Of a DNA stretch of 64,000 nt, positions 1 to 64,000 are shown in pieces. Location: NCBI RefSeq assembly GCF_000403435.2, contig NZ_KE159709.1, positions 271,604 through 335,603 on the forward strand. Reading direction: 5' to 3'. The first letter of the stretch is position 1; every line of letters starts with the position of its first letter. Source of the DNA: Oscillibacter sp. 1-3. GTDB taxonomy: Bacteria > Bacillota > Clostridia > Oscillospirales > Oscillospiraceae. Position numbers and translations under genes: made by a program. The notes under the pieces are model-generated. The model ran no database searches, was not told the origin of the DNA, and worked only from the letters and a program-made list of their open reading frames with translations.

Positions 1-115
1 CCGGCGAAGACTGCGCTATGATGGGAGTTTCTTCGTTTTTGGTTTCGACTTGCTCCGCTGGACGCGGGACCGAAGGGAAAACGGATGCGGAAGTCTTCAC
101 GGGTTTCAGCCGTTC
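1..115. other. Window edge, no gene assigned
   Basis: This stretch lies left of the first MITE. The minus strand is open in one frame with a Pro/Glu/Thr-rich translation, but it is too short to recognise and does not resemble the missing C-terminus of the AI-2E gene on the other side of the MITE. Confidence 0.3.
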
Positions 116-279
116 TAGGCCTTGTTTGAAAAAAGGCGGAATGCCCAACGGCGAGAGATTTTTTCGCCAATCAAGGCAAATTTTTGCAGGCGGGCTGACG
201 CCCGGCAAGAAAATTTAACGCAGAGTGCCGGATAAAGATCCACCATTTGGGCGTTTTGACTTTTTTCAAACATGGCCTA
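116..279. repeat. MITE copy 1 (about 165 bp, IS5-like ends)
   Basis: The ends are inverted repeats: TAGGCCTTGTTTGAAAA on the left and, read inward from the right, TTAGGCCATGTTTGAAAA. Both match the ends of the IS5-like element at 11873-12726. There is no coding capacity. The interior is partly self-complementary, and read on the minus strand it is nearly the same sequence as the copy at 52839-53003. TA flanks both ends, as expected for a 2-bp target duplication. It is inserted in the 3' end of the AI-2E gene and supplies that gene's last codons and stop. Confidence 0.85.
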
Positions 280-1264
280 ATGCCAGCATTGGGTGCAGGC
301 CAACTTGTTTCCCGACCAACGTTGGCTCTACCACGTTCCTTATGATAGTGATTACAATATATAGAAGAATAAGAATAATGCTGGCTGCCATTGCTAATTC
401 TCCGTTGATAGCGGCAATAATCCCCCACGGAATCAGTACGCTTCCGGTTCCCAGGATTGGAAGAATGTCTAAAGAGGCAACAATAAGTGCAATTGTCATT
501 GAATATGGAATTTTTATAGGCGTTAGACTAACCCAAAGTTCCAAAAAGGTAATCAGAAAAATTACGGCGTATGCAGCAATACATTTCAACAGCGTACCGC
601 CCAGGTAATCTTTCGCCTCTTTCAGCAGTCGCTTTTGTTTTTGTGGAATGAGCCTCAAGAGAAAACTGCGTATCGTTTCATAGTCGATAGTCAGAAAGAC
701 GGTTGCGATAACTGTGATGACTGTTTTCATGAAAGCTGACGGGACAAAAGAAACCAGGCTAGCCGCGACCGACAGTATGCCGTTGGTGATGGACATAACA
801 CCGTCATTCAGAGCTTGCAGGATACCCTCCGCGTTGTTTTCCCAAAATTCCAGTGTAGCCAGATCAACACTTTGAAAGAGGTTTTCTATCCAGGCAAAAC
901 TATCCTCCAATATAGGAAAAATGAAGTGATCGCATACAGTAGGGAAAAAGGAGATCAGTTGTTTTATGCCGGAAAAGACCTCAATCCCTATTAACGCCAA
1001 CAGACTGCCGCCGATTACATAGAAAGAAACTGTCAGGAGGATAGAAAGGGCAACCCTTTTGCAGCGACTTTCCCCGGCTATACGGCAAATCAGCTTGTTC
1101 AGAAGATAGGCAATTCCATACGCCAGAATAAAGGGCAGAAGAATCGGCAGGAGATACTTCCCACCAATGAAAACACAGACCGCAATAATCGTCCAATATA
1201 GAAAGTCGATAATAAAATTCTTGTGTCTCTCGATTTTACTCACGTTGTTGCTTTCTGCGTTCAA
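266..1264 (-). CDS. AI-2E family transporter, C-terminus truncated by MITE
   Basis: Polytopic membrane protein of 332 residues with the hydrophobic pattern of the AI-2E/YdiK/YtvI permease family. The diagnostic region near the end reads VVEPTLVGKQVGLHPML. Family members normally continue for some 30-40 residues through another membrane segment after GLHP, but here the frame runs into the MITE at 116-279 and stops (final residues ALGHV). It starts at TTG, preceded by GGGGTGAGG, 12 bp after the MATE stop, so it is probably co-transcribed with the pump. Loss of the last segment may inactivate it. The family is assigned from motifs; the substrate is unknown. Confidence 0.75.
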   Translation of the reverse strand: MNAESNNVSKIERHKNFIIDFLYWTIIAVCVFIGGKYLLPILLPFILAYGIAYLLNKLICRIAGESRCKRVALSILLTVSFYVIGGSLLALIGIEVFSGIKQLISFFPTVCDHFIFPILEDSFAWIENLFQSVDLATLEFWENNAEGILQALNDGVMSITNGILSVAASLVSFVPSAFMKTVITVIATVFLTIDYETIRSFLLRLIPQKQKRLLKEAKDYLGGTLLKCIAAYAVIFLITFLELWVSLTPIKIPYSMTIALIVASLDILPILGTGSVLIPWGIIAAINGELAMAASIILILLYIVITIIRNVVEPTLVGKQVGLHPMLALGHV

Positions 1265-1276
1265 GACCTCACCCCC

Positions 1277-2608
1277 TTAGTATTGATACCGTTTCCGATA
1301 CCTTACAAACATAAATGCAGACAAGGCCAGAGCCATTAGTTCCGCTGCCGGGGTCGCCAGCCAGATGCCGTTTACCCCCAAAATTGTGGGCAGGATCAGC
1401 ATGGTAATCAGCATGAACACGAAGGAACGGGAGAAGGCGAGGATTGCGGAGACAATGCCATTGGACAATGCGGTGAACATCCCGCTGGCAAAGATATTAA
1501 AGCCGATAAAGAACAACGCCAGGGTGCAGATTCGATTTCCGGTGACTGCCAGACCATAGACCGGGTTATCTGGTCGGGCAAAAATGGACACCAGGGGTTT
1601 GGTCGCGGCAAAGGACGCCGCCACAGTCACAAGAGAAATGACACCAATGACTTTCAGACTGGTGAAAACCAGCTTTTTCAGCTTTTCGTGATTCTTCTCG
1701 CCATAGTAGTAACTGAGCATGGGAGCGACACCATAGGAATACCCCGTATAGAGGGAGCTTGCAAACATCAGGACATACATGATGATGGTCACGGCGGCAA
1801 CGCCATCTTCACCTACATAATGGAGCATCGTCCAGTTGAACATCATCGTAATGATGCCTGTGACCAGCGCAGTTGCCATTTCAGAGCATCCGTTTGTCGC
1901 CGCGCTTGCGAGAACCTTGAAGCGGAAAGCGGGCTTTGTAAAGTGCAGAAGGCTCTTTTTGCGGCTGAATACAAACAAACCGACAACAGCGGTCACAGAG
2001 TAACCCAGGCCTGTGGCAATGGCCGCACCGCTGATTCCCATATCCAAAAGGCCGATAAATACATAGTCAAGCACAATGTTTAACACACCGCCCGACACGG
2101 AACAGACCAAGGATAAGGTTGCCTTTTCAGAAGCAATCATATAGAGGGTGAAATTGTTCATCAGCAGGATCGGGATCGTAAAGACAAGATAGCGGCTGAG
2201 GTAGGAAGTACAGTAGTTGGCGACATCCGGGGACAATCCCATGCTCCCGAAGATAGTTTCCATTAGGGAATAACCCAGCATGGTCATAACCAGGCCAACC
2301 ACTACATTCACCAAAATCAAGAATGTAAAATCTTCCTTGGCTTCTTGGGGCTTTTGTTCTCCCATCTTTTTCATGATGACCGCGCTTCCGCCGGTTGCCA
2401 GCATGGTAGAGATTGCTGTCACCACCTGGATCACCGGGGCTGTCAGATTGATGGCGGACAGCGCACTCGTCCCAATCAGATTTGATACAAACAGGCCGTC
2501 AACCATGGTATAAAAGGACATAAAGACAGACATTGCGATGGTAGGAATTGCAAATTTGAGGATGTTCCTCAATGTGACTGGTTTGTCATAAGCATTTTGG
2601 TTTTCCAT
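1277..2608 (-). CDS. MATE family multidrug/sodium efflux pump
   Basis: 443-residue protein with about 12 hydrophobic segments in two repeats. The opening LRNILKFAIPTIAMSVFMSFYTMVDG resembles the NorM/MepA-type MATE N-terminus, in which a Pro lies in helix 1 and the following MVDGLFVSNLIG region is conserved. The family exports cationic drugs or metabolites using a Na+ or H+ gradient across the cytoplasmic membrane. AAGGAG lies just upstream of the ATG. The promoter has a MerR-type 19-bp spacer, and a MerR gene is divergent, so drug-induced expression is likely. A decayed copy of a closely similar C-terminus lies at 56225-56490. Confidence 0.9.
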   Translation of the reverse strand: MENQNAYDKPVTLRNILKFAIPTIAMSVFMSFYTMVDGLFVSNLIGTSALSAINLTAPVIQVVTAISTMLATGGSAVIMKKMGEQKPQEAKEDFTFLILVNVVVGLVMTMLGYSLMETIFGSMGLSPDVANYCTSYLSRYLVFTIPILLMNNFTLYMIASEKATLSLVCSVSGGVLNIVLDYVFIGLLDMGISGAAIATGLGYSVTAVVGLFVFSRKKSLLHFTKPAFRFKVLASAATNGCSEMATALVTGIITMMFNWTMLHYVGEDGVAAVTIIMYVLMFASSLYTGYSYGVAPMLSYYYGEKNHEKLKKLVFTSLKVIGVISLVTVAASFAATKPLVSIFARPDNPVYGLAVTGNRICTLALFFIGFNIFASGMFTALSNGIVSAILAFSRSFVFMLITMLILPTILGVNGIWLATPAAELMALALSAFMFVRYRKRYQY

Positions 2609-2650
2609 TATAATACTCCTTTTTTCCTTGTTTTCTCCGGTATATGTGCT

Positions 2651-2681
2651 ATCATAATCCGTACAGTAACTGTACAGTCAA
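2651..2681 (-). promoter_or_regulatory. MerR-type promoter/operator of the MATE gene
   Basis: On the minus strand TTGACT (2681-2676) and TATGAT (2656-2651) are separated by 19 bp, the over-long spacer typical of promoters activated by MerR proteins through DNA untwisting. The spacer holds a perfect 15-bp palindrome, GTACAGTAACTGTAC (2661-2675), the probable binding site of the divergent MerR regulator. Confidence 0.85.
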
Positions 2682-2696
2682 GAGGTATTTTGAAAA

Positions 2697-3518
2697 ATGG
2701 AGAAAAAAAGTAAACTGCTCACAATCGGTCAATTTGCGGCTTTGCATGGAATCAATAAGAAAACTCTGATGTGGTACGACGAAATCGGCCTTTTTCATCC
2801 ATCGTTCATCCATCCCGAAAATGGATACAGATATTACAGCTATTATCAAAGTGCCATTCTGGAAACAATCCTGCTGCTGCGGGAGTTAGATGTGCCGATT
2901 GATGAAATCCAAGCATTTATGAAAAACCGCTCCGCCGCCAGCATGGAACAGCTCTTACAGGAAAAAATTGAAGATTTAGACCGCAGCATGGCACATATGA
3001 GAGCAGTTCGGAAAACGCTGTCCTACCACCGCCAGAATATGCAGACATTATTGACGATGGACTTATCAGAAATCACCATTGTGCAGAAAAATGAGCGCAG
3101 TTTAGTTACCGTAGACATCAATCAGGACACTACATTTGAAAAGCAGGTAGAGATGATTACTGCTGAAACGAAAAAATATCAGCTTCGCCGTCTGCATGAT
3201 GCCTCTTATGGTACAATGATCGCAGTAGATAGTCTGCAAAGGTGGGAATTCGAGGATTATTCCAAACTTTTTATTGAAATTCCGTTTCCCATAAAGAAAG
3301 ATGGATTGCACATACAACCTGCCGGGGATTATGTACGGGCATTTTATAGGGATGCAGCAGAAAGCCCTGTGCTTTGCTACCAAAGGATATTTGATTATGT
3401 CGAAAAACATGGTCTTGCATTATCGGGGTTCTCCTATGAAGTCATTATCAATGACAATGTGATTGAGCGGGTGGAAGATGCGCTTGTGCAGATCGAAATA
3501 TCTGTAAAATCCAAATAG
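2697..3518 (+). CDS. MerR family regulator with GyrI/BmrR-like effector domain
   Basis: 273 residues. Residues about 7-75 form a winged helix of the MerR family (LTIGQFAALHGINKKTLMWY, then ENGYRYYSYYQ). A coiled-coil linker follows at about 80-125 (EKIEDLDRSMAHMRAVRKTL). The C-terminal about 150 residues have the layout of a BmrR/GyrI small-molecule-binding domain. It probably binds cationic drugs and activates the divergent MATE-AI-2E operon through the palindrome at 2661-2675. Its own start lies only 15 bp from that promoter, so the same site may repress it. The regulatory link is inferred from layout. Confidence 0.88.
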   Translation: MEKKSKLLTIGQFAALHGINKKTLMWYDEIGLFHPSFIHPENGYRYYSYYQSAILETILLLRELDVPIDEIQAFMKNRSAASMEQLLQEKIEDLDRSMAHMRAVRKTLSYHRQNMQTLLTMDLSEITIVQKNERSLVTVDINQDTTFEKQVEMITAETKKYQLRRLHDASYGTMIAVDSLQRWEFEDYSKLFIEIPFPIKKDGLHIQPAGDYVRAFYRDAAESPVLCYQRIFDYVEKHGLALSGFSYEVIINDNVIERVEDALVQIEISVKSK

Positions 3519-4007
3519 AGACTTTATCTAAATAACAATTTTTAGTCAAACTCGAGCATCCCTGACCGAAATCCTACATTCCCCCTTGACAACATCTTTA
3601 GAAGGGAAGATGGACAGCAACTCCACCAGAGAGCAAACACTCGCCGAAGGCTTTATGGACGATGTTGGGAGGCCCATGGACTGCACCGGTGTATCCAAAG
3701 AGGTCTGCGAAGGTTTTTTATACAAATTCTAATGGTTTATAGGCGTTTCTGTTCCTTTTCATTTACTCTTCGGCACTATTTAAAACCAGTGTTTCCACGT
3801 GCTCCACGTCTGTCTGTGGCTAATTATGTGGTCAAGAAAACCGGTGCACCGAAAGAGACCTTTCACAAACACAACGAAGCACTGTGTAATACGCTCGATT
3901 TTCACCCCTGTATTTCTCCGTTTATCCCTATCGACTTTCGTTTCCTGTTTCGGTATTGTGTCACTTGCGAAACCTACACAAAATATAGAAATCAGGAGGA
4001 GATGCAA
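3519..4007 (+). other. Intergenic region with a short ORF remnant
   Basis: No complete gene is supported here. An open stretch at 3610-3732 would encode 40 residues ending in CEGFLYKF; it has no clear ribosome site and looks like the tail of a lost gene. TTGACA occurs at 3595-3600. Frame 3732-4007 is open but is only an upstream extension of the CAP gene, whose ribosome site lies at 3994-3999. Confidence 0.35.
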
Positions 4008-4781
4008 ATGACCAGTACGAAAAAGAGCATCATCGCTGCACTGACAGCAGGCATCCTTACAACTGCCCTCGCTATCCCCGCCACCGCAGTGGAGGCCCCG
4101 TCCATCCGGGTGGGCAGCTACAAGGGTAGTACCCTGGAGGTGAGAGAGCGTAGCGGCCTCATCATCGGTCCCAGCGGTGCAAACTACACTGTGACCTCCA
4201 GCAACCCAGACACGGTAGCAGTCGAGCAGGTGCTGACCTTCTGGGTGGCTGTCGCAAAGGGGGCGGGGGCCGCGGAGATCACAGCATCCAACAGCGCCGG
4301 GGAATGCGGGAGCATGACGCTGACGGTCGGCTCCGCCGCCCCCGCCGCGCCGGAAGCTCCCGCCAGCATGGACAGCGCTAGCCTGACGGACAACCTGGAG
4401 ATCCGGCAGGAGATGATCCGGCTGATCAACCAGACCCGCAAGGCCAACGGCGTGTCGGAGCTGCTGGTCAACGAGGCCCTGATGACCGCCGCCCAATCCT
4501 GCTCCGACCGGCGCTACACCTGGCATCACGCCGCAGAGGAGGGCCAAGCCGCCGCTGACGCCGGCTACCCCTACGGTTTCGGTGACAACCTCACCGTGTT
4601 CACCGGCACAGACGCCGCCGCCCGGCGCGCCGTCGACAACTGGATCAACTCACCGGGACACTTCGAGACCATGATCGACCCCAGATGCGACTGCATCGGC
4701 GTGGGCGTGACCCAGTACGACGGCATCACCTACTGTTACATGTTCGTCGAAATCCCCAACAGCGTCAACTTCTATGCGTAA
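4008..4781 (+). CDS. Secreted CAP-domain (SCP/PR1-like) protein
   Basis: 257 residues from the ATG at 4008, which lies 8 bp after AGGAGG. A signal peptide covers about residues 1-26 (positive KK, hydrophobic core, AIPATAVEA cleavage region). Residues about 30-105 look like a small Ig-like (BIG2-type) domain, followed by an Ala/Pro-rich linker. The CAP domain starts around residue 130 (RQEMIRLINQTRKANG) and holds the usual NWINSPGHFETMIDP and later IGVGV motifs. It is probably extracellular; the function of such bacterial CAP proteins is mostly unknown. A strong terminator follows. A longer in-frame extension back to 3732 lacks a ribosome site and is rejected. Confidence 0.85.
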   Translation: MTSTKKSIIAALTAGILTTALAIPATAVEAPSIRVGSYKGSTLEVRERSGLIIGPSGANYTVTSSNPDTVAVEQVLTFWVAVAKGAGAAEITASNSAGECGSMTLTVGSAAPAAPEAPASMDSASLTDNLEIRQEMIRLINQTRKANGVSELLVNEALMTAAQSCSDRRYTWHHAAEEGQAAADAGYPYGFGDNLTVFTGTDAAARRAVDNWINSPGHFETMIDPRCDCIGVGVTQYDGITYCYMFVEIPNSVNFYA

Positions 4782-4794
4782 GCGAATAGTACTC

Positions 4795-4830
4795 AAAGGG
4801 GGCCGTCCAGGAAGCTGGATGGCCCTCTTT
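4795..4830 (+). terminator. Intrinsic terminator after the CAP gene
   Basis: AAAGGGGGCCGTCCAG pairs with CTGGATGGCCCTCTTT around a short loop and ends in a T run. Confidence 0.8.
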
Positions 4831-4938
4831 CGTGTCGGTAGAAAACAGAGTACAGGCAGGAAAATATGATACCCGGAAGTGCAGATTTTCTGCTCAGATT
4901 TTGCATAGCATAAAACAAAGAATAAAAGCTGTGGGCAA

Positions 4939-5003
4939 TTAGGAAAATCTTAAGAAATTATTATGGAAAAAACAAGGAGCTGCAAAAGAAAATCTGATAT
5001 AAT
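4939..5003 (+). promoter_or_regulatory. vanR promoter region with phased VanR-like boxes
   Basis: TTAGGAAAA at 4939 and TTAAGAAAT at 4950 are direct repeats with 11-bp period, the spacing used by OmpR/PhoB-class regulators. Related pairs precede vanW and vanY. An extended -10 (TG-A-TATAAT, hexamer 4998-5003) lies downstream. The layout suggests autoregulation by VanR. Confidence 0.6.
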
Positions 5004-5037
5004 GGTTAAAATTCACCACAGAAAAGAGGTAAGTGAA

Positions 5038-5754
5038 ATGGCTAATCGGATTTTAGTTGTAGATGATGAAGCTGAAATTGCCGACCTGATCGAAGCCTAT
5101 CTGACCGGCGAAAATTATACAGTATTTAAGTTCTACTCGGCAACGGAAGCCCTTGCGTGTATCAACACCACGGAGCTTGACCTTGCCATTCTTGATGTGA
5201 TGATGCCGGAAATAGACGGCTTTGCGCTGTGCCAGAAGATACGGGAAAAGCACACCTGGCCCATTATCATGCTGACGGCCAAGGACGAGGAGACAGACAA
5301 AATCACGGGTCTGACCCTGGGGGCGGACGACTATGTAACCAAGCCTTTTCGCCCTCTGGAGCTGATGGCGAGGGTGAAATCTCAACTGCGCCGGTATCAG
5401 AAATACAACCCCGCCCGTTCCGGCAGCATAGAAACACCCACTGCCCCGGCAGACACCATCATCTGCGGCGACTTGACTATGAATATCAAAGCCCACACCT
5501 GTTTCCTGGGTGAAAAACTGCTGACGCTGACCCCTACGGAGTTTTCTATTCTGCGTATCCTTCTGGAGAACGCCGGGAATGTGGTCAGCTCGGAGGAACT
5601 GTTTCACAAAATCTGGCAGGACGAGTATTACAGCAAATCCAACAACACCATCACCGTCCACATCCGTCATCTGCGGGAAAAGTTGGGGGACAGCATGGAC
5701 AAGCCCAGGTTTATCAAAACGATATGGGGGGTAGGGTATAAAATTGAAACCTGA
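5038..5754 (+). CDS. vanR: VanR-type response regulator (OmpR family)
   Basis: 238 residues from the ATG at 5038, preceded by an AGAGGT-type ribosome site; a longer in-frame start at 4963 would include the promoter and is rejected. The receiver domain spans residues 1-120, with acidic pocket DD at 9-10, phospho-acceptor Asp53 (AILDVMMPEIDG) and Lys102 (YVTKPF). The winged-helix DNA-binding domain covers about 140-238 (LTPTEFSILRILLENAGNVV ... TIWGVGYKI). It is the cytoplasmic regulator of the glycopeptide-response system with the overlapping vanS. Phased boxes before vanR, vanW and vanY are its probable targets. Confidence 0.9.
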   Translation: MANRILVVDDEAEIADLIEAYLTGENYTVFKFYSATEALACINTTELDLAILDVMMPEIDGFALCQKIREKHTWPIIMLTAKDEETDKITGLTLGADDYVTKPFRPLELMARVKSQLRRYQKYNPARSGSIETPTAPADTIICGDLTMNIKAHTCFLGEKLLTLTPTEFSILRILLENAGNVVSSEELFHKIWQDEYYSKSNNTITVHIRHLREKLGDSMDKPRFIKTIWGVGYKIET

Positions 5755-6871
5755 TCGAAAGGACGAATACCTTGCTTTTCAATCCAAACTGATCCGGCGG
5801 GCCTGCGTCAACGCAGTTACCTCCGCCGCTGTGGTGGTAGGGCTTTATCTGTTTGTTTGGAAACAGCGAATGGGCGATTGGATTGTCTGGCTGCTGGAAA
5901 CATTTTTCAAAATGAAACACGAAGATGCGTTTTATTATTACAGCGACCATTTTCGGGGTAACAAAGAGATATTTTTTGCCGCCGCTGTCCTGCTGATATT
6001 TACGGTATTGCTGGTGCGGATTTTCCGATGGGTGACAGGCTATTTCAGCGAGGTCAACCAAGGCATTGAGGCGTTACTGGCTGACGATGAAGAACAAATC
6101 CAACTGTCGCCAGAAATGCTGCCCTTCGAGCGGAAGCTGAACACGGTAAAGCGGACGCTGGCGGAGCGAAAAGCGGAAACGGCCCTGGCGGAGCAGCGGA
6201 AAGATGAATTAGTTATGTATCTGGCCCACGATATTCGGACGCCCCTCACATCTGTGATCGGCTACCTCAATTTATTGGAAGAAGAACCGAATATGCCTGC
6301 GGAACAGCGGGCCAAGCGTGTCCATATCGCATTGGAAAAGGCTTACCGACTGGAAACCATGATAAACGAGTTTTTTGAGATCACCCGGTACAATTCCCAG
6401 CAAATTACCTTGTCCAAGGAAACGATTGACCTATATTATATGCTGGTGCAGCTATCTGATGAATTGTCCCCGGTCTTTGCCCCCAGGGGGAACACGGTTG
6501 CGCTGCATTTGGCCGAGGATCTGACGGTGGAGGCCGACCCGGAAAAGCTGGCGCGGGTGTTCAGCAACATTCTGAAAAATGCGGCATCGTACAGCTACCC
6601 GCACACCGAAATCACGATCTCCGCAGAAAAGGCAGAGCATGAGGTCATCATCCAATTTCAGAACAGCGGCGAAGATATTCCCAGCGAGGCTTTGGCATCC
6701 CTCTTTGACAAATTTTACCGGGCTGACAAGTCCCGTTCCTCTGATACAGGCGGCACAGGGCTGGGATTGGCTATCGCCAAGGAGATCGTCACACTCCACG
6801 GCGGAGCGATCAGCGCATCCAGCAAAAATCATGTCATTACATTCACAATTTCTTTACCGCTGGCAAATTAG
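5744..6871 (+). CDS. vanS: VanS-type sensor histidine kinase
   Basis: 375 residues from a TTG start overlapping the vanR stop by 11 bp. Two membrane segments (about 24-38 and 76-92) flank a short extracytoplasmic loop, as in VanS proteins. A linker leads to the dimerisation helix with phosphoacceptor His162 (LAHDIRTPLTSVIGYL). The ATPase domain shows N box NILKNAASYSYP and G boxes FDKFYRADKSRSS and GTGLGLAIAKEIV. It is expected to phosphorylate VanR in response to glycopeptide or cell-wall stress. The first VanR-like box of the vanW promoter overlaps its stop codon. Confidence 0.9.
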   Translation: MKPDRKDEYLAFQSKLIRRACVNAVTSAAVVVGLYLFVWKQRMGDWIVWLLETFFKMKHEDAFYYYSDHFRGNKEIFFAAAVLLIFTVLLVRIFRWVTGYFSEVNQGIEALLADDEEQIQLSPEMLPFERKLNTVKRTLAERKAETALAEQRKDELVMYLAHDIRTPLTSVIGYLNLLEEEPNMPAEQRAKRVHIALEKAYRLETMINEFFEITRYNSQQITLSKETIDLYYMLVQLSDELSPVFAPRGNTVALHLAEDLTVEADPEKLARVFSNILKNAASYSYPHTEITISAEKAEHEVIIQFQNSGEDIPSEALASLFDKFYRADKSRSSDTGGTGLGLAIAKEIVTLHGGAISASSKNHVITFTISLPLAN

Positions 6872-6960
6872 GAAAATCTCTATATTTTCTTAGGAATGTA
6901 TCAATTTCATCTTAAAGCACTCCATGCTCCTGTTCAGTAGAATGATGCTGACAGGAGCAT
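6868..6960 (+). promoter_or_regulatory. vanW promoter: phased VanR-like boxes and 5' hairpin
   Basis: TTAGGAAAA (6868) and TTAGGAATG (6890) are 22 bp apart. A -10-like TCTTAA lies 20 bp from the second box. The predicted transcript would then start with a hairpin, ATGCTCCTGTTCAG (6924-6937) pairing with CTGACAGGAGCAT (6948-6960), followed by a weak T-rich run. The same design precedes vanY. Confidence 0.6.
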
Positions 6961-6995
6961 TTCTTTGTCAGAGCGACAACAGAAAGGAGCGCATC

Positions 6996-7649
6996 ATGGG
7001 AAGAAAACGGTTGACACAATTTTTTCCTGGCCTGCTGCCGCTGCGGAAAAGGCAGAAGATATTCTGTTACTATATGGGAATGAGGTTAGACCATAACCGC
7101 TATTCAGAAACACACTCTGACATCACGCTTTCCTATCCGCTCTTTCATGCAAGCTGGCCTCTTTATAACTATAAAACGGGCTACGAGCTGACCTATCAGG
7201 AGAATAAGGCTTACAACTGCAAACTGGCGGCGAAGGTGCTTGATAAACTTATCATCGCCCCCGGCGAAACATTTTCCTTTTGGATCGCTGTACGGGGCGC
7301 AGATCAGGAAACGGCCTATAAAAATGGATATGTTCTGTCCGATGGACGGCTCCAGCTTTTGCCGGGGGGCGGGCTGTGCCAAATGAGCAGCTTTTTGTAC
7401 TGGCTGTTTCTGCATACCCCGCTGACTATCACAGAACAGCACACCCACGGAATTGACCTCCATCTCAATATGCCCGGTATTCCCCAGGGCATCGACGCTG
7501 CGGTGGCCGAGGGCTGGCTGGATTTGAAGGTCAGAAACGATACCGCCCACACATTTCAACTCCTGGTTGCTGTTGACAGCCATAACATGAGCGGTACGGT
7601 ACTGTCTGACACAAGGCTGCGGTCTGTCTGTCAAAAGCAAATTAGTTAA
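6996..7649 (+). CDS. vanW: VanW family protein
   Basis: 217 residues from the ATG at 6996, which has AAAGGAG seven bases upstream; an earlier in-frame ATG at 6924 lies in the 5' hairpin and is rejected. The VanW signature is clear: NCKLAAKVLDKLIIAPGETF followed by FWIAVRG and GGGLCQMSSFLYWLFLH. VanW accompanies vanB and vanG clusters, but its biochemical role is not established; related domains occur in cell-wall and spore proteins. It sits between two VanR-like cassettes, so it may be an independent transcription unit. Confidence 0.9.
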   Translation: MGRKRLTQFFPGLLPLRKRQKIFCYYMGMRLDHNRYSETHSDITLSYPLFHASWPLYNYKTGYELTYQENKAYNCKLAAKVLDKLIIAPGETFSFWIAVRGADQETAYKNGYVLSDGRLQLLPGGGLCQMSSFLYWLFLHTPLTITEQHTHGIDLHLNMPGIPQGIDAAVAEGWLDLKVRNDTAHTFQLLVAVDSHNMSGTVLSDTRLRSVCQKQIS

Positions 7650-7663
7650 ATCTCCCCACTATA

Positions 7664-7755
7664 TTAGGATTTTCTTAGGAAATAAACAACTTCATATTAA
7701 AGTTCCAAGTGCCTCTGTCCAGTAAAATAGATACTGACAGGGGCACTTTTGCTCG
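7664..7755 (+). promoter_or_regulatory. vanY promoter: phased VanR-like boxes and 5' hairpin
   Basis: TTAGGA (7664) and TTAGGAAAT (7675) are 11 bp apart. TATTAA lies 20 bp from the second box, exactly as in the vanW cassette. A hairpin AAGTGCCTCTGTCCAG (7707-7722) / CTGACAGGGGCACTT (7734-7748) ends in TTTT and could be a 5' stabiliser or attenuator. Confidence 0.6.
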
Positions 7756-7775
7756 ACGTTTGAAAGGAGCTTTTT

Positions 7776-8588
7776 ATGATGGAAGAAAAAATGATGCAAG
7801 TCCGTAATGACCACCCCCGCCGCAGTCAAAAGCGCCGCCGGAAGCGGTTTCCCTGGGGAGATATTGTGGCGACGCTGTTGGTGGTGGCCATTTGCGCCTA
7901 TGTCTTTCTATCGTTTGGTGAAAAAACGCCCGATGAAGAAACGCCGGTAAGGGGCACATCCGCTCCGACTACGACCCAGGCACAGGACAACGCGCTGGCT
8001 GACCTGTTGGCTGAAAACACACAGCCAACGGCCAGTGACATCGACTGGAATCTTGTGCTAGTAAATTATGAAAACGCTATCCCCGAAAACTACGAGATCA
8101 ATCTGGTGGAGGTAGCTGGCGGGGAGAAAGTGGATGAACGCATCTACGATCCCCTGATGGAGATGCTGGAAGCGGCCAAAGAGGGGAATTGGGATCAGCT
8201 CCCGATGGTGGTGTCCGGCTATCGCACCCAGGCCAAGCAGCAGAAGCTCTTTCAAGACAAGGTAGCCAAATATCAAAGTGAGGGACACTCCAAGAGTGAA
8301 GCGGAAGAACTGGCAAAGCAGTGGGTGGCTGTTCCCGGATACAGCGAACACCAAGCCGGGCTGGCGGTGGACATCAACGGGGCCACCTATGACCTCTACT
8401 TCTGGCTTCAGGAGAATAGCTACAAGTACGGTTTTATCTTCCGTTATCCTGGGAGCAAAACCGAAATCACCGGCGTGGCGGAGGAAGTTTGGCATTACCG
8501 CTATGTGGGCGTAGAAGCGGCCACGGAAATGTACGAAAAGGGCCTGTGCCTGGAGGAATATCTGGCGGAAAGGCAGGGAGAGGCATGA
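7776..8588 (+). CDS. vanY: VanY-type D,D-carboxypeptidase (M15B)
   Basis: 270 residues. A basic N-terminus and one membrane anchor at about 28-47 place the catalytic domain outside the membrane, unlike the soluble VanXY enzymes. Zinc-peptidase motifs of the VanY family are present: SGYRT near residue 148, SEHQAGLAVDI at about 189-199 (the SxHxxGxAxD motif) and EVWHYRYVG near 235-243 (ExxHxxYxG). It removes the terminal D-Ala from pentapeptide precursors. The ribosome site AAAGGAGC precedes two adjacent ATGs. The stop overlaps the start of the ligase gene (ATGA). No vanX or vanXY gene is seen in the cluster. Confidence 0.9.
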   Translation: MMEEKMMQVRNDHPRRSQKRRRKRFPWGDIVATLLVVAICAYVFLSFGEKTPDEETPVRGTSAPTTTQAQDNALADLLAENTQPTASDIDWNLVLVNYENAIPENYEINLVEVAGGEKVDERIYDPLMEMLEAAKEGNWDQLPMVVSGYRTQAKQQKLFQDKVAKYQSEGHSKSEAEELAKQWVAVPGYSEHQAGLAVDINGATYDLYFWLQENSYKYGFIFRYPGSKTEITGVAEEVWHYRYVGVEAATEMYEKGLCLEEYLAERQGEA

Positions 8589-9634
8589 GCAGGCTGAAAA
8601 TCGCCGTCCTATTCGGCGGCTGTTCCCCGGAGTATGGGGTGTCCCTCCAATCCGCCGCCGCCGTTCTCCGGCACATGGACAAAAGCCGGTATGAGCCAGT
8701 GATGGTGGGCATTTCCCAGGCGGGCGATTGGTTCCACTATACCGGCCCGGTGGACAGCATTGAAAGCGACACTTGGCACAATGTGGAAACCTGTGTCCCC
8801 GCTGTTATGCGCCATGATCGGAGCGCCCCGGCCCTCCTGGTGTTTGGGTCGGAAGGTATGCAGGAAGTCCACCTGGACGCCGCATTTCCTGTCCTCCATG
8901 GCCGTAACGGAGAGGACGGGACGGTGCAGGGCCTTTTTGAGCTGGCGGGCATTCCGCTGGTGGGCTGCGGTGTGCTGGCCTCGGCATTGTGCATGGACAA
9001 AGACCGCGCCCACAAGCTGGCCCAGGCCGCAGGGGTGGCGGTTCCCCGGTCTGCCGTTTTAGAGCGGTGGATGGGGGTCACGGTTGCCCTGGCCGAAGGG
9101 GAAACGCTGGGCTATCCGCTGTTCGTCAAGCCCGTCCGGGCCGGTTCCTCCTACGGGATCACAAAGGTCATGGAGCGGGGCCAACTGCCTGCCGCCCTGG
9201 AGCTGGCCTTTGCATATGACGACCACATCATTTTGGAAGAAGCCGTTCCAGGCTTTGAGGTGGGCTGTGCCGTCTTGGGAAACGAAACGCTGACGGTGGG
9301 AGAGCCGGACGAAATTGAACTGGCTGGGGGGTTCTTCAACTTCACGGAAAAGTACACCCTGGAAACCTCCGCCATCCATGTACCCACCCGCGTCTCGATG
9401 GAACAGCGAGAGCAGATCAAGGCCAACGCCAAACGGATATACCGTGCGCTGGGCTGTCAGGGCTTTTCCCGTGTGGATCAGTTTTTGACGCCGGATGGCA
9501 GACTGATTTTCAACGAGGTCAACACCATCCCCGGCTTTACTGCCCATAGCCGTTATCCCAATATGATGAAAGCGGCAGGAATGTCCTTTGAGCAGGTCAT
9601 TTCCATTCTGATCGAACTGGCGGTGAAACAATGA
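8585..9634 (+). CDS. vanG: D-Ala--D-Ser ligase, VanG type
   Basis: 349 residues, an ATP-grasp D-alanine ligase. The N-terminal VLFGGCSPEYGVSLQSA and the central VKPVRAGSSYGI are family marks; the metal site region reads FNEVNTIPGFT. The omega-loop segment EKYTLETSAIHVPTRV near residue 254 carries EKYTL, the form associated with D-Ala-D-Ser ligases (VanC/E/G), rather than the segment of D-Ala-D-Lac enzymes. It would make D-Ala-D-Ser peptidoglycan termini with reduced vancomycin affinity. It is translationally coupled to vanY upstream and vanT downstream by ATGA overlaps. Confidence 0.88.
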   Translation: MSRLKIAVLFGGCSPEYGVSLQSAAAVLRHMDKSRYEPVMVGISQAGDWFHYTGPVDSIESDTWHNVETCVPAVMRHDRSAPALLVFGSEGMQEVHLDAAFPVLHGRNGEDGTVQGLFELAGIPLVGCGVLASALCMDKDRAHKLAQAAGVAVPRSAVLERWMGVTVALAEGETLGYPLFVKPVRAGSSYGITKVMERGQLPAALELAFAYDDHIILEEAVPGFEVGCAVLGNETLTVGEPDEIELAGGFFNFTEKYTLETSAIHVPTRVSMEQREQIKANAKRIYRALGCQGFSRVDQFLTPDGRLIFNEVNTIPGFTAHSRYPNMMKAAGMSFEQVISILIELAVKQ

Positions 9635-10843
9635 TGGTTACGAACGCATCCCGCCTGAACGCAAAGAGGTCTCCAGCCTTAGACGACTTCCGGCTGATTG
9701 CCGTGATCCCTGTGGTAGCCAATCACACCCGCTCTGCTGACAGCGAATTTCTCTGGTTGCTGACTGTCCTGCGCCGGGTGGCCGTCCCCTTCTTCATTAT
9801 GGTCAGCGGCTATTTTCTGGCCCGTGGGAACTGGCGCTCTACGGGAAAATTCCTGACAAAGACGGCGATGCTCTACGGTGTAGTCGTACTGCTGTACTTG
9901 CCTTTGAACTACTACGCTGGACAGCTATCGCCGGATTTTTTTCGCCGGGTAATTTTTGACGGCAGCTTTTATCATCTTTGGTATCTCCCCGCCCTTTTGT
10001 TGGGGACACCCATCGCCTACTATCTCAGCCGTTTCAAGCCACAGGCGGCGATCCTGATTGCCGGGGTGCTGTATCTGATCGGGCTGGGCGGAGAGAGCTA
10101 CTATGGACTAATCTCAAATATCCCTGTTCTCTTCACCTTTTACAGCGGTATCTTTCAAGTATTTGACTACACCCGAAACGGACTTTTCTATGTCCCTCTG
10201 TTCCTCCTATTGGGAGCGGAAGGGATTGTATTCAGCCGAAAGATTTCCGTGATTGGGCTGTTATGCTCTTTGACCGCATTAATCGTGGAGGCGCTTGCAC
10301 TTCATCGGTCAGGTATTCAAAGGCACGACAGTATGTATTTCTTCTTCCCGTTTCTGATGGTATTTCTGTTTTCTCTGCTGTTGGAGGCCAATCAGGGAGA
10401 GCGGCGCAGTTTACGCCAGTTGACAACAGTGGTGTATCTGATCCATCTCTGGTGTCTTGTGCTGGTGCGGGGGGCTGCAAAGATAGTCGGACTTACTGAC
10501 CTGCTGGTGGAAAACACCAGTATGCTTTTTATTCTGGTCTGGGTCTCCAGCTTCTTCCTGTCACAGATATTATTGTGGCTCCGGCCAACCCGCCCCTTTC
10601 AGACAGGACGGGCCTGGATCGAACTGGATCGGGCCGCGCTGCGCCCTTATGCCAGCAGTCAAGGCTAACGCCTACGGACACGGAGCGGTGATAATTGCAA
10701 AAGAACTGAACCGCCTGGGTATCACAGCTTTCTGCGTGGCAACCGTAACGGAGGGGATAGAGCTGCGGCGGGGCGGTATCAAGGGGGAAATCCTGGTGTT
10801 GGGCTATACCCACCCGGAGCAGTTTTCTAAGCTGCTAAAATAA
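9631..10843 (+). pseudogene. vanT: vanT serine racemase, frameshifted and truncated
   Basis: The intact part (9631-10668) encodes the polytopic acyltransferase-like membrane domain of VanT, with about ten hydrophobic segments, and ends the domain correctly with GRAWIELDRAALR. It then reads out of frame and stops. The racemase domain resumes in another frame at 10649 with the PLP-lysine motif PAVKANAYGHG and continues through ELNRLGITAF to GYTHPEQFSKLLK at 10843, where the gene is cut off beside the IS630-like element. Compared with VanT proteins, the segment between RAALR and the PLP motif is missing (an out-of-frame deletion), as is most of the racemase domain. Racemase activity from this gene is not expected. 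Confidence 0.85.
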
Positions 10844-10880
10844 ATCTGGTGATGAAAATGGCTTCCGGATATAAAATAGC

Positions 10881-11872
10881 GAGGAAGAAATTAAGGCAAT
10901 CGAGCAAAGACGCAAAGAAAATGAGAATAAACGAACCGAGGCCAGATTGAAAGCATTGGAGATACGTGCCAAAGGAGCAAACGCGAAAGAGGTAGCAGCA
11001 GCAACAGTATTTCATGCAGCGTATGTGACACAGTTAGTGACAAAGCATCGAAAATATGGACTTGAGGCAATCTCCGGCAATCGTTATGATGGCAATCACC
11101 GAAATATGAGTGCAGAAGAAGCGGCCATTCTTGCCCCCTTCAAGGCCTGGGCTGAAGCCGGAGAGCTGGTGGAGAGCAGCGAGATAGCAAAAGCATATCA
11201 AAGTGCTGTAGATCATCCAATCAGCACAGGACGGATTTATTTTGTGCTGCACCGACTCGGATGGCGCAAAGTAATGCCCCGGAGCAAACGCCCCAAGAAG
11301 GCCAGCGAGGAAGAAATTGCGGCCTCAAAAAAATTAACACCCCAGTCCAAGATCTGAAAGTTATCCACAGAGGGAAGACCATTCGTTTAATGCTTCAAGA
11401 TGAGGCTGGATTTGGAAGGGTCAACAAGCCAAAATACTGCTGGTGCGAAAAAAGGGTTCGTCCCAGTGTGCCTTGCCACCACATCCGGGAGTATCGCTAT
11501 GCCTATGGAGCTGCAGAGCCGCTGACTGGCGAGGGATACTTATTAATCATGCCCTATTGCAATACCGCATGTATGAATATCTTTTTAAGACGATTATCCG
11601 AACAATATCCTGACAATGTAATTTTGCTTTGCTGTGACAGCGCCGCGTGGCACAAGTCCATTGGATTAATTGTGCCGAATAATATCGTTCTTCTGTATAT
11701 CCCGCCATATACGCCTGAAATGAATCCGATTGAGCAGATTTGGAAAGAAATCCGAAAGCGTGGATTCTATAACGAAGTATTTGCTGCTCTGGATAAAGCA
11801 GTTGAGCGTTTGTGTGATACTATTTGCTCTTTGACCAACCAGGCTATTTCCAGTATCACAAGGAGAAATTGG
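10881..11872 (+). mobile_element. IS630-family insertion sequence, ends unresolved
   Basis: It carries two overlapping transposase frames (orfA, orfB) with a DDE catalytic triad. It sits immediately after the broken vanT. The left terminus lies somewhere between 10844 and 10880. The right end is displaced by the IS5-like element, whose inverted repeat starts at 11873 inside the last codons of orfB. Confidence 0.7.
10947..11357 (+). CDS. IS630-like transposase, orfA (HTH part)
   Basis: 136 residues in the first frame: a helix-turn-helix region (AKEVAAATVFHAAYVTQLVT) and linker typical of the N-terminal half of IS630/Tc1 transposases. Frame continuity extends upstream to 10875 without ATG, so the true start is uncertain; the first acceptable one is TTG at 10947. 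The frame ends just after the run TCAAAAAAATTA near 11330, a classic A_AAA_AAA slippery heptamer, where a -1 shift would join orfB. Confidence 0.7.
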   Translation: MKALEIRAKGANAKEVAAATVFHAAYVTQLVTKHRKYGLEAISGNRYDGNHRNMSAEEAAILAPFKAWAEAGELVESSEIAKAYQSAVDHPISTGRIYFVLHRLGWRKVMPRSKRPKKASEEEIAASKKLTPQSKI

Positions 11873-11887
11873 TTAGGTCTTGTTTGA
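11261..11887 (+). CDS. IS630-like transposase, orfB (DDE domain)
   Basis: Catalytic half of the transposase, in the -1 frame relative to orfA. The triad is visible: QDEAGFGR, CCDSAAWH, and PPYTPEMNPIEQIWKEIRKR, the standard IS630 layout. Residues before about 11335 are only overlap, and translation is probably by frameshift from orfA rather than from an internal start. The last residues (GLV) are encoded by the inverted repeat of the IS5-like insertion, so the natural C-terminus is slightly altered. Confidence 0.75.
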   Translation: MAQSNAPEQTPQEGQRGRNCGLKKINTPVQDLKVIHRGKTIRLMLQDEAGFGRVNKPKYCWCEKRVRPSVPCHHIREYRYAYGAAEPLTGEGYLLIMPYCNTACMNIFLRRLSEQYPDNVILLCCDSAAWHKSIGLIVPNNIVLLYIPPYTPEMNPIEQIWKEIRKRGFYNEVFAALDKAVERLCDTICSLTNQAISSITRRNWLGLV

Positions 11888-11932
11888 AAAATAAATATTG
11901 CACAATTTGAGGGCGAGTGCGAAAATAGAGAC

Positions 11933-12274
11933 ATGAAACGGTATGAATTGACAAAAGAACAATGGGAACGCATAAAAGCTCTGTTGCCGCCGGAAAGGAC
12001 GGGGAAACGAGGCCGGCCAGGGAAAGATGATCGAAACATGCTCAATGGGATGCTTTGGAGCGTCCGCAGCGGAGCACAGTGGCGGGAATTGCCGGAGGCA
12101 TATGGCCCTTGGCAGTCTGTGTATGCCCGATTTGCCAAATGGCGGGACGATGGTACATTGGAAACCATATTTCGCACATTGTCCGCAGATGCGGATATGG
12201 AAAACCTGAGCTTGGACTCTACCTGCATCAAGGTTCACGAAAGTGCCAACGGAGGGGGAAAAAACGGCAGATAA
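11933..12274 (+). CDS. IS5-like transposase, orfA
   Basis: 113 residues. It shows the DUF4096-type N-terminal domain of IS427-group transposases (YELTKEQWERIKALLPPE, then GMLWSVRSGAQWRELPE) and reaches the first catalytic Asp in LSLDSTCIKVH. It ends shortly after a G-rich/A-rich run (GGAGGGGGAAAAAAC near 12251-12265), the probable frameshift window. The ATG at 11933 follows the TIR directly. Confidence 0.85.
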   Translation: MKRYELTKEQWERIKALLPPERTGKRGRPGKDDRNMLNGMLWSVRSGAQWRELPEAYGPWQSVYARFAKWRDDGTLETIFRTLSADADMENLSLDSTCIKVHESANGGGKNGR

Positions 12275-12692
12275 GGCAATCGGGCAAACCCGGGGCAGGT
12301 TGAATACAAAACTGCACGCTATTGTGGATGGACTGGGGAATCCGGTTGAATTCATGCTGTCTGCAGGGAGCGACCATGATTCAGTCAATGCAGTTGAGTT
12401 GCTGGAACAGGTAGAGATCAGCGGCAGCAATGTATTAGCAGATCGTGCTTATGGGGCAAAGACAATCCGAGCTTACATCTCAGCACGGGGAGCCAGCTAT
12501 GTGATTCCGCCACAGAGCAATATCTCTGAACCATGGCCGGTTGATTGGTGGTTATATAAAGAGCGCCATCTGGTGGAATGCTTCTTTCAAAAGCTCAAAT
12601 GGTTTCGCAGGATTGCCACCAGATATGACAAGTTAGATGTGTCTTTCCTTGCTTTTGGTTACCTCGCCTCTATCGCTATTTTGTTGATTTAG
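12243..12692 (+). CDS. IS5-like transposase, orfB
   Basis: 149 residues in the +1 (equivalently -2) frame relative to orfA. It carries AIGQTRGRLNTKLHAIVDGL, the second Asp region (VLADRAYGA) and the YKERHLVECFFQKLKWFRRI signature with the catalytic Glu. Translation is expected as an orfA-orfB fusion by frameshifting in the G/A run; the nominal GTG start at 12243 is within that overlap. Both halves look intact, so the element may be active. Confidence 0.85.
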   Translation: MPTEGEKTADKAIGQTRGRLNTKLHAIVDGLGNPVEFMLSAGSDHDSVNAVELLEQVEISGSNVLADRAYGAKTIRAYISARGASYVIPPQSNISEPWPVDWWLYKERHLVECFFQKLKWFRRIATRYDKLDVSFLAFGYLASIAILLI

Positions 12693-12753
12693 CTCAGCCT
12701 TCTCTATTTTTCAAACATGCCCTAATTATATTTTTTAATTAAGAGATGGTATA

Positions 12754-12794
12754 AAGGGGAACCGAGAGGCATACGCCGCTCGGTTCCCCTTTTC
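12754..12794 (+). terminator. Intrinsic terminator
   Basis: AAAGGGGAACCGAG pairs with CTCGGTTCCCCTTTT. It isolates the IS/van block from the blaI operon. Confidence 0.8.
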
Positions 12795-12847
12795 CAAATA
12801 GGTCAGATCTGAATTGAGAGAGGTCTGCAAAAATGTGTAAAATAGTA

Positions 12848-12900
12848 TTGACAAGAAGAAACTACTGTGATAGTATAACAGCATAAACTATTGCAATAGT
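12848..12900 (+). promoter_or_regulatory. blaI promoter with two dyad operators
   Basis: TTGACA (12848-12853) is followed after 17 bp by TAGTAT, which overlaps the TATAAC at 12874. Two related 14-bp dyads, ACTACTGTGATAGT (12861-12874) and ACTATTGCAATAGT (12887-12900), lie in and after the promoter with centres 26 bp apart. They resemble BlaI/MecI operators, so autorepression by the next gene is likely. Confidence 0.8.
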
Positions 12901-12922
12901 TTGTTAGGAAGGAGGAAGCGCT

Positions 12923-13297
12923 ATGACAGTAAAGCTATTTGACTCGGAACTGAAGGTGATGGATGTTCTCTGGCGGAACGGGGACCGGACCGCCAAAGAG
13001 ATCGCGGGTATTCTGGGAGAGGAGATCGGCTGGAATACCAACACCACCTACACGGTCATCAAGAAGTGCGTGACCAAGGGGGCCATCCGGCGCAGCGAGC
13101 CCGGCTTCCAGTGTCATGCCCTGATCTCCAAGACGGAAGTCCAGGCGGCGGAGACGGAGGCCCTGATCGGCAAGCTCTTCGACGGCTCCCCGGACCTGCT
13201 CTTTGCTTCCTTGCTGGACAGCCGGAAGCTGTCCGTGGAGCAGCTGGAGCGGCTGCGGAGGCTGGTTACCGCCATGGAGCAGGAGCACCGGTCATGA
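12923..13297 (+). CDS. blaI: BlaI/MecI/CopY family repressor
   Basis: 124 residues. The winged helix (LFDSELKVMDVLWRNGDRTA, then NTNTTYTVIKKCVTKGAI) is the BlaI/MecI DNA-binding domain; the rest forms a helical dimerisation tail. In this family the partner M56 protease relays a signal that leads to repressor cleavage. AAGGAGGA precedes the ATG. The stop overlaps the start of the M56-M23 gene, and dyad operators sit in its own promoter. Targets beyond its own operon cannot be told from this window; beta-lactamase genes are not present nearby. Confidence 0.88.
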   Translation: MTVKLFDSELKVMDVLWRNGDRTAKEIAGILGEEIGWNTNTTYTVIKKCVTKGAIRRSEPGFQCHALISKTEVQAAETEALIGKLFDGSPDLLFASLLDSRKLSVEQLERLRRLVTAMEQEHRS

Positions 13298-15270
13298 CCC
13301 TTCTGGAGCGGGGGATGGCCGGAGCGGTTCTGATTTTGGCCATCGCACTTCTGCGGGGAGCGGTGGGGCGGGCCCTGCCCCGGCGGGTCTTTGGACTGCT
13401 GTGGTGGGCGGCCATGCTGCGGCTGCTGCTGCCCTGGGAGCTGGCCTCCCGGTTCAGCGTGTACAACCTGTTTGCCGCGGCTCCGCAGCGTGCCATTCCC
13501 CGGCCGGCGGGTGGAGGCGTCACGGTGCATCTGCTGCCGGGGACGGCGGCGCCGGTTCTGGGGGAGGCGATGCCGCCTGCCGTTCCTCCGGCGGTCTTCC
13601 CCTGGGCGCTGGTCTGGCTGGCGGGGACGCTGTTTCTGGCAGGCTGGTTTGCTGTCTCCTATTTCCGCTGCCGCCGGGAATTTCGGATGTCCCTGCCTGT
13701 GGGCGGCGGTCTTGCCGCCCGGTGGCAGGAGACGCACCCCCGTATATCCGTCCGGGTGTCTGACCGGATCTCCGGCCCCCTGACATATGGCTTTCTGCGC
13801 CCCGTCATTCTCCTGCCCAAGGGGATGGACTGGGAGAACGAGACAGCCCTGACCCACATTTTGGCCCATGAGTACGTGCATATCCGGCATCTGGACGGCC
13901 TGACCAAGCTGGTTCTGGCGGGGACGCTGTGCGTCCACTGGTGGAATCCGGCGGTGTGGCTGATGGCCGTTCTGGCGAACCGGGACCTGGAGCTGGCCTG
14001 CGACGAGGCCGTGGTGCGCCGCCTGGGAGATCCGGCGGCCTACGCCCGGACCCTGCTGGCCATGGAGGAGGCCCGGGTGGGGCTGTGTCCCCGGTTTGCC
14101 CAGAGCCCCATAGAAGAAAGGATTAAAGCAATGATGAAAACAAAACGTGTTCCTGCGCTGGCCGCGGTCTGCGCATTGCTGCTGGTGGTGTGCGTCACCA
14201 CCGCCTTCGCCACCTCCGCCAAAGAGCCGCCGGAGTCTCTGGCGGACCGGCTGGCGGAGAGCATTGCCTGTGAGGACGGGACCCTCTCCTTTACCATCCC
14301 GGAAGGGGAGGCGGAGTGGCAGCTGTGGATTTCCGGCCGCATTCAGGCCGACGGCATGACCATGAGCGTCCACTATCTGGAGTCGGAGAGCGCCGCCCAG
14401 AGCTGGGAGCCGGGGAGAACCTATCAATTCCAGCTGGCGGAGGCCGTTTATGACGAGCTGACCATCAACGGCACCAACGGGTGGGAGAACATGGACCTCG
14501 ATCTGCTGCCCTACGTGCCCCGGCCGGCAGACGGGAGCCTCTCCGCCGCAGTGGAGGCCGTCTGGGCGGAGACTCTGGCACCCTATCTGCCCTTGGGACT
14601 GGAGTATACCTTCGACGATCCGGACGGGGACGGCAACGGCCTGCGGATGACCCTGCGGGGCCGGGAGGTCCGTGGCATTGTGGACGGGGAGACCTGGATC
14701 GCGGAGCACGTGGGAAACGGCCTCTTTGACGAGGACGCCGGAGAGGTGCGGGCCGTCTACGAGGACGGGGTTCTGACGGGTCTGGAGTTCCTCGGTGAGG
14801 AGGAGCAGGCGGCGTTCACCGCACAGCGGGAGAGCGCCGGGAAAAGCATGGTATGGCCCGTGACAGATTTCAGGGCCATTGCCGCCAGCTTCAACCCCCG
14901 CGCAAACCCTGGCGGAGAGGGTGATCCGGTTCACATAGGCGCAGATGTTGCGGCACTGGCGGGTACGGATATTTTCGCCGTGCTGAATGGTACTGTGACG
15001 GAGGCCGGATTTGAAGCTACCCTGGGCAACTATGTGATGTTGGACCATGGAGATGGTTTAGAGACGCGGTATGCCCACTGTCAGGAGCTGTGCGTGGAGG
15101 CGGGGGACACTGTGGAGCAGGGGCAGATCATTGCCAAGGTGGGCTCCACGGGCCTGTCCACCGGGCCCCACCTCCACTTTGAGGTCTGGCAGGATGGAGA
15201 GCCGCAGGCCCCCTTGGATTACGTCTACACCTCAGAGGCTTTGAAGGAATGTCTAAAAGACCCGCAGTAA
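13294..15270 (+). CDS. BlaR1-like M56 metallopeptidase fused to M23 endopeptidase
   Basis: 658 residues from the ATG at 13294, overlapping the blaI stop. The N-terminal half has several membrane segments and the M56 zinc motif HEYVH near residue 191 with the downstream DLELACDE glutamate region, as in BlaR1/MecR1. A further membrane segment (VPALAAVCALLLVVCVTTAF) follows at about 287-306. Instead of a penicillin-binding sensor domain, the outside part has about 230 residues of unassigned sequence and then an M23/LytM domain at about 540-645 with HIGAD, RYAHC and GPHLHFEVW. This suggests direct contact with peptidoglycan by the sensor. The coupling of the two peptidases is inferred, not known. 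Confidence 0.88.
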   Translation: MTLLERGMAGAVLILAIALLRGAVGRALPRRVFGLLWWAAMLRLLLPWELASRFSVYNLFAAAPQRAIPRPAGGGVTVHLLPGTAAPVLGEAMPPAVPPAVFPWALVWLAGTLFLAGWFAVSYFRCRREFRMSLPVGGGLAARWQETHPRISVRVSDRISGPLTYGFLRPVILLPKGMDWENETALTHILAHEYVHIRHLDGLTKLVLAGTLCVHWWNPAVWLMAVLANRDLELACDEAVVRRLGDPAAYARTLLAMEEARVGLCPRFAQSPIEERIKAMMKTKRVPALAAVCALLLVVCVTTAFATSAKEPPESLADRLAESIACEDGTLSFTIPEGEAEWQLWISGRIQADGMTMSVHYLESESAAQSWEPGRTYQFQLAEAVYDELTINGTNGWENMDLDLLPYVPRPADGSLSAAVEAVWAETLAPYLPLGLEYTFDDPDGDGNGLRMTLRGREVRGIVDGETWIAEHVGNGLFDEDAGEVRAVYEDGVLTGLEFLGEEEQAAFTAQRESAGKSMVWPVTDFRAIAASFNPRANPGGEGDPVHIGADVAALAGTDIFAVLNGTVTEAGFEATLGNYVMLDHGDGLETRYAHCQELCVEAGDTVEQGQIIAKVGSTGLSTGPHLHFEVWQDGEPQAPLDYVYTSEALKECLKDPQ

Positions 15271-15280
15271 AATATTGTAA

Positions 15281-15313
15281 AAAGCTCTTCTGAAATTTCA
15301 GAGGAGCTTTTTT
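15281..15313 (+). terminator. Intrinsic terminator after the M56-M23 gene
   Basis: AAAGCTCTTCTGAAA pairs with TTTCAGAGGAGCTTT and is followed by a T run. Confidence 0.8.
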
Positions 15314-15336
15314 CTGTGCGGAGACTCCTGCTATGA

Positions 15337-15405
15337 AATTTTATGAAAGGAAGAATTAATACTTGACTTTCATAAAATTAAAGTTTATATTTAGTTTTGT
15401 GAAAG
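15337..15405 (+). promoter_or_regulatory. Promoter with three related operator-like repeats
   Basis: TTGACT (15363-15368) and TATATT (15386-15391) are 17 bp apart. AATTTTATGAAAG (15337-15349) recurs as a perfect inverted copy (15367-15379) overlapping the -35, and a third near-copy TTTTGTGAAAG (15395-15405) overlaps the ribosome site. This suggests autorepression by the DUF2089-like HTH protein. Confidence 0.6.
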
Positions 15406-15415
15406 GAGGGTGTCT

Positions 15416-15709
15416 ATGGAGAATATCCCCATCTGGCTGGCGGATCTGGAGGACGAGGATGCGGCCTTTATCAAGAAATTCGTTCTGGCCTCCGGCTCGC
15501 TGAAAGAGGTGGCGGCCCTGTATGGCGTCAGCTACCCAACGGTGCGGCTGCGGCTGGACCGGCTGATTCAGAAAATCAAGATCAGCGAGACGGCGGAGGC
15601 GGACCCCTACGTGTCATTGGTGAAGCGGTTGGCGGTGGACGACAAGCTGGACTTTGACACGGCGAAAATTCTCATCGGCGAGTACCGGAAGACGAAGGGA
15701 GGGATATAA
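15416..15709 (+). CDS. DUF2089-like HTH protein
   Basis: 97 residues from the ATG at 15416, seven bases after GGAGG; a GTG at 15410 is in frame but too close to the ribosome site. The centre reads GSLKEVAALYGVSYPTVRLRLDRLI, a helix-turn-helix characteristic of DUF2089 proteins, followed by a small alpha-helical tail. It heads a three-gene operon with two related small membrane proteins, an arrangement recalling other Clostridia where such regulators control membrane-stress proteins; this role is inference. Confidence 0.75.
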   Translation: MENIPIWLADLEDEDAAFIKKFVLASGSLKEVAALYGVSYPTVRLRLDRLIQKIKISETAEADPYVSLVKRLAVDDKLDFDTAKILIGEYRKTKGGI

Positions 15710-16090
15710 ATGCTGACTTCAGGAATTACTATCTATCCGTATTTTTCGCTTGCGATCAATTTGCGGGATCTGCTGGTGGTCCTTCCCGTGTTTGCCGTAA
15801 TCGTTGCTGTTCAAATTTGTCTCTCCCGGCGGGAGAAGTGGTGGCCGGGGGTGATCCTGCCGACGGCGTGGCTGCTGTGGACAGTCATCGGAATTGCGCC
15901 GCAGATGGTCCAGCTTTGGATAGAAGGAGATTTTTATGATATTTTTTCCACATCAGGTATGGGCATACTGGTATTGCTGATCGAGAACCTCCCAAACTTG
16001 ATTCTGCTGGCCATTTATACCGTGTGCCATCTGCACCGGCGGCGCAAGGTGAAAAGACAGCTGAAAAGGACCCGGATCGACGACCTGTAA
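15710..16090 (+). CDS. Small membrane protein, paralogue 1
   Basis: 126 residues, not recognised by name. It begins directly after the stop of the DUF2089 gene. It has three or four hydrophobic segments, the conserved stretch CLSRREKWWPGVILP after the first segment, and a basic C-terminal tail (HRRRKVKRQLKRTR). The next gene shares the SRRExxWPGxILP motif and the NLPNLILLAIY/NIPTLILLAIY segment, so the two arose by duplication and may form a hetero-oligomer. Confidence 0.7.
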   Translation: MLTSGITIYPYFSLAINLRDLLVVLPVFAVIVAVQICLSRREKWWPGVILPTAWLLWTVIGIAPQMVQLWIEGDFYDIFSTSGMGILVLLIENLPNLILLAIYTVCHLHRRRKVKRQLKRTRIDDL

Positions 16091-16103
16091 GGAGGATATT
16101 TTC

Positions 16104-16439
16104 ATGGCGGTTGCATCAAAGATGATTCTTGTTTTGCTGATTGTAATGCTGGTATTTGCCGTTGGCGGCGTCCTGCTGCAAATCTTCCTCTCCCGGCGGG
16201 AGAGCCGCTGGCCGGGACTGATCCTGCCCCTGCTGACCCTTCTCAGCTCCCTGCTGCTGCCGCTGAACGTGATGGACACCGGCAGCGCGTCCCAAAACAT
16301 TCTGCTGATGCTGGTGACGCTGCTGGCGGGGAACATCCCCACGCTGATCCTGCTGGCCATCTACTGGGCGGCCCGGGAGAAGTACCGTGTCCGCGACCAG
16401 ATGGAGAAGATGGGAAAACAGGACATCAACGAGCTGTAA
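16104..16439 (+). CDS. Small membrane protein, paralogue 2
   Basis: 111 residues, 13 bp after paralogue 1, with AAGGAGG upstream of the ATG. It has three hydrophobic segments, the shared motif FLSRRESRWPGLILP, the shared NIPTLILLAIY segment and a charged tail (REKYRVRDQMEKMGKQD). The function is unknown; see the preceding gene. A bidirectional terminator separates it from the convergent TRIC gene. Confidence 0.7.
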   Translation: MAVASKMILVLLIVMLVFAVGGVLLQIFLSRRESRWPGLILPLLTLLSSLLLPLNVMDTGSASQNILLMLVTLLAGNIPTLILLAIYWAAREKYRVRDQMEKMGKQDINEL

Positions 16440-16473
16440 AAAGACCGCCCTCCCGGCTGGGAGGGCGGTTTTT
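16438..16473. terminator. Bidirectional intrinsic terminator
   Basis: Stem CCGCCCTCCC/GGGAGGGCGG is flanked by A and T runs on both sides, between convergent genes. Confidence 0.85.
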
Positions 16474-17102
16474 CAGTCGTGGGCCCGGGGAAGATTCCAG
16501 TGGTAATAGGCGGAGAGAAAGCGGATAAAAATCACCGTCACGGCCCCGGCGCCCATGGCATACAGCTCCAGCCCAGGGAGCCACAGCAGGGTACAGGCCA
16601 GCGCCCCCGCCAGAGACGCCGAGGCATAGACGTGCTTGACGAAGATGTAGGGGGTGTCTCCGGACATCATGTCCCGCAGGACGCCGCCGCCTACGCCAGT
16701 GACCACGCCCACAAACACCAGCAGGAACACCGTGGGCTCCTCCACATAGGTGTAGGCGATCTGGACGCCCATGACAGTGAAGATGCCCAGGCCCAAGGTG
16801 TCCATCAGCAGCATGACGAGGTCGTAGAGCGGCTGATTGTGGGTCAGCAGGCGGCGAACCCTGGGCAGGAACAGCACCAGGGAGGTGACCACCGCCATGG
16901 CGGCGTAAATGGGGTTTTGAAAGGTGGCGGGAGGCGTGTTGCCCAGAATCACGTCCCGGATGACGCCGCCGCCCACGGCGGTGGTAAGTCCCAGGATGCA
17001 CACGCCGAAGAGGTCCATGTTCTTCCGCAGGCCCGTCATAGCCCCGGAGGCGGCAAAGGACAGGACTCCCACCAGCTCAACGATTAAAATGACGGTATCC
17101 AT
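16473..17102 (-). CDS. TRIC/UPF0126 family cation channel protein
   Basis: 209 residues with seven hydrophobic segments in two repeats. Each repeat carries the glycine-rich family signature: TAVGGGVIRDVILGNTPPA and VTGVGGGVLRDMMSGDTPYI. These are the marks of the YicG/UPF0126 proteins, prokaryotic relatives of TRIC trimeric cation channels. It sits convergent to the DUF2089 operon and just upstream, on the other side, of the LysR gene stop (7 bp gap), so the LysR gene and this gene may share a transcript. Confidence 0.88.
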   Translation of the reverse strand: MDTVILIVELVGVLSFAASGAMTGLRKNMDLFGVCILGLTTAVGGGVIRDVILGNTPPATFQNPIYAAMAVVTSLVLFLPRVRRLLTHNQPLYDLVMLLMDTLGLGIFTVMGVQIAYTYVEEPTVFLLVFVGVVTGVGGGVLRDMMSGDTPYIFVKHVYASASLAGALACTLLWLPGLELYAMGAGAVTVIFIRFLSAYYHWNLPRAHD

Positions 17103-17109
17103 GGGCGGG

Positions 17110-17997
17110 TCACCGCCTTCCGGAGCGCACCATCTCCATGAAGGCCGCCGCCGCCGCGGTGGGCGTCACGTCCTGGAGGGTGCACATGTCCACGCTGCGG
17201 GCGGGAACGTCGAAGTCTGTTTTCAGCCGCCGGATCTCCCCGGCGTTCAGCGCTTCTTTCACGAACTCCAGCGTCACCCCCGCCACGCCCAGGCCGATGG
17301 CGGCCAGGGATACCAGGAGACTGCGGGAGGAGAGCTCGATCTCCGGCGCCAGCGTGACGCCGCCCCTGGCGAAGTACTGCTCCAGAAAGACCCGGCTGCT
17401 GGCCTTTCGCTCCAGCAGGATCAGGGGGAAAGCGGCGATCTCCTGGAGGGAGTGGACGTGGTCAAAGTCGCAGTCGTAGCCGCTTCCGGCCACAAAGGCG
17501 GTGTGGGTGGCGAAGCAGGGCCATGTGGTGAGGCCGGTCTCAGCAGGGGAGGAGGCGAAGGCGATGTCCACGCCTCCGGAGCGCAGGAGACCCAGCACCT
17601 TTGCGCTGCGTCCGCTGACAATTTTCAGCCGGATGCCGGGATGTTCCCGGTGGAAGGATTCCAGATAGGGGGTGAGAAAGAGACTTGTCACCGTGTCGCT
17701 GGCGCCGATGACCAGCGTGCCCAGAAGCAGCTGCTGGGCCTGGGAGAGCTTATCCTCCCCGGTGGCGATGAGGCCCAGGGCGCTGCGGACGTACTGGTAG
17801 AGCATCTGGCCCTCTCCGGTGAGGGTGACGCCTCGAGGACTGCGGGCGAAGAGCCGGGCCTGGAGAGCTGTCTCCAGCTGCTTGACGGACTGGCTCACCG
17901 CCGACTGGGAGATGTACAGATTTTTCGCCGCCTCGGAGATGTTTCCGGTCTCGGCGACTTCCTTGAAGACGCGGTAGAGTTCCAGTTTTACTGCCAT
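17110..17997 (-). CDS. LysR family transcriptional regulator
   Basis: 295 residues from the ATG at 17997, preceded by AAAGGAGG; a longer open frame to 18108 lacks a ribosome site. The N-terminal winged helix reads VAETGNISEAAKNLYISQSA VSQSVKQLE in the usual LTTR pattern. The substrate-binding domain starts near residue 90 (LGTLVIGASDTVTSLFLTPY). It is divergent from the AbrB-like permease and citrate lyase operon, and is the natural candidate for their regulator (inference), although about 670 bp with a MITE and a terminator separate them. Confidence 0.85.
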   Translation of the reverse strand: MAVKLELYRVFKEVAETGNISEAAKNLYISQSAVSQSVKQLETALQARLFARSPRGVTLTGEGQMLYQYVRSALGLIATGEDKLSQAQQLLLGTLVIGASDTVTSLFLTPYLESFHREHPGIRLKIVSGRSAKVLGLLRSGGVDIAFASSPAETGLTTWPCFATHTAFVAGSGYDCDFDHVHSLQEIAAFPLILLERKASSRVFLEQYFARGGVTLAPEIELSSRSLLVSLAAIGLGVAGVTLEFVKEALNAGEIRRLKTDFDVPARSVDMCTLQDVTPTAAAAAFMEMVRSGRR

Positions 17998-18212
17998 GGG
18001 GCCTCCTTTTGTTTTTCTGACGGAGAGGGAGATTTTGCATGCTTTATGGCAATCTTCAAAATTGCGGGCACCGGGCTGCCAAGGGCAGCGGCCTCCAGGG
18101 CGGCCCATTTGCCGGGAATTCTGATGGCTGCTATGGAATCCGAGCCTTGGGCATTAGATGACATGCTGGGCGGACGCGGCACCCGTTCAGTAGGAATACT
18201 TATAACTTCTAT

Positions 18213-18377
18213 TTGGTCTTGCTTGAAAAAAGTCAAAACGCCCAAGCGACGGATCTTTTTCCGCCGCTTTGCGTTGATTTTCCTTGCCATACACAAAGTA
18301 TGCCAGCGCCAAATCGCCTTGATCGGCAAAAAAATCTCTCGTCGCTGCGCATTTTGCCATTTATCAAACAAGGCCTG
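18213..18377. repeat. MITE copy 2
   Basis: The left end reads TTGGTCTTGCTTGAAAAAAG and the right end, read inward, CAGGCCTTGTTTGATAAA, degenerate versions of the family ends. The interior is closest to the copy at 32214-32378. It has no coding capacity and lies in the LysR-AbrB intergenic region (17998-18665), where no gene is supported. Confidence 0.8.
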
Positions 18378-18445
18378 GCGCAGTCACCATTATAATGGAA
18401 ATAAGAGGGAAATACAACACCTATTTTCACAGATGAAATTCGGTA

Positions 18446-18486
18446 GAAAGCCGCCCGGCTGGTATATAACCGGCCGGGCGGCTTTC
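18446..18486 (+). terminator. Strong hairpin, likely terminator
   Basis: GAAAGCCGCCCGGC pairs perfectly with GCCGGGCGGCTTTC, with a 12-14 nt AT-rich loop. It stands in the LysR-AbrB intergenic region. Confidence 0.65.
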
Positions 18487-18690
18487 TATTCTGATACGGA
18501 ATCGGCGCCACAGGATTCTCCTTTGCTGATGGTCTCTGACTCGAATTGGAAGGCGCGCAGGCGTTTCGCCCCGCGGCCATCTGCGGACAAAATGGTTATA
18601 GCCCCTATGCAGAATCGGTATTTGACACAAAAGGAGTAACTTTGATACTATTTTCCCAGAGAGGGATGATGAAATGCTTTTTTTCTGACA

Positions 18691-19704
18691 ATGGCAGCCG
18701 CCTCCGCCGTGGGATATTTGTTTATGAAGAAAAAAGTGCCCGGCGGCGTGATGGTAGGCGCGCTGGTTGGCACCGTGGTCTTGAATATCGGCACCGGCCT
18801 GGCCTATATGCCCGCCGCGGCCAGGACCATTGCCCAAATTACCGCAGGAGCCTTTATCGGGGCCTCGATCCGGCGCAGTGACGTGCGGAGGATGCCGAAG
18901 CTGGCAAAGCCGGCAGCGATCCTGCTTTGTAGTATGCTGATTTTGAATCTGGTATTGGGGGTGAGCATTCATGCCACGAGTGGGTTGGATTGGATGACAT
19001 CCTTTTTTTGCGCCGTCCCGGGGGGGATGAGCGACACGCCCATCATTGCCGCTGAGATGGGAGCCGACGGGGCCGCCGTCGCCTTCATGCAGTTCTTCCG
19101 CCTGCTGGGTGGCGTGGGGGCGTTTCCCGCCATCATCATGGCGGCCACACGGCACGAGGAGACTGTGGAGCCCTCCGAACTGCGGGAGGAGGAGGCCGCG
19201 CCGGCCGCCGTGCGGCCCTCGGTGCCGGCGACAGTCATCGTTGCATCCCTCTGCGGAATCGCCGGCAAGGTGTCGGGCATCCCGGTGGGCACCCTGATCT
19301 TCTCCATGGCCGGCACGGCGGCGCTGGGACTTGCCACCGGCCGCGCAGTGATCCCCATGTATCTGAAACGGATCGCACAGGTGCTCTCCGGGGCGTATAT
19401 CGGCAGCTCCATCGGCCTGCAGGAGCTGCTGGACCTGCGCCATCTCGTTCTGCCTGTGTGCCTGCTGGTGGCGGCATATCTGCTGAACTGTTTCTTTGTC
19501 AGTGCGATGCTGCACCGCTTTTGCGGCATGACCCGCCGGGAGGCCATGCTGGTGTCTACGCCCGCCGGCGCCACAGATATGGCGCTGATTTCCGGCGATT
19601 TGGGCATTTCCAGCCTGGATTTGAATGTGCTGCAAATCATTCGGATGATTACCGTCGTGACCATTTTCCCCCAGATCATCCGTCTGGTTGTCATGTTCAT
19701 TTAG
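18691..19704 (+). CDS. AbrB-type membrane protein (permease), possible frameshift at start
   Basis: 337 residues with about ten membrane segments in two repeats, each with the AbrB_dup signature (GGVMVGALVGTVVLNI and VPGGMSDTPIIAAEM; second repeat GIPVGTLIFSM and TPAGATDMALISGDLG). The family was once called putative ammonia monooxygenase and is thought to transport small metabolites. The ATG at 18691 lacks a ribosome site. A better start, ATGATGAAATGC at 18666 after AGAGGG, would read into the protein (MMKCFF-LTMAAAS) if the run of seven T at 18680-18686 had six. The stop nearly meets the start of citC, so it probably belongs to the citrate lyase operon, perhaps as an acid importer. Confidence 0.8.
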   Translation: MAAASAVGYLFMKKKVPGGVMVGALVGTVVLNIGTGLAYMPAAARTIAQITAGAFIGASIRRSDVRRMPKLAKPAAILLCSMLILNLVLGVSIHATSGLDWMTSFFCAVPGGMSDTPIIAAEMGADGAAVAFMQFFRLLGGVGAFPAIIMAATRHEETVEPSELREEEAAPAAVRPSVPATVIVASLCGIAGKVSGIPVGTLIFSMAGTAALGLATGRAVIPMYLKRIAQVLSGAYIGSSIGLQELLDLRHLVLPVCLLVAAYLLNCFFVSAMLHRFCGMTRREAMLVSTPAGATDMALISGDLGISSLDLNVLQIIRMITVVTIFPQIIRLVVMFI

Positions 19705-19714
19705 CGCGGAAGGA

Positions 19715-20788
19715 GTGAGGCGTATCGAATACGGATATGAGCTGTGCGCCGGGAGACCTTTCAGGGGGCAGGCGCAGGCGGAGCTTCGGGCTTTTCTGGC
19801 GGAAGCGGAACTCACCTACGATCCCGGGATCGGCTACTCGGTTGTTATCCGGGACGAGGCGGGCCGCATTGCCGCCGCGGCCTCTCTGGACCGTGACACG
19901 GTCAAATGTGCCGCCGTGCGCCCCGACCTGCAGGGGAGCGGCCTGATGGCCCAACTTATCACCTGTCTGCGGCAGGAGGCCGTCAGCCGCGGCATCCGCA
20001 GCCTGTTTCTCTATACCAAGCCCCGGAACAGGCGCCAGTTCGCGGAGCTGGGCTTTTATGAGGTGGCCGGGACAGAGGAGGTCCTGCTGATGGAAGACCG
20101 CCGCGGGGGATTTGCCGCATGGGCCGCGGGTATCCAGGACATCCGCGCCTGCGGGACCGTCGGCTGTCTGGCGGCAAACTGCAATCCCATGACGTTGGGG
20201 CACCGGCATCTCATTGAGCAGGCTGCCGCCAGGTGCGACACGCTGTATTTGCTGGTGGTGTCAGAGGACCGCAGCGCCGTTCCCGCCGCCCACCGCAGGC
20301 GTATTGTGGAACAGGCCGCCGGGGATCTGGCCAATGTCATTGTGGCGGAGACCGGCCGGTATCTCATCTCCTCCGCCAGCTTCCCGGACTACTTTTTGAA
20401 GGAGAGGGCGGAGGCGGTCTGGTGCGGCCTGGACATTGCGGTGTTCTGCCGCTTGGCCAGGATATTGGGCATCTCCCGGCGTTTCGTGGGGACAGAGCCC
20501 CTCTGCCCGGTGACGGCGGCCTACAATCGGGCCATGGCGGCCGCCCTTCCCCAGGCGGGGGTGGAGCTTGTGGAGCTCGCCCGCCTGGAACAAAACGGCG
20601 TCCCCATCAGCGCCACCGCCGTGCGGAAGCTGATTGCGGACGGCCGCTGGCAGGAGATCAAATCCCTGGTGCCAGAGGCCGCCTATGATTACTTTTCGGA
20701 GGAGGAGAACCGGCGTCTCTTTTTACAGAGGTATCAGGCTCTGACAGTGAGCGATCAAATTGTTGCGCAGGAGACAGGAGGAAGGTAA
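19715..20788 (+). CDS. citC: Citrate lyase ligase (acetate:SH-citrate lyase ligase)
   Basis: About 357 residues. The N-terminal third is a GNAT-like domain (AAVRPDLQGSGLMAQLITCL, then RGIRSLFLYTKP). The C-terminal part is a nucleotidyltransferase with the phosphate-binding motif GCLAANCNPMTLGHRHLIEQ and ISATAVRKLIADGRW. It acetylates the phosphoribosyl-dephospho-CoA thiol of the citrate lyase gamma subunit, activating the complex. The start is uncertain: GTG at 19715 lies inside GGAAGGAGTGAGG, while TTG at 19688 overlaps the upstream gene. citD follows directly. Confidence 0.88.
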   Translation: MRRIEYGYELCAGRPFRGQAQAELRAFLAEAELTYDPGIGYSVVIRDEAGRIAAAASLDRDTVKCAAVRPDLQGSGLMAQLITCLRQEAVSRGIRSLFLYTKPRNRRQFAELGFYEVAGTEEVLLMEDRRGGFAAWAAGIQDIRACGTVGCLAANCNPMTLGHRHLIEQAAARCDTLYLLVVSEDRSAVPAAHRRRIVEQAAGDLANVIVAETGRYLISSASFPDYFLKERAEAVWCGLDIAVFCRLARILGISRRFVGTEPLCPVTAAYNRAMAAALPQAGVELVELARLEQNGVPISATAVRKLIADGRWQEIKSLVPEAAYDYFSEEENRRLFLQRYQALTVSDQIVAQETGGR

Positions 20789-21085
20789 ATGGAACTGAAA
20801 AAAACAGCTGTGGCCGGTACCATGGAGTCCAGCGACATCATGGTCACCGTGGAGCCGCGGGAGAGCGGCGGGATTGTATTGGAGCTCACCAGCTCCGTAA
20901 TGAAGCAGTATGGCCGCCGGATTGAGCGGGTCATCCGAGAGACGGCGGCGGAGCTGGGTGTGGAGCACGCCCTGATCTGCGCGGTTGATAAGGGCGCCCT
21001 GGACTGTACGGTCCGGGCCCGTGTCAGCGCCGCCATTTTCCGCGCGGCGGAGCGGGAGAACATCACCTGGGAGGTGGGCAAGTGA
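20789..21085 (+). CDS. citD: Citrate lyase acyl carrier protein (gamma subunit)
   Basis: 98 residues, starting one base after the citC stop, with GGAGGAAGG upstream. The prosthetic-group attachment site GTMESSDIMV is intact with Ser14 as the acceptor. It carries the acetyl/citryl groups on phosphoribosyl-dephospho-CoA during citrate cleavage. Its last bases overlap the GTG start of citE (GTGA). Confidence 0.92.
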   Translation: MELKKTAVAGTMESSDIMVTVEPRESGGIVLELTSSVMKQYGRRIERVIRETAAELGVEHALICAVDKGALDCTVRARVSAAIFRAAERENITWEVGK

Positions 21086-21984
21086 ACGAGAGACGCTATG
21101 AAAAGGACCGGCTGCGCCGCAGCATGATGTTTGTCCCCGGCAACCATCCCGGCATGATCGCCGACTCCCGGATCTACGGGGCGGACAGCATCATGTTCGA
21201 CCTGGAGGACAGTGTGTCCCTGGCGGAGAAAGACGCGGCGCGCTTTTTGGTGTACCAGGCGCTCCGGACGCTGGACTTTGGAAAAAAGGAGATCGTGGTC
21301 CGCATCAACGATCTTGACAGCGGCCTGGGAGTGCGGGACCTGGAGGCCATCATCCCGGCGGGCGTCCACGTGGTGCGTCTGCCCAAGACGGACTGCCCCC
21401 AGGATGTGATAGACTGCGAGCGGGAGATCGCCCGAATCGAACGTGCCCACGGTATCCCGGTGGGCGCAGTGGGCATGATGGCCGCCATTGAGAGCGCCAA
21501 CGGCGTTTTGAACGCCCGGGAGATCGCCTGCGCCTCCGACCGTCTCATCGGCATCGCCCTGGGCGCGGAGGACTATGTCACCGACCTGAAAACCGTCCGT
21601 GCGGACGGCACGGAGCTGCTTTTTGCCCGCAGCATGATCCTTCACGCCGCCCGCTCCGCCGGGATCGCCGCATTGGACACGGTCTACTCCGATGTCAACA
21701 ACGAAGAGGGGTTTCTGGCGGAGGTGGAGCTGATCCACAAGCTGGGATTCGACGGGAAATCCGTCATCAATCCGCGGCAGATCCAGCCCCTTCACCGGGC
21801 CTTTGTTCCCGGCGAGAAGGACCTGCGCAGGGCCTATGATGTGATCGCCGCCATTGAAAAGGCCAATGCCCGGGGCAGCGGCGTAATCAGCCTGAATGGA
21901 AAAATGATCGACAGGCCCATTGTGATCCGCGCCCGGCGTCTGATCGCGCTGGCGGAGGCGGACCGCATCGCCAGAGAGGAGTAA
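21082..21984 (+). CDS. citE: Citrate lyase beta subunit (citryl-ACP lyase)
   Basis: 300 residues from GTG, overlapping the citD stop. HpcH/HpaI-CitE fold: SMMFVPGNHPGMI at the N-terminus, ADSIMFDLEDSV with the metal-binding acidic residues, VRIND, AAIESANGV and the later LGAEDYVTDL. It cleaves citryl-ACP to oxaloacetate and acetyl-ACP in the cytoplasm as part of the CitDEF complex. CitF follows after three bases. Confidence 0.93.
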   Translation: MNERRYEKDRLRRSMMFVPGNHPGMIADSRIYGADSIMFDLEDSVSLAEKDAARFLVYQALRTLDFGKKEIVVRINDLDSGLGVRDLEAIIPAGVHVVRLPKTDCPQDVIDCEREIARIERAHGIPVGAVGMMAAIESANGVLNAREIACASDRLIGIALGAEDYVTDLKTVRADGTELLFARSMILHAARSAGIAALDTVYSDVNNEEGFLAEVELIHKLGFDGKSVINPRQIQPLHRAFVPGEKDLRRAYDVIAAIEKANARGSGVISLNGKMIDRPIVIRARRLIALAEADRIAREE

Positions 21985-21987
21985 GAG

Positions 21988-23517
21988 ATGGACCAACTGC
22001 TGCAAACGATCCCCCATATTGATCGGATTGCCCACCGGGGCGTATTTGCCGGTGCCGGGGCCAAGCTGACAGAGACCTTCCGCGCCCGCTCCGGCAAGGA
22101 CAACAAGGTCCTGCCCTCTCTAGAGGACGCAGTCCGCGCCGCAGGGCTGCGGGACGGCATGACCATCTCCTTCCACCACCATTTCCGTGGGGGAGACCAT
22201 GTGGTCAACCAGGTGGTGGACACCCTGGCGGCCATGGGCTTCCGGGATCTGACTCTGGCGGCCAGCTCCCTGGCGGACGTCCACGCGCCCCTGATCCGGC
22301 ATATTAAAAACGGGGTAATCACCCATATTGAGACCTCGGGGCTTCGCGGCCAGCTGGCGGAGGAGATCTCCCGGGGGCTGCTGGAGTGCCCTGTGGTATT
22401 CCGAAGCCACGGCGGCCGGGCCGCCGCCATCGGCAGCGGCGAAGTGCACATTGACGTGGCCTTCCTGGGCGCGCCCTCCTGTGACCCCTACGGAAACGCC
22501 AACGGATACAGCCGGGACGACGATACCTCCATTGCCTGCGGCTCCATGGGATACGCCAGAACCGACGCCAAATACGCCGACAAGGTGATTATCCTGACCA
22601 ATAACCTGGTCCGCTATCCCAACGCGCCCTGGGCCATCCCGGAGTATGATGTGGACTATATCGTGGTGACGGATGACATTGGCGATCCCGCGGGGATCAT
22701 GTCCGGGGCCACCCGCTACACGAAAAATCCAAAGGAACTGCTCATCGCCCAGACTGCGGCCGGCGTGATCGACGCAGCCGGATACCTCTACGACGGCTTT
22801 TCCATGCAGATGGGCTCCGGCGGGGCCTCTCTGGCGGTGGCCCGCTTCCTGCGGCAGATGATGCAGGAGAAGGGAATCCGCTGCCGTTTTGCCCTGGGCG
22901 GCATCACCGGGCAGATCACCGCTATGCACGAGGAGGGCATGATCGACCGCATTCTGGATGTACAGAGCTTTGACTTGGATGCGGCGCTGTCCCTGAAGAA
23001 AAACCGCTTCCACCATCAGATCGACGCTGCGTACTACGCCAGCTTCCTCTTCGCCGCGGCGGTGGACCAGCTGGACTTTGTGATCCTCTCGGCCCTGGAG
23101 ATCGACACGGACTTCAACGTCAACGTCCTCACCGGCTCCGACGGCGTGATCCGGGGGGCCATCGGCGGCCATCCGGATACGGCGGCAGGCGCCAGCCTGT
23201 CCGTGGTGGTGGCGCCGCTGACCCGGGGGCGCATTCCCACCGTCATTGACCGTGTCAACACCATTGTCACCCCCGGTGCTGTGGTGGATGTGGTGGTCAC
23301 AGATCAGGGCATCGCAGTCAACCCCCGGAGACCGGAGGTGGCGGAGAAGCTGAAAAAGGCGGGTATGAGGGTTGATACCATCCGGCAGCTCAAGGACCGG
23401 GCGGAGGCCCTGACGGGCAGGCCGGACCCCATACGCTACAAGGACCGGGTGGTGGGCGTTGTGATGTACCGGGACAACTCCGTCATCGATGTCATCCGGC
23501 AGATTGACGGGGAGTGA
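21988..23517 (+). CDS. citF: Citrate lyase alpha subunit (citrate:acetyl-ACP transferase)
   Basis: 509 residues. The CoA-transferase-like sequence shows the family stretches DGMTISFHHHFRGGDHVVNQ, GRAAAIGSGEVHIDVAFLGA and SGGASLAVARFL. It exchanges acetyl for citryl on the gamma subunit. Length and motifs agree with complete CitF proteins. Gene order C-D-E-F followed by the prosthetic group gene is the usual fermentative citrate lyase cluster. Confidence 0.93.
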   Translation: MDQLLQTIPHIDRIAHRGVFAGAGAKLTETFRARSGKDNKVLPSLEDAVRAAGLRDGMTISFHHHFRGGDHVVNQVVDTLAAMGFRDLTLAASSLADVHAPLIRHIKNGVITHIETSGLRGQLAEEISRGLLECPVVFRSHGGRAAAIGSGEVHIDVAFLGAPSCDPYGNANGYSRDDDTSIACGSMGYARTDAKYADKVIILTNNLVRYPNAPWAIPEYDVDYIVVTDDIGDPAGIMSGATRYTKNPKELLIAQTAAGVIDAAGYLYDGFSMQMGSGGASLAVARFLRQMMQEKGIRCRFALGGITGQITAMHEEGMIDRILDVQSFDLDAALSLKKNRFHHQIDAAYYASFLFAAAVDQLDFVILSALEIDTDFNVNVLTGSDGVIRGAIGGHPDTAAGASLSVVVAPLTRGRIPTVIDRVNTIVTPGAVVDVVVTDQGIAVNPRRPEVAEKLKKAGMRVDTIRQLKDRAEALTGRPDPIRYKDRVVGVVMYRDNSVIDVIRQIDGE

Positions 23518-23550
23518 CGGCGCCCCGCTGAGACGGAAGGGAGGCGGAGG

Positions 23551-24801
23551 ATGGTCAAAGGCGTGAGCCTGCAGGAGATGCTGGACGCCCGGGAGGCCCG
23601 GGCGTCCAGGCAGCGGCAGCTGCTGCGGGAGTATGGGAAGCCGCTGCTCAGCTTTACCATGAATCTGGCGGGGCCGGTGAAACGGGGCAGGCTCAGCGAC
23701 CTGCTCTTCCGGGCCATGCTGGAGTCTCTGGGTAGGACGCTGGGGAATGCGCTGGTGTACCAGGAGCGTACGGACGCCGCCTCGGGACTGGAAGCGCTGC
23801 TGGTGTGCGCCCTGCCGGCGGAGGAGCTGAAGGCCCTGGCCGTCGGCCTGGAGGAGGCGCGGCCCGCGGGGCGGCTGTGCGATCTGGATGTGCTTACCCC
23901 GGAGGGCGGCGTCCTCTCCAGAGAGAGCCCCCGCGCCTGCCTGGTGTGCGGAGGCCCCGCCAAGGTGTGCGCCCGCAGCCGCGCCCACGGTCTGGAGGCC
24001 GTCCAGGCCGCCGCGGACGCACTTTTGCGGGATTTTGCGGCGGAGTATCTGTCGGAGCTGGCGGTGGACGCATTGATCCGGGAGGTGGACCTGACGCCAA
24101 AACCGGGCCTGGTGGACCGGTGCAACACCGGGGCCCACCGGGATATGGACCTGGAGACGTTTCACCGCTCCGCCCGCTGCCTCAGCCCCTATTTTCGCCA
24201 GGCGGTCACACTGGGGCTGGAGCGGCGGGACTGCATGGCGCAGCTCCAGCGGGCAGGGCTCCGTGCGGAGCGGACTATGCTGGAGGTCACTGGCGGCGTA
24301 AACACCCACAAAGGCGCCGTCTACGCCTTCGGGCTGATCCTGGCGGCGCTGGGGAGCGTACTGGCGGAGGGGGGCGATCTGTATGTCAAAGCCGCCGCCC
24401 TGGCGGCAGCGGCGCTGCCTCCGGATACGCCCGACGCCGCCGCGAGAATGCGCTATGGCGCCGGAGGCGCGCGGGGAGAGGCTCTGGCGGGCTTTCCAAA
24501 TGCCCGGCGGGCGCAGAGGGCGCTGCGGGCCGGAGACGGAAGTCTCTTTCCCGCCCTTTTGACCCTCCTCTCCCAGGTGGAGGACGCCAACCTCCTCCGG
24601 CGGGGCGGCGAGGAGGGGCTGGCGTTTGTCCGCGGCAAAGCCGCCTCCATTCTGGCCGGAGCGCCGGAGGAATACGTCTGCCGACTGCGCGAGCTGGACA
24701 TTTTGTGCATAGAAAAGAATCTCTCCCCCGGCGGCAGCGCCGATCTGCTGGCGCTGGCCCTGCTGCTGGATGCCACGCGGATGATCTGGGGGGAGCCATA
24801 A
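23551..24801 (+). CDS. citXG: CitX-CitG fusion: citrate lyase prosthetic group biosynthesis
   Basis: 416 residues with two activities in one chain. Residues 1 to about 165 match CitX, the holo-ACP synthase (MLDAREARASRQRQLL at the start, RACLVCGGPAKVCARSRAH at the end). Residues about 170-416 match CitG, triphosphoribosyl-dephospho-CoA synthase (VDLTPKPGLVDRCNTGAHRD and GGVNTHKGAVYAFG). Together they make the prosthetic group and attach it to CitD Ser14. Fused CitXG is known in some bacteria; separate genes are also common. It is the last gene of the operon and a terminator follows. Confidence 0.9.
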   Translation: MVKGVSLQEMLDAREARASRQRQLLREYGKPLLSFTMNLAGPVKRGRLSDLLFRAMLESLGRTLGNALVYQERTDAASGLEALLVCALPAEELKALAVGLEEARPAGRLCDLDVLTPEGGVLSRESPRACLVCGGPAKVCARSRAHGLEAVQAAADALLRDFAAEYLSELAVDALIREVDLTPKPGLVDRCNTGAHRDMDLETFHRSARCLSPYFRQAVTLGLERRDCMAQLQRAGLRAERTMLEVTGGVNTHKGAVYAFGLILAALGSVLAEGGDLYVKAAALAAAALPPDTPDAAARMRYGAGGARGEALAGFPNARRAQRALRAGDGSLFPALLTLLSQVEDANLLRRGGEEGLAFVRGKAASILAGAPEEYVCRLRELDILCIEKNLSPGGSADLLALALLLDATRMIWGEP

Positions 24802-24811
24802 AGAGGCAGGA

Positions 24812-24850
24812 AAAGGCCGCGTCTTCTCAAAGGGAGAAGACGCGGCCTTT
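24812..24850 (+). terminator. Terminator of the citrate lyase operon
   Basis: AAAGGCCGCGTCTTCTC pairs perfectly with GAGAAGACGCGGCCTTT around a five-base loop. Confidence 0.85.
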
Positions 24851-24910
24851 AGAATTTGTATTCACATGCGTTGAACGAGGTCTGGACGGTTCTTTTCCCG
24901 CCGTTCTTCG

Positions 24911-24985
24911 TTAGGCCCTGTTTGAAAATTGTCAAAACGCCCACCCGGCGGATGGGGCGTTTCCGCAGGGCATTGAGGGGCCGCC
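24911..24985. repeat. MITE half copy
   Basis: The left end reads TTAGGCCCTGTTTGAAAA followed by GTCAAAACGCCCA as in other copies, but no matching right end is found. The family similarity fades within about 60 bp, near the stop of the MATE gene. It appears to be a deletion remnant. Confidence 0.65.
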
Positions 24986-26412
24986 TACGATTTTCCCTCT
25001 CTTATGAGCGCATGGTCCAGCCACTTCTCCCGAAACAGCCGGGTCAAAAACAGGAGTCCCCGGATGCACAGCTCACTACACATGGCGATCCACACGCCGT
25101 ACAGTCCCAGCCGGGGCGCCAGAAGGGCGGCGGCGGGGATGCGGACGCCCCACATGCTGACAAGGTTCATCACACTGGGGACCTTTGTATCTCCCGCCCC
25201 GCGGAGGGCGCCGGCGGTGACGATGGCCGCGGCGAAGAGCGGCTCCGCAAACGCCTCGATGCGCAGCACATGGGCCCCCAGAAGCCGCACCTCCGGGTCC
25301 GGTGTCAGCGCGGTGAAGATGGCGGGCGCGAAAAGGAATATCAAAAGTCCCATGGCGCTCATCACAGCGACGCCCAGCCCCACGGAGAGGCGGGCAAAGC
25401 GCCGGGCCATATCCCGCCGCCCCGCTCCCAGGCTCTGGCCCACCAGGGTGGTGGCCGCCGTCCCGATCCCGTTGCCCGGCAGGTAGCAAAGACTCTCCGC
25501 CGTGACGCCCAGGGTGTTGGCCGCGATGGCCACCGTGCCCAGAGGGGCCACGATGCGGGTGGAGGCGATTTGCGCACTGCTCAAAATAGCGCGCTCAAGG
25601 GCCAGGGGGAGGGAGATCCGCAGGGCTGTCCGCCAGCAGAGGGAATCGAACCTCCAGCGGCAGTTCCGGTCCAGGCGCAGAAAGTCCGACCGGCGGCAGG
25701 CCGCCCACATCATGGCGCAGGCGGTGAAAATATCCGCCAGGGCCGTGCCCAGGGCCGCACCGGTGACGCCCAGCCCCGCCCCCGGAAGGGTGAGGACCTG
25801 CCCCGCCGCAAGGACCTGGCGGGTTGGAAAGATCAGCAGAGCGTTGAATACGACGTCCATGGCGCACATCAGGATATTGAGGATGCTGGGCGTCTTGATG
25901 TCCCCGCTGCACTGGAGCATCCCCCCTGCCAGCTGCCGGAACTGGAGGAATGGCAGCTGGCAGGCATAGATAAAGAGATACCGGGAGGCGTCCTCCAGAA
26001 TCTCCGGTTCTCCCCCCAGCCACCGGGGCAGCCAGGGGCTGATCCCCGCGCCGATCAGGGCCAGAATCACTCCCAGAGCCGCCCCCATGAGGATGGACTG
26101 GCAGAATACCGCCTGGCCCTGCCGGCGGTCCCCGGCGCCGGAGAGCTGGGCCACCTGGACGGAAAATCCCATTACCGCCGCGATGCACAGCCCGTTCATC
26201 AGCCAGATGGAGCTGGACACCAGTCCGATGGAGGCGGAGGCGCCGGCGCCCAGGCTCCCTACCATGGCGGCGTCTATGTACTGCATGATGGTGGTGCTGA
26301 GCTGGGCCAGAATCGCCGGGATACTCAGGCGGACCACCAGCCGCAGCTGCTGCTTGCGGGAGAGCACGGCGCTGTCCTGCAGGTATTGCATCTGTTCCAC
26401 TCCTCCTGCCAT
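24985..26412 (-). CDS. MATE family efflux pump
   Basis: 475 residues, about 12 membrane segments. The start of the first repeat (LSIPAILAQLSTTIMQYIDAAMVG) and the mid-protein equivalent (RISLPLALERAILSSAQI) follow the MATE pattern, as does the LVGQSLGAGRRDMARR segment. It is a cytoplasmic-membrane exporter driven by a cation gradient; the substrate is unknown. It differs from the MATE at 1277-2608. AAAGGAGC precedes the ATG. The next gene upstream is a LysR regulator on the same strand, 80 bp away. Confidence 0.9.
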   Translation of the reverse strand: MAGGVEQMQYLQDSAVLSRKQQLRLVVRLSIPAILAQLSTTIMQYIDAAMVGSLGAGASASIGLVSSSIWLMNGLCIAAVMGFSVQVAQLSGAGDRRQGQAVFCQSILMGAALGVILALIGAGISPWLPRWLGGEPEILEDASRYLFIYACQLPFLQFRQLAGGMLQCSGDIKTPSILNILMCAMDVVFNALLIFPTRQVLAAGQVLTLPGAGLGVTGAALGTALADIFTACAMMWAACRRSDFLRLDRNCRWRFDSLCWRTALRISLPLALERAILSSAQIASTRIVAPLGTVAIAANTLGVTAESLCYLPGNGIGTAATTLVGQSLGAGRRDMARRFARLSVGLGVAVMSAMGLLIFLFAPAIFTALTPDPEVRLLGAHVLRIEAFAEPLFAAAIVTAGALRGAGDTKVPSVMNLVSMWGVRIPAAALLAPRLGLYGVWIAMCSELCIRGLLFLTRLFREKWLDHALIREGKS

Positions 26413-26492
26413 AACGGGCTCCTTTCCTGCGTAAATCGCTCTTTAGTGAAGATGTGCGCAGAGGATAGAGTCTGTTCGCATAAGCCCGGACT

Positions 26493-27491
26493 CTAGGGCA
26501 GCTTCTTGTGGAAGCTGGAGAAGTCAATGTCGTGACGCACCTGGACCTTCTCAATATGCTGCCGGGCGTATTCGCCGATTGCCTGGACCGCGATGTCCAA
26601 AAAGAGTCTGGCGGTATCGCTCATCTCCATACCCTCCCGGGACAAAATTCCGGCGGTGCGGAAGATCATCCCGTCCGTGATGGAGCAGAAGATGGGCTCG
26701 GGGGAGAACTCCTCCTCATAGGCCACGGTGACCGGGGCAAAGGCGAAGCCGCCGCTCTGGGGCGCCATCTGGTAGGCGACGGAGGTGTTGATGACCTCCA
26801 TGCTGATGTTGGGCTGGATGTTGTACTGGTCAAAGACACGGTGGGCCAGATAATAGGTGCCCTGGGACGGCGTGGCGGAGTAAAAGGGAATTTTCTCCAG
26901 CAGCTGCGGGGGGATATACTGCACGGTACCGGGCTCATTGGGCGGCAGATGGAAGGGCCGCAGCGCCTTGGCCTGCCGGCTGATGACCAGCATCATCTCC
27001 TCCTGGAAAATGGGGGTGAACTGCAGCCCCTTGGTGAAGACGGGGTCCGTTGCCATCACATAGAAGTCGATGGTCCCCTTGCTGAGGAGCTGCTCCAGAG
27101 TGCAGGAGTTGCCCTCAATCAGCTGGATGTCCACGCTGGGGCACTCCCGTTTGAAGGCGGACAGGAAGCGGGGCATCCAAGTGACGCTGCGGGTCGTAGG
27201 CATTCCCAGCACCAGCCGGTCCCGCCGGCGGGCCGCGATCTCCTCCATCTCCTGGTCCAGCTTCGTCTTCAGCTCCAGGATCTCCTGCATAGCGGCAATG
27301 TAGCGCTCCCCGGCATAGGTCAGCTTGATGGGGGAACAGGAGCGGTCAAACAGCTTCAGCCCCAGCTCGTCTTCAATGTTCTTCACGCACCGGGTCAGGG
27401 CGGGCTGGGAGACATAACACCTCTTCGCCGCCTTAGAAAAGCTCTGGAGCTCCGCAATGGCCATCAGGTAATTCAGCTTGTTGAAATCCAT
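26493..27491 (-). CDS. LysR family transcriptional regulator
   Basis: 332 residues from the ATG at 27491 behind GGGAGG. The N-terminal helix-turn-helix reads LQSFSKAAKRCYVSQPALTRCVKNIE. A long effector domain follows with the usual LVLGMPTTRSVTWMPRFL opening. It is divergent from an amidohydrolase-AbgT-C45 gene series and probably controls it, in response to a ligand related to that pathway. Palindromes between the two genes at 27535-27550 and 27552-27564 are candidate binding sites. Confidence 0.88.
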   Translation of the reverse strand: MDFNKLNYLMAIAELQSFSKAAKRCYVSQPALTRCVKNIEDELGLKLFDRSCSPIKLTYAGERYIAAMQEILELKTKLDQEMEEIAARRRDRLVLGMPTTRSVTWMPRFLSAFKRECPSVDIQLIEGNSCTLEQLLSKGTIDFYVMATDPVFTKGLQFTPIFQEEMMLVISRQAKALRPFHLPPNEPGTVQYIPPQLLEKIPFYSATPSQGTYYLAHRVFDQYNIQPNISMEVINTSVAYQMAPQSGGFAFAPVTVAYEEEFSPEPIFCSITDGMIFRTAGILSREGMEMSDTARLFLDIAVQAIGEYARQHIEKVQVRHDIDFSSFHKKLP

Positions 27492-27529
27492 CAATAGTGC
27501 TTACCTCCCTGAGAACTCTTGTTGTCTAT

Positions 27530-27622
27530 ATTATACAGGATTTATCCTGTCTTGCATAATGCAATTTTTTTATAAACCCCATGCATATTGGATATTGGAC
27601 AAAAAAAGTGTTTTTTTGTACA
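27530..27622. promoter_or_regulatory. Divergent LysR/amidohydrolase control region
   Basis: On the minus strand TATAAT (27535-27530) is a -10 for the LysR gene. It abuts a perfect dyad ACAGGATTTATCCTGT (27535-27550; the two central bases unpaired) and a second palindrome TTGCATAATGCAA (27552-27564). Toward the amidohydrolase a TTGGAC followed by TACAGT forms a weak promoter. Confidence 0.5.
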
Positions 27623-27722
27623 GTGGATATTAGGAAAAATAACTATAAACTCTGTGGACATCCCGTACGTGACCGCATTTCGCGCAGGTAAAACTAAACT
27701 GGTAGATGGAGGAAAACACATA

Positions 27723-29348
27723 ATGAGAAAGCTGGACGCCGCATATATCAACGCGAAGGTCTACACCGTAGACAAGGCTTTTTCCACCGCCGCCGCCTTC
27801 GGCATTTCGGACGACCGTTTTGCCGTCGTGGGCACCAACGAGGAGGTGCTGGCCCAATGCACGCCGGAGACACCGGTGATTGACATGAAGGGCCAGGTGA
27901 TCCTGCCGGGCATCACCGACTCTCATCTCCACATCGCGGGCACCGGCGCCCTGAAGCTGGAGCTGTATCTCGTGGGCAAGACGAAGCAAGAGATCCTGGA
28001 CATGGTGGCCGAGGCGTACAAAACCGCCAAGCCCGGCGAGTGGATCGTGGGCCGCGGCTGGATCAACGACGCTTGGAAAGCGGACCCCTCCTTCCCCAGC
28101 AAGGAGGAGCTGGATGCCGTGGCGCCGGACGTGCCCGTCTACCTCAAGCGGGGCTGCGGCCACGGCGCCTGGGTCAACAGCAAGGCCTTTGAGGTGGTGG
28201 GCATCACCGAGGCGACGCCCAACCCCGTGGGCGGCGAGATCATGCGTAAGAGCGACGGAAGTCTTCTGGGCGTGGTCAGCGATCAGGCCCAGGAGCCCTT
28301 CAACCGGGCCATTCCCCCTTATACTGCCCAGCAGATGCAGAAAATTGCCCTGCTGGCCCAGGAGGGCTTCTTCGAGGTGGGCATCACCTCCGTCCACGAC
28401 GCCGGCAGCTTTGCCCACTGGGTGGACGCCTGGGAGGAGCTCTATAAGCAGAAGAAGCTGAAGATGCGGATGTACGTCAGCCTGCGCATTGTGGGCCGCC
28501 CCAGCTATGAAGAGCTCTTTGAGGGGTCCATGAAGTACTTTGAGCGGGGCGTGCGCATCGGCGCCTATGACAACCGCCTGACCTACCGGGCCTACAAGAT
28601 CTCCGGCGACGGCTCCCTGGGCGCCCGCAGCGCCTGGATGCTGGACGATTACTCCGACGCCCCCGGCTGCAGGGGCTTTGGCAAGTGGACGGACCAGGAG
28701 CTGTACGACCTGCTGTATCAGGCCCACCGGGCGGGCTTTCAGATCTGGTACCACGGCATCGGGGACGCCGCCTGCCGCCAGGCGCTGGACTGCTTTGAAC
28801 GGCTGCAGTCCGAGTGGCCCAGGCCCGACTGCCGCCACCGCATCGAGCACTCCCAGTGCCTCTCTCCCCAGGACATCGGCCGCTATCGGGAGCTGGGTGT
28901 CATCCCCACCTTCCAGACCGTGTTTCTGCGGACGGACAAGCGGGTGGCCCGGCAGCGCTGGGGCGAGGAGCGCATGAAGGGCGCCTACGCCTGGCGCACC
29001 CTCATCGATCAGGGCAACGTGCTCCCCAACGGCAGCGACTCCCCGGTGGAAAATTTCAACCCCTTTGTGGGCATGTACTGCGCCGTGGCCCGCAAGGACG
29101 AGACCGGCGAGCCCGCGGAGGGCTTCTACCCCCAGGAGGCCATGACCCGGGAGGAGGCTCTGCGCTCCTTTACCTGCTGGCCCGCCTATGCCGCCTTTGA
29201 AGAGCACCTCAAGGGCTCCATCGAGCAGGGCAAGCTGGCGGACTTCATCGTGATCGACCGCGACATTATGACCTGTTCTGAGGACGAGATCAAAGATATT
29301 CAGGTCCTTGAGACGGTGATAGGAGGTGAGACGGTCTACACAAAATAA
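27723..29348 (+). CDS. YtcJ-like metal-dependent amidohydrolase
   Basis: 541 residues from the ATG at 27723 (GGAGG nine bases upstream). Amidohydrolase superfamily, YtcJ/EXP class: N-terminal beta-sandwich, VILPGITDSHLHIAGTG with the metal HxH at about 67-69, the HDAGSFAHW segment, HRIEHSQ, and NGSDSPVENFNP with the catalytic Asp. Such enzymes hydrolyse amides or imides of small molecules; the substrate is unknown. Next to an AbgT transporter and a C45 acyltransferase, it may cleave an imported N-acyl or p-aminobenzoyl-type conjugate (inference). Confidence 0.87.
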   Translation: MRKLDAAYINAKVYTVDKAFSTAAAFGISDDRFAVVGTNEEVLAQCTPETPVIDMKGQVILPGITDSHLHIAGTGALKLELYLVGKTKQEILDMVAEAYKTAKPGEWIVGRGWINDAWKADPSFPSKEELDAVAPDVPVYLKRGCGHGAWVNSKAFEVVGITEATPNPVGGEIMRKSDGSLLGVVSDQAQEPFNRAIPPYTAQQMQKIALLAQEGFFEVGITSVHDAGSFAHWVDAWEELYKQKKLKMRMYVSLRIVGRPSYEELFEGSMKYFERGVRIGAYDNRLTYRAYKISGDGSLGARSAWMLDDYSDAPGCRGFGKWTDQELYDLLYQAHRAGFQIWYHGIGDAACRQALDCFERLQSEWPRPDCRHRIEHSQCLSPQDIGRYRELGVIPTFQTVFLRTDKRVARQRWGEERMKGAYAWRTLIDQGNVLPNGSDSPVENFNPFVGMYCAVARKDETGEPAEGFYPQEAMTREEALRSFTCWPAYAAFEEHLKGSIEQGKLADFIVIDRDIMTCSEDEIKDIQVLETVIGGETVYTK

Positions 29349-29427
29349 GAACCTGCGTCCTCCGGCTATGAACAGGTTCTAAGGGCTGCTGTTTATATGA
29401 AGAGAAAAAAATGAAAGGGAAAAGCAT

Positions 29428-30993
29428 ATGGAAAAGCAAGAGAAAAAAGGCCTGTTTTGGAAATTTATCCATGGCATTGAGGTGGTTGGCAACAAACTCC
29501 CGCATCCGTTCTATCTCTTCAGCATTCTGATTGTGGTCTCCCTGGTGCTGTCGGTGATGTTCAACGGGGCCACCACCACCTATGAGAAGGCGTCCTCCTC
29601 CGGCGGAGAGCCCGAGATTGTGGAGGTCACCATCAAAAACCTCATTAACAAGGAGACCATCACCAACGTCACCCAGAACATGTACAGCATCTACTACAAC
29701 TTCTCCCCCATGATGATGATGGGCTTGCTGCTGCTGTCCATCGGTCTTTCGGAGACGGTTGGTCTGTTTGGAGCGTTTATCAAACGATTTATCGGCGGTG
29801 CAAAGCCGGCAATGGTGTTTGCGGTGGTGGCGTTCATTGCCATCAACGCAAACACCGCCTCCAACGCCGGTATCCTGGGCGCCACGGCGGTGTCCGCGTC
29901 GGTATTCGCCGCCCTGGGGTATAACCCGTGGCTCGGCATTCTGCTGGCCTATGCCGCGGGAAACGCAGGCATGTCCGCCAATGTGTTTGTGGGCAATCTG
30001 GACGTGCTGCTCAGCGGCATCAACGTGTCGGTGTGCGAGGCCCTGGGCCTGGACACCTCCACCGTCCACGTGCTGCAGCACTGGTACTTCCTGCTGGCCT
30101 GCGCCATTGTGCTGACCTTTGTCTACACATTTGTCACCGTCAAATTCGTCCGCCCCTACCTGGGCGAGGCGAAGGATCTCAGCCTGGTCCGGGCTGCGGA
30201 CGAGAACAGCGAGCTCACCCCCGTTGAGCGCAGGGGCCTTCGCAACGCCGGCATCGCCGCCCTGATCTATCTGGCCGTCCTCGTGGCCATCACCATCCCC
30301 AAGAACTCCTTCTTCCGGGCGGACGACGGCTCCATCGTGCCCAACTCCCCCCTGATTAAAAGTGTTCTCACCCTTCTGTTCCTGTTCTTCCTGGTAACGG
30401 GCGCCACCTATGGCCGCACTGTGGGCAAAATTGAAAAGTGGAACCAGCTGCCCGCTCTGCTGGCCACCGGCATCAACTCCATGACCACCTTCATGGTCAT
30501 CGCGCTGCCCGCCTCGCTGTTCATCCATCTGTTCAACGCCTCCAACATCCCCACCTATCTGGGCTCCGTGGGAGGCTCCTGGCTGAAATCCACCGGTATC
30601 CAGGGATTCGGCCTGTTTATTCTGGTGGCGCTGTTCTCCACCTTCCTGAACCTGTTCATGACCTCCGGCTCTTCCAAATGGATGATCCTGGCGCCTATCC
30701 TGATTCCCATGCTCTATACTTTGGGGTACAGCCCGGCCCTGGCCACCATTATCTACCGCATCGGCGACTCCGCCACCAACGCAGTGGCTCCGATTTCCTC
30801 CGATGTGGCCTTGATTGTGGGCCTGCTTGCGAAGTATAATACGGACAGGAGCAAGGAGCCCGGCATGGGCACGGTCTTCGCCGGCTGCATGCCCTACGCC
30901 ATCGCGACCTTTATCACGGAGATGGTGATTCTGGCGATCTGGTGGATGCTGAAGCTTCCGCTGGGCCCCGGCGTCTCCATGCTGGTAGGCTAA
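29428..30993 (+). CDS. abgT: AbgT family transporter
   Basis: 521 residues, about 11-13 membrane segments. Family signatures include GNKLPHPFYLFSILIVVSLV at the N-terminus, FIAINANTASNAGILGATAV, the TSGSSKWMILAPILIPML re-entrant region and GDSATNAVAPISSDVALIV. The founding member imports p-aminobenzoyl-glutamate; other members export sulfonamides. The gene follows the amidohydrolase by 79 bp and precedes a C45 acyltransferase, which favours uptake of an acylated amino acid or folate breakdown product. The exact substrate is unknown. Confidence 0.92.
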   Translation: MEKQEKKGLFWKFIHGIEVVGNKLPHPFYLFSILIVVSLVLSVMFNGATTTYEKASSSGGEPEIVEVTIKNLINKETITNVTQNMYSIYYNFSPMMMMGLLLLSIGLSETVGLFGAFIKRFIGGAKPAMVFAVVAFIAINANTASNAGILGATAVSASVFAALGYNPWLGILLAYAAGNAGMSANVFVGNLDVLLSGINVSVCEALGLDTSTVHVLQHWYFLLACAIVLTFVYTFVTVKFVRPYLGEAKDLSLVRAADENSELTPVERRGLRNAGIAALIYLAVLVAITIPKNSFFRADDGSIVPNSPLIKSVLTLLFLFFLVTGATYGRTVGKIEKWNQLPALLATGINSMTTFMVIALPASLFIHLFNASNIPTYLGSVGGSWLKSTGIQGFGLFILVALFSTFLNLFMTSGSSKWMILAPILIPMLYTLGYSPALATIIYRIGDSATNAVAPISSDVALIVGLLAKYNTDRSKEPGMGTVFAGCMPYAIATFITEMVILAIWWMLKLPLGPGVSMLVG

Positions 30994-31022
30994 TTCTATA
31001 CGGGTACACCTCTTTTCTCTCG

Positions 31023-31059
31023 GCAGCTCGCAGCAGCGCACGGCGCTGCTGCGAGCTGC
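31023..31059. repeat. Perfect 17-bp hairpin between abgT and the C45 gene
   Basis: GCAGCTCGCAGCAGCGC and its exact complement enclose a three-base loop. No T run follows on the plus strand, so it is not a standard terminator there. It may stabilise or process the transcript between two genes of an operon. Confidence 0.6.
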
Positions 31060-31098
31060 GCTGTAAAAAATGCATGATGCGGATAAGGAGAATTCTTT

Positions 31099-32196
31099 AT
31101 GGAAGCGTTTCAGTGTGTAAAAATCCGTTCCGCCGATCCCTTTGAGCGGGGCGTGCAGTACGGCGCCCAGGCGCGGGATCTGATCCGCCTGGGCATCCAG
31201 GGCTATCAGCGGCACTTTGCCAGGACCCTCTCCGCGCCCTGGGAGGAGATTTTGCAGCGGAGCCATTTGTATCTGGAGCTTCTGGAGCGGGATTTCCCTG
31301 CTGAGCTGGCGGAGGCCCGGGGCATCGCGGAGGGGAGCGGCGCGGATCTGGATGCCATCATGGCCCTGAACTGCAGGTATGAGATCCTAAAGCTGAAAAA
31401 TCTCCCCCAGGATCAGGAGTGCACCAGCGGCGCCGTGCTGCCGGAGGCCGCCCGCGGCGGCGGGACATTTCTCATCAAGAACTGGGACTACCGCCCCTGG
31501 GTGGAGGACCATGTGGTGATCGTGGATATTGACGATCTGAGCGGGACCCGCATTGTTGGACTGACCGAGGCCGGTCAGCTGATCCGGGACGGCATCAACA
31601 ACCACGGCGTCAGTGTGTGCGGCAACAATCTGACCTCCGTCTTTGACACGGGAGACGTCGGCGCTCCGGTGACCTTTGTCCGCCGGAAGGCCCTCAGCTG
31701 CCGGAATTTTGCCCAGGCCTGCGATGTGGTGAAAAACAGTCCCCGAGGGGTCTCCTGCAACATTCTGGTGGCCTCCGCCGAGGGGAAGGCGGTGAATCTG
31801 GAGGCGACTCCCGGCGGTGTATTTGAGCTGGAGCCGGAGAATGGCGTCGTCACCCATGCCAACCACATGGTGGCGGGGGCGGAATACTGCACCAACCACG
31901 GCAGCAAGTTCCGGGACGGCGTGCTGCGCCGCCGGCTGATGGCGCACCACGGGGAATTGGACCTGGAAATCCTTCGGTCCTGCCTCACCGACCATGAGAT
32001 GAAGCCCGGCTGGCCCACCCGGTATCCGGAGTCCGACTGCCTGGAGGCGGTGTGCAGCCACGTGCCTTATGGAGACATTGATGTGGATAAAATCTGGAAG
32101 ACCATCGCTTCGTCCATCTATGATCTGAGCGGCAGGACAGCCTATATCTGCAAGGGCTGCCCCTGCCAGGGACAGTTCACCGCATATCCGCTGTGA
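31099..32196 (+). CDS. C45 family autoproteolytic acyltransferase/hydrolase
   Basis: 365 residues, related to acyl-CoA:6-aminopenicillanic acid acyltransferase (peptidase C45, Ntn hydrolase). The pattern is DPFERGVQYGAQARDLIRLG near the N-terminus, the probable nucleophile and autocleavage site ECTSGAV (Cys near 108), KNWDYRPW, and GINNHGVSVCGNNL. These enzymes cleave or form amide bonds of N-acyl amino acids and beta-lactam side chains. Its position after the amidohydrolase and AbgT genes suggests a shared catabolic route for amide-linked compounds. AAGGAG precedes the ATG. Confidence 0.85.
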   Translation: MEAFQCVKIRSADPFERGVQYGAQARDLIRLGIQGYQRHFARTLSAPWEEILQRSHLYLELLERDFPAELAEARGIAEGSGADLDAIMALNCRYEILKLKNLPQDQECTSGAVLPEAARGGGTFLIKNWDYRPWVEDHVVIVDIDDLSGTRIVGLTEAGQLIRDGINNHGVSVCGNNLTSVFDTGDVGAPVTFVRRKALSCRNFAQACDVVKNSPRGVSCNILVASAEGKAVNLEATPGGVFELEPENGVVTHANHMVAGAEYCTNHGSKFRDGVLRRRLMAHHGELDLEILRSCLTDHEMKPGWPTRYPESDCLEAVCSHVPYGDIDVDKIWKTIASSIYDLSGRTAYICKGCPCQGQFTAYPL

Positions 32197-32213
32197 CAGG
32201 AGGGCTGTGCCGG

Positions 32214-32378
32214 TTAGACCCTGTTTGAAAAATGTCGAAATGCCCAAGCGACGGAGCTGTTTCCGCTGAGCCGCGTTAAAAATTCCTGAAATACACAAAG
32301 TATTCCTGCGAATTTTTGCCTTGCCCAGCGAAAAATCCCTCGCCGCTGCGCGTTTCGGCATTTTTCAAACAAGGGCCG
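32214..32378. repeat. MITE copy 3
   Basis: The ends read TTAGACCCTGTTTGAAAA (left) and, inward from the right, CCGGCCCTTGTTTGAAAA. The interior is close to the copy at 18213-18377, including the central ATACACAAAGTAT. The following stretch to 32704 shows no supported gene; a promoter lies at its end. Confidence 0.85.
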
Positions 32379-32659
32379 GGCGGGCATGTTTTGGCGGCGT
32401 TTGCAAATGCCTCGTTCCACTTGCGTTCTGGCGGATGATTGCGTCTGACTCCCGGCACGGATGCCTGCCTCGTTCAAATACCGCGGACGGCGTGACTGTG
32501 CCGTCCGGTTCAAGCGAATACGAGAAGCTTCTGCAGGTATTGGGCGTATGGCCGCGGGTAACGGCGAAAACGAAAGTTCCGAGAGAGCGGCAGAAAGAGG
32601 ATATATGGAGCCGTCAGGAGCGTATAAAAAAATCAAGCCTTTCCAAACGGCGGCTTTTC

Positions 32660-32668
32660 TGGTATACT
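32660..32668 (+). promoter_or_regulatory. Extended -10 promoter of the YmdB-like gene
   Basis: TGGTATACT (hexamer 32663-32668) lies 37 bp before the ATG, with GGAGGAA between. The -35 is weak. Confidence 0.55.
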
Positions 32669-32704
32669 ATCCCATGAAATGAACCCAAAAGCGGAGGAAA
32701 CCAT

Positions 32705-33478
32705 ATGCAGTACCATATTCTGGCGATAGGCGACGTGGTAGGGGAGCCGGGTCTGCGGCACCTGGAAAAAAACCTGCGGCCTTTGCAGAAACTAAAGCAG
32801 ATTCGCTTCACCGTGGTCAACGGTGAGAACGCCTCCGGCGTGGGCCTGACGCCGGAGCAGGCGGAGCGCATCCGGGACGCCGGAGCCGACGCGGTGACCC
32901 TGGGAAACCACTCCTTCGGCAAGATGCAGATCAAGACCTTCCTGGAGGACACCCCCTGGCTGCTGCGGCCCGCCAACTACACCGGGCGGATGCCGGGCCA
33001 TGGCTGTGAGATCTTCGATCTGGGGGGCGTCCGGGTGCGGGTGATGAACCTCATCGGCCGCTGTGATCTGGCCTGGGGGGCGGAGAACCCCTTTACTACG
33101 GCGGACAAGCTCCTGAGAGAGGGGGAGGCGGAGTTCACCCTGGTGGACTTCCACGCCGAGGCCACCAGCGAGAAGCTGGCCATGGGTTACTATCTGGACG
33201 GGCGGGTCAGCGCCCTTTGGGGAACCCATACCCACGTGCCCACCGCCGACGAGCGGGTCTATCCAAAGGGCACCGGATACCTGACGGACCTGGGGATGAC
33301 CGGGCCTGTGGAGTCCGTGCTGGGCATTGAGCCCTGGCAGTCGGTGGAGAGCTTTCTGGGCGGTCTGCCGGGGCGGTACAAGTCCCCGGAGGGGCCCTGC
33401 AAAATGCAGGGGGCCGTCTTTACGCTGGACAGCGATACCGGCCTCTGCACTGCCGTGGAGCGGGTGGACCTGCGGTAA
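32705..33478 (+). CDS. YmdB-like metallophosphoesterase
   Basis: 257 residues, full length for the TIGR00282/YmdB family. The metal-ligand motifs are present: IGDVVGEPG at 8-16, NGENASG, TLGNHSFG (in place of the more usual GNHTWD), DFHAEATSEK and GTHTHVPTAD. Characterised homologues are cytoplasmic 2',3'-cyclic nucleotide phosphodiesterases that affect RNA turnover and biofilm behaviour. It has its own promoter and is followed by a YbaK-like gene after 40 bp. Confidence 0.88.
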   Translation: MQYHILAIGDVVGEPGLRHLEKNLRPLQKLKQIRFTVVNGENASGVGLTPEQAERIRDAGADAVTLGNHSFGKMQIKTFLEDTPWLLRPANYTGRMPGHGCEIFDLGGVRVRVMNLIGRCDLAWGAENPFTTADKLLREGEAEFTLVDFHAEATSEKLAMGYYLDGRVSALWGTHTHVPTADERVYPKGTGYLTDLGMTGPVESVLGIEPWQSVESFLGGLPGRYKSPEGPCKMQGAVFTLDSDTGLCTAVERVDLR

Positions 33479-33518
33479 GCGGCACTGAATATTTTGTTGA
33501 AAAGAGAGGAAGACGATT

Positions 33519-33992
33519 GTGTCGATTCAAAGAGTAAGAGCCTATTTTGAAGAGCGGGGCATGGCGGGCCGCATCCGGGAGTTTGACGTCTCCTCCGCCA
33601 CGGTGGAGCTGGCGGCGGTAGCCGTGGGCGTGGAGGGCGCCCGCATCGCCAAGAGCCTCAGCTTCAAGGTGGAGGACCTTCCCATCATCGTGGTGGCGGC
33701 GGGGGACGCCAAGGTGGACAACGGCAAGTACAAGGCCCAATTTCACACCAAGGCCAAAATGCTGACTCATGAGGAGGCCCATGACCTCATCGGCCACGAT
33801 GTGGGCGGCGTTTGCCCCTTCGCCCTGCCGGAGGATGTGAAGGTCTATCTGGACGTGTCTCTGAAACGGTTTGAGACGGTCTTTCCCGCCGCCGGAAGCA
33901 GCAGCAGCGCCATCGAGCTGACCTGTGAGGAGCTGGAGCGGTGCTCCTCCAACTTCGTGGAGTGGGTGGACGTCTGCAAGGCATGGCAGTGA
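33519..33992 (+). CDS. YbaK/aminoacyl-tRNA deacylase family protein
   Basis: 157 residues from GTG, with GAGAGGAAG upstream. The YbaK/EbsC fold is shown by AKSLSFKVEDLPIIVVAAGD, the conserved lysine-containing DNGKYKAQF, and GGVCPFALPEDVKVYLD (the GxxxP region). Such proteins remove mischarged amino acids, for example Cys or Ala from tRNA-Pro, though each family member has its own specificity. It is probably cytoplasmic and co-transcribed with the neighbouring YmdB-like gene. Confidence 0.87.
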   Translation: MSIQRVRAYFEERGMAGRIREFDVSSATVELAAVAVGVEGARIAKSLSFKVEDLPIIVVAAGDAKVDNGKYKAQFHTKAKMLTHEEAHDLIGHDVGGVCPFALPEDVKVYLDVSLKRFETVFPAAGSSSSAIELTCEELERCSSNFVEWVDVCKAWQ

Positions 33993-34020
33993 GCGGAAAT
34001 TCTCTGCTGGAGTTGTTGTT

Positions 34021-35118
34021 ATGTTGACTTTTCTGCACGCGGCGGACTTCCATCTGGACAGTGCCTTCGGGGCGCTGACTGCCCGGCAGGCGGCGGGCCG
34101 CCGCCGGGAGAGCCGGGAGCTGGGATTCCGGCTTGCAAATTATGTGAATCAGAATAACGTGGACCTGGTGCTGCTGGCGGGGGACCTGTTTGACAGCGGC
34201 AGTGCCTTCCGGGAGACCGGGGAGCAGCTGGCGGAGGCCCTGGGACAGATGACGGCCAGGGTGTTTATCGCCCCGGGGAATCACGACTGGGCCGGACCCG
34301 GCAGCCCCTGGCTGACTGTTCGCTGGCCGGAGAATGTACATGTGTTTCGGGAGGACCGCCTGACCGCCGTGGAGCTGCCGGAGTGGAACCTCGCCGTCCA
34401 TGGCGGGGCCTTCACCGCTCCCGAGCGGGCGGAGAGCTTCCTGGCGGGTTTTTCGGCCCCGGAGGACGGACGGGTCCACATCGGCCTGCTCCACGGGGAG
34501 ATCGATCCGCCGGAGGCCCGGTACGGCCCCATCCGGAGGGAGGAGATCGCCGCCAGCGGCCTCCACTATCTGGCCCTGGGGCATATCCACAGGCGGACGG
34601 AGCCCCTGCGGCTTGGAAAGACCCTCTGCGCTTGGCCCGGCTGTATTGAGGGCCGGGGCTTTGACGAGCTGGGGGAGAAGGGGTTCTACCGGGGAACCAT
34701 TGGAGAAAACGGCCGGATTGTGCTGGAGTTTGTCCCCTTTGCCCAGCGGCGCTATGAGATTTTGGAGGTGGACGTGACGGGCCGCTCCCCCCGCTCCGCC
34801 GTGGAGGCGGCCCTGCCGGAGGACACCGCCCGGCACCTGTACCGGATTGTGCTGACGGGCCGGACCGGCGAGGGCGGCGCGGACGTCCGGGGGCTCCAGG
34901 AGGCCCTGGCGGACCGGTTCTACGCCCTGGAGATCCGGGACTGCACCCGTATGGCGGAGGACATCTGGGCCCGGGCGGAGGAGGACTCCCTCCGGGGGCT
35001 GTTTCTCCGGGAACTGGGGGAGCGGCGGCAGAGAGCGGAGAGCGAGGCGGAGCGGGAGACTGTGGACCAGGCGGCCCGTTTTGGTTTGGCGGCGCTGGAC
35101 CACCGGGATTTGGGGTGA
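34021..35118 (+). CDS. SbcD/YhaO-like DNA repair exonuclease
   Basis: 365 residues from the ATG at 34021. Calcineurin-like phosphoesterase motifs in order: HAADFHLDSAFG at 6-17, LAGDLFDSG, APGNHDWAG, LHGEID and LALGHIHRRT. It resembles the Mre11-like subunit YhaO/SbcD, which normally works with an ATPase such as YhaN/SbcC on double-strand ends. No partner ATPase is adjacent here; the next gene is an asparaginase whose start overlaps its end. A longer in-frame start at 33925 would overlap the YbaK gene and is rejected. Confidence 0.85.
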   Translation: MLTFLHAADFHLDSAFGALTARQAAGRRRESRELGFRLANYVNQNNVDLVLLAGDLFDSGSAFRETGEQLAEALGQMTARVFIAPGNHDWAGPGSPWLTVRWPENVHVFREDRLTAVELPEWNLAVHGGAFTAPERAESFLAGFSAPEDGRVHIGLLHGEIDPPEARYGPIRREEIAASGLHYLALGHIHRRTEPLRLGKTLCAWPGCIEGRGFDELGEKGFYRGTIGENGRIVLEFVPFAQRRYEILEVDVTGRSPRSAVEAALPEDTARHLYRIVLTGRTGEGGADVRGLQEALADRFYALEIRDCTRMAEDIWARAEEDSLRGLFLRELGERRQRAESEAERETVDQAARFGLAALDHRDLG

Positions 35119-35123
35119 GGCGT

Positions 35124-36116
35124 ATGAAGAAGATATTACTCATCGGCACCGGCGGCACCATCGCCTCGGAGATGACGGAGGGGGGACTGACGCCGGAGCT
35201 GACCACGGAGCAGCTTCTGTCCCAGGTTCCGGCCATCTCCGGCATCTGTGATGTGGACTGCATCCAGCTTCTGAACCTGGACAGCACCAACATCATCCCC
35301 GGCCATTGGCAGACGATGGCCCGGTGCGTCTGGGCCCGTTATGAGGCGTACGACGGGTTTGTCATCACCCACGGCACGGACACCATGGCCTACACGGCGG
35401 CGGCTCTCAGCTATCTGATCCAGGGCAGTCCCAAGCCCATCGTCCTCACCGGGGCCCAGAAGCCCATCGGCTTCGACTCCACGGACTCCAAGGTCAACCT
35501 GATGGACGCATTCCGCTGCGCGGCGGAGGACCTGCCGGGAGTCTCCATTGTGTTCAACAACCGGGTGATTTTGGGCACCCGGGCGAAAAAGACCCGGTCC
35601 AAGAGCTTTCAGGCCTTCTCCAGCATCAATTACCCCGACCTGGGCGTCCTGCGGGACGGCGTGCTGCTGCGCTATATCCGGCAGGAGTGCAAGGCAGCCC
35701 CAGTGTTCTATGATCGGCTGAACACCCAAGTGGCGCTTTTGAAGCTGGTCCCCGGCGTGACCCGGGGGCTTGCGGACTATCTTTTGGAGCGGAACGACGC
35801 GTTGATTATTGAGAGCTTTGGCGTGGGCGGCCTGCCGGAGGACAGCGGTTTGTACGACTGCGTCCGGGACGCCATGGAGGCTGGGAAGACCGTGGTCCTC
35901 ACCACTCAGGTGGAGAACGAGGGCAGCGACCTGGGGGTATACCATGTGGGCCACGCCCTGAAAAACGATCTGGGGGTGCTGGAGGCCTACGACATGACCT
36001 GCGAGGCGGTGGTGGCGAAGCTGATGTGGATTTTGGGCCAGACCCGGCGGCGGGAGGAGGTCGCCCGCCTCTTCTACACGCCAGTGGCTCAGGACATTCT
36101 GTGGCCCGCCGGATAA
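35124..36116 (+). CDS. ansA: L-asparaginase, type I
   Basis: 330 residues from the ATG at 35124. The first catalytic Thr motif is LLIGTGGTIASEM; the second is DGFVITHGTDTMAYTAAAL, with LTGAQKPIGFDSTDSKVNLMDA following. No signal peptide is visible, consistent with a cytoplasmic type I enzyme hydrolysing asparagine to aspartate and ammonia. A GTG at 35115, inside the SD-like GGGGTGAGG, is an alternative start. Two strong hairpins follow. Confidence 0.9.
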   Translation: MKKILLIGTGGTIASEMTEGGLTPELTTEQLLSQVPAISGICDVDCIQLLNLDSTNIIPGHWQTMARCVWARYEAYDGFVITHGTDTMAYTAAALSYLIQGSPKPIVLTGAQKPIGFDSTDSKVNLMDAFRCAAEDLPGVSIVFNNRVILGTRAKKTRSKSFQAFSSINYPDLGVLRDGVLLRYIRQECKAAPVFYDRLNTQVALLKLVPGVTRGLADYLLERNDALIIESFGVGGLPEDSGLYDCVRDAMEAGKTVVLTTQVENEGSDLGVYHVGHALKNDLGVLEAYDMTCEAVVAKLMWILGQTRRREEVARLFYTPVAQDILWPAG

Positions 36117-36120
36117 GCGG

Positions 36121-36198
36121 ACCCTGTATTCACAGCCACTGGCTGTGAATACAGGGTCTGAATAAGGCACCCGCGCCGCTCAGGCGGCGCGGGTGCCT
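36121..36198. terminator. Two consecutive hairpin terminators between convergent genes
   Basis: 36121-36157 is a perfect 17-bp stem (ACCCTGTATTCACAGCC and its complement). 36167-36198 is a second perfect stem (GGCACCCGCGCCGC and its complement) followed by TTTGCTT. They separate the asparaginase and kinase genes. Confidence 0.85.
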
Positions 36199-36202
36199 TT
36201 GC

Positions 36203-39200
36203 TTACAGTTTTCGCAGTACGGTATCCAAAGCCTTCATCAGCTCGTCGATGTCGATGGGCTTTGCAATGTGCCCGTTCATTCCGGAGCGGATGGCCTCCT
36301 GTTTATCCTCCTCAAAGGCGTTGGCGGTCATGGCCAGGATGGGGATGGCGGCCAGATCGGGATTTTCCAGTTCGCGGATGGCCCGGGTGGCGTCATAGCC
36401 GTTCATCACCGGCATTTGGACATCCATCAGCACCAGCTGGTAGTGGTCGGGCTGGGATGCACGCAGCATCTCCAGGGCGATCTGGCCGTTTCCGGCGATC
36501 TCCACAGAGAAGCCGGCCTCCTCCAGAATGGCCTGGGCAATCTCCTGGTTCAGCTCGTTGTCCTCCGCCAGCAGGATACGCCCTGTGCGGACGGTGGGCG
36601 CCTCGACCGTTTCAGGCAGGGGCTCCTCCTCCGTGCCCACCACGGAGAGCAGGCAGCTGCGCAGCTCGGAGAGGAACAGGGGCTTACTGCAAAAGGCGGT
36701 GACGCCGGCCTCCCGGGCCTCGTCCTCAATGTCGGACCAGTCGTAGGCGGTGAGGACGATGATGGGCACCTCCTCGCCGCACTCCTTCCGGACCCGGCGG
36801 GCCACCTCCACGCCGTTCATGTCCGGCAGCAGCCAGTCGATGATGTACACGTAGTAGTGGTCGTTCCGCATCACCGCCTGACGGGTCCGCAGCACTGCCT
36901 CCTTGCCGGAGAGGGTCCACTCCGCCCGCATTCCGATCTGCTGGAGCATGCTGGAGACGCTGTCGCAGGTGTTGAAGTCATCGTCCACTACCAGGGCCCG
37001 GCAGTTTCTCAGCTCCGGGATGGTCTGGGGAACCGCCGCCTCGGAGCACAGGCGGAAGGTGATGGTGACAGTGAACTCGGTGCCCACGCCCAGCTTGCTC
37101 TTGACGTCGATGGTGCCGTTCATCATGTCCACGATATTTTTGGTGATGGCCATGCCCAGGCCCGTGCCCTGGATGCCGCTGGTGGTGGAATTCCGCTCCC
37201 GTTCGAAGGGCTCGAAGATGTGGGAGACGAACTCCTCGCTCATGCCGATGCCCGTGTCCTTGACATGGAACTCGTATTTTGCCCAGCCGGCCGGGGCTCC
37301 GGGCTTTTCAATGACCCGGACGCAGACCACGCCGCCGGCGGGAGTGTATTTGATGCAGTTGCCCAGCAGATTCAAAAGCACCTGATTCAGCCGCAGCCTG
37401 TCGCAGTAAATGCCTTCATTTTTCACATCCACCGCGTCCATGTACAGCTCCATCTGCTTGGCATGGACGTCTGCCTGGACAATGTTGCGCAGGCCGTGAA
37501 GGATGTCCGGCAGGCTGCAGGGCTTCTCCTCCAGATAGATTTTACCGCTTTCAATGCGGCTCATGTCCAGCACGTCGTTGATGAGGCTCAGCAGGTGGTT
37601 GCCGGAGGTCATGATCTTTTTGAGGTACCCCGCCACCTGTTCCTTCTGGTCGATGTGGGTGGTGGCCAGGGCCGTGAAGCCGATGATGGCGTTCATGGGC
37701 GTGCGGATGTCGTGGGACATGTTGGAGAGGAACACGCTCTTGGCCTTGCTGGCCCGGTTGGCCTGGGAGAGGGCGTCCTCCAGCAGGGCCTTTTTCTCCA
37801 TCTCGGCCCGGGTCTCCTCGTCCACGCTGCGAAAGCCTATCACCACGCCGTGTCTGCTGTCCCAATCTCCGGCGCGAACGGCCTTCATCTGGAAATAGCG
37901 CATCTTCCCGCCGCAGCGGGTGCGGTAGTTGAGGTAGAAGGTGCTTCGCTCGGCCAGGCCCTCCCGCAGGGACTCTATGGAGACGGCCTGACGCAGCATC
38001 TCCCGGTCGTCCTCATGGACGCAGGTCTCTATGTACGCCTCCATGCTCTCCATCAGAGGCTGCCGTCCGTCAAAGAGGGAGTCCAGAATATGGAAGGGGC
38101 AGGCATGGGTTCGGATCGGTTCGCCCAGGCCGCTGTTCAGGTCCAAAAAGCACACCAGATTGTAGTCCACGGCCAGGGCCTGGACCAGGCTCCTGTGCCG
38201 CCGTTCGGTCTCTATCCGGGCCTCCCGCTCCCGCTGCTTCTGGGCGGTGAAGTCCAGCAGGAAGCGTTGGTAGAACAGCTCGCCGCCCTCCCGGATCAGC
38301 TTGATGTTGCCCATAACGTGGAGGATGGCGCCGTTGGTGTGCCGGACCTGGTACTCCACATTGACGCTGTCGCCTTCACGGTTCAGGGAGAGGATGGCCT
38401 CCCGCAGCTTCGGCTTGTCCTCTTCCAGCACGGAGGAGGCGATCATGTTGAACCCGTCCGCCACCAGGTCCTCTTCGGAGCGGTATCCCAGGATCTCCAG
38501 GGCGGCCCGGTTGACGCTGAGGATGCGGGAGCCGTCCAGGCTGTGGCACATAATGCCGCAGTCCATGGTGGTAAAGAGGGTCTCCAGGGTCTGGGTCTTG
38601 GCAATCAGCTCCTGCTCGTAGGCCCGCTCCTGGGTCACGTCGATGGCGATGCCCACGGTGCCCATGACGCTGCCGTCCATATCGTACAGGGGGGACTTGT
38701 AGGTGGTCAGCAGCCGGGTGCCGCCGCCGGTCTGAATGGTCTCCTCAGACACGCAGGTCTCCCGGTTCTCCATGACGATCCGCTCCGACTCGATGCAGGC
38801 GGGATCGTCGTGCTCCACGTCCCAGATATAGGCGTGGCCCCGGCCCTGCACCTGCTCCTTGGTCTTGCCAACGGTTTCGCAGAAGCTGTCGTTCACCTTC
38901 TCGTGGATGCCGTTTTTGTCCTTGTACCAGATCAGGTTGGGGGTGCTGTTGATGGCAGCGTCCAGGAAGTGGCTGGTCTGCCAGGCGTCGGCGCGGTCTT
39001 TTATATGGGCCTGGAGGCGGCGGAAGCGGAAGGAGAGCTCCGCGGCGGACATGGGGAGCACCCAGAGGTCGGCGGCCGCGTCAAGACATTCCTCCAGAGC
39101 GGGGAACTGCTCCCGCTCCGTCAGGAGAATCAAAGACGCCTCCGCCCTTTTTCCGGCGGCCAGCCGGACTGCGGTCTCCGGGGCGTCCAGACCCCGCAGA

Positions 39201-39361
39201 TCGGCCAGGATCACGTCCGCCTGGGCGGCCAGGGCCATGTCCGTTTCACCGCTCTTTGAAAAAGTGTGGGTGAAATGCTCCAGTGGAGGGATCGCCCTGA
39301 CCGCGTCGAACAGCTCCTGCCGGCGGCCCAGACAATAGAAGTGTAATTGACAGTGATACAT
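36203..39361 (-). CDS. Hybrid sensor histidine kinase with PAS domains and two receivers
   Basis: 1052 residues from the ATG at 39361 (GGAGGAAGG upstream). The first about 120 residues look like a degenerate receiver (VILADLRG, LILLTEREQF). Several PAS-like domains follow (FLDAAINSTPNLIWYKDKNG; LFTTMDCGIMCHSLDGSRIL; a third before the kinase). The dimerisation helix has His near 550 (SNMSHDIRTPMNAIIGFT), and the ATPase shows NLLGNCIKYTP and GTGLGMAI. Two C-terminal receivers have phospho-Asp near 841 (IIDWLLPDMNG) and 979 (VLMDVQMPVMNG). No membrane segment is evident, so it is a cytoplasmic multi-step phosphorelay kinase. Its partner and signal are unknown. Confidence 0.9.
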   Translation of the reverse strand: MYHCQLHFYCLGRRQELFDAVRAIPPLEHFTHTFSKSGETDMALAAQADVILADLRGLDAPETAVRLAAGKRAEASLILLTEREQFPALEECLDAAADLWVLPMSAAELSFRFRRLQAHIKDRADAWQTSHFLDAAINSTPNLIWYKDKNGIHEKVNDSFCETVGKTKEQVQGRGHAYIWDVEHDDPACIESERIVMENRETCVSEETIQTGGGTRLLTTYKSPLYDMDGSVMGTVGIAIDVTQERAYEQELIAKTQTLETLFTTMDCGIMCHSLDGSRILSVNRAALEILGYRSEEDLVADGFNMIASSVLEEDKPKLREAILSLNREGDSVNVEYQVRHTNGAILHVMGNIKLIREGGELFYQRFLLDFTAQKQREREARIETERRHRSLVQALAVDYNLVCFLDLNSGLGEPIRTHACPFHILDSLFDGRQPLMESMEAYIETCVHEDDREMLRQAVSIESLREGLAERSTFYLNYRTRCGGKMRYFQMKAVRAGDWDSRHGVVIGFRSVDEETRAEMEKKALLEDALSQANRASKAKSVFLSNMSHDIRTPMNAIIGFTALATTHIDQKEQVAGYLKKIMTSGNHLLSLINDVLDMSRIESGKIYLEEKPCSLPDILHGLRNIVQADVHAKQMELYMDAVDVKNEGIYCDRLRLNQVLLNLLGNCIKYTPAGGVVCVRVIEKPGAPAGWAKYEFHVKDTGIGMSEEFVSHIFEPFERERNSTTSGIQGTGLGMAITKNIVDMMNGTIDVKSKLGVGTEFTVTITFRLCSEAAVPQTIPELRNCRALVVDDDFNTCDSVSSMLQQIGMRAEWTLSGKEAVLRTRQAVMRNDHYYVYIIDWLLPDMNGVEVARRVRKECGEEVPIIVLTAYDWSDIEDEAREAGVTAFCSKPLFLSELRSCLLSVVGTEEEPLPETVEAPTVRTGRILLAEDNELNQEIAQAILEEAGFSVEIAGNGQIALEMLRASQPDHYQLVLMDVQMPVMNGYDATRAIRELENPDLAAIPILAMTANAFEEDKQEAIRSGMNGHIAKPIDIDELMKALDTVLRKL

Positions 39362-39426
39362 GATGACCTTCCTCCAAACAGCAAAAGCCCGCGGATGCTT
39401 CTGCGGCTCTGTGCATAGATACATTT

Positions 39427-39455
39427 ATTTTAATAGACTTCCACCGTTGTGTCAA
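39427..39455 (-). promoter_or_regulatory. Promoter of the hybrid kinase
   Basis: On the minus strand TTGACA (39455-39450), a 17-bp spacer and TAAAAT (39432-39427). Confidence 0.75.
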
Positions 39456-39508
39456 TATGACAAAAGGGGGAATCTGGGGAGGAGGTTATGGGAAAAGTGC
39501 TTTGTTCA

Positions 39509-39538
39509 TTGACGGAAGATGTTTCACTGTGGTATCTT
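39509..39538 (+). promoter_or_regulatory. Promoter of the endonuclease/phosphatase gene
   Basis: TTGACG (39509-39514), 18-bp spacer and an extended -10 TGG-TATCTT (39533-39538). Confidence 0.65.
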
Positions 39539-39572
39539 ATTATCTATCGAAGAGACAAGGAGCGTGAACGCC

Positions 39573-40613
39573 ATGCGAGGAATCCCGCTGGAAGAGCGTA
39601 AGGCCCTGGGGGCGCTGCTGGAGCGGCGGTCCCAGGAAGAGGTGATGGCCCGCATTGCCCAATTCGGGACGGCGGAGACCGAAAATTTTGCGAGTCCGCC
39701 GGACACGGCTCCAGGCGCTCTGGGCGTGCTGATGTTCAACATGGAGCGGGGCGTTCATCTGGAGGAAATTCAGGACTTTCTGCGGGACTGCCTGGATATT
39801 CAGCCCCTTGATTTGATTCTTGCCAACGAGCTGGACGACGGCTGCGCCCGGTCCGGCAACAAAAACACCGCCCGGGAGCTGGCGCAGGCCCTCGGCCTGA
39901 ACTACGCCTGGGGCCTGGAGTTCATCGAGCTGGTGAACGACGAAAACGGGAAGGGCTTCCATGGAAACGCCGTGTTCTCCCGCTGGCCCATCCGCCGGGC
40001 GGGGGTGATCCGCCTGCCGGAGCAGTACAACTGGTACTTTGACCGGCAGAGGCGCATCGGGGGCCGTCTGGCGGTGTTCGCGGAGCTGGACGTGGGCGGA
40101 CGGCCCCTGGGGGCCGTGTCCATCCACCTGGAGAACCGCACCCACGGAGAGGGCCGCAGGGCGCAGATGGAGACGATTCTCAAAGCGGTGGAAAGGGAGC
40201 TGCCTGACATGCCGGTAATCCTGGGAGGCGACCTGAACACCAATACCTTTGACGGCCGGGACAAGGAGGACATTGGGGACATCGCCGGAAGTCCGGAGCT
40301 GCGCCGCCGGTGCCTGGAGGACGTGTTCCAGTTTGAGGAGCTGCTGCCTATGGCGGTGGAGGCGGGGTATGAGATCGTGCCCGGCGAGCCGAGGCTGACA
40401 AGGCGCAAGCCTCTGCCGGGGGGAGATTTCCTGCCGCTGCGGCTGGACTGGATTTTACTGAAAGGCGCCTCGGCAGAGGAGAGCCGCATGGTCTCCACCG
40501 CCCGGGAGGACCTCGTCTATGCCCGTCCCGGTTCGGCGCTGGCGGCCTTCACCGGAGCGGAGCTGTCCGATCACAACGCGGTCTGGGCCATGTGCCGGCT
40601 GCTGCCGGTTTGA
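39573..40613 (+). CDS. Endonuclease/exonuclease/phosphatase (EEP) family protein
   Basis: 346 residues from the ATG at 39573, behind AAGGAG; the upstream in-frame ATG at 39519 overlaps the promoter. EEP-fold motifs are visible: LMFNMERG, LILANELDDGCARSGNKNTA, GNAVFSRWPI, VSIHLENRTHGEGR, GGDLNTNTFDG and LDWILLKG with a final LSDHNAV histidine. The superfamily contains DNases, sphingomyelinases and inositol phosphatases; the substrate here cannot be assigned. No secretion signal is seen. Confidence 0.83.
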   Translation: MRGIPLEERKALGALLERRSQEEVMARIAQFGTAETENFASPPDTAPGALGVLMFNMERGVHLEEIQDFLRDCLDIQPLDLILANELDDGCARSGNKNTARELAQALGLNYAWGLEFIELVNDENGKGFHGNAVFSRWPIRRAGVIRLPEQYNWYFDRQRRIGGRLAVFAELDVGGRPLGAVSIHLENRTHGEGRRAQMETILKAVERELPDMPVILGGDLNTNTFDGRDKEDIGDIAGSPELRRRCLEDVFQFEELLPMAVEAGYEIVPGEPRLTRRKPLPGGDFLPLRLDWILLKGASAEESRMVSTAREDLVYARPGSALAAFTGAELSDHNAVWAMCRLLPV

Positions 40614-40642
40614 AAACAGACTCTAGAGAGGAAGTGCGGAAG

Positions 40643-41878
40643 ATGAATGAGATTTTGCGGAACGATGCCGAACAGATTATCCGGGCCTGCCTGAGCGCCG
40701 TCCAGCCGGACGCGGCGGTACGGCGAGCGCTGGAGCGTTACCATCCCCGGGGCGGGCGGATGGTGCTGGTGGCGGCGGGAAAAGCCGCGTGGCAGATGGC
40801 GCAGGCGGCAGTGGACGCTCTGGGCCGTGTGGACGACGGCATCGTGATTACCAAATACGGCCATGTGAAGGGGGAGATCCCCGGCGTTGTCTGCTGCGAG
40901 GCGGGGCATCCCGTGCCGGACGAGAACGGCTTTGCGGCCACCGGCAGGGCGCTGGAGCTGGTGAAAGAGCTGCGGGAGGAGGATACCGTATTGTTCCTGC
41001 TCTCCGGCGGAGGCAGCGCCCTCTTTGAAAAGCCCCGGGTCTGCGGCGCGGAGCTGCAGAACATCACGCAGCAGCTGCTGTCCAGCGGCGCGGATATTGT
41101 GGAGATCAACACCATCCGCAAGCGGCTGAGCCGTGTCAAGGGCGGCCGTTTTGCCCAGCTCTGTGCCCCGGCCCGGGTATTTGGCATCGTCCTCAGTGAT
41201 ATTCTGGGCGATCCGCTGGATATGATCGCCAGCGGTCCCGCCTGTCCGGACGGTTCCACCTGTGCCCAGGCGATGGCCGCGGCGGAGAAATACGGGCTCC
41301 GTCTGACGCCGGAGGCCAGACGGCTGCTGGGGGAGGAGACACCCAAGGAGCTGGACAACGTGTGTACCGAGATCACCGGCAGCGTCCGGGAGCTGTGCGC
41401 GGCGGCGGCGGAGCGGTGCCGGGAGCTGGGCTATGAGCCGGTTTTGCTGACGGACCATCTTTGCTGCGAGGCCCGGGAGGCGGGGAGCTTTCTGGCCAGT
41501 ATCCTTCGGACCCACGCCGGGGAGGGGCGGCGGCTGGCCTTCATCGCCGGAGGTGAGACGGTGGTCCGTCTGACCGGCAGGGGTCTGGGGGGACGGAATC
41601 AGGAGTTGGCTCTGGCGGCCTCGCCGGGTATCAGCGGAATCCCCCATGGGGCGGTGCTTTCCGTGGGCAGCGACGGCACTGACGGTCCCACCGACGCCGC
41701 CGGCGGCTATGTGGACGGCGGCACCCTGGCCGCCCTGGAGGAAAAGGGCTTGGAGGTGTACAAGGTGTTGGCGGACAATGACGCCTACCACGCCCTGCGG
41801 GCGGTGGACGGACTGATTTTCACCGGTCCCACGGGCACCAACGTCAACGATGTGGCGGTGGCGCTGCTGCGGCCGTGA
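40643..41878 (+). CDS. Glycerate 2-kinase (MOFRL family)
   Basis: 411 residues. The N-terminal domain shows GGRMVLVAAGKAAWQMAQAA and LLSGGGSALFEKP; the C-terminal MOFRL domain has FIAGGETVVRLTGRGLGGRN, GSDGTDGPTDAAGG and TGTNVNDVAV. It phosphorylates glycerate to 2-phosphoglycerate, linking hydroxypyruvate or tartronate semialdehyde degradation to glycolysis. It lies 29 bp after the EEP gene and may share its transcript. The neighbours do not reveal the pathway. Confidence 0.88.
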   Translation: MNEILRNDAEQIIRACLSAVQPDAAVRRALERYHPRGGRMVLVAAGKAAWQMAQAAVDALGRVDDGIVITKYGHVKGEIPGVVCCEAGHPVPDENGFAATGRALELVKELREEDTVLFLLSGGGSALFEKPRVCGAELQNITQQLLSSGADIVEINTIRKRLSRVKGGRFAQLCAPARVFGIVLSDILGDPLDMIASGPACPDGSTCAQAMAAAEKYGLRLTPEARRLLGEETPKELDNVCTEITGSVRELCAAAAERCRELGYEPVLLTDHLCCEAREAGSFLASILRTHAGEGRRLAFIAGGETVVRLTGRGLGGRNQELALAASPGISGIPHGAVLSVGSDGTDGPTDAAGGYVDGGTLAALEEKGLEVYKVLADNDAYHALRAVDGLIFTGPTGTNVNDVAVALLRP

Positions 41879-41941
41879 CCGCAGGGCCTTGCCGGTGTCC
41901 TCTCGGGATTGAGGGAGATATTTTACGCGGGAGTGGGAGAT

Positions 41942-42589
41942 ATGTCTGTAAATGTTCAGGACCTGGCCGGACACCTGATCCGGCCCCGCATGGGCCGCAG
42001 GCTGCTGGCTCTGACGCTCAGCCTGATTGTGATCGGGGTCTGTGTGGCGGTATTTAAGACGGTGGGCTTCGGCACCGATCCCTGCTCCACCTTCACCCTG
42101 GGGGTGTCCGCCCGTACCGGCGTGTCCTTTGGAACCTGCCAGCTGGCGTTCAATCTGCTGATGTTCGTACCGGTCCTCCGGTATGATCTGTCCCGCATTG
42201 GGATCGGAACCATTGGCAACATGGTGGGCGTTGGATACATCGCGGATTTCTGTATGAAGCTCATGCAGCAGGCGATTCCGGCAGAGGGGCTCTCTATGAC
42301 GGCCAGAGTCGTGATGCTTGCGCTGAGCATGGCCGGTTTTTTGGTCGCCGCGGCCTTTTACATGGTGGCGGACCTGGGCGTGGCCCCCTATGACGCCGTC
42401 CCGCAGCTGATCGCCGCCCGAGTGAAGGGGTGGAGCTATCGCCGGGTCCGGATGGTCTGGGACATCTCTATTTTGTCTGTGGGCTTTTTTCTGGGCTCCA
42501 CGGTGGGGCTGACGACGGTGCTCACCGGTTTCTGCCTGGGGCCCGTAATTGCGTTGATCTCGGACCGTGTCGGCGGGTGGTTTGCATAG
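41942..42589 (+). CDS. YczE/YitT-like membrane protein
   Basis: 215 residues from the ATG at 41942 (GGGAGTGGGAG upstream); a TTG at 41909 is an alternative. Five hydrophobic segments. Signatures of the YczE/DUF6198 group are GFGTDPCSTFTLGV, the YIADFCMKL segment, DLGVAPYDAVPQLIA and the closing GTVGLTTVLTGFCLGPVIA. The biochemical function is unknown. Whether it belongs with the glycerate kinase operon is unclear; 63 bp separate them. Confidence 0.83.
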   Translation: MSVNVQDLAGHLIRPRMGRRLLALTLSLIVIGVCVAVFKTVGFGTDPCSTFTLGVSARTGVSFGTCQLAFNLLMFVPVLRYDLSRIGIGTIGNMVGVGYIADFCMKLMQQAIPAEGLSMTARVVMLALSMAGFLVAAAFYMVADLGVAPYDAVPQLIAARVKGWSYRRVRMVWDISILSVGFFLGSTVGLTTVLTGFCLGPVIALISDRVGGWFA

Positions 42590-42966
42590 GGAGGCACCGC
42601 AGCCTTTCAGCGGCAAAGATGCAGGCCGGCAAAAAAGCCTGGAGAACCTGCATTATTATAACTCTTTTTTGAATTTTGCAAGTAGGTTGGAATAGCGGGG
42701 CGGCTGTCAATTCAACAAACTTTTCTAATGCTGCTGTACTGCTCCTGAACATTTGCCCGAGATGCCTCGCTGTCTGCCGAAAAAATCAAAACAGAAGCTA
42801 CCGCGCAAGGCATATGCAGGGAAGGAGTGCCAGGGCGCAGAAGTCCCTTGTCTGCAAAAAACTGCAGAACAATTTGAAAAGCGGGATAGGACAGGCTGTC
42901 TGAAAAGAGCGGGGCGCCCCGGGTTTTGCCCGGAGCGCCCCGACTTCTTTGGTATGGAGTAAGGAA
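42590..42966. other. Intergenic region with one strong hairpin
   Basis: No gene is supported. The only clear element is a hairpin at 42910-42942 (CGGGGCGCCCCGGG pairing with the GCCCGGAGCGCCCCG arm), probably the terminator of the cysteine-rich gene on the minus strand. Short open frames on both strands have no ribosome sites. Confidence 0.6.
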
Positions 42967-43179
42967 TCAGCAGCAGGGAGTGGGATTGCAGTTGCAATTG
43001 CAATTGCAGCAATTGCAGCCGCAGCCGTTGCCGCAGCCGTTGCCGCCGCCGTTGCAGCACTCGCAGCAGCAGCAATTGCTGCCGCCATTCCAGCCACTGT
43101 TGCCGCAGCAGCACCAGATGATGATCAGCAGGATGATGATCCAGCAGCAGTTGCCGCCGCCAAAGCCGTTATTGCACAT
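42967..43179 (-). CDS. Cysteine-rich 70-residue protein with membrane helix
   Basis: 70 residues, 22 of them cysteine. The start is well supported by AGGAGG eight bases upstream of the ATG at 43179. The N-terminus MCNNGFGGGNCC is followed by a hydrophobic helix WIIILLIIIW, then Gly/Asn/Cys blocks including CCCCECC and a terminal alternating Asn-Cys tail. I do not recognise it as a named family; the layout recalls small Gly/Cys-rich spore or membrane proteins of Clostridia. It could bind metals or form disulfide networks. An Ala-rich frame on the opposite strand is only its shadow. It lies downstream of rex and the SLH gene on the same strand. Confidence 0.7.
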   Translation of the reverse strand: MCNNGFGGGNCCWIIILLIIIWCCCGNSGWNGGSNCCCCECCNGGGNGCGNGCGCNCCNCNCNCNPTPCC

Positions 43180-43264
43180 AAGGGGAACCTCCTATGAATT
43201 GTTGGCCGGTTCAACCGGTCTCAACCCATAGTATGCGCCCCCCCGCCAAGGGTGCGAAAATCTC

Positions 43265-44338
43265 TTACAGCCGCCAGGAGGTCACCAGTCCCCGGGCCGA
43301 GTCCCACTCCCCGGCGGTGAAGACGCCGGCATCCATCAGCTGATCGCCCAAGGTCCGGCTGCTGTTTGGCAGCAGGGCGTCCAGGGCGTAATAGGAGATG
43401 TACACCAGCTCCGCACGCAGGAAGCGGTCCCGCTGGAGCATGGTGCACTCCCCTGCGGTCAGAACTCCCGCGTTCATAGCCCGGTCAAAGACGTCCGCCA
43501 GGTTGGTATTGGCGGCGGAGCTGTATCCCATGGCCCGGAGAACGAACTCGGTGTACTGGGAGGCGTTGACGGCGCCGGCGGGCCGGAACTCTGTGGGGCT
43601 GTACCCGTTGGTATAGCCCCGCTCATAGGCGTAGCCCACGTATTTCTCCGCCTCGGTACCCTGGGCCACATCCCGAAAGGGAGTGGTCCCCGTCCAGGCC
43701 AGGGCCTGCTGCTCCTCACCCAGGACGCGGATGAACATAATCAGCGCCTGGAGGCGGGTGGGGGCGGCCTCCAGATCAAAGCCCTGGCCATAGCCGGTGA
43801 GGGTGCCCCGAAACAGGTGGAGCTCTTTCAGGGCGGCGGCCATGGCGTTGTAGTCCTCGGCGCTGGAATAGGAGAACTCCACGCTCCCCTGGTAGTCCAG
43901 CACCGCCGTTTTAGAGGTGACGATGAAGTGGGCCGCGGTATCCTCCGCCGCCATATAGCGGTGGTTTGCAACGAGGGCCGTGCCGCTGGGGACCACCGTA
44001 CCGGCGGTGACGTCCACCACCGCGCCTGGAGAGGGATAGGACACATATGCTTCCCCTGCCAGCAGCAGAATGCTGGAGCCGGTGGAGCATACCGCGTCGT
44101 CCGCCCCTTTCAGCCTTGTCTCCATCCAGACGGAGGCGGCGGATACGGTTCCGCCGCTGCCGGACAGATCGGCGTCGTTCAGCCGCTGGTCCACCCGCTG
44201 GTCCACCGTGTCCGTGAAGGTTCCGGTGAGATAGCTGAGCGTGGCCAGCGGGTCCGCCGCGTCTCCCGCGGCCAGGGCCCAGACGGCGGCCAAAAGCAGT
44301 ACGCAGACGGGCAGCAGGATCAGAAGTTTTTTTCTCAT
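43265..44338 (-). CDS. S-layer homology (SLH) domain protein
   Basis: 357 residues with an N-terminal signal peptide or anchor (KKLLILLPVCVLLLAAVWALA). The first half is unassigned, with a YAHFIV/TAVLDYQ beta-rich segment. The second half contains SLH-like repeats: RLQALIMFIRVLG, then FRDVAQGTEAEKYVGYAYE, TNGYSPTEFRPAGAVNASQY and FVLRAMGYS. SLH domains hold proteins to cell-wall polymers. The gene begins 9 bp after rex and is probably in the same operon, which is an unusual partnership. Confidence 0.82.
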   Translation of the reverse strand: MRKKLLILLPVCVLLLAAVWALAAGDAADPLATLSYLTGTFTDTVDQRVDQRLNDADLSGSGGTVSAASVWMETRLKGADDAVCSTGSSILLLAGEAYVSYPSPGAVVDVTAGTVVPSGTALVANHRYMAAEDTAAHFIVTSKTAVLDYQGSVEFSYSSAEDYNAMAAALKELHLFRGTLTGYGQGFDLEAAPTRLQALIMFIRVLGEEQQALAWTGTTPFRDVAQGTEAEKYVGYAYERGYTNGYSPTEFRPAGAVNASQYTEFVLRAMGYSSAANTNLADVFDRAMNAGVLTAGECTMLQRDRFLRAELVYISYYALDALLPNSSRTLGDQLMDAGVFTAGEWDSARGLVTSWRL

Positions 44339-44347
44339 AGGCGTTCC

Positions 44348-44977
44348 TCAGCGGTTGGCGATGCGGTAGCTGAGGGTCAGCAGGCTGTCCGCAAAATGGA
44401 TATTCTCAAACTGTACGTCGGGATTCACGCTGCTGAGCTCCACATTGGTGAAGTTCCAAAAGCCCCGGACCCCCAGGCCGATGAGGTGGTCGGCGGTGTC
44501 CTGCGCTACCGACTGGGGGATGGTCAGCACCACCACGTCCACGGCGTGGCCCCGGATATATTGATCCAGCTCGTCCATGGCGTAGATAGGTACTCCGTTG
44601 ACGCTGGAGCCCACCATCGCGGGGGAGATGTCGAAGGCGGCGTCCACAGTAAAGCCCGCCTGGTCAAAGTGGAAATTCTGGAGCAGGGCGTGGCCCAGGT
44701 TGCCTACACCGATCATAATCAGGTGGTGGTTGTTGTCCACACCTAAGATGTGCCCGATCTCAGAGCGCAGTTCTTCCACATTATAGCCGTAGCCCTGCTG
44801 GCCAAACTCCCCGAAGCAGCTGAAATCCTGCCGGATCTGAGAGGCGGTGATGTTCATCTCCTGACCCAGGGAGTGGGAGGAGATGCGGACTACGCCACGG
44901 GCGCAGAGGTCCGTCAGCTGCCGGTAATATCGGGGGAGGCGGCGGATGACCGCGTCAGAGATGTTTTCCTTCTTCAA
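44348..44977 (-). CDS. rex: Redox-sensing transcriptional repressor Rex
   Basis: 209 residues. N-terminal winged helix (AVIRRLPRYYRQLTDLCARG, then ITASQIRQDFSCFGEFGQQGYGY) and a Rossmann domain beginning near residue 85 (HHLIMIGVGNLGHALLQNF). Rex senses the NADH/NAD+ ratio and represses fermentation genes in Gram-positive bacteria. Its own promoter (45020-45048) is bracketed by TTTAACAA-like half sites, suggesting autoregulation. The targets here are not visible. Confidence 0.95.
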   Translation of the reverse strand: MKKENISDAVIRRLPRYYRQLTDLCARGVVRISSHSLGQEMNITASQIRQDFSCFGEFGQQGYGYNVEELRSEIGHILGVDNNHHLIMIGVGNLGHALLQNFHFDQAGFTVDAAFDISPAMVGSSVNGVPIYAMDELDQYIRGHAVDVVVLTIPQSVAQDTADHLIGLGVRGFWNFTNVELSSVNPDVQFENIHFADSLLTLSYRIANR

Positions 44978-45000
44978 GTCGATCAGCTCCCATCGAGAAA

Positions 45001-45062
45001 GTTTGTTAAAGTTATGATTAGTTTAGACCAAATTCAGCGACTTGTCAATTTTTTTAACAATC
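45001..45062 (-). promoter_or_regulatory. rex promoter with Rex-like half sites
   Basis: On the minus strand TTGACA (45048-45043), 17-bp spacer, TAAACT (45025-45020). TTGTTAA followed by five A and TTGACAA overlaps the -35 and resembles the clostridial Rex site TTGTTAA-N4-TTAACAA with one mismatch and an extra base. A second half site, TTGTTAAA on the plus strand, lies at 45003-45010. Confidence 0.5.
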
Positions 45063-45227
45063 TTTTTCTCAAAAAATTTCCCTGATTTTTGTGCAATCAC
45101 GCCAAAGCCCGGGTGCGGAGGCACCCGGGCACAGACTGTAAAAAACCGATTCAACGGGAAGGAAGGGTGTGTGCGGGACGAGGAAGGTTTCACGCACCAT
45201 TGAAAACTTACAAAGCTGTTGTCCGCA

Positions 45228-45932
45228 TCAATAGATGCTGGAGTAGATTCCCGCCCACTGCAGCGCCGCGGCGGCCAGCACGAACATGTGCCACACGCAG
45301 TGGTCGTTTTTCCGGCCCCTGGCAAAGGGGATCATCCCCAGGGTGTACACCAGTCCGCCGCCCAGGATGAACCACAGCAGAGGCCGGTTATTGGCGTAGA
45401 AATCCGGCAAAAACACCAGCCCGCTCCAGCCGATCAGAAAATACAGTGTGAAGTGCAGCGCCCGCCAGCGGCCGGGGCCGAAGACCAGAATCAGCGTCAC
45501 GCCGGTGAGAATCACGGCCCACTGGACACAAAACAGCGTAATCCCCAGCACGCCGCCCAGGTATACCAGCAGGATGGGGGCGAAGGTTCCGCCGATCAGC
45601 AGGTAGATGGAGGTATAGTCAAACCGGCGGCAGACCCGTTTTGCCCTGGAGCCGGTCCGCATGGCGTGGTACACGCTGCTCATCACCATCATCAGCACCA
45701 TGCTGACGCCGTAAAAGCAGGAGGCCATGACCTTCAGCGGCGTATCCGACCGCTGAAGCAGCAATACCATGGCCGCCGCCGCCAGCGCCGCGCCAGCGCC
45801 GTGGCTCGCCGTGTTGAAGAGTTCCTCTCCCGCTGTCAGGTGAGGGGGCTCGTTCCGGGCCTGGACCTTGGCCCTTCGGATTGCCCGGGCCCTGGCCCGA
45901 TACATCTCGTTTGTCATCGGCGTCGCTTCCAT
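45228..45932 (-). CDS. Hemolysin III family (PAQR) membrane protein
   Basis: 234 residues from the ATG at 45932 (GAGGAG upstream). Seven membrane segments. Conserved PAQR/YqfA marks are HLTAGEELFNTASHGAGAAL, SSVYHAMRTGSRAKRVCRRFDYTSIY in two parts, GGTFAPILLVYLGG and the closing DHCVWHMFVLAAAALQW. The putative zinc site residues (Ser, His, His/Asp) are present. It is expected in the cytoplasmic membrane; hemolytic activity is known only for a few members. It precedes no obvious partner. Confidence 0.9.
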   Translation of the reverse strand: MEATPMTNEMYRARARAIRRAKVQARNEPPHLTAGEELFNTASHGAGAALAAAAMVLLLQRSDTPLKVMASCFYGVSMVLMMVMSSVYHAMRTGSRAKRVCRRFDYTSIYLLIGGTFAPILLVYLGGVLGITLFCVQWAVILTGVTLILVFGPGRWRALHFTLYFLIGWSGLVFLPDFYANNRPLLWFILGGGLVYTLGMIPFARGRKNDHCVWHMFVLAAAALQWAGIYSSIY

Positions 45933-46072
45933 AATCGTTCTCCTCTGCCGCGCTGAATGGCGGCTGTCCATATTGCGAAATATGATTTACAAAACTATAT
46001 TACACGATATATAATCATATTGCAAGTAGTTTTTTCAAAAAAACTGTGTGCATTCTGTGAAATTTTTACCAA

Positions 46073-46100
46073 AAAGGAGGGCGCGGAAGCACCCTCCTTT
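46073..46100. terminator. Hairpin terminator
   Basis: AAAGGAGGGCGC and GCACCCTCCTTT form a stem downstream of the lipoprotein gene, which ends at 46121 on the minus strand. Confidence 0.65.
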
Positions 46101-46120
46101 GGAGCTCTGTTATTTTGTCT

Positions 46121-47335
46121 CTATTTGGACGTATCCTCCGCCAGGGGCAGACCATAAAAATCCAGACTGGTCAGCCGTTCCGTCTCCGGGGAAAAGGCCA
46201 GCCGGCTGGTGCCGCCGTTGGAGGTGCCGCAGGTGAGAAGCAGCGCACCGTCCTTCTGCCAGGAGATGCCGGTGACGGAGGTCTCCAGGCCGTCCCAGTT
46301 CTGGAGATCATAGACGCCGCCCCAGGAGCCCTCGCCGGGCTTTTGCCATCTGACGGAAAATTCCGTGGGGACATTCGTCAGCGCGGCAGACCAGACGCCG
46401 TCGGCGGACCAGATCTGATAACGGGCAGCATTTCCCTCCAGCCGCCGCGCCGTCGTCTCCTCTGCGGCGGCAATCATCTCCGGCGTTCCCTTCGGGATCA
46501 GCAGGGCGCGGCTGTCATGGTACTGTTCGCCGCTGGCCCAGTCCGTACCGTTGGAGAGGTACAGATCCTGTCCGTCCGTCACCAGATAGGAAAACCGCTG
46601 TTCTTCGATCTTTCCGCTCCGGCGCGCCCGCCGCAGAAAATGGCCGTTTTCATAGATCACATCCTGGATGACAGGGTCACCGTCGCCGCGGTCCTCCACG
46701 GCCCGCAGCTGGCAGGGAACTCCTAGAGCGGATTTGCGCAGGAACGCCTCCACATTCTCCGGATTTCTCATGCCGCTGTTTGCAAATACCACGCAGTCCT
46801 TCGGCGCCGTATCGGCCCGGTAGTTCTCCGGCAGATTCTCCAGAGGTTCAAAGCCGTAAGGGGTTTCTGCTGTGTAAGGGCTTTTTCCCAACTGAAACTC
46901 CACATACGCGGCGGTGTCCCCCAGAGGCTTGACCAATTGATAGCGCCCCGGCTCCGGCGGCTCCTCGTACCTGTCCAGTGTGCAGGTCAGGGCCATTTCA
47001 CCGCCGTGGGCCAGGGAATACCCGATGTGGTTGAAGCCCCAGTTATCCCTGGGGGTCAGGTCTGTCCACATGCCTCCCTCCAGGCGCCGGATCTGGTAAT
47101 CCTCCCCAAACTCCGCAGTCTCTCCCGTCTCATTGCGGATAAAATAGGCAAACGTGGTCAGAGACGGGTCATAGACCTCCCGCTCCATGTCCACGGTCCA
47201 TCCGGGATGGTCTGACGGCGCCTCTCCCGGTCCGCGGAGCCCATCCTCCGGCAAGGGCTCCGGGACTGGCTCTCCCCCGCAGGCGGTCAGGAACAGAATA
47301 CCCAGAAGCAGGATTCCGTTCATTATTTTTTTCAT
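46121..47335 (-). CDS. Putative lipoprotein with Ig-like domain
   Basis: 404 residues from the ATG at 47335 (GGGGG ten bases upstream); a TTG three codons earlier is possible. A lipoprotein signal MKKIMNGILLLGILFLTACG has the lipobox LTAC. Residues about 45-135 (VDMEREVYDPSLTTFAYFIR, then GRYQLVKPL) look like the Ig-like domain common in small Firmicutes lipoproteins that lie near signalling genes. The rest is not recognised. It is divergent from the ssnA leader. The function is unknown. Confidence 0.7.
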   Translation of the reverse strand: MKKIMNGILLLGILFLTACGGEPVPEPLPEDGLRGPGEAPSDHPGWTVDMEREVYDPSLTTFAYFIRNETGETAEFGEDYQIRRLEGGMWTDLTPRDNWGFNHIGYSLAHGGEMALTCTLDRYEEPPEPGRYQLVKPLGDTAAYVEFQLGKSPYTAETPYGFEPLENLPENYRADTAPKDCVVFANSGMRNPENVEAFLRKSALGVPCQLRAVEDRGDGDPVIQDVIYENGHFLRRARRSGKIEEQRFSYLVTDGQDLYLSNGTDWASGEQYHDSRALLIPKGTPEMIAAAEETTARRLEGNAARYQIWSADGVWSAALTNVPTEFSVRWQKPGEGSWGGVYDLQNWDGLETSVTGISWQKDGALLLTCGTSNGGTSRLAFSPETERLTSLDFYGLPLAEDTSK

Positions 47336-47452
47336 CTGTGTCAACCCCCTTTAGTATCTCTTTTGTCGGAAGGACGGTGTAAAAGGTTCCGCCGGTTTCC
47401 GGATTCTGTTAAAAATGTACAAAAAATTTTTTCTTTTTTTCCTATCTGACGC

Positions 47453-47602
47453 TTGTATCCTGCCGTCGTCTCTGGTACAATAAAAACACAAACTGAGAAT
47501 GATAGCTGTAACGGAGTGCCGCGCGCACGGGCTGACACCTATCATTCCTTTTCTTTTGATAGGTGTTTCAAACCAGTCCGGTTTGAGGCGCCTTTTCTTT
47601 TT
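47453..47602 (+). promoter_or_regulatory. ssnA promoter and riboswitch-like terminator leader
   Basis: TTGTAT (47453-47458), 17-bp spacer and an extended -10 TGG-TACAAT (47476-47481) give a start near 47488. The leader holds three mutually exclusive pairings. P1 is GAATGATAG (47497-47505) with CTATCATTC (47539-47547), enclosing 33 nt with an inner GTGC/GCAC hairpin. The antiterminator is ACACCTATC (47535-47543) with GATAGGTGT (47558-47566). The terminator is GGTGTTTCAAACC (47562-47574) with GGTTTGAGGCGCC (47580-47592), then TTTTCTTTTT. This is the architecture of a transcriptional riboswitch. No known class was confidently recognised. Confidence 0.7.
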
Positions 47603-47638
47603 GGAAATCGCCTAAATCAACATCAGGAGGTTTTTCGT

Positions 47639-48982
47639 ATGATCTTACTGGCAAACGGCAGACTCATCACCCGGGACCCCGGCGGCGCGGGCTACCTGCC
47701 CGACGGCGGCGTGGTCACCGACGGCGGAAAGATCGTGGAGGTGGGGGAGACTGCCGCCCTCAGGGACAAGTATCCCCAGGCGGAGTTTGTGGACGCCCGG
47801 GGCGGCGTCATCATGCCTGGCCTCATCAACGCCCACACCCACATCTACTCCGCCCTGGCCCGGGGACTCTCCATCAACGGCTACGCCCCCACCAACTTCT
47901 ATGAGGTGCTGGACGGCCAGTGGTGGTACATCGACCGCCACCTGGATCTGGCGGCTACCCGGGCCAGCGCACAGGCCCTGGTGATCGACTCCATCAAGCA
48001 GGGCGTCACCACTATCTTTGACCACCACGCCTCCTTCTGCGAGATTCCCGGCTCCCTGATGGCGATTGCGGAGGTAACCCGGGAGATGGGGATGCGGGCG
48101 TGCCTCTGCTACGAGGTCAGCGACCGGGACGGGGAGGAGAAGTCCCTCCAGTCCGTTCAGGAGAACAAGGATTTCATCGACTACTGCGAGAAGAACCCCA
48201 GCGGTATGCTCAAGGCCATGTTCGGAGGTCACGCGCTCTTTACCATCTCCGACAAGACCTTTGAACGCATGAACGCCGCCAACGCCGGCCGGGTGGGCTA
48301 CCACATCCACGTCTCCGAGGGCATGAACGATGTGTACGACAGCCTCCAGAACTACGGCCGCCGTCCGGTCCAGCGGCTCCAGGACCATGGGATTCTGGGT
48401 TCCAAGACCATTCTTGGCCACTGCATCCACGTGAACACTGCCGAGATGGACATCATCAAGGCCACGGATACCATGTGCGTCAACAACCCCGAGAGCAACA
48501 TGGGCAACGCCGTGGGCTGCTCCCCGGTGCTCCGGCTCTTCCAAAAAGGCATTCTGGTGGGGCTGGGTACCGACGCCTACACCAACGACATGCTGGAGAG
48601 CATCAAGGCGGCCCTGACCATCCAGCGGCACAACGCGTGCCTGCCCGGCGTGGGCTGGTGCGAGGTGACGGACATGCTCTTTAAGAACAACGCAAAAATG
48701 GCCCGGCGGGCAGGATTCCCGGAGATGGGCGTTTTGAAGGCCGGAGCGGCGGCGGATGTGATCGTCATGGACTACAAGCCCTTCACCCCGTTCAGCGGCG
48801 CCAACATCGATGGCCATATGCTCTTCGGCATGACGGGCCGCCAGTGTCAGACCACCATGGTAAACGGCAAAATTTTGATGAGGGACCGGGTGTTGACCGA
48901 GATCGACGAGGAGGCCGTCAATGCGAAGATCCTGGAGGTCTCTAAAAAGCTCTGGGGGACCCTGAACCACTGCGAGTATTGA
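47639..48982 (+). CDS. ssnA: SsnA-type amidohydrolase (putative purine-related aminohydrolase)
   Basis: 447 residues from the ATG at 47639 (AGGAGG nine bases upstream); the frame is open further upstream through the leader but without a credible start. Amidohydrolase motifs: VIMPGLINAHTHIYSALARG with the metal HxH near 66-68, FDHHASF, VGYHIHVSEG, LGHCIHV and LGTDAYTNDML. It matches SsnA, an enzyme of the ygfK/ssnA/xdh cluster linked to purine and urate breakdown and selenium-dependent hydroxylases. Its precise reaction is not established. ygfK follows after 27 bp. Confidence 0.88.
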   Translation: MILLANGRLITRDPGGAGYLPDGGVVTDGGKIVEVGETAALRDKYPQAEFVDARGGVIMPGLINAHTHIYSALARGLSINGYAPTNFYEVLDGQWWYIDRHLDLAATRASAQALVIDSIKQGVTTIFDHHASFCEIPGSLMAIAEVTREMGMRACLCYEVSDRDGEEKSLQSVQENKDFIDYCEKNPSGMLKAMFGGHALFTISDKTFERMNAANAGRVGYHIHVSEGMNDVYDSLQNYGRRPVQRLQDHGILGSKTILGHCIHVNTAEMDIIKATDTMCVNNPESNMGNAVGCSPVLRLFQKGILVGLGTDAYTNDMLESIKAALTIQRHNACLPGVGWCEVTDMLFKNNAKMARRAGFPEMGVLKAGAAADVIVMDYKPFTPFSGANIDGHMLFGMTGRQCQTTMVNGKILMRDRVLTEIDEEAVNAKILEVSKKLWGTLNHCEY

Positions 48983-49009
48983 TTAAACAATATTAGGAGG
49001 AATCAAGCC

Positions 49010-51958
49010 ATGTCTGAACTGATGACCCCCATTCCCTTCCGGGAATTGATGACCTGGGTGACCGCCGAATACCAGAGAGAAGGTACAGTTTTCGGTGTCC
49101 ACAGGCCCTACAGGGCGGGCGTCAAGACCCTGCCCATCTTCGGTGAGAAGATCGAGACCCCCTTCGGCCCCGCCGCCGGACCCAACACCCAGCTGGCCCA
49201 GAATATCATCGCCGGCTATTTCGCTGGCGCACGGTTCTTTGAGTTGAAAACCGTCCAGAAAATGGACGGAGCGGACCTGGCCGCCTGCATCAACCGCCCC
49301 TGCATCCTGGCGGAGGATGAGTGCTACAACTGCGAGTGGTCCACGGAGCTCTATGTCCAGCAGGCCTTTGAGGAGTATGTCAAAGCCTGGTGCGCCTGCA
49401 AGGTCATGGCCAAGGCGTACGGCCTGGGAGACCCGGACGCCTTTGTGTTCAATATGTCCGTGGGCTATGACCTGGCGGGCATCCAGGGCGGGAAGATTGA
49501 CGCCTTCCTGAACGGCATGACCAATGCCTCCCAGACGCCCATCTTCCAGGAGTGCATCAAGGTTTTGAAGGAGTTTTTCCCTGGGGAGAGCGCCTTCATT
49601 GATACCATCTCCCCCCGGATCTCCGGCAGCGTGACCCTCTCCACCCTCCACGGCTGTCCGCCGGACGAGATCGAGCGCATTGCCAGTTACCTCATTGAGA
49701 AAAAGGGTCTCCACACCTTTGTCAAGTGCAACCCCACCATCCTGGGCTACGAGACCGCCCGCTCCATCCTGGACGGTATGGGCTACGACTATATCGCCTT
49801 CGACGATCATCATTTCAAAGAGGATCTCCAGTACCAGGACGCCGTGCCCATGTTCCGCCGCCTGCAGGCTCTGGCGGACAAGTGCGGCGTGGAGTTTGGC
49901 CTAAAACTCTCCAATACCTTCCCCGTGGATGTGAAGGCCGGGGAGCTCCCCAGCGAGGAGATGTATATGGCGGGGAAGTCCCTCTTCCCCCTGACCACCA
50001 CAATGGCCGCCCGCATCTCCCGGGAGTTCGGCGGAAAAATGCGGATCAGCTACGCCGGCGGCGCGGACGCGCTGAACATCGACAAGCTGTTCTCCCTTGG
50101 CATCTGGCCCATCACCATGGCCACCACGGAGCTCAAGCCCGGCGGCTACCAGCGCTTCGTCCAGATCGGCGACAAGCTGGACGCTTTGGAGTTCAAGCCC
50201 TTCACCGGCGTGGACGTGGCGGGCATCGAGGCCCTGGCCCTGGCGGCCCGATCCGACAAGTACCATGTTAAGGCTGTGAAGCCCCTGCCCCGGCGGAAGC
50301 TCTATGAGAAGGTGCCGCTGATGGACTGCTTCACCGCCCCCTGCAAGGGCGGCTGCCCCATCCAGCAAGACATCCCGGAGTATATCGAGCTGTGCCGCAA
50401 GGGCCGGTATGACTCCGCCCTGCGGTTGATCTGCGAGAAGAACCCCCTGCCCTTCATCACCGGCACCATCTGCGCCCACCGCTGCCAGACCAAGTGTACC
50501 CGGAATTTCTATGACGACTCCGTCCAGATCCGCGCTGCCAAGCTGGTGGCCGCTGAGAGGGGCTACGACGCCTATGTGTCCAAGATCAAACCGGCGGCCC
50601 CGGTGAAAGACGGCCGGAAAGTGGCCGTCGTCGGCGGCGGTCCCGCCGGCATGGCCGCAGCTTATTTTGTGGGCCGGGCGGGCATCCCTGTCACCGTCTT
50701 TGAAAAGTCCGGCAGCCTGGGCGGCATCGTCCGGCAGGTGATCCCTGCCTTCCGCATCAGCGATGAGGCCATCGACAAGGACGCGGCCCTCATCGCCAGG
50801 ATGGGCGCGGAGATCAAGCTGAACACCCCCGCCCCCTCTGTTGCGGAGCTGAAAGCCGAAGGGTATACCCACATCTTCTTCGCCGCGGGCGCCTGGAAGG
50901 CCGGAAGGCTGGACATTCCCGGCAACGTGGTGCCCGTCATCGGCTGGCTGAAGGATTTGAAGGCCGGGAAAGACGTCTCCCTGGGCCATGTGGCCGTGGT
51001 GGGCGGCGGCAACACCGCCATGGACGCCGCCCGGGCGGCTCTCCGGGCCGGGGCCAAGTCCTCCACCCTGGTATATCGCCGAACCAAGAAGTATATGCCC
51101 GCCGACGCCGAAGAACTGGAGCTGGCCATCGCCGACGGTGTGAACTTCCTGGAGCTGGTGGCCCCCGTGGAGCAGAGCGGCGGCAGGCTCCGCTGCGAGA
51201 AGATGAAGCTGGGCGAGCCCGACGAGAAGGGCCGCCGGAAGCCGGAGCCCACCGGCGAGTTTGTGGAGATCGACTGTGACACCGTTATCTCCGCCGTGGG
51301 TGAGAAGGTGGAGAGCGAGCTGTTCACCGCCAACGGCATCGAGGTGGACGGTAAGGGCCTGCCGGCCTTCAAGACCAACGTGGAGGGCGTGTACGCCGGC
51401 GGCGACGCCATGCGGGGCCCCGCCACTGTGGTGGAGGGCATCGCGGACGCCCAGTGGTTCGCAAACGCCGTCATTGGCGAGACTTACAAGTACGCCGTCC
51501 CCGCCCACGCCAGGGCCGGCCGGGCGGAGGCCATCGCCAAGAAGGGCGTCCTCTGCGAGTCCGCCAAGTGCGAGGGAGACCGGTGCCTGACCTGCAACGT
51601 GGTGTGCCAGGTCTGCGCCGACGTGTGCCCCAACCGGGCCAACGTGGTGGTGGAGCTGCCCGACGGGCGGCATGAGATCCTCCACGTGGACCGGATGTGC
51701 AACGAGTGCGGCAACTGCGCCATCTTCTGCCCCTACGACTCCGCGCCGTACCGGGACAAGTTCACCCTGTTCAAGACCCGGGAGGGCTTTGACGAGAGCG
51801 TGAACAACCAGGGCTTCCTGCCCCTGGGCGGCAGGAAGGCGCTGGTCCGGCTGGACGGGAAGGTCTTCGAGGCCGACCTGGACGGCGCCAACGACCTGCC
51901 CGCGGAGATTGAGGTCCTGATTCTGACGGTGCTGACCAAGTATACCTATCTGCTGTGA
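49010..51958 (+). CDS. ygfK: YgfK, putative selenate reductase/purine-catabolism oxidoreductase
   Basis: 982 residues, one gene with AGGAGG before the ATG. The N-terminal half is dihydropyrimidine/dihydroorotate dehydrogenase-like (FGPAAGPNTQLAQNIIAGYF, FVKCNPTILGYE, RISYAGGADALNIDKLF). The central cysteine region (CFTAPCKGGCPIQQDIPEY, CAHRCQTKC) resembles the GltD-type Fe-S domain. The FAD/NAD domain follows (KVAVVGGGPAGMAAAYF, HVAVVGGGNTAMDAARAAL). The C-terminus has clustered Cys motifs (CLTCNVVCQVCADVCP, CNECGNCAIFCPYDSAPY). YgfK is essential for anaerobic urate/purine degradation in related gut bacteria; electron flow details are inferred. Confidence 0.9.
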   Translation: MSELMTPIPFRELMTWVTAEYQREGTVFGVHRPYRAGVKTLPIFGEKIETPFGPAAGPNTQLAQNIIAGYFAGARFFELKTVQKMDGADLAACINRPCILAEDECYNCEWSTELYVQQAFEEYVKAWCACKVMAKAYGLGDPDAFVFNMSVGYDLAGIQGGKIDAFLNGMTNASQTPIFQECIKVLKEFFPGESAFIDTISPRISGSVTLSTLHGCPPDEIERIASYLIEKKGLHTFVKCNPTILGYETARSILDGMGYDYIAFDDHHFKEDLQYQDAVPMFRRLQALADKCGVEFGLKLSNTFPVDVKAGELPSEEMYMAGKSLFPLTTTMAARISREFGGKMRISYAGGADALNIDKLFSLGIWPITMATTELKPGGYQRFVQIGDKLDALEFKPFTGVDVAGIEALALAARSDKYHVKAVKPLPRRKLYEKVPLMDCFTAPCKGGCPIQQDIPEYIELCRKGRYDSALRLICEKNPLPFITGTICAHRCQTKCTRNFYDDSVQIRAAKLVAAERGYDAYVSKIKPAAPVKDGRKVAVVGGGPAGMAAAYFVGRAGIPVTVFEKSGSLGGIVRQVIPAFRISDEAIDKDAALIARMGAEIKLNTPAPSVAELKAEGYTHIFFAAGAWKAGRLDIPGNVVPVIGWLKDLKAGKDVSLGHVAVVGGGNTAMDAARAALRAGAKSSTLVYRRTKKYMPADAEELELAIADGVNFLELVAPVEQSGGRLRCEKMKLGEPDEKGRRKPEPTGEFVEIDCDTVISAVGEKVESELFTANGIEVDGKGLPAFKTNVEGVYAGGDAMRGPATVVEGIADAQWFANAVIGETYKYAVPAHARAGRAEAIAKKGVLCESAKCEGDRCLTCNVVCQVCADVCPNRANVVVELPDGRHEILHVDRMCNECGNCAIFCPYDSAPYRDKFTLFKTREGFDESVNNQGFLPLGGRKALVRLDGKVFEADLDGANDLPAEIEVLILTVLTKYTYLL

Positions 51959-51968
51959 TTTTTCCGTG

Positions 51969-52000
51969 GAGGGCGGGAGCGAAAGCTCCCACCCTCTTTT
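51969..52000 (+). terminator. Terminator of the ssnA-ygfK operon
   Basis: GAGGGCGGGAGC GAAA GCTCCCACCCTC stem with a tetraloop followed by TTTT. Confidence 0.85.
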
Positions 52001-52041
52001 GCGCTGCCGGAGCTGGGATGCGGTAATTTCAGGGAGCTGCG

Positions 52042-52211
52042 TTGACGGTTGGAAACGGCGGTGATATAATAAAAAAACCGGAAGTAATAGCAGACGCGCT
52101 TGAAAAACGGTAAAATTCGGCGGTTAAAGCAGGGCATGGACTGCGATGGACGTACTCCGTTTGGCCGCGGTCAGCTTTACCTTACCTTCTTTTTACCGAT
52201 TTTCAAGCGCG
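52042..52211 (+). promoter_or_regulatory. Promoter and long inverted-repeat leader of the SUKH gene
   Basis: TTGACG (52042-52047), 17-bp spacer, TATAAT (52065-52070). The untranslated leader then holds a 21-bp inverted repeat: CGCGCTTGAAAAACGGTAAA at 52095 and its complement ending at 52211 (20 of 21 pairs), enclosing 75 bp with smaller internal pairing. It could be a MITE of a different family or an mRNA structure. Confidence 0.6.
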
Positions 52212-52235
52212 CCGACGATAGAGCGGAGGCATGGT

Positions 52236-52823
52236 GTGGAAAAAAGCTATATCCAGATTGCGATAGAAGAATTCAGCCGTAGGCATCCAGAGGTAAAATT
52301 GGTAAAATCTATGATCTCAAGCCGTGAGATCAGCGAGCTTGAAAGCAGGCTCCGGATTATCATACCTGATACGGTCAAAGACTACTTTCGGTCTTATATC
52401 TTGCCTGTCCAATTTGTTACAGGGAAAATGTTGGGGGATTTTTCAAATACGTATTGCGAGGAAACGGGCAGATGGCGCAGACTGGAGATAGAAGAGGAAA
52501 TTGCAACGACGGTTCTCCGGCTTCCTTTAATGCTTCCCAATAATGATTTAAGTGAATTTGAGGAAGTGAACCGCGCGTTTGCCGGAACAGGGTATCTCTG
52601 GTTGGGAATATATAATGGGGAAAATTATGTTTTGATTGAGACGCAAAGCGGACAAATATTTCAGGCGGATATGGAGCGGGTCCGGCTGACAGCGGAGGAG
52701 GAAACAAGAGCGGATATTTTACAATGGGCGCTGCCTTTTTTTCATAGCTTTGAAGAATTAGCGCGTTGTTTCTTTGCGGGCGAACTTTACGACGAAGATG
52801 AATTGATTTTTCCTGATGAATAA
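52236..52823 (+). CDS. SMI1/KNR4 (SUKH) family protein
   Basis: 195 residues from GTG at 52236, six bases after GGAGG; the open frame upstream runs through the inverted repeat and is not credible. The centre (IPDTVKDYFRSYILPVQFVT) and the C-terminal WALPFFHSFEELARCFFAGEL are typical of SUKH domains, which serve as immunity proteins to contact-dependent or polymorphic toxins and in other binding roles. No toxin gene is adjacent, so it may be an orphan immunity gene. It is AT-richer than its neighbours and stands between two repeats, which suggests acquisition. Confidence 0.65.
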   Translation: MEKSYIQIAIEEFSRRHPEVKLVKSMISSREISELESRLRIIIPDTVKDYFRSYILPVQFVTGKMLGDFSNTYCEETGRWRRLEIEEEIATTVLRLPLMLPNNDLSEFEEVNRAFAGTGYLWLGIYNGENYVLIETQSGQIFQADMERVRLTAEEETRADILQWALPFFHSFEELARCFFAGELYDEDELIFPDE

Positions 52824-52838
52824 ATCGGTATTTTGGAA

Positions 52839-53003
52839 TTAGGCCATGTTTGAAAAAAGACAAAACGCCCAAACGGTGGATCTTGATCCGCCACTCTGCG
52901 TTAAATTTTCTTGCCGGGCGTCAGCCCGCCTGCAAAGATTTGCCTTGATTGGCAAAAAATCTCTCGCCGTTGGGCATTCCGCTATTTTTCAAACATGGCC
53001 TAA
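52839..53003. repeat. MITE copy 4
   Basis: The ends are TTAGGCCATGTTTGAAAA (left) and its near-perfect inverted copy on the right (CCATGTTTGAAAAATAG inward), with TA at both flanks. The interior is nearly identical to the copy at 116-279 read on the other strand. It lies between the SUKH gene and mrnC. Confidence 0.9.
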
Positions 53004-53102
53004 TCAGGGAGCCGCTGCCGGCGGTTCCCTGTTCGCTTATTTGGGAAAATCTTTCCATGCGGCCGCTGCGCTATACAAAAAGCGGAGAGGCCGTATTTTT
53101 TA

Positions 53103-53132
53103 TTGCCCAACCTCCGGGAAACGTGGTATACT
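53103..53132 (+). promoter_or_regulatory. mrnC-rqcH promoter
   Basis: TTGCCC (53103-53108), 18-bp spacer, extended -10 TGG-TATACT (53127-53132), 35 bp before the start codon. Confidence 0.6.
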
Positions 53133-53166
53133 GCTGTAAAACGCGCTTTTGACAAAGGAGAACCCT

Positions 53167-53583
53167 ATGGAGAACTACTTTGAACCCCATCTTGCTCCGG
53201 ACCAGCTCCGGGCTATGAGTTCCATCGGCCTTGCCCACATCGGGGACGCCGTGTTTGAGATTCTGGCCCGCACCTGGCTCTGCGCCCACGGCAGGGCCAC
53301 CGGAAGGGGGCTGCACCAGGCCGCCATCCGCCTGGTGTGCGCCGAGTCCCAGGCCCGGCGGGCGGAGCGGATTCTGCCCATGCTGACAGAGGAGGAGGCG
53401 GCGGTGTTTCGCCGGGGCCGCAACGCCCACGTCCACACCGTCCCAGGCCACGCCAGCCGGGCCCAGTACGGCGAGGCCACGGCCCTGGAGGCCCTGCTGG
53501 GCTGGCTGTACCTCAGCGGCCAGCGGGAGCGGGTCAACCAGCTCTTTTGCGAGATGATGGAGGAGGATACGCCATGCCGTTAG
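53167..53583 (+). CDS. mrnC: Mini-ribonuclease 3 (MrnC)
   Basis: 138 residues from the ATG at 53167, behind AAAGGAG. Single RNase III-type catalytic domain without a dsRNA-binding domain: LAHIGDAVFEILARTWLCAHG near the N-terminus holds the catalytic Asp, and YGEATALEALLGWLYLSG holds the second acidic motif. MrnC matures 23S rRNA ends in Gram-positive bacteria. Its last 10 bp overlap rqcH, giving translational coupling between a ribosome maturation and a ribosome rescue factor. Confidence 0.9.
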   Translation: MENYFEPHLAPDQLRAMSSIGLAHIGDAVFEILARTWLCAHGRATGRGLHQAAIRLVCAESQARRAERILPMLTEEEAAVFRRGRNAHVHTVPGHASRAQYGEATALEALLGWLYLSGQRERVNQLFCEMMEEDTPCR

Positions 53584-55313
53584 ACGCAATCTGTTTACAG
53601 GCGGTGGTGGAGGAGCTGCGGCCCCAGCTGCTGGGCCTGCGCATCGACAAGGTGCAGCAGCCCGCCCGGGACCAGGTGATTTTGCTGCTGCGGGGCCGGC
53701 GGCTGCTGCTGAATGCCGGGGCCAATGCCTCCCGCATTCAGCTGACGGAGATCGTCCGGGACAACCCGGCGGAGCCGCCCATGTTCTGTATGCTGCTGCG
53801 CAAGCACCTGACCGGGGCAAAGATTGCAGGTCTTACCCAGCCGCCCCTGGAACGGCTGGTCCGGCTGGAGCTGGACGTCGCCGACGACTTTGGCCGCCCT
53901 GGCCGCAGGACGCTGGTGCTGGAGGCCATGGGCCGCCGGTCCAATCTGATCCTGCTGGACGGGGAGGGCCGGGTCATCGAGTGTCTCCGCCGGGTGGATG
54001 CGGAGATGTCCGCCCAACGCCAGGTGCTGCCGGGGCTGTACTACGAGCCCCCTGCCGCCGGGGGTCGTCTCGTTGTGATCGAGGAGACAGAGGCGGGGTT
54101 TTACGAGAAGCTCTCCGACGCCAACCCTGAGCGGCAGATTGACGCCTTTCTGCTGGACCACTATTTCGGCATTTCTCCCCTCATGGCCCGGGAGCTGGCC
54201 TTCCGGGCGGCGGGGGAGACGGACAGCCGTCTCTGCGCCCTGGAGGACCGGGCAGCTCTGTGGCGGGAGGTGGAAGCGTTCCTCACCGCCGTGCGGGAGA
54301 GCCGCTTCACACCCATCTGCCTCAAACGGGAGGGCCGGGCAGTGGAGTTTGCCTGCCTGCCCATCGCCCAGTACGGCGCCGCCATGGAGACGGAAACCTG
54401 CGGCAGCTTCTCCCAGCTGCTGGACACCTTCTACGAGGCCCGGGAGCGGCAGGAGCGGACACGCCAGCGGGGGGCGGATCTGATCCGCACTGCCTCCACT
54501 GCCCGGGACCGCCTGCGGCGGAAGCTCAGCCAGCAGGAGAAGGACTATGCCGAGACCCAAAACCGGGACCAGCTCCGGATCTGCGGCGACCTCATCACCG
54601 CCAATCTCTACCGTATGGAGCGGGGGCAGGGCAGGCTGGTGTGCGAGAACTACTACGACGAGGCGGGGGGCGAGGCTGTCATCCAGCTGGACCCGCTGCT
54701 CACCCCCCAGCAGAACGCCGCCAAATACTACAAGCGCTACACCAAGGCCAAGACCGCCGAGCGGTATCTCCGGGAGCAGATGGACATCGCCCGCCGGGAC
54801 CTGGAGTACCTGGAGAGCGTGCTGGAGGAGATCGGGCTGGCCGAGACGGAGCAGGACTTCCTGGACATCCGGAGCGAGCTGCGGGAGGCGGGCTTTTTGA
54901 AAAAGCAGGGGAAGAAGGAGACCCGCCAGCGTCCGGCGAAGCCCCGGGAATTTCGCACCAGCGGCGGCTTCCTGGTGCTGGTGGGACGAAACAACCGCCA
55001 GAATGACCGCCTGACGCTGAGGGAGGCGGACCATCGGGACATCTGGCTCCACACGCAGAAGCTCCACGGCTCTCACGTGATTCTCTGCACCGGCGGGCAG
55101 GCCGTGGGGGAGGACGATTTGGTGGAGGCCGCCAAGCTGGCGGCCTGGTATTCTCAGGCCCGGGAGAGCGGCAACGTGCCTGTGGATTACGTGCAGGTCA
55201 AGTATGTAAAAAAGCCCGCCGGAGCCCGGCCGGGCATGGTGATCTACACGGGGCACCAGACTGTGAATGTAACCCCGGAGGAGGCGCTGGTGAAGCGGCT
55301 GAGGATTCGGTAG
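53574..55313 (+). CDS. rqcH: RqcH (NFACT/FbpA) ribosome quality-control factor
   Basis: 579 residues from the ATG at 53574. NFACT-N domain with the opening DAICLQAVVEELRPQLLGLRID, a long helical coiled-coil middle (about 270-445), and NFACT-R domain near 460-560 (GFLVLVGRNNRQNDRLTLRE, DIWLHTQKLHGSHVIL). RqcH binds stalled 50S subunits and directs C-terminal alanine tailing of incomplete peptides. Older annotations call it fibronectin-binding protein. The conserved DIWLH/GSHV patch is intact. Downstream genes are decayed. Confidence 0.92.
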   Translation: MPLDAICLQAVVEELRPQLLGLRIDKVQQPARDQVILLLRGRRLLLNAGANASRIQLTEIVRDNPAEPPMFCMLLRKHLTGAKIAGLTQPPLERLVRLELDVADDFGRPGRRTLVLEAMGRRSNLILLDGEGRVIECLRRVDAEMSAQRQVLPGLYYEPPAAGGRLVVIEETEAGFYEKLSDANPERQIDAFLLDHYFGISPLMARELAFRAAGETDSRLCALEDRAALWREVEAFLTAVRESRFTPICLKREGRAVEFACLPIAQYGAAMETETCGSFSQLLDTFYEARERQERTRQRGADLIRTASTARDRLRRKLSQQEKDYAETQNRDQLRICGDLITANLYRMERGQGRLVCENYYDEAGGEAVIQLDPLLTPQQNAAKYYKRYTKAKTAERYLREQMDIARRDLEYLESVLEEIGLAETEQDFLDIRSELREAGFLKKQGKKETRQRPAKPREFRTSGGFLVLVGRNNRQNDRLTLREADHRDIWLHTQKLHGSHVILCTGGQAVGEDDLVEAAKLAAWYSQARESGNVPVDYVQVKYVKKPAGARPGMVIYTGHQTVNVTPEEALVKRLRIR

Positions 55314-55342
55314 GGGAGAGAGAAATAACATGTCCATGGCTC

Positions 55343-55800
55343 TTGACGACAATATGGACCGGTATCAATGCGCTCCGCGGTAAGGAAAGTCCGGACGATC
55401 CCGCCTGGACGTGTATCCGGAATGCCAGACGCGTGCTGGATGTGTTCCGAACCCGGAAGCTGTTGGTCATTCAGGTTAAGGATGTAGCCGCACATGGTGG
55501 ACTTCGGGCGGGAGCTGGACGGCTTCGAGGGGGTCCGCTGCATCAAAACCTCTCCGCTGACAGACTACGCAGAGCTGACTTTCCCTGTTGAAGGGGAATA
55601 CCTGATCTCCAAACCCGGTACAGCGCCTTCTTTGGCACGGACCTGGAGATTCTTTTGAAAGGGCTCCATGCGGATACACTCTATCTCATCGGCGGTTTGA
55701 CGGATGTCTGCATTCACTATACGGCGGTGGATGCCCTGGTGACCGTTCAGGACGCGGAAAATGCCAGGTGGGCGGCGCCTTGGCGGATGAGTCCAGAGAT
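55343..55800 (+). pseudogene. Isochorismatase-like cysteine hydrolase, frameshifted
   Basis: Family pieces appear in at least two or three frames: IRNARRVLDVFRTRKLLVIQ (55410-55490), then VDFGRELDGFEGVRCIKTSP (about 55498-55560), then FFGTDLEILLKGLHADTLYL and GGLTDVCIHYTAVDALVTVQ (55630-55755), which contains the catalytic Cys region. A start methionine and the N-terminal DMQNDF-type motif are missing. The gene is decayed by frameshifts. A terminator follows. Confidence 0.75.
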
Positions 55801-55819
55801 TCAAAATAAAGCATATGTA

Positions 55820-55850
55820 AAAGGGAGCGTCCAGGCGGCGCTCCCTTTTT
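55820..55850. terminator. Hairpin terminator between convergent genes
   Basis: AAAGGGAGCG pairs with CGCTCCCTTT and is followed by TT. It serves the pseudogene and the DUF378 gene. Confidence 0.75.
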
Positions 55851-55851
55851 C

Positions 55852-56073
55852 TCAGGCCGTGTAGGGCGTCCGCTCTTCCTCGCTGTCTCGGAACAGCAGC
55901 GTGGCGCACCACAGCCCAGCGGCGCCTACCAGGGTGTAGATGACCCGAGAGAGCACAGCTGCCTGACCGCCGCACAAAAAGGCTACGCAGTCAAAGCCAA
56001 ACAGGCCTATGCCGCCCCAGTTCAAAGCGCCGATGACCGCCAGGGTCAGCGCGATCTTGTCGATGATAGCCAT
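55852..56073 (-). CDS. DUF378 small membrane protein
   Basis: 73 residues with AAGGAGG upstream of the ATG at 56073. Two hydrophobic segments; the family signature is DKIALTLAVIGALNWGGIGLFGFDCVAFL, here seen at residues 5-33. DUF378 proteins are small inner membrane proteins of unknown role. The gene is intact although it stands in a region of pseudogenes. Confidence 0.85.
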   Translation of the reverse strand: MAIIDKIALTLAVIGALNWGGIGLFGFDCVAFLCGGQAAVLSRVIYTLVGAAGLWCATLLFRDSEEERTPYTA

Positions 56074-56224
56074 AGGAATACCTCCTTCGGACCTCCGGCG
56101 AAAAATGCCGGTGGTGCCGCGGTTAGTTTAACCACGGAAAAATAGCTTTATGCTTGGTTGAATTGTGAATTTTTTACCACTTTTCAGCGCGTCTGTCCGG
56201 CGGCCTTGCGGCCTGCGTTGTTTT

Positions 56225-56490
56225 GTCATTTCAGTATCCGTACCGTCTCCGCTATTTCACCAAAAGGACCGCTGCCATGACCGCCCTCAGCAGTTCCGCC
56301 GCTGGGATAGCCAGCCACACGCCGGTGAAGCTGCCCAGCAGGACGGGCATCAGCTGAATGGCGGCGGTGAAGAGAAACGATCAAGAAAAGGCTGGCGCGG
56401 CGGACATCATGCCGTTGGACAGGGCCGTGAACATTCCGCTGGCGAATAGCTTACAAAGAGCAGGGCAAGAAATTCGGTCACCGCCAGTGA
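56225..56490 (-). pseudogene. MATE efflux pump, C-terminal remnant
   Basis: Reading the minus strand gives FASGMFTALSNGMMSAAPAFS, a stop, then LLGSFTGVWLAIPAAELLRA and RRRYGY, which lines up with the last about 75 residues of the MATE protein at 1277-2608 (FASGMFTALSNGIVSAILAF ... GIWLATPAAELMALAL). Internal stops show decay. The similarity ends near 56486, where IS21-like sequence begins, so that element or a rearrangement cut the gene. Confidence 0.8.
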
Positions 56491-56609
56491 TAAAAAGAAA
56501 GAAAACGCCGAGGAAAAAATGTAGGTATGAGGCGGAGGAGGAGAAAAAGATAGACTCCCAATAGGGCGCAAAGAGCCCGGAAAGGGAGTCAGAAAATGAA
56601 AGGAGCACA

Positions 56610-57832
56610 GTGGATGGATATCCGAAGCGACAGACAAAAAGGCTGAGCTATGTGGAGCTGGGACGGAAGTACCGCATGGATCCGCGAACAGCAAAGCGGT
56701 ACGCGGAATCGCCGCAGAAGCCGAAGTACACATTGCGCGAACCCAAGCCAACAAAGATGGACCCGTACAAGCAGATCATGGACGAGTGGCTGGAGGAAGC
56801 GCCTTATTCGGCGCAGCGGATACTGGAGAAGCTGCAGGAGATGGGGTTTGACGGGGCTGCAGCATCGTCAAGGCGTATGTGAGCAGCCGGAAGATGGATT
56901 TGAATGAGAAAGCGACGGTACGGTTTGAGATAATGCAGGGGAAACAGGGACAGATGGACTGAGGATTTTTCGAGGATCACCTGGTATACGAGGATGGGAA
57001 GTGGAAAAAGCTGTACTGCTTTCTCATGATACTGGGGTACTCACGGATGCGGTACATCGCATTTGTCACAGATATGAGCATAAACACGCTGATTCGGCGC
57101 CACCAGAACGCGTTTCGGTACTTTGGCGGCTGCCCAGAGGAAATCCTGTACAACAACATGAAGCAGGTGGTCATCAAGCGGCTGCTGAAACAGGAGGACT
57201 CTACGCTGAACCGGCAGTTTGAGGACTTCGCGGGGTTCCACGGTTTCAGGTCCATCCTGTGCTGGCCTTACCGGGGACAGACGAAGGGAAAGGTGGAGCG
57301 GACGGTGCAGTTTGTGCGGGAGTGCGAAGCCTGCCCTTGGGCGCAACTTCATGGTCGGGATCAAATACAACAGCCTGGCAGATTTGAATGGACAAGCCGG
57401 TGCAATAACGTCAATGGGAAGGTCCACGCCACCACCAATGAGATTCCCTTTGAGCGGCTGAAAAAGGAGGGCCTAAGCCCTCTTTCCCGAGAGTACATCA
57501 TCGACAAAATCAACTTGAGGCGGGTACAAAAAGACTGCCTCATCTCGTACGCCGGAAATCAGTACTCCGTGCCGGCGGAGTACATCGGCAAAGATGTGGC
57601 AGTCGTGGCCCTCGACAGTATGCTGGCGGCCTACTATGAGGGGAAGCAGATCGCTCTGCACCGAATATCGTATCAGAGAAAGGACATGGTTGTCAATCCT
57701 CAGCATTATCGAAGGCTTACATTGAAACAGACAATGGGCACGGAAAATGTTCTGCTGGATCAGGGAAAAGTGATTGATTTCCCCTTGAAACCGTCCAATT
57801 TGTCCAGATATGACGAGGTGCTGTATGACTGA
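56610..57832 (+). pseudogene. istA: IS21-like transposase IstA, broken
   Basis: The first frame (56610-56854) gives the N-terminal HTH part (SYVELGRKYRMDPRTAKRYA). It shifts to another frame at about 56855 (CSIVKAYVSSRKMDLNEKAT), which meets an in-frame TGA at 56960, where homologues have Trp. The same frame then continues to 57832 with the rve/DDE integrase region (LILGYSRMRYIAF, YNNMKQVVI, YRGQTKGKVERTVQFVREC) and a C-terminal domain. So there is one frameshift plus one nonsense codon. The stop overlaps istB (ATGACTGA). Confidence 0.82.
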
Positions 57833-58495
57833 ATTTACCATGGACAGGCTGCGGGAAAACCTGGAAAGCCTTAAGATGAAAAACACCCTGGAGATTCTGG
57901 ACAACTACCTGGAACGGGCGGTAGCAGAAAACACTATTGTGGAGGTTTTGGATCATATTTTCTCAGAAGAGGCAAAATCCAAATGGAAACGGGCCTATGA
58001 GAAGCAAATCCAGATGTCTGGTTTTCCCATCAAGAAGACTTTGGAGGACTTTGACTTTTCCTTCCAGCCCTCCATCGACAAGCGTCGGATCGATGAACTG
58101 GCCACCATGCGCTTCCTGGAAAACGGCGAGAATGTAGTCTTCCTCGGCCCACTCGGCGTGGGCAAGACCCATCTTGCCTCCGCTTTAGGCCTGGTGGCGG
58201 CGCGGCACCGTTTCTCTACCTACTACATCAACTGCCACCAACTCATTGAGCAGCTCAAGAAGGCCCATCTCAAGAACCGCCTGCCGGACAAGCTCAAGGT
58301 CCTGACCGAGTACAGGATGCTCATCATCGACGAAATCGGCTATCCAAGACGCAAATCTCTTTTTCCAGCTCATTGCCAGGCGGTACGAGAAAACGTCTGC
58401 CGTTTTCACTTCAAACAAGACCTTCTCTCAGTGGAATGAGGTCGTTGCCGACGTTACAATCGCCTCCGCCATTCTGGACCGCGTCCTACATCTGG
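57825..58495 (+). pseudogene. istB: IS21-like helper ATPase IstB, frameshifted and truncated
   Basis: From the ATG at 57825 the IstB/DnaC-like ATPase is intact through Walker A (GPLGVGKTHLASALGL) and Walker B (RMLIIDEIGY). A small out-of-frame deletion at about 58345 then shifts it. The other frame carries on with FFQLIARRYEKTSAVFTSNK and VVADVTIASAILDRVLH to about 58492, where the sequence changes to a piece of an ABC transporter on the other strand. The right end of the element is lost. Confidence 0.82.
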
Positions 58496-58496
58496 C

Positions 58497-58744
58497 ATTA
58501 GAATATTGCCAGTGTCTACCTGTTGAAAGTAGCCCAGGGATACCAGGTTCAGCGCCTCACCGATTGCCAGTTGGTCCCGTGTGACCAGCTCAAAGCTGAT
58601 GGCCTCTTGAAAACGAGCCTGAAGATAGCTGAACAGGAACCAGAGCAATACCAGCACCGCAATTACAAACAGACTCCGTCCTGCCCACTGATTTCCGCGA
58701 AATTCTCCGCACCAGCGGATGATGCGCTTGACCGTTTGGAACAT
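58497..58744 (-). pseudogene. ABC transporter, N-terminal fragment
   Basis: MFQTVKRIIRWCGEFRGNQW, a membrane segment, and RFQEAISFELVTRDQLAIGE, LGYFQQVDTGN match the first part of the second subunit of heterodimeric ABC exporters. It ends abruptly at the istB junction. It follows a decayed first subunit in the same direction. Confidence 0.7.
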
Positions 58745-58754
58745 CTACACCACC

Positions 58755-59300
58755 TTCTTTCCCAATACTGCCCAATCTTTGGCTCCGATATGGGCCTGCC
58801 ACATTTGACGGTAGAGAGGACAGGCCTTCAAAAGTTCATCCTACTTGCCTTGGGCAACGATTTCTCCTTGTATCAGAACCACGATGTTATCTGCGTTTTT
58901 GATGGTGGACAGCCGGTGCGCGATGACCAACAGAGTTTTACCCTTTGTCAAGGCTGCAATGCTCTGCTGAATTTTTTCCTCGTTCTCTGGGGCCGTGAAA
59001 GCAGTAGCCTCGTCCAAAATCACCACTGGGGCGCTTTTCAAAATCATCCGGGCGATGGCGATGCGCTGTTTATCCCCACCGGACAGTCGTTTTCCCGCCT
59101 CACCCGTTGGGGTGTCATAGCCCTGGGGCAGCTTTTCCATGATAATTCCTCACACTGGGCGGCACGGGCGGCGGCAAACACCTCGTCATCGCTGGCACTC
59201 GGGTTTCCCAACCGGATATTTTCCTTGTATTTGGGATGTTGCCAAATTGCTTGTGCCAAATCACCTTGCGTGAGAATATAAAGCAGCTTTGCCTCTGGCG
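58755..59300 (-). pseudogene. ABC exporter ATPase domain, frameshifted
   Basis: Two frames together give ENIRLGNPSASDDEVFAAAR AAQC (59180-59240), then MEKLPQGYDTPTGEAGKRLSGGDKQRIAIARM (in two parts), VILDEATAFTAPENEEKIQQ and TLLVIAHRLSTIKNADNIVV, the signature, Walker B and H-loop of an ABC exporter. Frameshifts occur near 59135 and just after GEIVAQGK near 58841. Walker A and the membrane domain are missing. Confidence 0.75.
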
Positions 59301-59613
59301 TGTGAGTTGAAAAGGCATTAATGAGGAACAAAATCGAATAGAGCAGATACACCAGCCTGATGTCAACAAGTACTAGAAACATTACATTACTTGCCACTAC
59401 AAAAAATGTCCCAGGAAGTATGATATAAATGGAAATGCTGAAAATGGCATTCATATAGTCAGCAAGTACCAGTTCTGTTGGAGTTGTGGCTACAAATCCG
59501 AATAACGATATGAACAGCAAGAATACATGAGCGTGAGCGCAAACAAGAAATTCCCCAGCAGTTTTCCAGCCATATAACTTGCCTTTCCTATTGGTGATAT
59601 TAACGCCTGCCCA
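59300..59613 (-). pseudogene. ABC-2 type permease fragment
   Basis: The minus strand encodes hydrophobic pieces in two frames (ISPIGKASYMAGKLLGNFLF at about 59525-59600; ELVLADYMNAIFSISIYIIL and VVASNVMFLVLVDIRLVYLL further on) like part of an ABC-2 permease. It fuses without a start or stop to the ATPase fragment downstream, evidence of deletion. It is interrupted upstream by the ISAs1 element. Confidence 0.5.
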
Positions 59614-60762
59614 CAGGGCAACAGCATTTACGTATGGCTGGTCAAAACAAAACGCAGAGTATCAACAGACAGGGTGGCCCGGAACATCTTCTTTTTAATG
59701 CAGATTCGGCCCAAATCCACGTTTTTCAGCAGAGGAAGCGCAGTTTTGCGCATCACATTGAGGTTCAGTGGGGAGTTATCCATCATGGCGCGGGAAGCAT
59801 CCTCTCCAAATGCCACATCCAGGCGCTAATGGAGATTGTTTTCAATTCCCCAATGCCGGCGTACCGCCTTTGAAAAAGTGGTAATATCAAACAGCGAGGT
59901 AATAAAACAGCGCGTTTCGCAGCGGATTTCTCCATGTTCCTCCATCTTAGAACGAACCGCTCCAATCGCGTTCAGCTCCGCCTAGTCTGCCTGGTCCGCA
60001 AGCCATCACACGTCGCTTTCCAGAAAATACTCGCGTGTTTTAATTCGGCCATGTCCCTTTTCCAGCGTGCGTGACTTGAACGTTTCCTTCGAAAACGTAT
60101 CAAAGTATTCCTGTATATCTGCTAGCAGGGTTGGCTGATTCCCTTTTACGCTCAATACATAATTCGCTTCTTTCTCCACGATTTTTCGCGCGATGTCCTT
60201 CTGACAACTCATCGCATCGGCGATAACAATCGCCCCCTCTATGTCCAGCATATCCAACAGTTCTGGAACCGCCGTGATTTCGTTGGATTTTTCCTCGGTT
60301 TTCAATTCTTCCAGTGTGATATGATTCTCGGCCACAAATGCGCTGACTACATAGTATGCCTTGTGCTTTGCGCTGCTGCTGCGTATCGTTTTCCCGTCTA
60401 CGCCGACGATTTCCTTCCGTTCCCGCTGATATTCCACCCACCCACGCAAATTTTTTGACAATTCCTGCGGATTGACTCTCTCGAATACACGCCGAAATGT
60501 ATCTGCGTCCGGTATTCCGTTTGGCAGTTCAAGGAAATCCTTCAGCCATTCCTCACGTTCTCTACTAAAATCCTCCATATCTGTGAAATCCTCGCCTCCG
60601 CTTACAATGGTACAGAATCCAATGACCAGGATGTCTTCCTGCTTTTGTCGCTTTTTTCCCCACCGCCGCCGTGGGTCTTTTACCCTCTTCATTTTTTTCA
60701 CCAGCTTTTCTATCTTCATGTTCCTATTTTCTCGTCACTATCAAAAAAGTACTGTTGCCCTG
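59614..60762 (-). mobile_element. ISAs1-family insertion sequence (decayed)
   Basis: 1149 bp with ends CAGGGCAACAGCA at 59614 and, inward from the right, CAGGGCAACAGTA at 60762. The flanking 10-bp sequences CGCCTGCCCA and CTCCTGCCCA (9 of 10 identical) look like a target duplication. The transposase is interrupted by three in-frame stops. Confidence 0.85.
59628..60719 (-). pseudogene. ISAs1 transposase with three nonsense codons
   Basis: One unbroken frame from the ATG at 60719 to 59628, 363 codons, with the H-repeat/ISAs1 domain order: VKDPRRRWGKKRQKQEDILV at the N-terminus, EIVGVDGKTIRSS, VIADAMSCQKDIARKIVEKE and, after the stops, FSKAVRRHWGIENNLH and LDVAFGEDASR. TGA after ESDV, TAG after ADQAD and TAG after ENNLH replace codons that probably were Ser, Trp and Trp. 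No frameshift is seen. The copy is dead unless supplied in trans. Confidence 0.85.
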
Positions 60763-60852
60763 CTCCTGCCCAAAGCGGTACTTGACATTACTGGAGAAGT
60801 TCAGTATAATAAATAAGAAATTTAGAAACGTCAGCCACTAAGTGCTGCAAAA

Positions 60853-60929
60853 TCCGGGTATAGCGCAGTTGGTAGCGCGCGTGGTTCGGGACCACGAGGC
60901 CGTGGGTTCAAATCCCGCTACTCGGACCA
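60853..60929 (+). tRNA. tRNA-Pro (anticodon CGG)
   Basis: Acceptor TCCGGGT (60853-60859) pairs with ACTCGGA (60920-60926); D loop AGTTGGTAG; anticodon arm CGTGG-TTCGGGA-CCACG with CGG at positions 34-36; T arm CGTGGGTTCAAATCCCGC-type with TTCAAAT loop; CCA is encoded (60927-60929). A terminator follows. Confidence 0.95.
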
Positions 60930-60978
60930 TGCGGAGTGTCCTTATAGGATTTGAGTATCCTTGGAGGACACTCCGCAT
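60929..60978 (+). terminator. Terminator after tRNA-Pro
   Basis: ATGCGGAGTGTCC (60929-60941) pairs perfectly with GGACACTCCGCAT (60966-60978); TATTTT follows. Confidence 0.8.
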
Positions 60979-61020
60979 TATTTTCGAATAAAATTATTGG
61001 TGAATTTAGATTATCTCTTT

Positions 61021-61097
61021 AGAAGTTCTTATATGTCGGTATAGCCCGTATTTTCGGGCTTTCCCGGCATTTTAGATATGGGGAGAAGTTCTTATAT
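61021..61097. repeat. Integrase arm-site-like direct repeats
   Basis: AGAAGTTCTTATAT occurs at 61021-61034 and again at 61084-61097, 63 bp apart, between the presumed element end and int. Paired direct repeats near int are expected as binding sites for the integrase N-terminal domain. A GCCCGTATTTTCGGGC hairpin lies between them and may terminate int. Confidence 0.6.
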
Positions 61098-61162
61098 ACC
61101 CTCATAACCTTTTAGGTTTTCCCTCTCAATGGTAGTAAAAGAAGTAGTAAATTGTTCTGCGG

Positions 61163-62359
61163 CTATGCTGCAATCAGCCTTTCCATTTCAGCCTTTGCGG
61201 AAGCGAAAGTTGCATGTGTGTAATAGTTCAGCGTCATGGTGATATTGGAGTGTCCCATGATATACTGTAACGCTTTCGGGTTCATTCCGGCATTGGCTAA
61301 GTTGGTGCAGAACGTATGACGCAGGGTGTGGGGTGTCATTACTTTGGGTAAGGCTTCCTCATGGGTCTTGTTGTACTTCTTTGCAAGCCCCCGAAACATG
61401 GTAGCATAATTCACATTCGTTTTCGGGCAACCGTCCCGGTTGAGGAAAAGGAAATTGCTGTAACCATCAATGGTGATCTGCTTCGTTCCTTTGCGGTTCT
61501 CCAACACACGCCCCAACGCTTCATACACTTTTTCACTCATTGGAATTTGCCTGATACCGCTCTGCGTTTTGGGCTTCTCTATGTAGTAGCCTGTTTCTGC
61601 GCTCCGTAAAAGCTGGTGGTCTACATTGATTATCCTGTTTTCAAAATCAAGGTCGGTTTCAGTCAATCCGCAGAGTTCGGAAATCCTAAGCCCTGTCCCC
61701 AGCAGTATGATAACCTCGTCACGGTATTTCTGATAGACGCTATCACTTTGCATAAAGGATAAAAGGCTTTCTTCCTGTTCCGCTGTGAGGGGTACTTTCG
61801 GCTCTGTGTCGTCCTCGATCACTGTGTTTAGCTGGAAGTCAAAGGGGTTCTTCCTTATACAATCGTCCTGTATCGCCGTATAGAACGCGGCTTTTAAGGA
61901 ACGCTTGTCGTTGCTTATGGTTTTATAGGATATTCCCTTTTCTTTCATGCGCAACGCCCATTCTTTCGCGTCGGACAGCTTCACACTGTCAATGGGGCAG
62001 GAACCAAGTTTATCCGCTTCCAGCAGCTTCATCAGCCGTTCGCGCCCCTTTGTGGTGTTATGCCTTACATTTCCCCGGTGGCGGTTCTGCTTCGCGTAAA
62101 GCTCGCAGACGGTCATTTTCTTACCGATTGTGTCTATCCCGTCGTCAAGGTCTTTCTGTATCTCTTTTTCCTTTTCTCTAAGGGATATATCGTCACGCTT
62201 CCCGGCAGGGGTCTTGTCCGTAGGTACTAACTTCCAAGCATAGACAAATTGCACTTTACCAAAAGTATCGGTATATTTGTAAGCATATCTCCCGTCTTTT
62301 CTCTGGCTCTCTCCCGAACGCAAAATGCGGTTTTTATTATCACGTCTTTTGTCCGACAT
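61163..62359 (-). CDS. int: Tn916-type tyrosine recombinase (integrase)
   Basis: 398 residues from the ATG at 62359, behind AAGGAG; a longer open frame to 62437 is rejected. The opening MSDKRRDNKNRILRSGESQR matches Tn916 Int, whose N-terminal domain binds arm sites. The catalytic domain has Arg in GTGLRISELCGL, HTLRHTFCTNLANAGMNPKA, the later His in YIMGHSNITMTLNYYTHATF and the nucleophile Tyr in the same segment. It excises and inserts the element, preferring AT-rich bent targets. xis lies directly upstream. Confidence 0.93.
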   Translation of the reverse strand: MSDKRRDNKNRILRSGESQRKDGRYAYKYTDTFGKVQFVYAWKLVPTDKTPAGKRDDISLREKEKEIQKDLDDGIDTIGKKMTVCELYAKQNRHRGNVRHNTTKGRERLMKLLEADKLGSCPIDSVKLSDAKEWALRMKEKGISYKTISNDKRSLKAAFYTAIQDDCIRKNPFDFQLNTVIEDDTEPKVPLTAEQEESLLSFMQSDSVYQKYRDEVIILLGTGLRISELCGLTETDLDFENRIINVDHQLLRSAETGYYIEKPKTQSGIRQIPMSEKVYEALGRVLENRKGTKQITIDGYSNFLFLNRDGCPKTNVNYATMFRGLAKKYNKTHEEALPKVMTPHTLRHTFCTNLANAGMNPKALQYIMGHSNITMTLNYYTHATFASAKAEMERLIAA

Positions 62360-62448
62360 TGTTTTTGCTCCTTTCCGTGTCGGAAAGAGCCTTGATATGC
62401 TTATATCTATTATAGCATATTCAAGGCTCTTTTTCACTATCTTTTTCG

Positions 62449-62652
62449 CTAAATCGCGTCCAGTGAGTCAATGATTTTTTCAAACTGTTTCCTCTTGATC
62501 TGAATACGGTTGCCGTTCAAGATCACCCAGCCCGCCGTGGGGTTTTCCTCTGCAAGTTTGCGCAGCTTGTTTTCCTCAATGCGGAAATATTTTGACGCTT
62601 CCTCAATGGTAAGCGTGTACTTTTCCCAAATAGGCACATCAGCATTGTTCAT
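62449..62652 (-). CDS. xis: Tn916-type excisionase
   Basis: 67 residues with AAAGGGGGA before the ATG. The sequence [20 protein letters not shown] and the following [20 protein letters not shown] match the Tn916 Xis winged-helix protein, which bends DNA at the element ends to favour excision. It ends 89 bp before int. Confidence 0.92.
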
Positions 62653-63087
62653 TCTATAAATCCCCCTTTCAAAAATGGGTAAAAGGTTAATAGTGAAAAG
62701 GGGCTGTGATCGGACGGTTAATAGCGTAACCTCACGAGAGTTTCACCCCTGCATGGTTCTCATGCAGCCCTACCCATTGCCTGCGACGCTCTTAACGCTC
62801 GGACTGTGGCTGTAAGGGAGTATCATTATATATTCTGCGCGGTCGTCGCCCGCAAGCTGCTAACTTGTTCCCCGGCGTGGTGTTGGTCGCTCGGCTGTCC
62901 CGGCAGGGAAAGAAAACCCCGCCGGATAGCGTCGTGGCGCACCCGCCGTATGGCTCGGCGCAAAAGGGACGTATCCGATCTGCCCTATGCTGCGCCGCCG
63001 TTATCTTGCGCCGCTTTCTTTGTCAAGGTTCAAAAAGCTCTGATGTGCCGCACCTACGGAAAGGGGAACATAGGCAGCGGCTTTACA
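62653..63087. other. Gap between xis and the orf8-like gene
   Basis: No gene is supported. A short hairpin CTGCATGGTTCTCATGCAG sits at 62751-62769. The plus strand is open from about 62806 to 63126, and in another frame to 63341, but without a ribosome site and with a composition unlike the neighbours; I regard it as non-coding. Tn916 carries orf10 and spacer sequence in the equivalent place. Confidence 0.4.
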
Positions 63088-63339
63088 TCAAAACTGGAAG
63101 TCCAAGACAGCCCGTATCAACCTTGAACGCAAACGGTCGCGTATGTCCTCGTCAATTCCGAAATATGTATTTCCGCGTTCGTCACGGTATTTTCGGACAG
63201 ACAGGGCGGCAATCTGTGCGTCGTAGTTCTGCAACACAATCTTCATTGCGTCCGGGTCGCCTTTGGTCGCGGCAACAATTACCGGGTAAGGTAACAAGCC
63301 GCGCTCGTCAAAATCGCTGTCAAATTTCTTCGTCGTCAT
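63088..63339 (-). CDS. Tn916 orf8-like helix-turn-helix protein
   Basis: 83 residues, overlapping the end of the sigma-like gene by 20 bp. The sequence LPYPVIVAATKGDPDAMKIVL, HYDAQIAALS-type core and RLRSRLIRAVLDF end is shared by small HTH-domain proteins found next to the sigma-like gene in Tn916 family elements. It is thought to work with that gene in controlling element genes. Confidence 0.8.
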   Translation of the reverse strand: MTTKKFDSDFDERGLLPYPVIVAATKGDPDAMKIVLQNYDAQIAALSVRKYRDERGNTYFGIDEDIRDRLRSRLIRAVLDFQF

Positions 63340-63763
63340 AAGCGCGTTCCTCCAAATAGCGTTTTAGCAGCTCAAAAGAGCTTGTCCTGCGATACTGTAC
63401 TGTGCTTCTTGAAATGTTGAGGAGTTTTGCAATGTCGTTATCAGTCATGCCCTCGAAATAGTACAGCAGGACGGCGTTACGTTTTTCTTCCGGCAAAGTG
63501 CGGAGTGCTTCGGCTAACAGCTTCGGCGTAATTCTTTTACCCGCCACGCAGATTGAATTGTCAGCGTATTCCTTGACAAAATAGCGGTCAACGGTATAAA
63601 GCTGGCTTTCTTCCTGTGGGGATAGGCTTGATAACGTAACTTCACGCAGTTGGTGTCGTCTTACGTCGCGGTGGGCGTTGCTGGCTTCACATTTAATGGC
63701 TTTCTTGCAAAAGCTATTAAAAGCGCAGCGGATTTCCCATTCGGTACGATTAGGCTCATTCAT
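63320..63763 (-). CDS. Tn916 orf7-like sigma-70 family factor
   Basis: 147 residues from the ATG at 63763, nine bases from AAAGGAGGTG; the longer frame to 63928 is rejected. The C-terminal half is a sigma region 4 (LRTLPEEKRNAVLLYYFEGM, then DNDIAKLLNISRSTVQYRRT). In Tn916 such proteins act as positive regulators of int/xis and conjugation genes. It is coupled to the orf8-like gene. Confidence 0.85.
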   Translation of the reverse strand: MNEPNRTEWEIRCAFNSFCKKAIKCEASNAHRDVRRHQLREVTLSSLSPQEESQLYTVDRYFVKEYADNSICVAGKRITPKLLAEALRTLPEEKRNAVLLYYFEGMTDNDIAKLLNISRSTVQYRRTSSFELLKRYLEERAYDDEEI

Positions 63764-63911
63764 GTTCTCACCTCCTTTCGCAGCCGCGAAAGCGGGTGAT
63801 TTTTTATGACTTCCCCTTTCAGTACCCACACCACCGCTTTTTGAGAGTTGCCAAATGAAAACGGCAAACTTTTTTGTCGAAATTTTCAAAAAGTGCGTCT
63901 TAAAAAGCGCA

Positions 63912-63939
63912 AAAAAAACCGATTGCATAATGCAATCGG
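63912..63939 (-). terminator. Intrinsic terminator (minus strand)
   Basis: On the minus strand CCGATTGCA pairs with TGCAATCGG over a three-base loop and is followed by eight T. It ends a gene located beyond the right edge. Confidence 0.75.
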
Positions 63940-64000
63940 GTAAAGAGGAATTATTAACACTTATATTGTGATGTGTGAAGGTAAAACCGTAGGCAAAAAT

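Follow-up and report, generated by a model that had tools for sequence, protein, structure and literature searches.

What switches on ssnA and ygfK in Oscillibacter sp. 1-3, and what does the RNA ahead of them sense? The question is raised by a leader at 47488-47638 of a 64,000-nucleotide stretch of DNA (the window); its helices lie where an earlier reading of the sequence, called the original prediction below, had drawn them. That prediction saw a riboswitch-like transcription attenuator. Its competing helices and its promoter stand; its aptamer stem, its sign and its lack of a class are not supported. The reading preferred here, which draws on sequence comparison and folding models, is that the leader is an ssnA-family RNA acting as a substrate-induced transcriptional ON switch, with urate or yanthine as the most likely ligand, and as a whole this has a little better than an even chance of being right.

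The class can be named. The original prediction could not assign the leader to one, and a covariance-model search places it in Rfam RF03031 (“ssnA”) with 62.2 bits against a gathering cut-off of 37.3 (E 7.1e-15 over the window), the match spanning positions 1-48 of the 48 in the model. The P1/P2 hairpin is present with an internal loop of the GUAACGnA type (GUAACGGA in the window) and has no non-standard pair, and the position upstream of ssnA-type genes that goes with the family is there as well, with ssnA beginning at 47639. The leader is a member of this known candidate riboswitch family. The motif was reportedly first described in 2017 by Weinberg et al. In the open-access literature neither its ligand nor its direction was found, and a published answer may exist elsewhere. 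The other four Rfam matches at E <= 10 within 47300-47800 all fall below their own cut-offs. Among these five matches, and among the three at gathering score in the window, neither the NMT1 xanthine riboswitch nor the purine riboswitch appears. Elsewhere in the window, the minus strand carries a pemK RNA (RF02913, 62732-62829, 57.7 bits, cut-off 34.8), and adjacent open reading frames at 57026-58439 are what we take to be an IstA/IstB transposase pair.

The genome from which the window comes has one copy of the RNA by covariance-model search. Of 400 genomes from the window's taxonomic family, 110 have an RF03031 match (103 above cut-off); in the order the figure is 18 of 394, 16 of those belonging to the window's family, and in the phylum 4 of 398, two of them above cut-off, including the window's own. 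A core-only model run over the class with stricter filters matches the window's own genome and no other (1/366). The core pattern occurs in at least 119 public stretches, and among the 80 listed, many are titled Oscillospiraceae, Oscillibacter, Intestinimonas or Dysosmobacter. The RNA is found in 105 of the 130 genomes that bear ssnA (at E <= 1e-100) among the 400 of the family, and in the 25 without it the best E of the core-only model is 0.09; these 25 weigh against the ON-switch reading. Two copies before ssnA lie outside the window's order or under an outlying label (leader L158 in genome G1114, and L212 in a MAG titled Megamonas) and may reflect horizontal transfer or misbinned contigs.

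For comparison, 190 distinct leaders were gathered by RF03031 or by the core pattern and then filtered with the core expression, so the invariance of the core columns is partly built in by this selection; nine loci (six distinct places) had no core-expression match, and all six score below the Rfam cut-off. There are 130 representatives less than 0.90 alike, of which 129 were aligned (alignment A1) and one lies too close to a contig end. A 57-row alignment of window-like leaders was picked by the B pattern and, less strictly, by that of A (the strands are defined in the table), with L158 omitted by hand. All p-values take the leaders as independent, sequence kinship being ignored throughout. 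By layout, the 190 comprise 110 with the B motif, 26 clean compact leaders, 22 that overlap loosely and 32 that match neither layout. Their terminators were called as overlapping the aptamer in 31, downstream of it in 140, and none or weak in 19; a looser caller gives 48 overlapping of 190, several of them multi-branched and not convincing.

Table. Features of the ssnA-ygfK leader and its genes, in window positions.
Feature	Position	Strand	Basis or remark
-35 box TTGTAT	47453-47458	+	17-nt spacer to -10
-10 box TACAAT	47476-47481	+	presumed start near 47488; like spacing in 61/85 leaders
RF03031 ssnA RNA match	47496-47543	+	62.2 bits
A strand (5' strand of the original prediction's “P1”)	47497-47505	+	proposed anti-antiterminator; pairs with B 47539-47547
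Conserved hairpin, taken as aptamer	47503-47534	+	Rfam alignment, pair counts
Hairpin P1	47503-47507/47530-47534	+	Rfam alignment
Hairpin internal loop	47508-47515 and 47529	+	Rfam alignment
Hairpin P2	47516-47519/47525-47528	+	Rfam alignment
B strand	47535-47547	+	47539-47547 with A (predicted off state); 47535-47543 with C (predicted on state)
C strand, antiterminator 3' strand	47558-47566	+	overlaps 5' arm of terminator
Intrinsic terminator hairpin, 14 bp, then T run	47561-47593	+	sequence, folding, pair changes
Shine-Dalgarno-like AGGAGG	47625-47630	+	sequence
ssnA	47639-48982	+	TIGR03314, NF005540 above cut-off; by homology, amidohydrolase opening reduced yanthine
ygfK	49010-51958	+	TIGR03315, 1289.7 bits, above cut-off; by homology, yanthine reductase

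Base by base, the helices drawn in the original prediction hold up. The outer nine-pair helix (A:B) and the antiterminator (B:C) each consist of 9/9 Watson-Crick pairs, and the proposed terminator is indeed a hairpin, pairing 47561-47574 with 47580-47593 (3 of the 14 pairs are G-U), with a T run after it. The fold of 47488-47600 reaches -40.1 kcal/mol; its dinucleotide shuffles average -26.95 +/- 3.51 (z = -3.75), and two in 200 do as well. The promoter fits as had been claimed, with both boxes and their spacer in place; a promoter-like pair scoring at least 8/12 is seen in 85 of 128 representative leaders versus 28 of 128 mononucleotide-shuffled ones, and in 61 of the 85 scored leaders, the -10 box ends 23-29 nt ahead of the core CUG (24 in the window). 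The start so placed is upstream of 47540; one downstream of that position was named in the original prediction as an observation that would speak against a riboswitch.

The same helices recur in related leaders. A:B is paired in 88.9% of cells in the 57 window-like leaders, with 56-57 of 57 pairing in the six inner columns and 20, 50 and 46 in the outer three. The antiterminator comes in two registers: in the window's sub-type, 11-13 of 13 leaders pair in each of 9 columns, and in the other sub-type, 42-44 of 44 pair in each of 5 columns. The terminator has 92.2% of its cells paired and two-sided changes in 11 of 13 pairs. The covariation that the original prediction proposed to test in orthologous leaders is strong for the terminator, modest for the aptamer stems and unclear for the nine-pair helix. 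This last has two-sided changes at 3 pairs in 14 cells, whereas the same helix slid by +2 columns has 4 and 16 and by +3 columns 5 and 23, and 92 of 500 shuffles show at least as many changed pairs. Since slid helices do as well, the case for A:B is built on pairing and on the association of A with B, not on covariation. In per-leader shuffle tests, A:B and B:C each give p <= 0.05 in only 52 of 140.

Which part, then, is the aptamer? In alignment A1, four P1 and four P2 pairs form almost without exception (99.9% of 1008 cells), and 20 cells have changed on both sides compared to 4.8 +/- 1.7 in shuffles; variation is small, so covariation lends these stems modest support. The outermost P1 pair, which is absent in part of the leaders, was left out of the count because of gaps. 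The original prediction had taken the nine-pair helix as the aptamer stem, and the columns on its A side prove to be conserved only alongside the B partner. Among the 57 leaders with a B strand, columns 4-10 of A1 carry 0.95-2.00 bits (column 6: 0.19); among the remaining 72 they carry 0.01-0.37 bits. Columns 8 and 10 do not vary at all in the 57 (2.0 bits each) and fall to 0.04 and 0.37 bits in the other 72. The Rfam hairpin, with its 3' partner at 47530-47534, is kept both with and without the B strand. A fairer test than the 57-row alignment sets the groups by B alone: of 60 representatives with the B motif, 58 also carry A (G[AG]T[AG]G), versus 4 of 69 without it. Also, helices of at least 6 pairs running outward from the last A base occur in 58 of 129 leaders with their own partners versus 29.3 (highest 37) with swapped ones. 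The two B leaders that lack the A motif, L111 and L155, may owe their B matches to chance. As the A motif tracks B and the hairpin is kept regardless, A and B would belong to the expression platform rather than to the aptamer, and the nine-pair helix is probably not an aptamer stem.

Two larger versions of the aptamer were considered and dropped. One that reaches further upstream is left scant room by the common -10 spacing. An outward extension of P1 in the 72 leaders without B finds pairs in 47, 30, 31 and 21 of 72 at successive positions, compared to 44.4, 23.8, 28.3 and 31.1 of 72 with swapped partners, and a longer P1 is not claimed.

By sequence and folding, the leader has what riboswitches in general have, namely a conserved structured domain in the 5' leader and a platform of mutually exclusive helices. 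Strand A reaches into P1: its last three nucleotides (47503-47505) are also the first three of P1, and this overlap makes P1 and the full A:B mutually exclusive; in the computed ensemble also, full A:B excludes the conserved P1. No other nucleotides are shared by A:B and P1, and P1/P2 can form together with the six outer A:B pairs as a hybrid (-9.9), which weighs against the ON model. When folding is staged by the position of the 3' end, P1 stands at 0.89 at 47534; at 47547, A:B is at 1.00 and P1 at 0.00; and at 47570, B:C is at 0.91 and P1 at 0.68. At 47580, P1 falls to 0.01 with B:C at 1.00, 47528-47534 being paired with 47574-47580, and at 47594, the terminator and A:B are both at 1.00. The loss of P1 at 47580 counts against the ON model in these calculations. 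The OFF end state (A:B, P2 and terminator) is computed at -35.7 kcal/mol versus -16.9 kcal/mol for the ON state (P1, P2 and B:C). This means that the full-length RNA is thermodynamically OFF, and the choice of ON would have to be kinetic, by kinetic trapping.

The proposed sequence of events starts with the small P1/P2 hairpin, which would form first as the RNA emerges. With no ligand, 47539-47547 of B would displace P1 by pairing with A, strand C would be left free, and the terminator would form, turning the operon OFF. A ligand at the conserved internal loop would hold P1 and so block the full A:B; B could then pair with C, the terminator would be delayed or blocked, and ssnA-ygfK would be transcribed. 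The sign given in the original prediction, in which a stabilised P1 means OFF, depends on the nine-pair helix being the aptamer. If the aptamer is instead the conserved hairpin, stabilising it prevents the full A:B and leaves B available to C, which favours ON. That the hairpin binds a small molecule, and that the response in the cell runs in this direction, is what we infer from the anatomy.

Relatives without A and B point the same way. In 26 leaders, selected for overlap, nucleotides from the 3' half of the aptamer lie inside the terminator stem. For example, the terminator of L110 has an 18-bp stem that extends from the 3' strand of P2 through that of P1. The compact criteria had admitted 28 leaders, and two (L173 and L176) were dropped after the pair-count result was seen. 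That pair count beat shuffles in just 5 of 28, a weak result explained by the G+C-rich 3' half of the aptamer, which pairs easily. The folding-energy test with the aptamer 3' half, adopted after that, gives p <= 0.05 in 20 of the 26 (mean z -3.62), in leaders selected for overlap. A folded aptamer and this terminator cannot coexist, so a ligand would again mean ON; in either layout, a stabilised hairpin would have the operon transcribed. Read from sequence, they suggest two platforms, an anti-antiterminator and a terminator built from the aptamer. The wider proposal, of a dedicated ON riboswitch for yanthine or urate in Oscillospiraceae with at least two platforms around one aptamer of ~32 nt, is tentative and falls somewhat short of an even chance.

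Other arrangements exist as well. Five leaders (L168, L208, L254, L226 and L195) have the core RNA close to a Shine-Dalgarno sequence and ssnA, with no terminator found, and possibly use a translational platform. Tandem ssnA RNAs stand before ssnA in L155 (169 nt apart, cores at 1510 and 1679) and in L173 from Gemmiger sp. An87 (167 nt apart, reverse strand, at 687 and 854); such a tandem arrangement could make the response sharper.

The genes under control speak to the ligand. In the window, ssnA and ygfK both score above curated NCBIfam cut-offs. An SsnA homologue lies downstream of 180 of the 190 leaders by tblastn (179 within 400 nt and one at 421), with a median identity of 75% to the window's SsnA. 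For four of the ten other leaders, the available DNA ends before a target gene. Leader L093 precedes a hydantoinase (TIGR02033), and three leaders in three genomes (L099, L112 and L116) precede an NfnAB-like pair, annotated from L116 only as sulfide/dihydroorotate dehydrogenase-like plus gltA-type proteins; Nfn is the name we assume for it, and it is perhaps the reductant supply for urate reduction. L258 precedes a membrane protein that has no NCBIfam match at 1e-20 and is presumably YczE-like, and L237 precedes an apparent fragment of a protein of this type. The NfnAB-like and membrane-protein targets are not specific to urate and count against the urate reading. A membrane-like protein encoded at 41909-42589 of the window is weakly similar to the one after L258 (25% over 162 aa, E 7e-6). 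In genome G352 the RNA occurs three times, before ssnA, a hydantoinase and an NfnAB-like pair.

Further along the operons, ygfK is found in 125 of the 180 chains downstream of ssnA, many of which end with the available DNA. Members of the clusters represented by Se-dependent xdh occur in 13 of the 180 ssnA chains, hydantoinase in 6, ygeY in 4 and ygeX in 3. Judged by homology, the target and operon genes are those of reductive urate breakdown, and the purine/urate context that the original prediction had noticed is borne out by ssnA-ygfK and the operon genes. The enzyme chemistry, published in 2025 (PMC12507026), was worked out with enzymes of E. coli and C. difficile. It begins with the reduction of urate to yanthine; YgfK and SsnA, which in E. 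coli convert yanthine together, carry out its reduction and opening, and HyuA opens the product of that step. PMC12990295 places ygfK and ssnA among the urate-induced genes common to distant gut bacteria. In the window's genome, Se-dependent xdh and ygeX are on another contig, and with its single RNA copy, the switch there would govern the yanthine-consuming pair ssnA-ygfK. The best guess for the ligand is one of the two compounds with which reductive urate breakdown starts, urate or yanthine (2,8-dioxopurine); the guess comes from gene context through the targets ssnA and ygfK, and that context cannot separate the two compounds.

The same reliance on gene context leaves room for an ON riboswitch with another ligand, be it xanthine, guanine, hypoxanthine, a compound further down the pathway, or a signal of redox state, selenium or molybdenum. 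Gene context is the sole guide to the ligand's identity, xanthine is one step from urate, and the NfnAB-like pair and Se-dependent xdh are among the targets or operon members. However, the genes most often found behind the RNA are ssnA and ygfK, whose products in the organisms studied work on yanthine and reduced yanthine, with HyuA taking the intermediate that follows (PMC12507026); a metal signal, moreover, would not readily account for the hydantoinase. Another ligand is unlikely. A regulatory protein could also stabilise the conserved hairpin as an antitermination signal. The hairpin is small and its conserved internal loop asymmetric, which would suit a protein; the switching logic would be identical, and the small-molecule ligand proposed here is putative. 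Against this, no known protein-binding leader is among the five Rfam matches at E <= 10; a match to a known protein-dependent attenuator was one of the things that the original prediction named as speaking against it. Such a mechanism is unlikely.

In the OFF reading, the nine-pair helix would be the closing stem of the aptamer, and the ligand would sequester B, let the terminator form and shut off ssnA-ygfK by feedback repression. The helix is perfect and in the minimum-free-energy fold, its cells pair in window-like leaders at the high rate given above, and a hybrid of its outer six pairs with P1/P2 is possible. Yet 65 of the 69 representatives without B are also without A and retain the core hairpin, nearly all the collected leaders serve the same gene, and the full helix excludes the conserved P1. 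The compact leaders imply ON, and urate is reported to induce these genes in other gut bacteria (PMC12990295). Feedback repression through this helix appears quite improbable.

If the urate or yanthine ON switch is real, it would be an RNA sensor tied to the removal of urate by gut bacteria, bearing on hyperuricaemia, and its hairpin would be a small aptamer for urate or yanthine. The 2025 enzyme chemistry makes the ligand guess testable with both compounds.

Among known systems, the closest is Rfam RF03031 itself, the same model over 48 positions on the same strand upstream of ssnA. Its model pairs cover the hairpin only; the switching helices, the ON logic and the assignment to the urate pathway are added here, though the 2017 description may already give some of them. 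With these additions the anatomy changes, the direction is turned round and can be tested, and a definite ligand is proposed. The NMT1 xanthine riboswitch (PMC7373994) is similarly a hairpin with a conserved internal bulge and senses xanthine and uric acid; it is reported to be a translational OFF switch, confined to Proteobacteria, that represses genes making oxidised purines. It is of a different sequence family from the ssnA RNA (absent at E <= 10), which, unlike NMT1, is terminator-based, proposed to be ON, and placed before catabolic genes. The adenine riboswitch activates genes by disrupting a transcription terminator, as is proposed for the ssnA leader. Its aptamer is a three-way junction, and the ssnA leader has no purine-riboswitch match. 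The HMP-PP riboswitch has its aptamer embedded in the terminator, just as the compact ssnA relatives do, and differs in its aptamer and ligand, whereas the window's leader uses a separate antiterminator.
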